DNA of 33,974 nucleotides, from NCBI RefSeq assembly GCF_900112415.1, contig NZ_FOLV01000042.1:1-33974 (forward strand), in the 5' to 3' direction. Of this stretch, positions 1 through 33,974 are shown one piece after another. The number at the start of each line of letters is the position of its first letter. The stretch's first letter is position 1. A model generated the notes under the pieces. It saw only the letters and a list, made by a program, of their open reading frames with translations, did no database searches and was not told where the DNA came from. Made by a program: the position numbers and the translations under genes. This DNA is from Bacillus sp. 491mf (GTDB taxonomy: Bacteria > Bacillota > Bacilli > Bacillales > Bacillaceae_G).

Positions 1-432
1 CAAAAAGCGCCTCTCTGTCAGGGGCGTGGGCGTCCTGCGATTCTGAGCGAGCCGCTTCCGCTTTTCTTAAGAAGTTAGGTGGGAGATAAACTGCCTGTAA
101 AAGCCCGATTGGTGAGGGCTGATTAAAGTTTCACTTTATCTCGCTCTTTGCTGCATCTTAAGATTGGAAGAAGTGAAGAAGATAAGTGGGGATGACTACA
201 TATGAAAGTCTAACTGAGCAATTCTCCTCATTGATATGAACAAAACTTTCAAGTTCTTACTCATTATTTGGTGTAAAAACACTATTTTAAGCAACTCAAG
301 CTGTAAAAGTAGAGGTAGGAGTTAGAGTGTATCTGAATGGAAAATGCATATTTGAAAAATTGAATACCCTAGTCCGAAATAAGGAAACATCAGCAAACAA
401 GACAAAGCATAAATAGCCTATGAATTAGGGAA
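1..432. other. Gene-free left edge with a folded sequence
   Basis: No convincing reading frame is present. From about 1 to 200 the sequence is richer in G and C than its surroundings and can fold. An 8-base arm GAGATAAA near 83-90 pairs exactly with TTTATCTC near 135-142, and between them AGCCC pairs with GGGCT around a 9-base loop. This compact, nested look resembles a structured RNA or the end of a mobile element. An omega/HEARO-type RNA of the IS200/IS605 world is one possibility, but I cannot confirm a family from sequence alone. From about 200 to 430 I see nothing distinct. Confidence 0.35.
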
Positions 433-480
433 AACGAAAAAGCATGACCCCGCTAAAATCGAGTTCATGCTTTTTCGTTT
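432..480. terminator. 16-bp stem hairpin, bidirectional terminator-like
   Basis: Positions 432-447 pair perfectly with 465-480 around a 17-base loop. The arms begin or end in A or T runs, so it could stop transcription on either strand. It lies 300 bases beyond the 3' end of the YfhO-family gene. Its loop and right flank (CTTAATGAAATAAT) resemble the hairpin at 3618-3650 on the other side of that gene. Confidence 0.6.
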
Positions 481-574
481 GCTTAATGAAATAATCTGCC
501 TAACTTTGAGGGGGCACTTCAAAATATAGGTTTTTTAGCATTAACCTTCTTTATTACAAATTTCTATATATATC

Positions 575-742
575 CAACTTGATTTTTTAACACATAGATT
601 GCTGCTATGCAGAATACAACATGCCCGCTACTGGGTTGCTCCTTTTGTTTAAAACTTGGCATGTGGCAGGAAGAGGCCCTGACCGCTTCTATGCCTGGCC
701 AGATGCTCTCGTCCATCTAAAAAGAAAGGTTTTTTTATGTCG
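575..742 (+). repeat. Dispersed repeat family 1, copy 1 (long form)
   Basis: This copy opens with CTTGATTTTTTAACACATA, then GCTGCTATGCAGAA, and contains the core GGCCAGATGCTCTCG (697-711) followed by an AAAGAAAGG block. The same ordered blocks recur at 12612-12692 and, inverted, at 29541-29681. The copy lies just past the 3' end of the YfhO-family gene. It is probably one of the cereus-group interspersed repeats (the bcr-type elements), but I cannot assign the subfamily by eye. Confidence 0.7.
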
Positions 743-782
743 TTGTTTCAAGTTGAATTTATATAGTTAGTAAAGTTTAATA

Positions 783-3419
783 CTACGCTGATTGATTGAA
801 TTCACTATTTTGAATACTCTCCTTGTCTTTCGAAGAATTTCGTTTCATTTTCATTTCTCGAATTACAATAATTAGTAAGATTAAAAGACTAGACAATGTA
901 ATAATTAGTCCCTTTAATAAACCTGGTGGTGTGTAAGACAATTCAATTGAATGTTTTCCTGGGTTTGAAATTTGAATTCCTATAAATCCACCTATTTTTT
1001 CTGCCGATACTTCTTTTCCATCTAATTTAACATTCCATCCTTTATCATAAGGAATCGATAAAAATAGGGTTGAATCTTTAGTTGTATATATTTCTCCATC
1101 TAACGATCTTTTTCCAACTTCTTTTATGTCCATTGGTTGAGAAGCCATCTCTTTTATTCTGTTTTTAAAATCAAGAGTAGAAAGAGCATAAAAATGAATA
1201 TTGTTTAGATTGATGTTATCACGTACTTTAATTTTTACAGATACCTTCTCTTTATTATACAATCCTAAATCTATTACCCCAGAGTTATACTTTGAAGGAT
1301 AATTAAATTGAATATTTCTTTCATTAATTATTAATTGAGTATCATCAGAGGGTGGGATAGTAATAAAACCATATAATTCTTGTTGCCCAATTACCTTTAA
1401 GTTCAATATCAAATATGATTCTTGGTCATGTTTATCTTTACGATATTCATCCCCATCTTTTGTTAGATTTTCCATCTTAATATTAACAGGTTGTATTTCT
1501 TTAAAATATTCTTTGTCCTGATTGATGCTCATCATATTATTTTGTAGTTGAAATGGATTTGTTGAATTTGATATCCAATTCTTTTTATCAGAATCTAAAA
1601 CAAAGCCTAGTGGAAGCGAATTATCATTTTGATATGTAACGTATGATCCTTCTTGTTCTACTTTTTGGTAACCAAAATGATTAAATGTTTTATCTGCAAT
1701 TACATACTTTGTCCCAAGAAGTGCTTCAGTAAATAATGTACTACCCGTATTATTTAATGCTAATCCGCCTCTTTCTTCAACTGTGTAACCTAATGACCCC
1801 ATATAATTGTGAAATTTGACATTACCTGTTGAGGTATAATTTGCAATACTGTTATAAGGAACTTTGAGTGAGTCATTTATTTGATATATATTTTCTGCCT
1901 GATTAGTAGCAACTTTTTTTTCAAGACGATAAAATTCTTTATCATTTGACTTTATATTTGCTATTAAAGAACGTATCTCTTGTGGAATTTGATATTCATA
2001 GACTTTTTTATAAGCAGAGTCCTTATTTAGTCCTTCTAGAATGGTACTAGAGTTAATTGTCATTTCTGTAAAAACAAAGCATATCAAAAGTACTTCGAAT
2101 AATCTCTTGAACTTATTATTACTTTGCAACAGAAAAATTAAAATACCTAATATGAAAAGCAATAAAATATTAATTAAAATTTTATCTTTGCTTATAGAGA
2201 CATGATCCCATTTAGAAGCTAGTGACAAAATAAAGACATTAGCAAATATAATTAAAAATAAAACTTTACTTTTAATATTCTTAACCCTATGGTACACATT
2301 CCAAGATAAAAAGACCAATAAGAATGAAAATACAAAAGAAAATCTGAATTCATAACCATTTGGATGTTTAAAACCATGCCATACGACATAAAGTGGATAC
2401 AATATAAAACTCAATATAAATACTATGATATTAAGTCCCCATACTATCTTTTCTTTTTTTGAAATTTTATCAGTTAAGAAAAATATTGGTACAAATAAAA
2501 CAGCTAAAAGCCCTACATATATATAAGGAGTACTGAAAAACACCCCATCATATGCCTGATTAAATAATTTTAAATAAATATCAAATGGTGTACCAAAGGT
2601 CTGTAATTGTGACCATGGAATTTTTCCCGCATTAGTAGATACATCTTTTAAAATTTCTAAAGTGGGGAATATTATTATAGCAGCAATACCAGCAGCTAAC
2701 ACTGTATGTAACAAAAATTGAAAAGCTTTATATATAAATTTTTTGATTTTAAAATCATCGTGAATAATGATTAACCGTGAAAGGAAGTACATAAATGTAA
2801 ATGCACCCACCATATACGATATATAAAAATTGGATATAAAGAGCACAGCTAAACTTATTGTTAAAAAGACTCCGCTTTTATCTTTAATCAACTTTTCCAC
2901 ACTTAATAACACTAGTGGTAAGTAGATTAGGCCATCAATCCACATTAAGTTTTGATAAAAGACAATAGTATATGACGCTAAGGCGTACATAGTAGAAAAA
3001 ATTATGGCTTCAACATATTCCGCTTTAAACCCTTTACGTAAATAAAAACACATTGATATACCGCATGATCCTAATTTTAAAAATGTAATCATTGTTATTG
3101 CTTGTATTAAATGATCACGAGAAAAGAAGGAAATGATTAGTGAAAATGGGCTAGATAAGTAATACGTAAATACACCAAAAAAGTTCATCCCTAATCCAGC
3201 TTGCCAATTAAAAAGTAAACTTGCATTTCCATGTAATACGTCGTAGAAATAAGCATAATATTGGAAATACTGAAACCCCATATCCAATATGAGGATAGTT
3301 TTATCTCCAAAAGGGTAAAAGTTTTGCAATTTAAAAGCCACTAATAATGCAAGGCATGTTATAAAAAATACTACTCCATACAATAAAATGTTATTAACGA
3401 TTTTTGACTTTCTAATCAA
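783..3419 (-). CDS. YfhO-family polytopic membrane protein
   Basis: The product is about 878 residues. The N-terminal half is a string of hydrophobic segments, a largely extracellular half follows, and a last membrane helix sits near the C-terminus before a charged, Asn/Ser-rich cytoplasmic tail. This is the plan of the YfhO family, which works with CsbB-type glycosyltransferases in sugar decoration of lipoteichoic acid in B. subtilis and Listeria. The early acidic-aromatic stretch around DMGFQYFQYYAYF fits the family. I place the start at the TTG at 3419 because AAGGGAG (3434-3428) lies 8 bases upstream; a longer frame to 3530 has no such site. The gene is visibly more AT-rich than its neighbours, stands alone, and is bracketed by two related hairpins, which suggests it was gained. 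Family call is firm; exact substrate is inference. Confidence 0.85.
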   Translation of the reverse strand: MIRKSKIVNNILLYGVVFFITCLALLVAFKLQNFYPFGDKTILILDMGFQYFQYYAYFYDVLHGNASLLFNWQAGLGMNFFGVFTYYLSSPFSLIISFFSRDHLIQAITMITFLKLGSCGISMCFYLRKGFKAEYVEAIIFSTMYALASYTIVFYQNLMWIDGLIYLPLVLLSVEKLIKDKSGVFLTISLAVLFISNFYISYMVGAFTFMYFLSRLIIIHDDFKIKKFIYKAFQFLLHTVLAAGIAAIIIFPTLEILKDVSTNAGKIPWSQLQTFGTPFDIYLKLFNQAYDGVFFSTPYIYVGLLAVLFVPIFFLTDKISKKEKIVWGLNIIVFILSFILYPLYVVWHGFKHPNGYEFRFSFVFSFLLVFLSWNVYHRVKNIKSKVLFLIIFANVFILSLASKWDHVSISKDKILINILLLFILGILIFLLQSNNKFKRLFEVLLICFVFTEMTINSSTILEGLNKDSAYKKVYEYQIPQEIRSLIANIKSNDKEFYRLEKKVATNQAENIYQINDSLKVPYNSIANYTSTGNVKFHNYMGSLGYTVEERGGLALNNTGSTLFTEALLGTKYVIADKTFNHFGYQKVEQEGSYVTYQNDNSLPLGFVLDSDKKNWISNSTNPFQLQNNMMSINQDKEYFKEIQPVNIKMENLTKDGDEYRKDKHDQESYLILNLKVIGQQELYGFITIPPSDDTQLIINERNIQFNYPSKYNSGVIDLGLYNKEKVSVKIKVRDNINLNNIHFYALSTLDFKNRIKEMASQPMDIKEVGKRSLDGEIYTTKDSTLFLSIPYDKGWNVKLDGKEVSAEKIGGFIGIQISNPGKHSIELSYTPPGLLKGLIITLSSLLILLIIVIREMKMKRNSSKDKESIQNSEFNQSA

Positions 3420-3617
3420 TCTTATTACTCCCTTACTTTTGAAATGGAATATAATGATGATGTTGTTGATTGTAAATGTAAAATTAAACTTAAATGGAAA
3501 TCCCATCAATATTCCGTTTAATATTACCATTTTAAATGTATGATGGAAACCCTATGGAAATTTTAGAGATATAATTATTCATCTTATAGCCATAACAAAT
3601 TTAAGGGGAAACTAAAA

Positions 3618-3650
3618 GGCATGGGCCCGATATAATACCGAACCCATGCC
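3618..3650. terminator. Hairpin terminator after the carboxypeptidase gene
   Basis: GGCATGGG (3618-3625) pairs with CCCATGCC (3643-3650). Read on the minus strand the stem is followed by TTTTAG, as expected for a terminator of the gene ending at 3717. Its loop and the flank CCTAATGAAATAAT resemble the hairpin at 432-480. Confidence 0.65.
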
Positions 3651-3716
3651 AGAAAAGTTGCCTAATGAAATAATATTTTTAACGTTATGGAGTTACTTCA
3701 TTGTGCTAGCTTTTTA

Positions 3717-4997
3717 TTACCCAAATAATTTTGACCATATATTAGAGAAGAAGTCTCCAATAGATCGCATCGTCAATACGAACCAATTTGCTTTATCTAC
3801 TTCCTGTGTTGTTTTTACATTGAATTTCGTTTGTTTATTTCCGTCAAGGAAGCCATATTGATCAGTAGATTCTAAAACAAGTGAGCCTACTTTGGCATCC
3901 TTTTTCACAGGTGCAACTAAGCTTCCGTCTTCGGAGATTGATTTGTTTGCATCATAAGAAATTTTGTAAGGAGGTTTACTTCCTTTTTTTGTGACTACCG
4001 TTATCTCTTTTTCAGGTGTCACAGCTACAGTATCTTCTTTTCCTTTTACGACAGGAATTGTATTATTTCTACCTATTTTCAATTTCTGCTTTTCAAAGTT
4101 TTTGAAACCGTAATCCATTAGTGCACGGGATTCTATGAAACGCTCATCCATTGATTTTGTTTTAATAATAACGGAGACTAGGCGTAAATCACCGCGTTTG
4201 GCTGTAATGGTAAAGCAATATCCAGCTGAATCAGAACTTCCCGTTTTTAAGCCGTCTGTTCCTTCATATGCAAATGCAGCGCCTGGTAACATCCAATTCC
4301 AGTTTTCCATACGAATTGGAAGTGGATGATTATCTGGGAAGTTTCTAAATCTTTGCTTTGTATCTTCTAATATTGCTGGATACTTTGTCATAATTGTTCT
4401 AGATAAGATTGCCATGTCTCTAGCTGATAAAGAGTTTTCACCATTCGGATCTGTTCCTTCTGGATGCTTTCCTTTTAAATCAGCATTATTTAATCCTGTA
4501 GCATTTACAAATTTATATTTCTTTAACCCTAGTTTTTTTGCATGTTCGTTTGCAAGACTTATGAAATTCTTTTCACTTCCTGCAAGAAGTTCGGCAAGTG
4601 CAATACTTGATCCGTTTGCTGAGAAGACAAGAATAGAATGATATAATTCCTTAACTGTATATTGTCGTCCTTTTTCAAATGGAACGTTGGAAAATTCGTT
4701 GTTACGGGAAATCTCATAAGCATAATCAGAGATATTTACTTTTGTATCCCAAGTGATTTTTCCTTCTTTAATGGCTTCTAAAACGGAGTATATAACCATG
4801 AGTTTTGACATACTAGCAACTGCAAGTAATTCGTCGGGGTTTTGCTCATGTAGTATTTTTCCTGTGTCTGCATCAAACAGAATAGCAGCAGCGGCTTCAA
4901 TATGTATGTCTTCTTTCGCATAAGAGGGAGTCGCTCCTATGAAAGAAAACATGAGTGTAAGCCCTAATAAAATAGATAACATTTTCCTCATAATCAA
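3717..4997 (-). CDS. D-alanyl-D-alanine carboxypeptidase (peptidase S11, low-molecular-weight PBP)
   Basis: The product is 426 residues. A signal peptide ends near Ala-Tyr-Ala-Lys (residue 28). The three penicillin-binding motifs are all present: SMSK (Ser62, Lys65), SAN (126-128) and KTG (251-253). A beta-rich C-terminal domain and an amphipathic tail (WFVLTMRSIGDFFSNIW) follow, which fits peripheral attachment to the outer face of the membrane, as in DacA/DacF. The enzyme trims the terminal D-Ala of peptidoglycan side chains and so limits cross-linking. The start is ambiguous: TTG at 4997 has AAGG 6 bases upstream, while ATG at 4991 is 12 bases from it; the difference is two residues. The gene is monocistronic, with a terminator at 3618-3650. 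Which of the several Bacillus S11 paralogues it matches cannot be told here. Confidence 0.9.
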   Translation of the reverse strand: MIMRKMLSILLGLTLMFSFIGATPSYAKEDIHIEAAAAILFDADTGKILHEQNPDELLAVASMSKLMVIYSVLEAIKEGKITWDTKVNISDYAYEISRNNEFSNVPFEKGRQYTVKELYHSILVFSANGSSIALAELLAGSEKNFISLANEHAKKLGLKKYKFVNATGLNNADLKGKHPEGTDPNGENSLSARDMAILSRTIMTKYPAILEDTKQRFRNFPDNHPLPIRMENWNWMLPGAAFAYEGTDGLKTGSSDSAGYCFTITAKRGDLRLVSVIIKTKSMDERFIESRALMDYGFKNFEKQKLKIGRNNTIPVVKGKEDTVAVTPEKEITVVTKKGSKPPYKISYDANKSISEDGSLVAPVKKDAKVGSLVLESTDQYGFLDGNKQTKFNVKTTQEVDKANWFVLTMRSIGDFFSNIWSKLFG

Positions 4998-5133
4998 TTA
5001 TCACCTTCGCATCGTTATTAGCATGTAGCTTGTACTATTCTAACATGAGTTTGAATATGGAAAGATTACAATTTTGTAAGCAATATGGATAATTTTTCTA
5101 TTTTTTTAAAGGGTTCCTATTATATAAAACAAT

Positions 5134-5161
5134 AAAAAAAGGACGATTTTCGTCCTTTTTT
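5134..5161. terminator. Terminator of hemQ
   Basis: AAAAGGACGA and TCGTCCTTTT form a stem with A and T runs on both sides. It starts 5 bases beyond the hemQ stop codon on the minus strand. Confidence 0.8.
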
Positions 5162-5165
5162 GTTG

Positions 5166-5909
5166 TTATACGTGTAAAAATTTCGCAACCTTTTCGCTTG
5201 GTAAAATGTTTCCAACAAAGAATGTTCCGAACTCACCGTAGCGTGCACTTACTTCATCAAAGCGCATTTCATATATAAGTTTCTTAAATTGAAGAACATC
5301 GTCGGCAAATAATGTTACGCCCCATTCATAATCGTCAAAGCCAACAGAACCAGTAATGATTTGACGTACTTTTCCTGCATATTGACGGCCGATTTTTCCG
5401 TGGCTATACATTAATTTTTTGCGATCTTCCATCGGTAACATGTACCAGTTGTCTTCGCCTTGACGACGCTTGTCCATTGGATAGAAACAAACGTGGTTTG
5501 CTTTTGGCAACGTTGGGTATAGACGCGCAAGAATTTGTGGATTTTGATATGGATCTTCTTCAGCAGGAAGATAGTTACTTAGTTCCACAACAGAAACGTA
5601 AGAGTATGTAGGAAGCATATACTCTGCTAATGTTGTTTTATTGAATTCTGCTTCAATTTCATTTAATTCTTCCATTGTTGGACGTAAAATCATGAACATA
5701 ATATCAGCCTTTTGCCCAACGATTGTATATAGGGCATGGCTACCTTGTTTTGCAGCTTCTGTTTTATTCCATTTTTCAACGATGTTTAAAAATTCGAACA
5801 TTGCTTGCTGACGTTCATCACTAGACAATGTTTTCCATGCTGCCCAGTCCATAGAACGGAAATCATGTAAACAATACCAACCATCTAACGTTTTTGCTGC
5901 TTCACTCAT
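5166..5909 (-). CDS. hemQ: Coproheme decarboxylase HemQ (YwfI)
   Basis: The product is 247 residues, matching the chlorite-dismutase-like HemQ family. HemQ performs the last step of the coproporphyrin-dependent haem pathway of Firmicutes, turning coproheme III into haem b with peroxide. The conserved block FYPMDKRR supplies Tyr143 and Lys147, and MYSHGKIGR supplies the proximal His170; each sits two positions before its S. aureus counterpart (Tyr145, Lys149, His172). The ending [11 protein letters not shown] is also typical. I chose the ATG at 5909 because an upstream in-frame GTG at 5918 lies inside the GAGGTGA ribosome site that serves this ATG. It diverges from pta, as in B. subtilis. Confidence 0.95.
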
Positions 5910-6133
5910 TAGATTCACCTCGAATAGTCAAGTTTTACACGTTAACTATATCATATATAAATGAAAAAGCATGTAACTTCGTCTTAGGCGCATAAAATTG
6001 TCACATTTCCTGGCGGAATTTTGGGAAAATATAATCATTTATATTTTATCAATTTTTTAGGGGCAATACGTTTAAAATAGAGATAAAAAGCGGTATTCTT
6101 AAATATGGATTTGAATTCGTAGGAGGGTTATTG

Positions 6134-7105
6134 GTGAGCGATTTATTTACAACAGTAAAAGAAAAAGTTCAAGGTAAAAACATTTCTATTGTACTTCCTG
6201 AAGGTACTGATGAAAGAATTTTAGGCGCTGCAGAGCGTTTAGCGAAAGAAGAATTAGTAAGACCAATCTTAGTTGGTAATAAAGAAGAAATTAGTGCGAA
6301 AGCTGCTAGCATGAACTTAACATTAGCAGGTGTTGATATTTATGACCCAGCTACGTACGAAGAAATGGATGCAATGGTAGCATCTTTCGTTGAACGCCGT
6401 AAAGGGAAAGTAACAGAGGAATCGGCTCGTGAAATCTTAAAAGACGAAAACTATTTCGGTACTATGCTTGTATACATGGGCAAAGCACAAGGTTTAGTAA
6501 GTGGTGCAGCTCATTCTACAGCTGATACAGTTCGTCCAGCACTTCAAATCATTAAAACAAAACCAGGTGTTACAAAAACTTCTGGCGTATTTATCATGGT
6601 ACGCGGCGATGAGAAGTATGTATTTGCTGATTGCGCAATCAACATCGCTCCAAACAGCCAAGATTTAGCTGAAATTGGTATTGAAAGTGCAAAAACTGCT
6701 GAATTATTCGGTATCGACCCACGCGTTGCAATGTTAAGCTTCTCTACAAAAGGTTCTGCGAAATCTCCAGAAACAGAGAAAGTTGTAGAAGCAACTCGCA
6801 TCGCAAAAGAAATGGCTCCTGAATTAACATTAGACGGTGAGTTCCAATTCGACGCTGCATTCGTACCATCTGTAGCAGAAAAGAAAGCACCAGGTTCTGT
6901 TATTAAAGGTGACGCTAACGTATTCGTATTCCCAAGCTTAGAAGCTGGTAATATCGGCTACAAAATTGCACAACGCTTAGGTAACTTCGAAGCAGTTGGA
7001 CCAATCTTACAAGGCTTAAACATGCCAGTAAATGATTTATCTCGCGGTTGTAACGAAGAAGAAGTGTACAAGCTTGCTTTAATTACAGCAGCACAAGCGC
7101 TATAA
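6134..7105 (+). CDS. pta: Phosphate acetyltransferase
   Basis: The product is 323 residues, the length of B. subtilis Pta, and a short single-domain form without the N-terminal regulatory domain of the E. coli enzyme. It converts acetyl-CoA and phosphate to acetyl phosphate, which acetate kinase uses to make ATP and acetate. Family signatures include VLPEGTDERIL near the start, GAAHSTADTVRPALQ in the middle, and NVFVFPSLEAGNIGYK near the end. The start is the GTG at 6134: the GGAGG at 6122-6126 is 7 bases away, whereas the in-frame TTG at 6131 would leave only 4. I found no clear CcpA (cre) site in the 224 bases upstream. It lies between hemQ and lipL, as in B. subtilis. Confidence 0.95.
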   Translation: MSDLFTTVKEKVQGKNISIVLPEGTDERILGAAERLAKEELVRPILVGNKEEISAKAASMNLTLAGVDIYDPATYEEMDAMVASFVERRKGKVTEESAREILKDENYFGTMLVYMGKAQGLVSGAAHSTADTVRPALQIIKTKPGVTKTSGVFIMVRGDEKYVFADCAINIAPNSQDLAEIGIESAKTAELFGIDPRVAMLSFSTKGSAKSPETEKVVEATRIAKEMAPELTLDGEFQFDAAFVPSVAEKKAPGSVIKGDANVFVFPSLEAGNIGYKIAQRLGNFEAVGPILQGLNMPVNDLSRGCNEEEVYKLALITAAQAL

Positions 7106-7110
7106 TTATG

Positions 7111-7142
7111 AAAAAAAATCCCCGCATTTGCGGGGATTTTTA
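7111..7142. terminator. Bidirectional terminator between pta and lipL
   Basis: ATCCCCGC and GCGGGGAT form the stem, with eight A on the left and five T on the right. Both convergent genes end against it, and the lipL stop codon overlaps its right edge. Confidence 0.85.
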
Positions 7143-7985
7143 ATTTTCTAACCCAAGTGACTTGTTATTGCGATCAATCATGCGCTGTAAATGATGCTCA
7201 TATAGCGGTACTTCATCTACTGTAAGCTGTGATGGTGTTAATTTTGGTGCAAAGTGCTGCAGCGTCTGTAAAAGGCGCATCATTAGATCTTGAACAGTAA
7301 TAGTTTCACCAAGTAGTTCAGACAGTGAAGCCATTGTACTTGGGACAATTTCAGGATACGTAAATCTAGTTTCTTCACCTTGAATTGCTAAGTTGTAAAA
7401 ATCACGAACAAGTGCTGCACGAGCAGAGCCGCTTTCTATAGCGCATAAGTAAATTTGCACAGCTACGCCTCCGCGAATACGGCGCTGTGAAATACCAGCA
7501 AATTTTTTATCGTTAATACTTAAGTCATAGCTGCCAGGACAGTATGAGCCAACGATTTCTTTTGCTTCAATGGTAACATTGTAATCTTTTAACATTTCCT
7601 TAATTAAATGCCACATTGTATCATAGCCAAGATCGATATCGATACCTTTATCTGTTTCCTGGAATAGAAGAGAAATGTTTAGAACCCCCTCGTCTAATAC
7701 AACAGCAAGTCCGCCTGAATTGCGGACGATAACATGGAAGTCCTGCTCTTTCAAAAATTCAATTCCCTGCTTTAAATAAGGCAAACGTGTATCTTGAATG
7801 CCAAGAACAATCGTATTGTGATGAACCCAAGAGCGCATTGTTGCAGCGGATGTACCGTTCCCAACGGTTGTACATAACGTATCATCCATTGCGAAAGACT
7901 GCAGCGCATGAAATTGTGGACCTAAGCTTGATTGATCAACAATGCGCCACTCTGGTTGAGATAAAATCGAACGAGAATCGCTCAT
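7140..7985 (-). CDS. lipL: Octanoyl-[GcvH]:protein N-octanoyltransferase LipL (YwfL)
   Basis: The product is 281 residues, equal to B. subtilis LipL. It is a biotin/lipoate-ligase-fold amidotransferase that moves octanoyl groups from GcvH onto the E2 subunits of 2-oxoacid dehydrogenases, a step in lipoate assembly. The active-site Cys149 lies in [11 protein letters not shown], and Lys161 lies in [12 protein letters not shown], the conserved lysine motif; [13 protein letters not shown] is the ligase-fold substrate loop. AAGGGG lies 8 bases before the ATG. The gene converges on pta and lies downstream of rsfA on the same strand, but the repeat and hairpin at 8135-8252 separate the two. Confidence 0.93.
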
Positions 7986-8134
7986 GTAATTAACCCCTTA
8001 TCTTTAAAATGACAATATTTATTATAGCAAAAAAGAGAGACCTTATATAAATGTAAGTTGAAAACGGGAAAAGCATCTTTTTTTAGGTGGGCGAGAGGGG
8101 CTCACTTTTTGTATTAGTTAGCGGTGATTTACAT

Positions 8135-8252
8135 GTCGAATATCGTCGGGGGGTCTTTATATCGTGTCGAAGCGCCGATATATTGTAAATAACGGTCGAT
8201 AACGGAAGAAAGACTGACTTCAGAAGGCGTTTATGCGCCTTCTGGGTCAGCC
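8135..8252 (+). repeat. Dispersed repeat family 2, copy A (short form)
   Basis: The blocks run in order: GTCGAATATCGTCG, then TGTCGAAGCGCCGATATATT, then CGGTCGATAACGG, then a hairpin. Copies B (16751-16960) and C (17598-17783) carry the same blocks with extra internal units. This copy has only one GCCGATATAT unit. Its hairpin doubles as the likely terminator of rsfA. Confidence 0.75.
8214..8250. terminator. Terminator of rsfA, formed by repeat family 2
   Basis: CTGAC (8214-8218) pairs with GTCAG (8246-8250), and inside it CAGAAGGCG pairs with CGCCTTCTG. On the minus strand the stem is followed by TCTTTCTT. It starts 10 bases beyond the rsfA stop codon. Confidence 0.7.
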
Positions 8253-8259
8253 TTTCTTT

Positions 8260-8943
8260 TTATTCTGCAATTTTTTCTAAATTTCCGTTTCGGTCCATGC
8301 GAAATGATGTTTGTGTACGTTCTTCGTCGTCCATTAATGCCAGTTTACGTGCACGGTTCATAATTTTCATGAGCGTCTCGTAATCTTCTTGAACGGTTGT
8401 GGATTGCTGTTCTAATTTTTCCACTTTCTTTTCTAGTTCAGCATTTTTCCTCATATATTCAACGATGTCTTGTTTCAATCTCTCATTCTCTCTTTCGAGT
8501 GCGGATACTTTTACATTAGAAGTTCCGAGAGATTGTAGAAAATGGATTACGTCATGCATCGCAATTGAAGAGTTTGTTGGCATCGCTTGCGTAGTTTGTA
8601 TAGTTTGAACAGGTTGCTGGGTTTCGATACTAATATTTTCATCAGCCGTTATAGCAGTAGGTGAAGACGGTGGTGTATATAAAAGGCGTTTTTTCGATTG
8701 CTCGCCCCCATTTGCGCGCATTTTGTCTTTGCGATGCTTTTTCGCAAGTTGTAATGCTTGATCGTAACTATAGCGTACGACAGCATTCCAGCGAAAACCG
8801 CAAGCTGCCGAGGTGCGATTTAATTTATCACCAACTTCTTCAAAGGCATTTAATTGTGTACTTCCTTCGCGAACGTGACGTAAAACAGTTTCAGCAAGAA
8901 GTAAATCATCTTCTTCAGTCCAAGCGTCTTGTCTTACTTTCAT
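8260..8943 (-). CDS. rsfA: RsfA-family prespore-type transcription regulator (YwfN)
   Basis: The product is 227 residues. The N-terminus (about residues 5-60) is a Myb/SANT-like DNA-binding domain with the family pattern [25 protein letters not shown] and [10 protein letters not shown]. The middle is a Ser/Thr/Gln-rich linker, and residues near 150-200 form a charged coiled coil, which suggests a dimer. B. subtilis RsfA is made in the prespore and tunes sigma-F-dependent genes. Synteny with ywfN beside ywfL supports orthology, although related paralogues exist in Bacillus. I chose the ATG at 8943 because GGGAG sits 8 bases upstream; the in-frame TTG at 8970 has no matching site. Confidence 0.85.
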
Positions 8944-9179
8944 AGATTCATCTCCCTTTCTTTTTATCAATATCTTATTTTTAGAATGGACAAAATGAAT
9001 TACTTTTATACAAAGCTCCCAAAATTATGGTAGATTTTGAGCGGAAATATGTTTGTATACCATTTGTTTCTTGCGGGAAGAAAACTTGCATCACATCGAA
9101 AAGAAAGGTAAAATACCATTTAGCGTTTATTGTTATATGTACTTGAGAAAAGTTTCAAATAGAGGAAGTGTTATATAAA

Positions 9180-9404
9180 ATGGGAAACGAATTTCGTGTG
9201 TGTGATGATTGTCAGGCAACGAATGTGAAGACGTTAGTACCGCGTTTAAAGAAAATAGATGGATGTGCAGATATTCAAGTTGGTTGTCAATCATATTGCG
9301 GTCCTGGTCGTAAAAAGTCATTTGCATTTGTAAATAATCGTCCAGTTGCAGCGCCAAATGAAGATGAGTTAATTAAAAAAATTGAAGAAAAGTTAAGCAA
9401 GTAA
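9180..9404 (+). CDS. DUF1450 family small protein
   Basis: The product is 74 residues with four cysteines, in VCDDC near the start and [11 protein letters not shown] in the middle. The block [22 protein letters not shown] is the DUF1450 signature, so the call is to that family only; no biochemical role is known to me. The cysteine spacing would suit a metal or iron-sulfur site, but this is inference. The ATG at 9180 is preceded by GAGGAAG at a rather long distance (about 12 bases), so initiation may be modest. A terminator follows at once, so it is probably not co-transcribed with the iron importer that starts 226 bases on. Confidence 0.75.
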
Positions 9405-9430
9405 AAAGATACGATGTCGTATCTTTTTTT
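9403..9430. terminator. Terminator after the DUF1450 gene
   Basis: AAAAAGATACGA and TCGTATCTTTTT form a 12-bp stem with a 2-base loop, followed by more T. It starts inside the stop codon of the DUF1450 gene. Confidence 0.8.
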
Positions 9431-9473
9431 GTTTTGTGAAATGTAAAAAAGTTTTATATCACAAAATTTATGA

Positions 9474-9503
9474 TTGACAAGTGTCACCTTGCGTTTGTAG
9501 AAT
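9474..9503 (+). promoter_or_regulatory. Sigma-A-type promoter of the iron-uptake genes
   Basis: TTGACA (9474-9479) and TAGAAT (9498-9503) are separated by 18 bases. The -35 is a perfect match and the -10 matches 5 of 6. The predicted start lies just before or in the first Fur-like box. Confidence 0.7.
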
Positions 9504-9513
9504 AAAAGAAAAC

Positions 9514-9532
9514 GATATTGAGAATCATTATC
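9514..9532 (+). promoter_or_regulatory. Fur box 1
   Basis: GATATTGAGAATCATTATC matches 17 of 19 positions of the classic Fur consensus GATAATGATAATCATTATC. It sits right after the -10 hexamer, where iron-loaded Fur would block transcription. Confidence 0.85.
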
Positions 9533-9577
9533 AAAAGTCGAGTTATATTCTTGATTTTCTTTTTTTTGCTTCTTAAT

Positions 9578-9596
9578 GAGAATGAAATTCATTTTC
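9578..9596 (+). promoter_or_regulatory. Fur box 2 (weaker)
   Basis: GAGAATGAAATTCATTTTC matches 15 of 19 positions of the Fur consensus and is a near-perfect palindrome in itself. It lies between box 1 and the first permease gene. Confidence 0.55.
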
Positions 9597-9629
9597 TTGT
9601 TATACATATTGAAAGTTAGGATGTTGCAT

Positions 9630-10688
9630 ATGGAAGTGAGTATGAGAAAGGTTTATGAAGAAGAATCAGTAGACATAAAAGAGGTGAAAAGTCGTCCGCT
9701 TATCGCCTTAATCATTTTAATCGTTGGAACTGCTTTATTAGCTTTAAGTATGGCTACTTCTATTTCATTTGGTGCTGCTGATATTAGTTTGAAAACAGTA
9801 TGGCAAGCTGTATTTCAGTTTGATATATCTATTACACATCATAGTGTCATTCAAGAATTGCGTCTTCCAAGAGCAATTGGAGGAGTAGCTGTAGGAGCAT
9901 TTTTAGCGGTATCTGGTGCAATTATGCAAGGGATGACGCGAAACCCACTTGCATCTCCATCACTGATGGGGATTACAGATGGGGCGGTATTTGGCATTGC
10001 CATCATGTTTGTATTCTTCCCAAACTCGCCATATTTCATGTTTGTCATTGCTTCTTTCATCGGTGCAGCATTTGGTGCAAGTATCGTATACGGAATTGGA
10101 GCAGCGTCTCCGGGCGGATTAACACCAATTAAGTTAGCGTTATCTGGAGCGGCAATTAGTGCCTTACTAGGCGCAATTTCATCTGGGATTGCTTTATATT
10201 TTAATCTAGCGCAAGAAGTTAGTATGTGGCATGCAGGCGGCGTTGCTGGTGTGAAATGGACGAGTTTAAACATGTTGCTTCCAGTTGGTCTTGTTTGTCT
10301 AATTATTGCGATTATGCTAGCAAGGTACATTACGATTTTAAGTTTTGGTGAAGAAATTGCCATTGGCCTTGGACAAAATACGAAGCTTATTAAGTTTATT
10401 GGAACAATTCTTGTACTTGTGCTTACAGGTAGTGCCGTTTCTATAGCTGGGTCTGTTGGATTTGTTGGTCTTGTTATCCCGCATTTAACACGTTTTCTTG
10501 TGGGATCAGATTATCGCTGGATTATCCCATGTTCTGCCGTTTTAGGGGGATTACTTGTTGGATGTGCTGATATGATCTCACGTATTATTAATCCGCCGTT
10601 TGAAACACCGATTGGCGCTGTAACAGCGATGATTGGTGTGCCATTCTTCCTCTACTTAGCGCGTAAAGAAGGGAGAGGGAAAATGTGA
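9630..10688 (+). CDS. Iron-chelate ABC importer permease 1 (FecCD family)
   Basis: The product is about 352 residues with some ten membrane segments. Family marks are RLPRAIGGVAVGAFLAVSG, GMTRNPLASPSLMGI, and the coupling-helix region GFVGLVIPHLTRFLVG, which contacts the ATPase. With the next permease it should form the heterodimeric channel of a BtuCD-type importer for an iron-siderophore or iron-citrate complex. The start is uncertain: ATG 9630 has AGG 9 bases upstream, and ATG 9642 has GGAAGTGAG directly before it. The stop overlaps the next start by 4 bases, which suggests coupled translation. Two Fur boxes upstream point to induction by iron starvation. Confidence 0.9.
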   Translation: MEVSMRKVYEEESVDIKEVKSRPLIALIILIVGTALLALSMATSISFGAADISLKTVWQAVFQFDISITHHSVIQELRLPRAIGGVAVGAFLAVSGAIMQGMTRNPLASPSLMGITDGAVFGIAIMFVFFPNSPYFMFVIASFIGAAFGASIVYGIGAASPGGLTPIKLALSGAAISALLGAISSGIALYFNLAQEVSMWHAGGVAGVKWTSLNMLLPVGLVCLIIAIMLARYITILSFGEEIAIGLGQNTKLIKFIGTILVLVLTGSAVSIAGSVGFVGLVIPHLTRFLVGSDYRWIIPCSAVLGGLLVGCADMISRIINPPFETPIGAVTAMIGVPFFLYLARKEGRGKM

Positions 10689-11701
10689 GGCAAGGAATAT
10701 TAACGAGAAAAAACATCTCAATTTTATCTAGCATTGGTCTGTTCATTTGCATTGTATTTTTCATTAGCTTAAATACAGGTACGTTCAAAATTTCACCAAT
10801 TGAAGTGCTGAAAACGCTCGTTGGTCTTGGAGCAGAAGATCAAACAACAATTTTATTTGATTTTCGGATGCCGCGAATGATTGTTGCTCTTTTAGTCGGA
10901 TCAGCTTTAGCAGTATCCGGTGCAATTATGCAAGGATTATCACGTAACCCACTTGCCGATCCAGGAATTATTGGTATTAATGCTGGATCGGGACTGTCAG
11001 TTGTAATGTTTGTTTATTTCGTATTTGGGAAAGTAACGATGACTTCGTTTGTATCTGTATTCATTTTGCCGTTTTTTGCTTTAGTTGGTGCAATAGTAGC
11101 GGCGGTCATTATTTACGCACTTGCTTGGAAAGACGGTGTTTCGCCGGTTCGATTAGTTCTCGTTGGGATTGCTGTAGCAGCTGGGTTTAGTGCTGTGAGC
11201 TTAGTATTCTCGATGAAAATGACAGCGAATGATTTCCGCTTTGCTACGATTTGGTTATCGGGAAGCTTATGGGGGACAGATTGGAAGTTCGTATTAAGCG
11301 TATTGCCATGGATGCTTATTTTCTTACCAATTGCTTTTATGAGAGCACCTATTTTAAATGTAATGAATTTAGGAGATGCAGCGGCAACGGGCCTCGGTTT
11401 GAACGTTGAGAAAGAGCGCCGTAAGCTATTATTTATCGCTGTTTGCTTAGCGGGTGCATCTGTTGCGGTTGCTGGGGGAATCAGCTTTATTGGATTAATG
11501 GCGCCGCATCTTGCCCGCCGCTTAGTAGGCGGAAAATATCAAATTATGCTGCCAACTGCTGCGCTCATCGGAACATTATTGTTATTGTTTTCCGATCTTC
11601 TTTCGCGCAGCTTACTTACAACATCAGAAATACCGGTTGGTCTTGTCATTTCAGTAATTGGCGCGCCGTATTTTATTTATTTACTTATAAAAACAAGATA
11701 G
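10685..11701 (+). CDS. Iron-chelate ABC importer permease 2 (FecCD family)
   Basis: The product is 338 residues, also with about ten membrane helices. It carries FRMPRMIVALLVGSALAVSG, GLSRNPLADPGIIGI and GFIGLMAPHLARRLVG, each matching a block in permease 1, so the two are diverged paralogues that pair in the membrane. The GTG start at 10685 overlaps the previous stop codon, with GGGAGAGGG just upstream. The ATPase gene begins 14 bases after the stop. Confidence 0.9.
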   Translation: MRQGILTRKNISILSSIGLFICIVFFISLNTGTFKISPIEVLKTLVGLGAEDQTTILFDFRMPRMIVALLVGSALAVSGAIMQGLSRNPLADPGIIGINAGSGLSVVMFVYFVFGKVTMTSFVSVFILPFFALVGAIVAAVIIYALAWKDGVSPVRLVLVGIAVAAGFSAVSLVFSMKMTANDFRFATIWLSGSLWGTDWKFVLSVLPWMLIFLPIAFMRAPILNVMNLGDAAATGLGLNVEKERRKLLFIAVCLAGASVAVAGGISFIGLMAPHLARRLVGGKYQIMLPTAALIGTLLLLFSDLLSRSLLTTSEIPVGLVISVIGAPYFIYLLIKTR

Positions 11702-11715
11702 GGGAGACGATCTAT

Positions 11716-12507
11716 ATGCCATCTTTATCAGTTGAGTCGATATCTGTTGGATATAGTGAAAATTTAATTATTGATGGGTTGTCTGTTGAAATACCTGAAG
11801 GGAAAATTACGACCATCATTGGTCCGAACGGATGCGGGAAATCTACGCTTCTGAAAACAGCATCGCGTATTTTAAAAGCAAAACGAGGTACTGTTTATTT
11901 GGACGGAAAGGAAATTGAGAAACAGCCGACGAAGGAAATTGCGAAAAAGATGGCAATTTTGCCGCAAACAGCAGAAGTGCCAACAGGTCTTACTGTATTT
12001 GAACTCGTTTCATATGGGCGTTTTCCACATCAAAAAGGGTTCGGTACGCTATCGGAAGAAGACTATCGTTACATTCGCTGGGCGCTTGATGTGACTGGTA
12101 TGAAGGAATTTGCAAATCGTCCGGCAGAGGCGCTGTCAGGCGGACAACGTCAACGCGTTTGGATTGCAATGGCGCTAGCACAAGGAACGGATTTACTTGT
12201 ACTAGATGAGCCAACAACATACCTTGATATGGCACATCAACTTGAAGTGCTGAACTTATTAAGAAAGTTAAATGAAGAAGAAGGAAGAACAATCGTGATG
12301 GTTATTCACGATCTCAATCACGCTTCTCGTTTTTCTGATCATATGCTTGCATTAAAAGAAGGGAAACTAATGAAACAAGGAACGCCAGATGAAGTCATGA
12401 CATCTGAAACGCTTCGCGAAGTGTTTGAAATTGAAGCACAAATGGTTCCATGTCCCGTTGGTGGCAAACCAATTTGTCTTACTTATGACTTAATGACGAG
12501 TGCGTAA
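11716..12507 (+). CDS. Iron-chelate ABC importer ATP-binding protein (FepC/FecE type)
   Basis: The product is 263 residues. Walker A is GPNGCGKST (36-44), the Q-loop is near Gln84, the signature is LSGGQ (140-144), Walker B is LLVLDEP with catalytic Glu165, and the H-loop is His198 in VIHDLNHASRF. This is the cytoplasmic motor for the two permeases just upstream. I chose the ATG at 11716 because AGGGGAGA lies 8 bases before it; the frame is open much further upstream only because it overlaps permease 2. The stop is followed by an imperfect hairpin and a repeat before the binding-protein gene. Confidence 0.93.
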   Translation: MPSLSVESISVGYSENLIIDGLSVEIPEGKITTIIGPNGCGKSTLLKTASRILKAKRGTVYLDGKEIEKQPTKEIAKKMAILPQTAEVPTGLTVFELVSYGRFPHQKGFGTLSEEDYRYIRWALDVTGMKEFANRPAEALSGGQRQRVWIAMALAQGTDLLVLDEPTTYLDMAHQLEVLNLLRKLNEEEGRTIVMVIHDLNHASRFSDHMLALKEGKLMKQGTPDEVMTSETLREVFEIEAQMVPCPVGGKPICLTYDLMTSA

Positions 12508-12521
12508 GCTGGTCTAAGGTT

Positions 12522-12569
12522 GTTCTAGTGGGCGGTAAATTGCGCCAGTAGATTACTGCCCGTCAGAAC
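12522..12569. other. Imperfect inverted repeat between ATPase and binding-protein genes
   Basis: GTTCT, GGGC and GTAA on the left pair with TTAC, GCCC and AGAAC on the right around a short loop. There is no T run after it, so it looks more like an RNA processing or stabilising hairpin, or a mobile-repeat remnant, than a simple terminator. Confidence 0.5.
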
Positions 12570-12611
12570 GGGAAAAGGTGTGACTTCCAGAAATTTGTAT
12601 AAATAGTTATA

Positions 12612-12692
12612 TATCTTGATTTTTTGACATATAAGTCGCTGCTATGCACGGCCAGATGCTCTCGCCCTCCTATAAAGAAAGGGGTTTGCTTG
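12612..12692 (+). repeat. Dispersed repeat family 1, copy 2 (short form)
   Basis: CTTGATTTTTTGACATATA and GCTGCTATGCAC run straight into the core GGCCAGATGCTCTCG (12650-12664) and AAAGAAAGG. The middle part present in copies 1 and 3 is missing. The repeat sits inside the iron-uptake gene cluster, ending about 38 bases before the binding-protein gene. Confidence 0.7.
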
Positions 12693-12729
12693 TAGCACTT
12701 TCACTATAACAAGATAAGGAGAGGAAAAT

Positions 12730-13671
12730 ATGAAGAAATTCAAAGCTACTCTACTAGTTTTCGTATTAGCGATTACTTCTATATTATTTGCAGCTTGTTC
12801 TTCTGATAAGAAAGAAGAAAAGAAAGCAGACGCAAAAAGTGAAGAGCGTGTTGTAAAACATGCAAAAGGAGAAATTAAAATCCCTGCAAATCCAAAGAAA
12901 ATTGCGGATTTAAGTGGGTCAACAGAAGAGTTATTAATTTTAGGTATGAAGCCGGTTATTACGGCAAATACGACGCAAGAAAAAATTGATGCACATATTG
13001 CAGAACAATTAAAAGGTGTAAAACCAGTTGGTTCTGCTTGGGGAGATAAAATTAACATTGAAGCAGTCGCCGCTGCAAAACCAGATTTAATTTTAGTAAA
13101 CAATCGTCAGGGAAAAATTTATGATCAGTTATCTAAAATTGCACCAACAGTTATGTTAAGTACTCCATTAGATCAATGGCGTCCGAAGTTTGAAGAAGTA
13201 GGAAAAATCTTCAATAAAGAACAAGAAATAGCTGCATGGTTAAAGAAATACGATGAAAAGGCAAACAAATTACATGATCAAATCGTTGCTAAAACTGGTG
13301 ATGCAAAATTCATGGTAATGGCAGCATATCCGAATGCATTCCGTGTGTACGGTGACTATGGATACGGTAGTATTCTATTTAAAGATTTAAAATTGCCAGC
13401 AGTTAATGGTACTCCAGCAGACAAGCCGTTAGTACAATTACAAAAGGAAGCATTAATTGATTACAATCCAGATTTCTTATTTGTATTCACAACAGGTGAT
13501 GGTACGCAGCGTCTAAAAGAATTCCAAGAAGAAACCATTTGGAAAAATATGAACGCTGTAAAAAATAACCGCGTGTATATGATTAAAAACGAAGATTTAA
13601 ATAAAGGATATTTTCCACTTGGTAAAGAGATGTTATTAAACGAGCTATCTACGTTTATTTTAGGAAAATAA
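12730..13671 (+). CDS. Iron-chelate substrate-binding lipoprotein
   Basis: The product is 313 residues. A lipoprotein signal ends in ILFAAC, making Cys23 the lipidated residue; a Lys/Glu-rich linker follows, then a periplasmic-binding-protein fold of the FhuD/FecB class (VVKHAKGEIKIPANPKKI, then PDLILVNNRQGKIYDQL and NPDFLFVFTTGD). It would capture a ferric complex outside the membrane and hand it to the FecCD permeases upstream. I cannot name the ligand. The gene lies 222 bases after the ATPase, beyond a hairpin and a repeat, so its expression may differ from the rest. AAGGAGAGG precedes the ATG. Confidence 0.9.
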   Translation: MKKFKATLLVFVLAITSILFAACSSDKKEEKKADAKSEERVVKHAKGEIKIPANPKKIADLSGSTEELLILGMKPVITANTTQEKIDAHIAEQLKGVKPVGSAWGDKINIEAVAAAKPDLILVNNRQGKIYDQLSKIAPTVMLSTPLDQWRPKFEEVGKIFNKEQEIAAWLKKYDEKANKLHDQIVAKTGDAKFMVMAAYPNAFRVYGDYGYGSILFKDLKLPAVNGTPADKPLVQLQKEALIDYNPDFLFVFTTGDGTQRLKEFQEETIWKNMNAVKNNRVYMIKNEDLNKGYFPLGKEMLLNELSTFILGK

Positions 13672-13682
13672 TAATGATGGAG

Positions 13683-13718
13683 AAAATCACCTTCGTTTTT
13701 GGAAGGTGATTTTATTTT
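13683..13718 (+). terminator. Terminator of the iron-uptake cluster
   Basis: AAAATCACCTTC and GAAGGTGATTTT form a 12-bp stem followed by ATTTTC, 12 bases after the stop of the binding-protein gene. Confidence 0.85.
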
Positions 13719-13809
13719 CATGCAGGAATATACAGTCTTTCATTTCTTTCTGTTTCGCCTTTCGTTTATAATAGAGGTAAGAACGTATAATGGAGGGCAG
13801 TGAAGTGTA

Positions 13810-15114
13810 ATGGCATATGTAAGTGATAAATTAAATGAAACGAAAGTGTTCAAAGACCCAGTGCATAAATATGTGCATGTACGCGATCGCGTAATTTGGG
13901 ATTTAATTGGAACGAAAGAGTTTCAACGTCTGCGCCGTATTAAGCAGCTAGGGACGACATTTTTTACATTTCACGGTGCGGAGCATAGTCGCTTTGCTCA
14001 TTCACTAGGTGTCTATGAAATTATTCGCCGCATGATTGATGATGTGTTTGATGGAAGACCGGATTGGAATGCAGAAGATCGTTTGTTGTGCTTATGTGCA
14101 GCACTTCTTCACGATGTTGGACATGGTCCTTTTTCTCATTCATTTGAAAAAGTTTTTAATTTGAATCATGAAAAATTTACACAAGCAATTATTGTCGGTG
14201 ATACAGAAATCCAAGAGGTATTAAGCCGAGTTGATCGTGAGTTTCCGCAAAAAGTAGCGGATGTCATTGCGAAAACTTCTACTAATAAATTAGCAATTAG
14301 TATGATTTCTAGCCAAATTGACGCAGATCGCATGGACTATTTATTACGAGATGCGTATTTCACAGGTGTGAAATATGGAAACTTTGATATGGAACGAATA
14401 TTACGGGTAATGCGTCCATTTAATAATCAAGTTGTGATTAAATATAGCGGGATGCATGCTGTTGAACATTACATTATGAGCCGTTATCAAATGTACTGGC
14501 AAGTATATTTTCATCCAGTCACGCGCAGTGCGGAAGTGATTTTGACAAAAATTTTGCACCGTGCGAAAGCGTTGCATGAACAGTACTATACATTTAAATA
14601 TCATCCTGTTCATTTCTATTCTTTATTTGAAGGGGAAGTAACGGTAGAGGATTATTTGAAGCTAGACGAGAATGTTATGTATTATTACTTCCAAGTATGG
14701 CAAGAAGAAGAGGATGCTATTTTAAGTGATTTATGCCGCCGTTTTATGAACCGTAACTTGTTCAAGTGCGTTGATTTTACAGAAAAGCACGGGTTAAACA
14801 ATTGGGTAGAATTAAATAATTTATTTAAGAAGATTGGGCTTGATCCAGAATATTATTTAGTGGTAGATTCTACGTCGGATCTGCCGTATGACTTTTACCG
14901 TGCAGGTGAAGAGGAAGAACGCTTGCCGATTTTACTGCTTATGCCAAATGGAGAACTGCGTGAATTGTCTCGTGAGTCGGACATTGTGGAAGCAATTACA
15001 GGTAAAAAGAGAACAGATCAAAAGCTATTCTATCCGCATGATTTACTGTATGAAGATGGAAGAAAAGGGAAAATAAAAGAAAAAATTATTCGTTTATTAG
15101 AAGGAAAAGAGTAA
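13810..15114 (+). CDS. ywfO: HD-domain phosphohydrolase YwfO
   Basis: The product is 434 residues, about the size of B. subtilis YwfO. It has the HD-superfamily metal motif: His64 in RFAHSLGVYE, His101-Asp102 in LLHDVGHGPFSHSFE, and a later Asp in SSQIDADRMDYLLRDAYFTG. That last block and the N-terminal RLRRIKQLG are shared with the dGTPase-like branch, whose Enterococcus member (EF1143) cleaves dNTPs, so a dNTP triphosphohydrolase role is likely but inferred. A strong GGAGGG lies about 13 bases before the ATG, which is a long spacing. The gene converges on ywhB with a hairpin between. Confidence 0.88.
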   Translation: MAYVSDKLNETKVFKDPVHKYVHVRDRVIWDLIGTKEFQRLRRIKQLGTTFFTFHGAEHSRFAHSLGVYEIIRRMIDDVFDGRPDWNAEDRLLCLCAALLHDVGHGPFSHSFEKVFNLNHEKFTQAIIVGDTEIQEVLSRVDREFPQKVADVIAKTSTNKLAISMISSQIDADRMDYLLRDAYFTGVKYGNFDMERILRVMRPFNNQVVIKYSGMHAVEHYIMSRYQMYWQVYFHPVTRSAEVILTKILHRAKALHEQYYTFKYHPVHFYSLFEGEVTVEDYLKLDENVMYYYFQVWQEEEDAILSDLCRRFMNRNLFKCVDFTEKHGLNNWVELNNLFKKIGLDPEYYLVVDSTSDLPYDFYRAGEEEERLPILLLMPNGELRELSRESDIVEAITGKKRTDQKLFYPHDLLYEDGRKGKIKEKIIRLLEGKE

Positions 15115-15140
15115 GAGAAGCAGCACAGCTGCTTCTCTTA
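15112..15140. terminator. Hairpin between convergent ywfO and ywhB
   Basis: TAAGAGAAGCAG and CTGCTTCTCTTA form a perfect 12-bp stem that begins in the ywfO stop codon. There is no T run, so its termination strength is unclear. Confidence 0.55.
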
Positions 15141-15149
15141 CATCGATGA

Positions 15150-15338
15150 TTATTCTTGGTCGCTTAAGCGCTTTCCGCCAATTGCGTAATGATTTTTAGA
15201 CATTTCTTCAATGAATACAACGATTTTTTCTTCTGGTGCACCAGTAGTTTCGCTTACTGCAGCTGTTACTTTTTCAGCAAGGGCTTTCTTTTGCTCTTCT
15301 GTGCGACCTTCTAACATTTTCACTGTTACGTATGGCAT
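15150..15338 (-). CDS. ywhB: 4-oxalocrotonate tautomerase family protein (YwhB)
   Basis: The product is 62 residues, the standard size for this family of small hexameric enzymes. After removal of the initiator Met the first residue is Pro, the catalytic general base of the family; the start MPYVTVKMLEGR fits. Members tautomerise enol-keto acids such as 2-hydroxymuconate; the cellular substrate here is unknown. I use the ATG at 15338, with AAGGAGCG about 8 bases upstream, because it places the catalytic Pro at position 2. A longer in-frame extension to 15398 has no support. It sits between ywfO and ywhC as in B. subtilis. Confidence 0.88.
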   Translation of the reverse strand: MPYVTVKMLEGRTEEQKKALAEKVTAAVSETTGAPEEKIVVFIEEMSKNHYAIGGKRLSDQE

Positions 15339-15447
15339 ATGTATCGCTCCTTTTATGTAGATTACAGTACTATTATAACGGATTCTTGAAGAGCGCAATT
15401 AGAAAATAAAAGATTTTTTATTTGGATTATTAAGAAGGAGATGAAGT

Positions 15448-16122
15448 ATGGATAATTTCTTTAGATACCCATTGCACGAGTTACCGTTGTTAGCTCTTGC
15501 AGTTGCAATCGCACTCTCTGTACATGAGTTTGCACATGCATATGTTGCTTATAAATTTGGAGATTTAACGGCGAAGAATCAAGGGCGTTTAACAATATCG
15601 CCCCTTTCTCATATCGATCCGATTGGTGCAATCGCATTCTTGTTTATCGGTTTTGGATGGGCGCGCCCTGTGCCGGTAAACCCATATAACTTTAAACGTC
15701 CGCGCCTTGCGGGGGTTTGCGTTTCGATTGCGGGGCCAATCAGTAATTTATTATTGGGTGCTTTTGGACTTGCTGCCTGGTATAGCTTGCTGAAATTTGG
15801 AGTGATTGAAGCAGTCCCAGTAGCAGTAGGAGAGACGCTATTTCAGTTCTTTCAAATTTTTATCGGGATTAATATCGTTCTGTTTATTTTTAACTTGATA
15901 CCAATCCCGCCATTAGATGGCTACCGTGTTTTGGAAGACCTAGCGCCAACTAATATACGTGCGAAAATGACGCAATATGAAAAATACGGTGCAATCCTTT
16001 TATTGATTCTTGTCATTACACCGTTAGATCGCTATACGATTCAACCAATATTTCAAGTTGTCATTCCACAAGTTTTAGGTATGCTGCATACTATAATTGG
16101 ACCATTATTTGGATTGTATTAG
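15448..16122 (+). CDS. ywhC: Site-2 protease family membrane metalloprotease (YwhC, peptidase M50)
   Basis: The product is 224 residues with about five or six membrane helices. The zinc motif HEFAH (26-30) lies in an N-terminal helix and the third-ligand motif NLIPIPPLDG (149-158, Asp157) near the C-terminal side; both are the intramembrane site-2 protease marks. It lacks a PDZ domain, so it belongs to the small soluble-domain-free branch. Substrate unknown. AAGGAGATGAAGT precedes the ATG. The stop lies 16 bases before the ywhD start, which suggests an operon. Confidence 0.9.
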   Translation: MDNFFRYPLHELPLLALAVAIALSVHEFAHAYVAYKFGDLTAKNQGRLTISPLSHIDPIGAIAFLFIGFGWARPVPVNPYNFKRPRLAGVCVSIAGPISNLLLGAFGLAAWYSLLKFGVIEAVPVAVGETLFQFFQIFIGINIVLFIFNLIPIPPLDGYRVLEDLAPTNIRAKMTQYEKYGAILLLILVITPLDRYTIQPIFQVVIPQVLGMLHTIIGPLFGLY

Positions 16123-16138
16123 AAGGGGAGGCTTTTCT

Positions 16139-16648
16139 GTGGCAGAGAAAAAGAAACAAATTGGTTTTAATATTATTAAAAATGACTCTACAGATGGACA
16201 CGGCGGCTTTGGAGTCGGCGCATTAAGTCTTGAAAATATTTCTCCTGTTATTATTGATGTAACAGAAGGAACGGCAGTTGTAGATATTGGAGCAATGCAT
16301 GCCCGCAGTGCCGTTGAAAAAGGTATTAAATTTTTAATCAATAAAGAAGGAGTACCAAATGCAAAACCGTACTGGCTTGTTTGGGTAACAATTGAGCGCA
16401 CAGCAAACGGCGCGTATTATGCAGGTGTAACTGCATGTGAAATGACTGTAGACCGTGAAATTCGCCGTGGTTATAAATCACTTCCAGAGCACGTAAATAA
16501 AATGGATAAATCATTAAAGCGTTACATTATGGTTGATCATATGGATGAACCTTCTAAAAAAGTGCTTGGAACATTCTTAAAAGAGCATAATGAGGAGCTA
16601 TGGAATTCTTCTAGTGAGAAATTACGTAGTGAATTGTTAGGAGAGTAA
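16139..16648 (+). CDS. ywhD: YwhD family protein of unknown function
   Basis: The product is 169 residues, near the length of B. subtilis YwhD, and begins with a GTG preceded by GGGGAGG at 7 bases. It looks soluble, with no signal peptide or membrane helix. The family is recognised from the opening (KKKQIGFNIIKNDSTDGHGG) and the position directly after ywhC. No function is known to me. The upstream in-frame ATG at 16097 lies inside ywhC and has no ribosome site. Confidence 0.85.
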   Translation: MAEKKKQIGFNIIKNDSTDGHGGFGVGALSLENISPVIIDVTEGTAVVDIGAMHARSAVEKGIKFLINKEGVPNAKPYWLVWVTIERTANGAYYAGVTACEMTVDREIRRGYKSLPEHVNKMDKSLKRYIMVDHMDEPSKKVLGTFLKEHNEELWNSSSEKLRSELLGE

Positions 16649-16690
16649 TAGGAGAGGCTGCTCAAAAGTGAAACTTTTGGGTTTATATAT

Positions 16691-16735
16691 AAGGAGCCGA
16701 CTAAAAAGTCCACTTTTTAGTCGGCTCCTTTCAAT
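16691..16735 (+). terminator. Terminator of the ywhC-ywhD operon
   Basis: A 19-bp perfect stem (16691-16709 with 16712-16730) has a two-base loop and ends in TTTCAATTTT. It starts 42 bases after the ywhD stop codon. Confidence 0.85.
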
Positions 16736-16750
16736 TTTCGGTATGATTCA

Positions 16751-16960
16751 GCTCAGCGAATCGATCACTTTTGCGTCGAATGTCGTCGAGGAATCTTTAA
16801 ATTGTGTCGAAGCGCCGATATATCGCGAAAAGCGCTGATATATTCCAAAGAGTGGTCGATATATCGTGAAAAGCACCGATATATTGCAAAGAACGGTCGA
16901 TAACGGGAAAAGAACTGACTTCAAAAGGCGCTTATGTGTCATTTGGGGTTTGTTTGAAAA
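16751..16960 (+). repeat. Dispersed repeat family 2, copy B (long form, broken hairpin)
   Basis: This copy opens GCTCAGCGAATCGA, then GTCGAATGTCGTCGAGGAAT, then alternating units of the type GCGCCGATATAT and GTGGTCGATATATCG, then CGGTCGATAACGG. It has more of these internal units than copies A and C. The left arm of the terminal hairpin (CTGACTTCAAAAGG) is kept, but the right arm is replaced by TCATTTGGGGTTTG, so no stable stem forms. The acetyltransferase gene begins 80 bases later. Confidence 0.75.
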
Positions 16961-17040
16961 CATGTTTTTAATTGAAGAGAGCAGGAAATGCCGATATTTG
17001 TCAGAAATATGTATGTAAATGGGGAAGGAGAGATGGATAC

Positions 17041-17586
17041 ATGAGAATAAGTGGGGAGTCTATTTTCATAAAAAGTTTAGAAGAATGTGATGCAGAAGCT
17101 ATGATGCATTTAGAATCGAAAAACCGAGATTTTTTTCAACTGTATACAGCGTTACGAGAGGATAATTTTTATACGTTAGACGGTCAAAAGGAACGTATTC
17201 GAAAAGGGAATGAAAAGCAGGAGCTTGATGAGGAGTATTCATTTGGCATTTATCTAAATGAAACGGGAGAGTTAATCGGGTCTGTTGCATTATTTGAAGT
17301 ACTACGCTACTCTTTGCAAAATTGCTTTATTGGATATACCTTAGATAAACATCATAATGGGAAGGGATATATGACAGAGGCTGTTAAGCTAGTTGTGTCT
17401 TACGCATTCGATGAACTAAAGCTTCATCGGATTGAAGCGGGCGTTATGCCACATAATACCGGATCAATAAAAGTGTTAGAGAAATCAGGCTTTCATAAAG
17501 AGGGAATTGCAAGGAAAAACGTAAAGATAAATGGAAAATGGGAAGACCATCAAGTATTAGCGATCGTAAATGATAATGATGAATAG
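17041..17586 (+). CDS. GNAT N-acetyltransferase, RimJ/RimL-like
   Basis: The product is 181 residues. The acetyl-CoA pyrophosphate loop is NGKGYM (106-111), and the run KLHRIEAGVMPHNTGSIKVLEKSGF is the usual GNAT motif A/B end, as in enzymes that acetylate ribosomal-protein N-termini or small amines. Substrate cannot be inferred. AAGGAGAG lies 8 bases before the ATG at 17041. This gene is not part of the ywhD-pbpG junction in B. subtilis, and it lies exactly between two direct copies of repeat family 2, so it is likely an inserted gene. Confidence 0.88.
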   Translation: MRISGESIFIKSLEECDAEAMMHLESKNRDFFQLYTALREDNFYTLDGQKERIRKGNEKQELDEEYSFGIYLNETGELIGSVALFEVLRYSLQNCFIGYTLDKHHNGKGYMTEAVKLVVSYAFDELKLHRIEAGVMPHNTGSIKVLEKSGFHKEGIARKNVKINGKWEDHQVLAIVNDNDE

Positions 17587-17597
17587 AAAGGAAAGAT

Positions 17598-17783
17598 GCT
17601 CAGCGAATCGACTACTTGTGTGTCGAATGTCGTCGAGGAATCTTTAAGTTGTGTCGAAGCGCCGATATATTCCAAAGAGTGGTCGATATATCGTGAAAAG
17701 CGCCGATATATTGCAAAGAACGGTCGATAACGGAAAAAGAACTGACTTCAAAAGGCACTTATGTACCTTTTGAAGTCAGTTTC
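17598..17783 (+). repeat. Dispersed repeat family 2, copy C (intermediate form)
   Basis: The sequence is nearly the same as copy B from GCTCAGCGAATCGA onward but with fewer GCGCCGATATAT/GTGGTCGATATATCG units. Its terminal hairpin is intact and perfect. It lies in the same orientation as copies A and B. Confidence 0.8.
17740..17781. terminator. Bidirectional terminator between the acetyltransferase gene and pbpG
   Basis: A perfect 16-bp stem pairs 17740-17755 with 17766-17781 around a 10-base loop. T-rich flanks exist on both strands. It forms the end of repeat copy C and serves two convergent genes. Confidence 0.85.
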
Positions 17784-17801
17784 TTATTCATTTCATTTTC
17801 C

Positions 17802-19859
17802 TTACCACGGAAAATACTTCTTCCACCAGCTTTGTTTATTTTTGTCCTTCTCTTTTAGCACTGCTTCAAATTCATCTTTCTCGTCAATATGATCCATGCA
17901 GTACTCCGTTGGTTCGGTCCCTTTTACAAAATACATTTTGACAGAAACGGGGCACCCTTTCGTGGCGATTTTCCCGTTTTCAGGGTTAATGTTTAGCGCG
18001 ACTACATTGGCCGGTTTTTTAAAGTCTTGTTTCGGGGTTTCTTCTAATCCTTTCTCCATAATCGTTGCCCACATATTTTTTGCATAGACTTGCTCAGTTG
18101 GATTAGAGATTGTTTTTTGTTTATCATAGCCGACCCAAACACCTGTTACGAGATTTGGTGTAAAGCCAATCATCCAGCTGTCTGTCTCGGTTGAACCGGA
18201 CTTTCCGGCATACGTGCGGGATAACTTTGGAATCAGGTTTTGCCCCGTGACGGAGGTATAGCTACTTAGCTTTTTATTAAACATACCCGTCATCATTTCT
18301 TCCATTACAAAGGCATTGTTCTCATCAAGAATTTGTTTGTTTTCTAAATGAGCATCATACAAGATGTTGCCGTCATGATCGACTACGCGCCGAATAAATG
18401 TTGGCTTTACTCGTTTCCCGCCGTTAGCAAGCAAGCTATAAGCATTTACCATTTCAAGTGGCTTTACGGGAGATGTTCCAAGCGCAAGCGATGGGACATC
18501 TTTTAATGAACTTGTAATTCCAAATTGTTTTGCGGTTTTTACAAGTGATTTTTCTTCTAAGAAAAGATGTGTTTTTACAGCGTATACATTGTCGGAAACA
18601 GCTAATGCTTGCGTCATTGTAATAAAATCATCGGCGTAGTAGTTTTTATAATTAGTCGGATTATACTTTGAAACACCATCGCCTAATGTGAACACGGTAT
18701 GTTCGCTTTTTAAGCGGGTTGCTGGTGTAAATCCTTGCTCAAGAGCGGCGTAATATAAAAAAGGTTTAAACGTTGAACCTGGTTGCCGGTACGCCTGTGT
18801 TGCCCGGTTGAACTGACTTTTTTTATAATCACGTCCGCCGATGAGAGACATAACTTCGCCCGTTTTGGGGTTCATAGATACAATGGCTGTTTCTATCTCC
18901 GTTGTACTTGGAATGGTTTCGTTTACTGCATGTTCGGCAATTTTTTGTAGCTTTGGATCTAACGTTGTGTAGACACGCAGGCCACCTCGCGCTACCGTTT
19001 GCTCATCGAGACCAGCATCATTAATGAGAGAAGTTTGCACGGCACCTTGGAAATAAGGCGCTATTTCAGCTACTTCTTCTTTTTCAAGCGGAGCGAAGCC
19101 GAGTTGTTCTTGTTTTGCCGCTGCTGCTTCTAGTTTTGTGATATATCCTTGTTCTACCATTTCATTTAAAATGAGGGCTTGTCTTTCTTTTGCCCGGTTT
19201 TTATGCAAATAGGGAGAATACAAACTTGGTCCTTTTGGAATACCTGCGAGCATACTTGCTTCTGCTAAATTTAAATCTTTCGCATTTTTACTAAAATAGA
19301 GGCGGGCCGCTGCTTCGATTCCATAGGCACCATGCCCGTAATAAATTGTGTTTAAATAGCCTTGTAAAATATCATTTTTATTATAATTCACTTCTAGGCG
19401 AATGGTGTACATTGCCTCTAATAGCTTTCGTTTCCATGTTTTATCGTGATCTAAATATAAATTACGTGCGTATTGCTGTGTAATTGTACTCGCACCTTGT
19501 ACTTTTTCCATCGCTTTAATGTCAGCAATCACCGCCCCGCCTATGCGTTTTACATCAAACCCATGATGGTTATAAAAGCGCTGATCTTCAATAGAAAGTG
19601 TTGCTTCTTTTACGTAAGATGAAATGTGATCGAGTGACACGTTATATCGTTCCTGTGCCCCATGACTTTGCCCCATAACCGAGTCGTCATTTGCATAAAA
19701 GATAGTTGTTTGTGGAACCGCAACAGGTGGTGGTCCTAAAATTTTCGCAACAAGTAACACAATGAAAATGGTAAAAACAAAGAAAAGGACACATGATAGC
19801 AGTGCAGTAAGGAAAAAGCGCTTATATTTCGCTTGTTTTTCATTTGTCGTAAGTTCCAT
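17802..19859 (-). CDS. pbpG: Class A penicillin-binding protein PbpG (PBP 2d, YwhE)
   Basis: The product is about 685 residues: a short cytoplasmic N-terminus, one membrane anchor, a glycosyltransferase domain (GT51) and a transpeptidase domain. GT51 marks are IEDQRFYNHHG with the catalytic Glu, GASTITQQYARNLYL, and LNTIYYGHGAYGIEAAA. Transpeptidase marks are STFK (Ser362, Lys365), SDN (422-424) and KSG (553-555). It polymerises and cross-links peptidoglycan; the B. subtilis orthologue is active in sporulation. I prefer the ATG at 19859 because the GTG at 19871 lies in the GAGGGGTGA ribosome site; no clear sigma-F or sigma-G promoter was found. The location next to speE matches B. subtilis, apart from the later inserts. 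Confidence 0.92.
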   Translation of the reverse strand: MELTTNEKQAKYKRFFLTALLSCVLFFVFTIFIVLLVAKILGPPPVAVPQTTIFYANDDSVMGQSHGAQERYNVSLDHISSYVKEATLSIEDQRFYNHHGFDVKRIGGAVIADIKAMEKVQGASTITQQYARNLYLDHDKTWKRKLLEAMYTIRLEVNYNKNDILQGYLNTIYYGHGAYGIEAAARLYFSKNAKDLNLAEASMLAGIPKGPSLYSPYLHKNRAKERQALILNEMVEQGYITKLEAAAAKQEQLGFAPLEKEEVAEIAPYFQGAVQTSLINDAGLDEQTVARGGLRVYTTLDPKLQKIAEHAVNETIPSTTEIETAIVSMNPKTGEVMSLIGGRDYKKSQFNRATQAYRQPGSTFKPFLYYAALEQGFTPATRLKSEHTVFTLGDGVSKYNPTNYKNYYADDFITMTQALAVSDNVYAVKTHLFLEEKSLVKTAKQFGITSSLKDVPSLALGTSPVKPLEMVNAYSLLANGGKRVKPTFIRRVVDHDGNILYDAHLENKQILDENNAFVMEEMMTGMFNKKLSSYTSVTGQNLIPKLSRTYAGKSGSTETDSWMIGFTPNLVTGVWVGYDKQKTISNPTEQVYAKNMWATIMEKGLEETPKQDFKKPANVVALNINPENGKIATKGCPVSVKMYFVKGTEPTEYCMDHIDEKDEFEAVLKEKDKNKQSWWKKYFPW

Positions 19860-19945
19860 TTCATTTGTCACCCCTCATAGCATGCTTTTACTAGTATTGA
19901 GGTTTTGGATTGTTTTTAAACTATATAAATTCATTTTGATTTATA

Positions 19946-19980
19946 TAAAAAAAGAGCTTCTTATTAAGAAAGAAGCTCAA
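19946..19980 (-). terminator. Terminator of the glycerophosphodiesterase gene
   Basis: GAGCTTCTT and AAGAAGCTC form the stem; on the minus strand it is followed by seven T. The stem overlaps the last codons of the gene that ends at 19964. Confidence 0.8.
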
Positions 19981-20689
19981 AGGCACGTGCTGGCCAGTCG
20001 GTAATGATGACATCAACGCCGTAATCTATCATCTTTTGCAGATCCTCATATTCATTAATTGTATAAGGGCGGAATATATATCCTTGTTGCTGGGCCGTTT
20101 GTACAAACTCTTTTGTAAGTAATTTGAAGTTTGGATGGAGGCCATTAGCTTGTCTTTTTTTTGCTTCAGTAATTGGATCTGCAAGCGGTTCATCGTATAA
20201 AATCGCACGGGGAATCTCTGGCGCTAAAGCTGCAAGTAGGGCAACGGATTCATGGTTAAACGAAGAAAATACAATTTGATTAGCAAGATGAAATTCGCGA
20301 ACAAGATCTACAACTTTCTCCTCTATACCTGGGTAACGAATAACATCTGTTTTTAATTCAATATTTAATTGCAGTGTTGTTGTAGAAAGCCAAATAAGCA
20401 CCTCGCGGAGTGTTGGGATTTTTGCTTCATGAAAAGAAGAATCCTTGTAACTACCAGCATCGAGTGCTTGCAATTGTTCGGCTGTTTGTTCACGGACAAG
20501 CCCTGTTCCATTTGTTGTTCTATCCACAGTTTCGTCATGAATAACAACAAGTTCGCCATCTTTTGATACGTGTACATCAAGTTCAATGCCATGCGCACCA
20601 ACGCGCTCTGCTTCTTGAAAAGCAATCATTGTATTTTCAGGGTGTGTACTTCTCACACCACGATGCGCAAGAATAAGTGGTTGTTTCAT
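19964..20689 (-). CDS. Glycerophosphodiester phosphodiesterase
   Basis: The product is 241 residues with the GDPD fold: His9-Arg10 in LAHRGVRSTHPENT, Glu36 and Asp38 in GIELDVHVSKDG, and His51 in VVIHDETVDRTTNGTG. It cleaves glycerophosphodiesters to glycerol-3-phosphate and an alcohol, a way to recover carbon and phosphate from phospholipids or teichoic acids. No signal peptide is seen, so it is probably cytoplasmic (UgpQ-like). The ATG at 20689 lacks a good ribosome site, and the right end of an IS607-like element lies just upstream, so the native control region may be lost. A possible TTG start at 20719 would run into the element flank. Confidence 0.88.
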   Translation of the reverse strand: MKQPLILAHRGVRSTHPENTMIAFQEAERVGAHGIELDVHVSKDGELVVIHDETVDRTTNGTGLVREQTAEQLQALDAGSYKDSSFHEAKIPTLREVLIWLSTTTLQLNIELKTDVIRYPGIEEKVVDLVREFHLANQIVFSSFNHESVALLAALAPEIPRAILYDEPLADPITEAKKRQANGLHPNFKLLTKEFVQTAQQQGYIFRPYTINEYEDLQKMIDYGVDVIITDWPARAFELLS

Positions 20690-20739
20690 AATGAGTTCTG
20701 CTACTAAAAATATATACAAATGTATACTCTTAGAGTTTT

Positions 20740-20870
20740 CCTGCTTCTATGAACCCCATTTTGCCAACTACTCGCTACTTTGGTTTATATGGCTCTCCAC
20801 AGGCGTTAATTCCGATGTAGCCCACCGTACATATATACCTACTATTTATGTTAGTATGGTATATTCTTTT
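20740..20870 (-). ncRNA. Candidate omega-RNA (reRNA) at the element's right end
   Basis: On the minus strand the sequence just past tnpB reads GTGGGCTACATCGGAATTAA, then CGCCTGTGGAGAGCC, then GAAGCAGG. This block recurs downstream of many Bacillus tnpB genes and corresponds to the conserved RNA scaffold region. In TnpB systems the RNA runs through the right end and its last 16-20 bases, the guide, come from the flanking host DNA, here at or near the start of the phosphodiesterase gene. Function is inferred from family knowledge. Confidence 0.5.
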
Positions 20871-22018
20871 GCTTGTAGAAGGTTGATGCATGCGTTTAAG
20901 TCTCTATCCATTTCATTTCCACACTCACATGTATACACTCTGTCAGACAGTTTTAAATCCACTTTCTTATGGCCACAACATGAGCATAATTTAGAAGAAG
21001 GATAAAATCTGTCTACTTGGCGTAATTCAATGCAATATTCTTTACACTTTGCTAATAACCATGTTTGAAACGTATAAAAACATTGCCCCGCGACCGCTTT
21101 AGATAGATGCTTATTCTTCATCATCCCTTTTACATTCAAGTCCTCTATTGTGATATAAGTCGGTTTGGTTTTCACTAACGTATTCACAACAGCTTTTATA
21201 TACTCTAATCGTATATTGGACAATCGAGCATGTAGTTTTTGTATTCTAAGAATATTTTTGTCTATATTCGCTCTTTTATTAGTAACAGACGTTTCACCTC
21301 TCTTTTTTAGATTTTCATACTTTTGCGATAAAGAGCGTTGCTCACGTTTTAGTTTTCTTTCTAGCTTTCTTACTTTATCTGTTTTATTAATGTTTTCGTG
21401 AACTTCTCCGGTACTACAAATAGCAAAATCTTTAATCCCTAAATCAATCCCTAACCCTGTTTCCTCCAACTTTGGCTTTACTTTTGTTTCTTCTACTTCA
21501 CAAAGTATGGATACATAATATCTCCCTGCTTTTTGAGAAACTGTCCCGCTTTTCACAATGGCGTTTTTAGGGATATAACCGTACTCTTTCAACCTTACAA
21601 AGCCAAGAGTAGGTATTTTTACTCGATATCTTTCAATCGTCCAGTCTGTTTTGTTGTTTTTAGGGAAGTAACATTTTACATCTTGATTTTTCTTCTTTTT
21701 AAATCTAGGAAATCCACTAACCCCTGTAAAAAATCTTTTAAACGCTTTTTCTCCATTCATAATAGCTTGCTTTGTGGATTTAGACGACACACTTTTTCTC
21801 CATGCTTTATCCTCATTATTAGGTATATATTCGTTGTTTAACCACTTGGAAAAATCCATTCCACTTACAAATCTACCTTCTTTTTCATAAACCTCTTTAT
21901 TGTGAGAAATGTAGAAATTGTAGATAAATCTGCTAACCCCAATAGTTTGATGTATTTTAGATTTTTGTTCTTGAGTAGGGCTAATTTCTATCTTGTAGGC
22001 TTTTTTCAACTTCCTCAT
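20846..22018 (-). CDS. tnpB: TnpB, RNA-guided nuclease of an IS607-like element
   Basis: The product is 390 residues. An N-terminal helix-turn-helix region (IGVSRFIYNFYISHNK) precedes a RuvC-like nuclease with its catalytic acids in place: Asp192 in GIDLGIKDFAI, Glu292 in ITIEDLNVKGM, and Asp371/373 in MDRDLNA. A zinc ribbon (Cys345, Cys348, Cys364, Cys366) lies inside it. The protein is therefore not a nuclease-dead TldR-type repressor. The ATG at 22018 overlaps the end of the tnpA remnant in another frame, with AAAGG directly before it, so translation was coupled in the parent element. TnpB cuts DNA next to a short target motif, guided by RNA from the element end. Confidence 0.88.
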   Translation of the reverse strand: MRKLKKAYKIEISPTQEQKSKIHQTIGVSRFIYNFYISHNKEVYEKEGRFVSGMDFSKWLNNEYIPNNEDKAWRKSVSSKSTKQAIMNGEKAFKRFFTGVSGFPRFKKKKNQDVKCYFPKNNKTDWTIERYRVKIPTLGFVRLKEYGYIPKNAIVKSGTVSQKAGRYYVSILCEVEETKVKPKLEETGLGIDLGIKDFAICSTGEVHENINKTDKVRKLERKLKREQRSLSQKYENLKKRGETSVTNKRANIDKNILRIQKLHARLSNIRLEYIKAVVNTLVKTKPTYITIEDLNVKGMMKNKHLSKAVAGQCFYTFQTWLLAKCKEYCIELRQVDRFYPSSKLCSCCGHKKVDLKLSDRVYTCECGNEMDRDLNACINLLQAKEYTILT

Positions 22019-22297
22019 CCTTTGCGATTTTTTTCTTGTACTTTCTTAACCCGTATATACGACAGCTAAAAATGTGTAGAATAATTAGAAGTTGAACCCT
22101 TGTATAGATAATAGTCTTTCTACCAATTTGTTTCTTAGAGCTACCCGTATACTCAAGATACTGTTCATATTTATAATACTTTCTATTAGTGGGGGTTCTA
22201 AAAGCCTTTAATTTACCATCATTATCCCATCTGTATAGGACAATAGCGGGCGCGTTTAACAATTCTGCAAATTCTTTGGCTTATAATGTTAACTCAT
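21981..22297 (-). pseudogene. tnpA: IS607-type serine recombinase tnpA, decayed
   Basis: The remaining frame codes 93 residues. LYRWDNDGKLKAFRTPT is the MerR-like DNA-binding domain, RKTIIYTRV is the start of the catalytic domain, and the frame then jumps to ILHIFSCRIYGLRKYKKK, the normal C-terminal end. The catalytic Ser that should follow YTRV and over 100 residues after it are missing. Upstream, KEFAELLN can be read in frame but is cut off by a stop, and a one-base loss in an AAAG run appears to break the link to an ATG at 22297. So there are at least three lesions: an internal deletion, an N-terminal frameshift and a nonsense codon. No recombinase can be made. Confidence 0.8.
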
Positions 22298-22453
22298 ATA
22301 ATCACAATCTTCGCGTAATTACATTGCGCTATAATTGATTATACTTGTATATATTTTTACTAACTAATGAACTTCTTCTTTATTTTAATTCAATTATGAA
22401 ACTGAGTAATTCAAAAGACAACCGTTTAAGGAAAATTTACAAATGTGTAATAG

Positions 22454-22482
22454 TTGCACAAAAGTTAACGTTAACGTAAAAT
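22454..22482 (+). promoter_or_regulatory. Promoter with MerR-type dyad operator
   Basis: TTGCAC (22454-22459) and TAAAAT (22477-22482) are 17 bases apart, and the spacer holds the perfect palindrome GTTAACGTTAAC (22464-22475). A dyad between -35 and -10 is the usual MerR-family arrangement, though their spacers are often 19-20 bases. Confidence 0.5.
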
Positions 22483-22506
22483 GTAATAATGTTGGGAGGG
22501 ATAGAC

Positions 22507-22908
22507 GTGTATAAAATTGAGGAAGTAACTAAACAAACTGGTTTAACAAAGCGGACTCTTCGTTATTATGAGGAAATTGGCTTAATTCATCCACCAGAGC
22601 GTAGTGAAGGGAATATTCGCCTATATACTGACGAAGACGTGGAGAAAATAAAAAAAATTGTAGAAGCGAAAGAAGTATTAGGTATTACGCTTCAAGAAAT
22701 GCAGTATTTCTTATCCCTTAAAGAACGTATGGAGCAAAGAAAAAATAGTGAAAATCCGCGTGATCGGGAAGTCATTCAAGAAATAGCCAATATGCTGGCA
22801 AATCAAATTGAGACGCTAGACAAGAAAATGTTACAAATGAAGCGTGTGAAAGAAGAATTAGAACATAGCTTAGAAAAAGCAACAAAGTTTTTAGAAAGAG
22901 GAGAATGA
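22507..22908 (+). CDS. MerR-family transcription regulator
   Basis: The product is 133 residues. The N-terminal winged helix begins YKIEEVTKQTGLTKRTLRYYEEIGL and continues with RLYTDEDVEKIKKI; the C-terminus (from about residue 75) is a charged dimerisation coiled coil without the Cys or ligand domain of metal or drug sensors. The start is GTG at 22507, placed by GGGAGGG 6 bases upstream; the earlier ATG at 22489 includes that site. The stop overlaps the following reading region by 4 bases (ATGA), so it is translationally linked to the exporter gene, its likely target along with itself. Confidence 0.85.
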   Translation: MYKIEEVTKQTGLTKRTLRYYEEIGLIHPPERSEGNIRLYTDEDVEKIKKIVEAKEVLGITLQEMQYFLSLKERMEQRKNSENPRDREVIQEIANMLANQIETLDKKMLQMKRVKEELEHSLEKATKFLERGE

Positions 22909-22913
22909 TTTAT

Positions 22914-24059
22914 ATGGAGAGTAAACAACGAACGGGGAGACTCATTACAGTAGTCGCTACGTTTCTTGCCTTTTCAGGCATTGGGGTAGTCGATCCCATT
23001 TTGCCAATCATCGCCGAGAAAATTGGCGCAACGCATTGGCAAGTAGAAATGTTATTTACAGCTTATATTTTAACGATGGCCATTATGATGCTGCCAGCTG
23101 GTCTTCTTGCAGCACGATTTGGTGATAAGCGGATGATGACAATCGGTCTTGCGATTGTAACAGTGTTTGCATGCATTTGTGGGTTGTCACAAACAATTGC
23201 GCAGTTATCTATTTTTCGTGCTGGCTGGGGTTTAGGAAATGCGATGTTTTTCGCAACGGCAATGACACTATTAATTGCACTGAGTAAAGAAGTACATGAA
23301 GCGGTTGGATTGTATGAGGCTGCGATTGGCTTAGGTATGGCAGGTGGTCCGTTGTTAGGTGGTTTATTAGGTGGGTATTCTTGGCGTTATCCGTTTTTTG
23401 CGACAAGTGTTTTAATTGCTTTAGCATTTATTCTTGTTTTCTTTTTTGTAAAAGAACCAGAGCGCAAAGTGAAACGTCAGTCAGCTGGATTGAAAGAATT
23501 ACTTAACCTAGTGAAGTATAAACCTTTCATACAAGGTGCCATTTCCGGGATGTTATATTACTATGCTTTCTTTGTTGTTTTGGCATATTCACCGCTTATT
23601 TTACATTTATCTGCTATTCAGCTTGGATTCGTCTTTTGCGGGTGGGGTCTTGCATTAGCGTATGGTTCAGCTAAACTTGCCCATCGATTAGAAGAGAACT
23701 ATGAACCAAAAATGTTACTGCGTTTTAGCTTACTTGTATTTGCTTGCTTTTTAGTCTTATTATTCTTCGTGCAAGTAATGTGGTTACAAATTGTACTGAT
23801 CGTTTTATCAGGTCTAGCATCTGGTCTTAATAATGCATTATTTACAAGTTACGTAATGGATATCTCGCCTTATGAAAGATCTATCACATCTGGTGTATAT
23901 AACTTCGTTCGTTGGTTAGGCGGAGCAATCGCACCGATTTTATCGGGAGTTCTCGGTCACATGATTTCACCGCAAAGTCCGTTTTTAGTAGGAGGAATTG
24001 TTGCGCTAGTTGGATGTGTGATGATTTGTCTACCAATTCGTGAAAATGTAAAAAGTTAG
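22914..24059 (+). CDS. MFS transporter, 12-helix drug-efflux type
   Basis: The product is 381 residues and almost wholly hydrophobic. The loop GLLAARFGDKRMM between helices 2 and 3 matches MFS motif A, and GMAGGPLLGGLLGG in helix 5 matches motif C, the mark of H+-coupled antiporters. It is therefore likely an exporter, but the substrate is unknown. I chose ATG 22914, which has GGAG 10 bases upstream; ATG 22905 would sit directly on that site. It forms an operon with the MerR gene and ends at a terminator. Confidence 0.88.
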   Translation: MESKQRTGRLITVVATFLAFSGIGVVDPILPIIAEKIGATHWQVEMLFTAYILTMAIMMLPAGLLAARFGDKRMMTIGLAIVTVFACICGLSQTIAQLSIFRAGWGLGNAMFFATAMTLLIALSKEVHEAVGLYEAAIGLGMAGGPLLGGLLGGYSWRYPFFATSVLIALAFILVFFFVKEPERKVKRQSAGLKELLNLVKYKPFIQGAISGMLYYYAFFVVLAYSPLILHLSAIQLGFVFCGWGLALAYGSAKLAHRLEENYEPKMLLRFSLLVFACFLVLLFFVQVMWLQIVLIVLSGLASGLNNALFTSYVMDISPYERSITSGVYNFVRWLGGAIAPILSGVLGHMISPQSPFLVGGIVALVGCVMICLPIRENVKS

Positions 24060-24062
24060 AGC

Positions 24063-24089
24063 AAAACCCTTTCTTAGGAAAGGGTTTTC
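24063..24089 (+). terminator. Terminator of the merR-MFS operon
   Basis: AAAACCCTTTC and GAAAGGGTTTT form an 11-bp stem followed by CTTACT, 4 bases after the stop codon. Confidence 0.85.
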
Positions 24090-24262
24090 TTACTGTTTTA
24101 TACATAATTGACCAAATATACGAACGAAAACAATTTGTTTCAAATATATTTACGGTATTTTTATAATTTTTAACTATACATTTTATATGTTTTGTTTTAT
24201 TTTTGTTAGGGGACATTAATGGTGTCCACATTATAATTTGCAACGAAAGGCGTGATCGCACA

Positions 24263-25090
24263 ATGGAACTATGGTTCACGGAAAAACAAACAAAGCATTT
24301 TGGAATTACAGCACGTATTAACCGCACTTTACATACGGAGCAAACAGAATTTCAAAAGCTTGATATGGTTGAAACTGAAGAATTCGGTAACATGCTTATT
24401 TTAGATGGCATGGTTATGACAACGCAAAAGGATGAGTTCGTATATCACGAAATGGTAGCGCATGTACCATTATTTACACATCCAAATCCTGAAAACGTTT
24501 TAGTTGTTGGCGGCGGTGATGGCGGTGTTATTCGTGAAGTATTAAAACACCCAAGCGTGAAAAAAGCGACACTTGTTGAAATTGATGGAAAAGTAATCGA
24601 GTACTCTAAAAAGTACTTACCAGAAATTGCTGGTGAATTAGAAAACCCGCGCGTAGATGTAAAAGTTGGCGATGGCTTTATGCACATTGCTGAAAGTGAA
24701 AACGAGTATGACGTAATTATGGTTGATTCTACAGAGCCAGTAGGCCCAGCTGTAAACCTATTTACAAAAGGGTTCTATGCTGGAATTTCAAAAGCGTTAA
24801 AAGAAGATGGTATTTTCGTAGCACAAACGGACAACCCTTGGTTCACACCGGAATTAATTTCAAACGTGTTTAAAGACGTAAAAGAAATCTTCCCAATTAC
24901 ACGTCTTTACACGGCTAACATTCCAACATATCCAAGCGGACTTTGGACATTCACAATCGGATCTAAGAAGCATGATCCATTAGAAGTAAGTGAAGAGCGT
25001 TTCCATGAAATCGAAACGAAATATTACACAAAAGAACTTCACAAAGCAGCATTTGCACTACCGAAGTTCGTTGGGGATTTAATTAAGTAA
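24263..25090 (+). CDS. speE: Spermidine synthase (polyamine aminopropyltransferase)
   Basis: The product is 275 residues. The Rossmann fold carries [14 protein letters not shown] (GGGDGG 83-88) that binds decarboxylated S-adenosylmethionine, and the catalytic Asp155 is in [20 protein letters not shown] is the putrescine-side motif. It transfers an aminopropyl group to putrescine to make spermidine. AAGGCGTGATC precedes the ATG at 24263. speB follows in the same direction as in B. subtilis, but a 78-base repeat lies between them. Confidence 0.95.
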
Positions 25091-25091
25091 G

Positions 25092-25169
25092 AAAAGCGGA
25101 GCCGACTGTTCAGGCTTGACGGCTAAGGTTCTTTCCCGCAAAAAGAGTTTCTTCCTTTTCGCGGGGAAG
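25092..25169 (+). repeat. Repeat family 3, copy 1, downstream of speE
   Basis: Starts AAAAGCGGAGCCGACTGTTC and continues with GGCTAAGGTTCTTTCCCGC, then a hairpin in which TTTCCCGC pairs with GCGGGGAAG. The second copy, also 78 bases, is at 26139-26216. The rest of the speE-speB gap holds no gene. Confidence 0.75.
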
Positions 25170-25264
25170 AGTGTGGTAAATCGATAAAGAGGAGCAAGTA
25201 GCTCCAAATTTGAGACAAAATGAAAGGTTGGGATACCTTAAGTTCCAGATAGGAGGAAAAGAAT

Positions 25265-26140
25265 ATGCGTTTTGATGAAGCTTATTCAGGTAAAGTATTT
25301 ATTAAAAGTCATCCAAGTTTTGAAGATGCTGAGGTAGTTATTTACGGGATGCCAATGGATTGGACAGTAAGTTATCGTCCAGGTTCTCGTTTTGGTCCAG
25401 CACGTATTCGTGAAGTATCAATTGGATTAGAAGAATATAGTCCATATTTAGATCGTGAACTAGAGGAAGTTAAATATTTTGATGCGGGTGATATTCCACT
25501 TCCTTTCGGTAATGCACAGCGTAGCTTAGACATGATCGAAGAATATGTAACAAAACTATTAGATGCGGGTAAGTTTCCGCTAGGTCTTGGTGGTGAGCAC
25601 TTAGTGTCTTGGCCAATTTTTAAGGCGATGGCTAAAAAATATCCAGATCTAGCGATCATCCATATGGATGCTCATACAGATTTACGTGAATCTTATGAAG
25701 GGGAGCCGTTATCTCACTCTACACCAATTCGTAAAGTGTGTGATTTAATTGGCCCAGAAAACGTATATTCTTTCGGGATTCGTTCTGGTATGAAAGAAGA
25801 ATTCGAGTGGGCGAAAGAAGTTGGCATGAACTTATACAAATTTGATGTATTAGAACCATTAAAGAAAGTATTGCCAACACTTGCAGGACGTCCAGTCTAT
25901 GTCACAATTGACATTGACGTATTGGACCCAGCTCATGCTCCTGGTACGGGAACGCTAGAAGCTGGCGGTATTACATCAAAAGAACTATTAGATTCCATTG
26001 TTGCAATTGCAAATTCAAATATAAACGTAGTCGGAGCAGACTTAGTAGAAGTAGCTCCTATATATGATCACAGTGATCAAACACCAATCGCAGCAAGTAA
26101 ATTTGTGCGCGAAATGTTACTTGGATGGGTGCAAAAATAA
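25265..26140 (+). CDS. speB: Agmatinase
   Basis: The product is 291 residues of the ureohydrolase fold. Manganese ligands are His112 in GGEHLVSW, Asp135, His137 and Asp139 in HMDAHTDLRE, and Asp216 and Asp218 in TIDIDVLDPAHAPGTGT. It splits agmatine to putrescine and urea, giving the substrate of SpeE. AGGAGG lies close upstream of the ATG. It is flanked by two copies of repeat family 3. Confidence 0.95.
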   Translation: MRFDEAYSGKVFIKSHPSFEDAEVVIYGMPMDWTVSYRPGSRFGPARIREVSIGLEEYSPYLDRELEEVKYFDAGDIPLPFGNAQRSLDMIEEYVTKLLDAGKFPLGLGGEHLVSWPIFKAMAKKYPDLAIIHMDAHTDLRESYEGEPLSHSTPIRKVCDLIGPENVYSFGIRSGMKEEFEWAKEVGMNLYKFDVLEPLKKVLPTLAGRPVYVTIDIDVLDPAHAPGTGTLEAGGITSKELLDSIVAIANSNINVVGADLVEVAPIYDHSDQTPIAASKFVREMLLGWVQK

Positions 26141-26216
26141 AAGCGAAGCCGACTGTTCAGGCCCGGTGGCTAAGGTTCTTTCCCGCAAAAAGTGCTTTTT
26201 ACTTTTTGGCGGGTAA
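26139..26216 (+). repeat. Repeat family 3, copy 2, downstream of speB
   Basis: Starts AAAAGCGAAGCCGACTGTTC, has the same GGCTAAGGTTCTTTCCCGC block, and then a hairpin (CCCGCAAAAAGT with ACTTTTTGGCGGG) whose loop differs from copy 1 although the length is again 78 bases. It begins at the speB stop codon. Between it and the next gene lies the terminator at 26266. Confidence 0.75.
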
Positions 26217-26265
26217 GGTTCTTAGACTTAAGGGACAGGAGGCGTAGCTAGATAAAGTAAAAGCG

Positions 26266-26301
26266 AAGGCTATTTCGAATTCATTCGAAGTAGCCTTTTT
26301 C
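26266..26301 (+). terminator. Terminator of speB
   Basis: AAGGCTA and TTCGAA pair with TTCGAA and TAGCCTT around a 4-base loop, with a T run after it. Confidence 0.85.
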
Positions 26302-26450
26302 TATGTCGTTTTTTCATCGAAACATATATTCATTAACATTCCTTACAATGATGTAAGGAAAGTGTAAGAAAAATCGATAGTGACTATCTTTTGTAAATTT
26401 TATACTGAACATAATAATAAGGAAGTATTACGTAAGAGGTGAAAAGCTTT

Positions 26451-26810
26451 ATGCGTATGATATTAAAAGTTGTAGCGGTATTTGTTATTTTATGCGGGGC
26501 AGGAGCCTTTTATTTACAATCAAAAACAGAAGGTGTGCAGGCCTTTGTAGATAACTTCTTTTCAAGTAAGAAAGTAAAGGAATGTTATGCTGTCACAAAT
26601 CAAGGCGAGAAAAAAGGAGACCGGTATTTGTACGCCTTTACTGCTTATGATAGAGAAGGAAATAAGCAAGTTGTGAAAAAAATGATAAATCGTGAGCTAC
26701 GCCAAGGAGAATACCTGAAAATTTATGCAAAAGGTAGCCAAGGAAAAGCTTGGGCAGAGGCACAAGAGAATGAAGTACCAACGAAAGTGCTAGAAAAATT
26801 GAAGAAATAA
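26451..26810 (+). CDS. YxeA-family (DUF1093) secreted or membrane-anchored protein
   Basis: The product is 119 residues. An N-terminal hydrophobic segment (about residues 3-22) is either a signal peptide or an anchor. The rest matches the small YxeA/DUF1093 family: YAVTNQGEKKGDRYLYAFTAYDREG and RELRQGEYLKIYAKG. The family has no firm function. I use ATG 26451 (11 bases after AAGAGG); a GTG at 26439 lies in that ribosome site. It stands alone between two terminators. Confidence 0.75.
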   Translation: MRMILKVVAVFVILCGAGAFYLQSKTEGVQAFVDNFFSSKKVKECYAVTNQGEKKGDRYLYAFTAYDREGNKQVVKKMINRELRQGEYLKIYAKGSQGKAWAEAQENEVPTKVLEKLKK

Positions 26811-26813
26811 CGA

Positions 26814-26848
26814 AAACTCCAAGTTTACAATGAACTTGGAGTTTAATG
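26814..26848 (+). terminator. Terminator of the YxeA-family gene
   Basis: AAACTCCAAGTT and AACTTGGAGTTT form a 12-bp stem, followed by AATGTTTT. Confidence 0.85.
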
Positions 26849-27010
26849 TTTTACAAGGATAGAGATTATAAATTATTTTATGAAATATAGCATTTGTTAG
26901 GTTTCCTAATATTTCAGCAGACAGAAACCGCACTTTTTTGATATGATAGGAAAAGTGATTTATTATAAGCTTTATGTAATATCTATAATATTTTGAAAGG
27001 TGTGCAAGAC

Positions 27011-27448
27011 GTGGAGAAGCAACTTGCAGGCTTACCAGTACAAGTTCACTTTGTAACAGAAATCCGTGAGGGAGTGCGAAAGGAAACTATTGCTTTTGAT
27101 ACAAATGGTCTATACTATGTAAAGGGCCAAAGTACATATGTAACGTTTCAAGAGCCGAACGAACAAGGCGAAGTGAAGACAATTATTAAAATTCAAGATG
27201 ATCAAGTTCTCATTATGCGTTCCGGTGCTGTTTCGATGCGCCAAACTCATAAAAAAGGTGAGTGGACAACAGGAACGTATATAAGTGAACTTGGAACGTT
27301 TGCATTGCAAACGAAAACGGATAATGTCCTTTTTAAATGGTCGGATGAAAAGAAAAAGGGACAACTCTTTCTAACGTATGCATTGCTTCTAAGTGAACAA
27401 GAAGCAGGCCGATATACAATTACCATTAATATTAAGGAGGCACAGTAA
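27011..27448 (+). CDS. ywiB: YwiB family (DUF1934) beta-barrel protein
   Basis: The product is 145 residues, close to B. subtilis YwiB. The pattern [17 protein letters not shown], then [15 protein letters not shown] and GELGTF-like ends, is the DUF1934 signature of a small lipocalin-like barrel; no role is established to my knowledge. The GTG at 27011 follows AAAGGTG by 8 bases, so I reject an upstream TTG at 26993. The stop overlaps the argS start by one base (TAATG), so the two are co-translated, as in B. subtilis. Confidence 0.85.
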
Positions 27449-29118
27449 TGAACTCTTTAGAACAAGTAAAAGAACTTATTAAAGAGGAAATTAAAGCTGC
27501 TGTAGTAAAAGCAGAATTAGCGACAGAAGAACAAGTTGCAAACGTCATATTAGAAACACCAAAAGATAAAGCAAATGGTGACTTCTCGACAAACACGGCA
27601 ATGCAGCTCGCACGTGTAGCGAAAAAGGCACCTCGTATGATTGCTGAGGATTTAGTTGCAAATTTCGATAAAGCAAAAGCTTCTATTGAAAAAATTGAAA
27701 TTGCTGGTCCTGGTTTCATTAACTTCTATATGGATAACAGCTATTTAACAGATTTAATTCCAACAATTATTACAGCTGGCGAAGCATATGGGGAAACAAA
27801 CACAGGTAAAGGTGAAAAAGTACAAGTTGAGTTTGTATCTGCAAACCCAACAGGTGACCTTCACCTAGGACATGCGCGCGGCGCGGCAGTTGGTGATACG
27901 TTATGTAACGTATTAGCAAAGGCAGGCTACGATATATCTCGTGAGTATTACATTAACGATGCGGGGAACCAAATTCATAACTTAGCGCTTTCTGTTGAAG
28001 CACGTTATATGCAAGCGTTAGGTTTAGAAAAAGAAATGCCAGAAGACGGTTACCATGGTGCTGATATTATCGGAATCGGACAACGCTTAGCTGAAGAGTT
28101 TGGCGATCGTTATGCAAAAGCTGATGAGAAAGAAAGCTATGAATTCTACCGTGAGTACGGTTTGAAATACGAATTAGCAAAACTTCAAAAAGACTTAGAA
28201 AGCTTCCGTGTTAATTTTGATGTATGGTTCTCTGAAACATCATTATACAAAAACGGAAAAATTGATCAAGCTCTTGCAGTACTAAAAGAGCGTGATGAAA
28301 TATTTGAAGAAGACGGAGCAACTTGGTTCCGTTCTATGACTTACGGCGACGATAAAAACCGCGTATTAATTAAAAACGATGGTTCTTACACATACTTAAC
28401 ACCAGATATTGCGTATCACCGTGATAAATTAGAGCGCGGTTTTGATAAATTAATTAACATTTGGGGTGCTGACCACCACGGTTACATTCCTCGTATGAAA
28501 GCAGCAATTCAAGCGCTTGGATACGATAAAGATACATTAGAAGTAGAAATCATCCAAATGGTACAACTATACCAAAACGGTGAAAAAGTAAAAATGAGTA
28601 AACGTACAGGTAAAGCTGTTACACTTCGTGAGCTTATGGAAGAAGTGGGCGTGGACGCAATGCGTTACTTCTTTGCAATGCGCAGCGGTGACTCTCATTT
28701 AGACTTTGATATGGACTTAGCGGTATCAAAATCAAATGAAAACCCTGTATACTACGCACAATATGCACATGCACGCGTATGCAGCATCCTTCGCCAAGGT
28801 GAAGAGCTTGGATTAACTGCAGGCGGCGATGTGAACTACAAACTAGTTGCTTCTGAGAAAGAAGTAGACTTATTAAAGAAACTTGGTGAATTCCCAGCAG
28901 CAGTTGCAGAAGCAGCGCAAAAACGTCTGCCGCACCGCATTACAAGCTATGCATTTGACTTAGCAGCAGCGCTTCATAGCTTCTACAATGCAGAAAAAGT
29001 ATTAAACCAAGATAATTTAGAATTAAGTAAAGCTCGTTACGATTTAATGCGTGCAGTACGCATTACACTTCAAAATGCATTAGCATTAGTTGGAGTATCT
29101 GCACCAGAGAAGATGTAA
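27448..29118 (+). CDS. argS: Arginyl-tRNA synthetase
   Basis: The product is 556 residues. The class I motif HLGH (139-142) lies in [13 protein letters not shown], the KMSK loop (382-385) lies in [16 protein letters not shown], and the C-terminal anticodon-binding domain includes [22 protein letters not shown]. It charges tRNA-Arg. AAGGAGG lies 7 bases before the ATG. I saw no T-box leader ahead of ywiB-argS. It is the last core gene of the conserved cluster. Confidence 0.97.
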
Positions 29119-29140
29119 TGAAGATTAGAAGTGATATAAA

Positions 29141-29174
29141 AATATCTGATCAGTCTATAGACTGATCAGATATT
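29141..29174. terminator. 34-bp perfect palindrome after argS
   Basis: Positions 29141-29157 are exactly complementary to 29158-29174 with no loop bases. A-rich and T-rich flanks suggest a bidirectional terminator, though the lack of a loop is unusual. Confidence 0.6.
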
Positions 29175-29191
29175 AATTTTGGAAAGCTTAA

Positions 29192-29238
29192 GTAGAAAAA
29201 CGATGGAAGAGCTATCTCTCAGAAGTCGTTTTTTCTGC
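29192..29238. terminator. Second hairpin after argS
   Basis: GTAGAAAAACGA pairs with TCGTTTTTTCTGC apart from small mismatches, around a long loop. It may back up the first hairpin. Confidence 0.45.
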
Positions 29239-29300
29239 TCTAAATACATGTGTCAAAAATGTGCATGTTGATCATCCAAAAAATAGAAAAAAGGACTTAA

Positions 29301-29447
29301 TTGTTGCTTTTTTGTAATTATTCTAGAATAATAGATTGTGAGAATGTTTTCTTTTTTGGGAAAATATTATTAGGAAATGGTCCAATTGTTGCAAATAATG
29401 TTGCTACAGTTACGCCAAATATTTCAAAAAAACCTTCATCTAACTAA
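29301..29447 (+). CDS. Candidate 48-residue peptide, unrecognised
   Basis: A TTG at 29301 is 5 bases after AAAAGGA and opens a 48-codon frame ending KKPSSN. The second half (NGPIVANNVATVTPN) looks less random than most chance frames, but I recognise no family. It lies alone in the gene-poor region and could equally be a fragment or chance. Confidence 0.2.
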   Translation: MLLFCNYSRIIDCENVFFFGKILLGNGPIVANNVATVTPNISKKPSSN

Positions 29448-30551
29448 GTGTCTAAACTATGAGCAAATAACCTTGAAAACTTCCAACCTAGTTAAGAAAC
29501 TAGAGATTACATGTCTAAAATATATAAATACAAATTAAAAATGACATAAAAAAACTCTTTCTTTTTAGGTAGGCGAGAGCATCTGGCCATGCATAAAAGG
29601 ATGAAAACAAAGAGAGAAAGCGCGAGTGCAGGTTATGTTTTGTTCTGCATAGTAGCGGTTTATATGTTGATAAATCAAAATGAGCTTATATAGTACATAC
29701 TGTACAATTTAAATTTTTGTGATTTGATAAGAATTAATGAAAGAATATAAATCTCTCAGATTCTATGTTATTACAGAATATATGCACATGTTAATATTTT
29801 GATTTTGAGGATTCAACATCTTTTTAGAAAAACTAACCATTCTTATCAAGTAGCTGAAACGAATATATAAGTTCAGTTTAACCCTTCGACATAGCCACGG
29901 AGCCAATTAGGCAAGTACTTTTTCTCGACATTCATTTTACTCCAAAAATGAAAAGACCGATTTTCTTATTTTTGTATGATACGTAGGAACTCGGTTGACA
30001 ATTACACTCTTTTTTATTACCTCAAAGTTTGTCCTACTGTATTCAAATTTGGAGAATATGACTTTCATCCGCATTGACAAATAATAAATACTTCGTCTGA
30101 AGTGCTTTTTATTATATAACACTGAGGTTGAAATACTTCGTGTTTTTCGTGTCAGCTTGTTTCTCTAAATATAAGGCGTTTTAAAGCTGCGGTTTTTTTG
30201 GCTTGTATCATACGCTACATTTCTTGTTTTCCTTCAGGATGATAAATATGGAAATCGACTAGATGCAATTTTATTATGAAATAGCTCGTCAATTCCTTTA
30301 TTGTTCTTGCTAAATAGTAAAAATCAACAATCTCGTCGTTTAGACATATTAGAAAAAATAGATGAGTTTATATAGAAGTAACATTTCGAGTTTCAAGGTA
30401 AAAGAAGGGGTGAAGAAAGACAAAAATTCATAATGGTTATTCAACATATATAAATAAAAACAGCTCAATAACATTGATTAATAGAGCCTTTGTTATGTCT
30501 TTCTGCCCTAAAAATTACCTATATTGTAATTTGAAGGGGGTAACATAAAGC
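29448..30551. other. Gene-poor region before the adhesin gene
   Basis: Apart from repeat family 1 copy 3 (29541-29681) I find no supported gene. On the minus strand, short frames at 29937-30122 (61 codons) and 29873-29935 (20 codons, with GGAG upstream) abut, and on the plus strand a short stretch near 30310-30375 ends LDILEKIDEFI. None is recognisable, and they look like relics. The adhesin promoter must lie here, but no strong -35/-10 pair stood out. Confidence 0.4.
29541..29681 (-). repeat. Dispersed repeat family 1, copy 3 (long form, inverted)
   Basis: Read on the minus strand: TTTGATTTATCAACATATAA, then GCTACTATGCAGAACAAAAC, the core GGCCAGATGCTCTCG (29588-29574), then AAAGAAAGAG and TTTTTTTATGTCA. 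The blocks and their order match copy 1 at 575-742, including the central part that copy 2 lacks. Confidence 0.7.
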
Positions 30552-33500
30552 GTGCATTTAAAAAGAATAACTTCGATTTTCTCAATTATAATGATTTTTA
30601 TGTTTACTATAGGCCAGAGTTTAATGCCTATAATAGCAAATGCACAAGAGTTAAATACAGCAGGACTTGTAGATAGACTGGATTTGGAAAAAACAGATCT
30701 ACAGAGCTCAGAGTGGACGCAATTAACTGTAAACTTCAGTGAAAAGGATAGACTTAAGCTGAAGCCTGGAGACACACTAACATTAACACTACCTCCAGAA
30801 TTACATGGATTTCCTACAAAGATTCAGTTAAGTGATTATGGTGAGTGTAAAGTAACTGGAGATAAAGTGATATGTACGTTTAATGATAAGGTAAATAAAC
30901 ACCAAAATATTAAAGGAAGTTTTTATCTTAACGTTCAAGCTACTAATGTAGGAACGGATGAAAAGAAAGAAATTGAAACAAATTTCGGTACAAATTTAGA
31001 TAAGCAAACTATAACAATTACCGGTCCAACAGGTGGTGGTGGTACAGATCCTGGAGAGCAACCGTTTTTTTATAAAACAGGTGATACGAACTCAGGTCAG
31101 GAAAATGTACTGCGTTGGTTCTTGAATATAAACTTAAATAAAGACAATTTAAGTAGTGATATTGTTGTGAATGATAATTTACATGAAGGTCAAACGCTTA
31201 ATAAAGATAGTTTCAAGATCCACATTAATAATGGTTCTGGAGTATCACCTCAAGCCTTTGAAGCTCAAGGTTATGGAACCATTATGTTTAATGGTGATAA
31301 ATCATTTAAAGTTGTGATAAATAAAGATAAAGCGAGTGGTAATGCATTTTCGGTTTGGTATACATCTACTTTAACGGAAGCCGGAAAGAAGCAAGACTAC
31401 TTTAAGAATGATTATCAGGTTGATTACCAAGTCACTGGAAAAAAACCGGCTTCTGAATCAGGTACTTTCCCAATCAAAAATATGGCAGGTGGCGGTACTG
31501 CTGAAGGTGACAAGGTTTCAAAAGGAACGCTAAGAATTGTTAAGCACCTTGAAGGAAATGAAGAAAAAGTAATACCGAATGTTAAGTTTAAGTTGTATAA
31601 AGCATCGGGCGAACAAGTTGGAGATGAATATATAACAGATGAAAAAGGTATAATCGAAATCAAAAATTTAACACCAGGTAAATACTATGTACAAGAAGTT
31701 TCAGCTCCAAACTATATTGATTTTGATCCTAAGGTAAAAGTAGAGTTTGAAGTGGAAGAAGATGCTGTAAACGGAATTAAGTTGCCGATTTCGAATAAAG
31801 TGAAAACTACATCGATTGCTGGAACGAAGACGTGGAATGATAACAACGCATCAGATCGTCCAAGTTCAATCAAAGTAGATTTACTCCAAAATGGCCAAAA
31901 GATTAATACGAAGGAAGTAACGGCGGCAACAAACTGGAAATACGAATTTACAGGTTTAGCAGTTTACGATGCAGATGGCAAAGAGTATAAGTACGAAGTG
32001 AAAGAACAGCCAGTAAACGGATATGAATCCAAAGTGAATGGTTATGACATTACAAATACAAAAGCAGGAAAAGTAAACGTAGAGGGAACAAAAACTTGGA
32101 AGGATAACAATGCAGCAGATCGTCCAAGCTCAATCCAAGTAGAGTTATTCCGAAACGGTGAAAAGATTGACACGAAAGAAGTAACAGCGGCAATAAACTG
32201 GAAATACACATTTGCAGATTTACCGGCATATGATGCAAATGGAAAAGCCTACACGTATACAGTGAAAGAACAATCAGTCCCAGGATATGAATCCAAAGTA
32301 AATGGTTATGACATCACAAATACAAAAGTAGGTAAGACAAAAGTAGAAGGAATAAAAACTTGGAAGGATAACAATGCAACGAATCGTCCAAGTTCAATCA
32401 AAGTAGACTTACTACAAAATGGTAAAGTAGTAGATACAAAAGAAGTAAGTGCGGCAACAAGTTGGAAATACACGTTTGACAACCTACAAGCCTACGATGC
32501 GAATGGAGTAGCATACAAGTATGAAGTGAAAGAACAACCAGTCCCAGGATATGAATCCAAAGTGAATGGTTACGACATCACAAATACAAAAGTAGGTAAG
32601 ACTTCCGTTACAGGAATGAAGACGTGGAAAGGTGGCACAGAGGAAGAACATAAAGCCATCAAAGTAGACTTACTACAAAACGGTCAAGTGATTGACGCGA
32701 AAGAAGTAAGCGCGGCAACAAATTGGATGTACACGTTTGACAATCTACAAGCCTACGATGCGAATGGAGTAGCATACAAGTATGAAGTGAAAGAACAACC
32801 AGTCCCAGGATATGAATCCAAAGTAGATGGTTTTAATATCACGAATACAAAAGTAGGAAAAGTGAACGTAGAAGGAACGAAAACGTGGAACGATAACAAC
32901 GCAACAGATCGTCCAAGCTCAATTAAGATAGACTTATACCAAAATGGTACGGTTTTACTGACGCAATATGTAACATCAGCAAATGATTGGAAGTACACAT
33001 TTGCAGATTTACCAGCTTATGATGCGAAAGGAGTAGCCTATACGTATACAGTGAAAGAACAATCAGTTCCAGGATATGAATCCAAAGTAAATGGTTATGA
33101 CATCACGAATACAAAAGTAGGCGAAACGAAGGTAGAAGGAACGAAGACATGGAAAGACGATGGTGCAAAAGATCGTCCGAAAATGATCAAAGTAGACTTA
33201 CTACAAAATGGCAAAGTAGTAGATACACAAGAAGTAACAGCAGCAACAAATTGGAAGTATACGTTTGACAAACTCCCAGCTTATGATGCGAATGGAGTAG
33301 CATACAAGTATGAAGTGAAGGAACAGCTGATCGACGGATACAAATCCGAAGTAAACGGTTCAGACATCACAAATACAAAGGTTGGCGAAACGAAAGTAGA
33401 AGGAACGAAGACATGGAAAGACGATAATGCAAAAGATCGTCCGAAAATGATCAAAGTAGACTTACTACAAAACGGTAAAGTAATTGCAACAAAAGAAGTA

Positions 33501-33974
33501 ACAGCAGCAACAAATTGGAAATACACGTTTGAAAACCTACCAGCTTACGATGCGAAAGGAGTAGCATACAAGTATGAAGTGAAGGAACAACCGGTAGACG
33601 GATACAAATCCGAAGTAAACGGTTCAGACATCACAAATACAAAAGTAGGTGAAACAAAGGTAGAGGGAACGAAGACATGGAAAGACGATGATGCGAAAGA
33701 TCGTCCGAAAATGATCAAAGTAGACCTACTACAAAACGGTCAAGTAATTGACACGAAAGAAGTAAGTGCGGCAACAAATTGGAAGTACACGTTTGAAAAC
33801 CTACCAGCCTATGATGCAGAAGGTAAGGCATACAAGTATGAAGTGAAAGAACAGCCAGTAGACGGATACAAATCCGAAGTAAATGGTTATGATATCACGA
33901 ATACAAAAACTAAGGGCGAAACAGGTGAAGATCCAAAAGATCCGAACAAAGGTCCAAATGAAGATCCAAAAGAT
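30552..33974 (+). CDS. Cna-type collagen-adhesin-like surface protein, cut by window end
   Basis: The frame is open from GTG 30552 to the last base (1141 codons), so the 3' end is outside. A stop codon two codons upstream of the GTG excludes an earlier start, and GAAGGGGG is 11 bases before it. Order: signal peptide (about 1-32, ending IIANA), an adhesin head to about residue 310 (LRWFLNINLNKDNL and a VNDNLHEGQTLN motif, as in Cna/SdrG N-domains), a SpaA-like domain (about 325-415, GTLRIVKHLEG to YYVQEVSAPNY), and eight Cna-B repeats (about 417-1120). A Pro/Asp/Lys-rich spacer (GEDPKDPNKGPNED) then starts, as before LPXTG wall anchors. Conserved Lys, Glu and Asn in each repeat (GTKTW, YEVKEQ, DITNTK) suit intramolecular isopeptide bonds. 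Ligand is not shown. Confidence 0.85.
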   Translation, partial: MHLKRITSIFSIIMIFMFTIGQSLMPIIANAQELNTAGLVDRLDLEKTDLQSSEWTQLTVNFSEKDRLKLKPGDTLTLTLPPELHGFPTKIQLSDYGECKVTGDKVICTFNDKVNKHQNIKGSFYLNVQATNVGTDEKKEIETNFGTNLDKQTITITGPTGGGGTDPGEQPFFYKTGDTNSGQENVLRWFLNINLNKDNLSSDIVVNDNLHEGQTLNKDSFKIHINNGSGVSPQAFEAQGYGTIMFNGDKSFKVVINKDKASGNAFSVWYTSTLTEAGKKQDYFKNDYQVDYQVTGKKPASESGTFPIKNMAGGGTAEGDKVSKGTLRIVKHLEGNEEKVIPNVKFKLYKASGEQVGDEYITDEKGIIEIKNLTPGKYYVQEVSAPNYIDFDPKVKVEFEVEEDAVNGIKLPISNKVKTTSIAGTKTWNDNNASDRPSSIKVDLLQNGQKINTKEVTAATNWKYEFTGLAVYDADGKEYKYEVKEQPVNGYESKVNGYDITNTKAGKVNVEGTKTWKDNNAADRPSSIQVELFRNGEKIDTKEVTAAINWKYTFADLPAYDANGKAYTYTVKEQSVPGYESKVNGYDITNTKVGKTKVEGIKTWKDNNATNRPSSIKVDLLQNGKVVDTKEVSAATSWKYTFDNLQAYDANGVAYKYEVKEQPVPGYESKVNGYDITNTKVGKTSVTGMKTWKGGTEEEHKAIKVDLLQNGQVIDAKEVSAATNWMYTFDNLQAYDANGVAYKYEVKEQPVPGYESKVDGFNITNTKVGKVNVEGTKTWNDNNATDRPSSIKIDLYQNGTVLLTQYVTSANDWKYTFADLPAYDAKGVAYTYTVKEQSVPGYESKVNGYDITNTKVGETKVEGTKTWKDDGAKDRPKMIKVDLLQNGKVVDTQEVTAATNWKYTFDKLPAYDANGVAYKYEVKEQLIDGYKSEVNGSDITNTKVGETKVEGTKTWKDDNAKDRPKMIKVDLLQNGKVIATKEVTAATNWKYTFENLPAYDAKGVAYKYEVKEQPVDGYKSEVNGSDITNTKVGETKVEGTKTWKDDDAKDRPKMIKVDLLQNGQVIDTKEVSAATNWKYTFENLPAYDAEGKAYKYEVKEQPVDGYKSEVNGYDITNTKTKGETGEDPKDPNKGPNEDPKD
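31800..33909 (+). repeat. Eight tandem Cna-B repeats within the adhesin gene
   Basis: Each unit starts near GTKTW and ends DITNTK. The TGG of the KTW motif lies at 31833, 32097, 32361, 32625, 32886, 33150, 33414 and 33678, giving spacings of 264 bases (88 codons) throughout except 261 between units 4 and 5. Unit 4 has a different loop (GGTEEEHKA in place of DRPSS), and units 6-8 are the most alike, with KDRPKMIKVDLLQNG. Confidence 0.9.

What the first reader, a model, noticed from the sequence alone, without database searches (positions are those of the whole stretch)
20700..22400. IS607-like element that lost its recombinase but kept an intact TnpB and guide-RNA region
Seen: tnpA has an internal in-frame deletion removing the catalytic Ser and most of the recombinase domain, plus N-terminal frame damage, while the 390-residue TnpB keeps all three RuvC acids and the zinc ribbon. 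Known: TnpB is an RNA-guided nuclease whose guide comes from DNA beside the element's right end. Inference: TnpB is either being retained for its own sake (element persistence, or domestication) or the tnpA loss is recent. Intact catalytic residues argue against a repressor-type (TldR) role.
Basis: partly seen in the sequence, partly recalled or inferred. Interest (0 to 1): 0.7.

Follow-up and report, generated by a model that had tools for sequence, protein, structure and literature searches.

The report
Transposase-less IS607 element, nuclease kept
A jumping gene has lost the enzyme that moves it but kept its RNA-guided DNA cutter, and it sits in the ribosome-binding site of a metabolic gene; in the relatives examined this broken-mover form is common and some copies have still spread.

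Summary
A 1677-bp IS607-type element (20698-22374, minus strand) carries an intact 390-aa TnpB with its RuvC acids, a RAGATH-18 guide RNA, and a tnpA remnant lacking about 309 nt with the catalytic Ser. It belongs to the RAGATH-18/ISFba1 family, whose describers report that 30% of its TnpAs are pseudogenes. Among 70 assessable relatives, 27 have full-length tnpA, 21 an internal deletion (12 sizes), 12 no detectable tnpA, 10 one end missing; 19 of the 21 keep tnpB intact. Deletion copies have moved (empty sites in a sister genome), and tnpB evolved with dN/dS about 0.1-0.2 afterwards. So the likely reading is a non-autonomous derivative, presumably mobilised in trans, with TnpB kept by selection on the element rather than by the host. 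New here: these elements insert right behind Shine-Dalgarno motifs. 68 of 74 distinct right ends lie 3-15 nt before a start codon of a long ORF (26% for AGGAG elsewhere), so guides read across start codons; here glpQ. My library searches found no statement of this. The host genome and same-site sister strains are not held, so when this copy lost tnpA, and selection on it, are untested.

The parts
20698..22374 (-). whole element, 1677 bp, IS607/RAGATH-18 type
   Evidence: Right end: in 45 of the relatives in the BLAST output the match stops at 20696-20698 (85 loci in it, two of them duplicates). Left end: same 8-nt distance from the conserved TAGTT block as in relatives whose ends were fixed by natural empty sites.
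20846..22018 (-). tnpB, 390 aa RNA-guided nuclease, intact
21981..22262 (-). tnpA remnant: HTH domain joined to C-terminal tail; catalytic Ser and core missing, N-terminal codons out of frame
   Evidence: frame by reading
20698..20845 (-). guide-RNA scaffold region (5' flank, RAGATH-18 motif, 3' flank up to the right end)
   Evidence: aligned end to end with five relatives
20738..20803 (-). RAGATH-18 motif (RF03064)
   Evidence: 61.6 bits, gathering 44.9
20678..20697 (-). inferred 20-nt guide; covers the glpQ start codon
   Evidence: starts right after the right end; only match in the window at up to 3 mismatches
22375..22379 (-). TAM slot beside the left end; reads AGAAG instead of AGGAG
   Evidence: 31 of 34 relatives with a left-end match of 0.70 or better have GGAG in the 16 nt before it; relatives with a poorer match were left out
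22345..22362 (-). left subterminal repeat, 17 of 18 bases identical to the inverted right copy
20702..20719 (-). right subterminal repeat
19964..20689 (-). glpQ-like glycerophosphodiester phosphodiesterase, cut off from its Shine-Dalgarno by the element (name by resemblance, no family search run on it)

Best explanation
It is a non-autonomous derivative of an IS607-type element of the RAGATH-18/ISFba1 family. The ancestor inserted just behind the Shine-Dalgarno of glpQ (target AGGAG). An internal deletion removed the catalytic part of tnpA, before or after this insertion. Both ends, tnpB and the guide RNA remain. Shown: anatomy, ends, intact nuclease residues, and the guide region reading over the glpQ start. 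Inferred: TnpB with this RNA cuts glpQ alleles that lack the element (AGGAG followed by the guide sequence) and so protects the occupied allele when an empty one arrives by recombination. TnpB is kept because selection acts on the element, and a TnpA from elsewhere could still move it.
For: Family membership and intact parts. Target: glpQ orthologues with AAGGAG at the right distance. Recurrence: 21 of 70 assessable relatives have internal tnpA deletions of 12 sizes, 19 of those 21 with intact tnpB; the window's 309 is unlike any of them. Mobility after the loss: Anaerostipes sp. 992a holds one full-length copy (L110) and two deletion types in several copies, 94-98% identical to L110 over the tnpB part. 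In Clostridium sp. KNHs214 and Haloimpatiens lingqiaonensis copies sharing one 418-nt deletion sit at different sites; the other genome is empty at three of these by both flanks, two of them (L014/L155, L007/L161) joining exactly with no base lost or duplicated, and at a fourth (L016/L159) by the right flank only. Selection after the loss: pairwise dN/dS of tnpB 0.08-0.22 in that group and 0.15-0.25 within the Anaerostipes deletion types.
Against: No second copy or sister strain of this very element is held, so neither its own mobility after the deletion nor selection on its own tnpB is shown. The TAM slot reads AGAAG; single TAM changes abolished cleavage by ISFba1 (PMC11061315, section 6 read), so if the original glpQ site also read AGAAG the empty allele would not be cut. 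tnpB decays in some copies: broken in 6 of 27 loci with full tnpA, 2 of 21 deletion loci, 4 of 12 without tnpA. The insertion shared by L084 and L027 has lost the tnpB 5' part in L027. Loci were found by tnpB and only the best 80 of 218 were kept, so intact tnpB is over-represented. Trans action is not proven: KNHs214 shows only tnpA fragments of this type, and the intact TnpA of Haloimpatiens lies in an element only 75% identical to L007. In Anaerostipes tnpB similarity does not follow deletion type (L049 is closer to L048 than to L037), so copies may have exchanged sequence and its dN/dS is a weaker test.
Confidence: 0.72

Rival explanations
1. Decaying remnant: tnpA was lost here recently, tnpB is simply not yet broken, and the locus has no activity or selection.
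For: tnpA carries both frame damage and a deletion, and the TAM slot differs from the family's motif; one copy in the window; broken tnpB occurs in relatives.
Against: tnpB is fully open with its catalytic residues and the RNA scaffold is intact, although the tnpA remnant, a quarter of its length, holds at least two lesions; tnpB in other deletion lineages is under purifying selection.
Confidence: 0.3
2. Domestication: the host has recruited TnpB and its RNA, for instance as a guard or regulator of glpQ.
For: Intact nuclease in an element without transposase; the guide reads over the glpQ start codon, and the guide RNA and glpQ run in the same direction with no terminator-like site found by a consensus scan of 20500-22600.
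Against: The guide-over-start arrangement is seen in 68 of 74 family sites, so it says nothing special about glpQ; glpQ is unoccupied in L086 and L080; RuvC acids are intact, whereas TldRs are described as RuvC-inactivated (PMC13418256, passages).
Confidence: 0.07
3. TldR-like RNA-guided repressor of a gene.
For: Retained TnpB-like protein without transposase next to a host gene.
Against: D192, E292, D371 intact; mobile relatives with the same layout.
Confidence: 0.02

Closest known systems
RAGATH-18 IS607 TnpB systems / ISFba1 (Ren et al. 2024, PMC11061315; structure 8IAZ)
   Same: TnpB of about 390 aa, separate RAGATH-18 guide RNA downstream of tnpB, IS607 TnpA, AG-rich TAM beside the left end; the paper states that 80% of loci have two ORFs and 30% of those TnpAs are pseudo (sections 5, 6, 10, 12 and 38 read).
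   Different: Here tnpA has a large internal deletion (the paper names frameshifts and stops); the TAM slot reads AGAAG, not AGGAG. The words Shine, ribosome, start codon and insertion site do not occur in its main text (word search).
IS1341-type (tnpB-only) insertion sequences
   Same: TnpB kept, transposase absent (recalled; IS1341 is named as a class in PMC9956272, passages seen).
   Different: This one has a recognisable IS607 tnpA remnant, a RAGATH-18 guide RNA and ends of this IS607 family.
ISXfa1 IS607 TnpB (PMC10711439, section 25 read)
   Same: IS607 element whose guide RNA runs over the right end into the flank, with the fixed flanking nucleotide taken into the scaffold.
   Different: Another IS607 TnpB; here the shared core is read as AG (inference from the ends).
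TldR RNA-guided repressors (PMC13418256, passages seen)
   Same: TnpB relatives kept beside host genes without a transposon role.
   Different: TldRs are RuvC-inactivated; this TnpB has the RuvC acids.

Membership tests
RAGATH-18/ISFba1-type IS607 TnpB | TnpB of about 390 aa with RuvC and zinc ribbon | tested here: met
RAGATH-18/ISFba1-type IS607 TnpB | RAGATH-18 RNA downstream of tnpB on the same strand | tested here: met
RAGATH-18/ISFba1-type IS607 TnpB | AG-rich cognate TAM (AGGAG or GAGGG in vitro) at the left end | tested here: inconclusive
   The slot holds an AG-rich motif one base off, AGAAG; the empty target allele is not held
RAGATH-18/ISFba1-type IS607 TnpB | RNA-guided DNA cleavage | not testable with these tools
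   needs an assay
IS607 (autonomous element) | Intact serine recombinase TnpA | tested here: not met
   only HTH and C-terminal pieces; hence called a derivative, not an autonomous member
IS607 (autonomous element) | No target-site duplication, two conserved ends | tested here: inconclusive
   both ends present; exact joins without duplication shown for two relatives, not for this copy
TldR repressors | RuvC catalytic residues lost | tested here: not met

The most novel reading that the evidence does not exclude
RAGATH-18 IS607 elements are Shine-Dalgarno-homing elements. They enter directly behind the AGGAG of a gene, so the TAM is a ribosome-binding site and nearly every guide RNA carries a start-codon region of the host. 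The tnpA-deleted form seen here is a selected, trans-mobilised, nuclease-armed parasite of its own full-length kin, in which TnpB alone keeps the occupied allele in the population.
Probability: 0.5. Interest if true: 0.65.

Novelty: new member of a known kind. Interest (0 to 1): 0.48.

Why it matters
Whether TnpB serves the element or the transposase is a standing question. Lineages that lost tnpA once and then spread give a test: selection on tnpB after the loss can be measured (about 0.1-0.2 here). The Shine-Dalgarno rule would explain where this family lands, why it lies before genes, and what its guides target.

Tried and rejected
TldR-type repressor: rejected on catalytic residues. Meaning in the in-frame fusion of the tnpA remnant: rejected, since relatives' deletions are a mixture of multiples of three and not, and three of five remnants examined in the 418-nt group carry stops inside the HTH part. 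Host identification and same-site comparison failed: no genome is held for the window; 19 family genomes and 397 order genomes gave at best about 84% identity over speE. Exact guide sequence in viral contigs: no match. Plasmids: 72 records with relatives, none at 90% identity or above and no Bacillus among the organism names. Empty sites for the Ectobacillus antri-type insertions: none found in 19 genomes each. Anaerostipes L078 flank: orthologues in 3 other genomes (4 of 5 matched, its own included), no clean empty site read. Held-out viral contigs for the start-codon rule: of 28 loci 16 showed no right-end motif in the stretch scanned and 4 repeated a site; of the 8 distinct sites left (first motif of each) 6 lay before a start codon of a long ORF, 3 of them ATG, weaker than the main set and small; a second motif in L126 was left out. 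First locus classification by BLAST pieces mislabelled gapped cases and was replaced; its tnpB column was kept. One search uses score cut-offs, so borderline loci such as L001, L004 and L032 could change group.

Full report
WHAT IS THERE. On the minus strand an intact tnpB (22018-20846, 390 aa) is followed by a RAGATH-18 RNA (20803-20738; 61.6 bits, gathering 44.9) and preceded by a tnpA remnant (22262-21981). TnpB matches the family model guided_TnpB at E 4.7e-91 and, among solved structures, best 8iaz at E 2.4e-141, which is the ISFba1 TnpB complex (PMC11061315, section 38). D192, E292, D371 and the zinc-ribbon cysteines are present. In the ISFba1 paper the active-site residues are D194, E290 and D371. 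I placed the window's residues by alignment and motif; for the third the offset between chain and paper numbering differs from that of the first two, so that one rests on the motif. The tnpA remnant keeps the helix-turn-helix and the C-terminal tail; 309 nt between them, including the catalytic Ser, are missing and the middle piece is not detected.

ENDS AND TARGET. In 45 relatives of the BLAST output (85 loci, two duplicates) the match stops at 20696-20698, so the right end is 20698, with the family's terminal TTTTAGTAGCAG. The left end is 22374, set by the 8-nt distance between target motif and the conserved TAGTT block. The element is 1677 bp, with subterminal inverted repeats identical at 17 of 18 bases. 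The 20 nt beyond the right end, the inferred guide, read AACTCATT and then the ATG of glpQ. In two held genomes, Ectobacillus panaciterrae (L080) and an unnamed one of its family (L086), glpQ has AAGGAG 7-8 nt before the same ATG. So the element most likely entered just behind the glpQ Shine-Dalgarno. The slot at the left end now reads AGAAG, where 31 of 34 relatives with a well-matched left end (0.70 or better; poorer matches left out) have GGAG close by. Whether the ancestral site had AGGAG is inferred, not seen.

THE FAMILY INSERTS BEHIND SHINE-DALGARNO MOTIFS. Of 78 loci considered, a right end was found by motif in 75, giving 74 distinct guides, the window's among them. In 68 of the 74 a start codon of an ORF of at least 50 codons lies 3-15 nt beyond the right end (ATG in 55 of 74); random same-strand positions give 15.4% and 7.7%. 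A stricter control, 592 AGGAG motifs elsewhere in the same loci, gives 26.4% and 16.2% (binomial p 1e-32 and 3e-28; the loci are not fully independent, several come from one genome). Insertions inside genes may be purged, so part of the excess may be survival and not choice. In viral contigs kept apart, 6 of 8 distinct sites fit, 3 with ATG. The paper that named the AGGAG TAM does not hold the words Shine, ribosome or start codon in its main text. Searches for IS607 with Shine-Dalgarno (one paper, about TldR, its passages unrelated to insertion), TnpB with AGGAG (that same RAGATH-18 paper) and TnpB with ribosome binding site and insertion sequence (three papers, listings only) showed no such statement; only open-licence papers are held.

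THE tnpA LOSS IS COMMON AND REPEATED. Of 79 genome loci, 9 lie at a contig edge. Of the 70 others, 27 have full-length tnpA (not all with an open frame), 21 an internal deletion, 12 no detectable tnpA, 8 lack the N-terminal and 2 the C-terminal part. The 21 deletions have 12 sizes (188 and 189 counted as one), none equal to the window's 309. tnpB is intact in 21 of 27, 19 of 21 and 8 of 12 of the first three groups. Of 20 loci given to the RNA search (19 of the 21 deletion loci, L051 and L059 not given, and one full copy), 19 have RAGATH-18; L053 does not reach the threshold. This agrees with the paper's statement that 30% of TnpAs at two-ORF loci are pseudo (section 5). The loci were collected by tnpB and the best 80 of 218 kept, so tnpB loss is under-counted.

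DELETION COPIES HAVE MOVED. Anaerostipes sp. 992a has one full-length copy (L110) and two deletion types in several copies each, 94-98% identical to L110 over the tnpB part. Five copies in Clostridium sp. KNHs214 and one in Haloimpatiens lingqiaonensis share a 418-nt deletion. At four of these sites the other genome is empty: L014/L155 and L007/L161 join exactly, with no base lost or duplicated; L015/L165 is empty with a small difference at the joint and extra bases in the left flank; for L016/L159 only the right flank aligns well. In KNHs214 the search found only tnpA fragments of this type; Haloimpatiens has an intact one, 73% identical to the L013 query, but in an element only 75% identical to L007. 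That TnpA acts in trans is inferred. After the deletion tnpB still evolved at dN/dS 0.08-0.22 (five copies of the 418-nt group) and 0.15-0.25 (Anaerostipes types), while tnpA remnants have stops inside the HTH part in three of five copies of the 418-nt group. In Anaerostipes tnpB similarity does not follow deletion type (L049/L048 dS 0.058, L049/L037 0.120), so exchange between copies is likely and the 418-nt group is the better test.

WHAT IT MEANS FOR THE WINDOW. By analogy the window copy is a tnpA-deleted, nuclease-armed derivative. It most likely persists because TnpB cuts glpQ alleles lacking the element; this is inferred from the described function of ISFba1-type TnpB. dN/dS of the window tnpB against relatives (0.09 with L002, 0.08 with L001, near saturation at synonymous sites; saturated against three others) only shows selection over the long past. 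Host domestication is possible but has no support beyond intactness. The element parts glpQ from its Shine-Dalgarno; the right end puts AGCAG in its place, which might keep weak translation (inference).

LIMITS. All function is inferred from sequence.

Noticed in passing
window 30552-33974: Surface-protein-like ORF with a 264-bp tandem repeat, 7.9 copies at 31821-33908, Cna-B-like by eye, running off the window end.
   Followed up: no
window 16810-16902: Short intergenic array of about 20/41-bp units with CGATATAT motifs.
   Followed up: no
   Followed up: partly
L078:1613-1687: A second RAGATH-18 RNA upstream of the main element in Anaerostipes, with part of a tnpB at 749-1447.
   Followed up: no
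L045:5420-7183: Group II intron pieces close to an Anaerostipes element.
   Followed up: no
right ends of the family (e.g. window 20698-20702): The terminal AGCAG or GGCAG takes the place of the displaced Shine-Dalgarno and matches AGGAG at most positions; it could soften the effect on the downstream gene.
   Followed up: no
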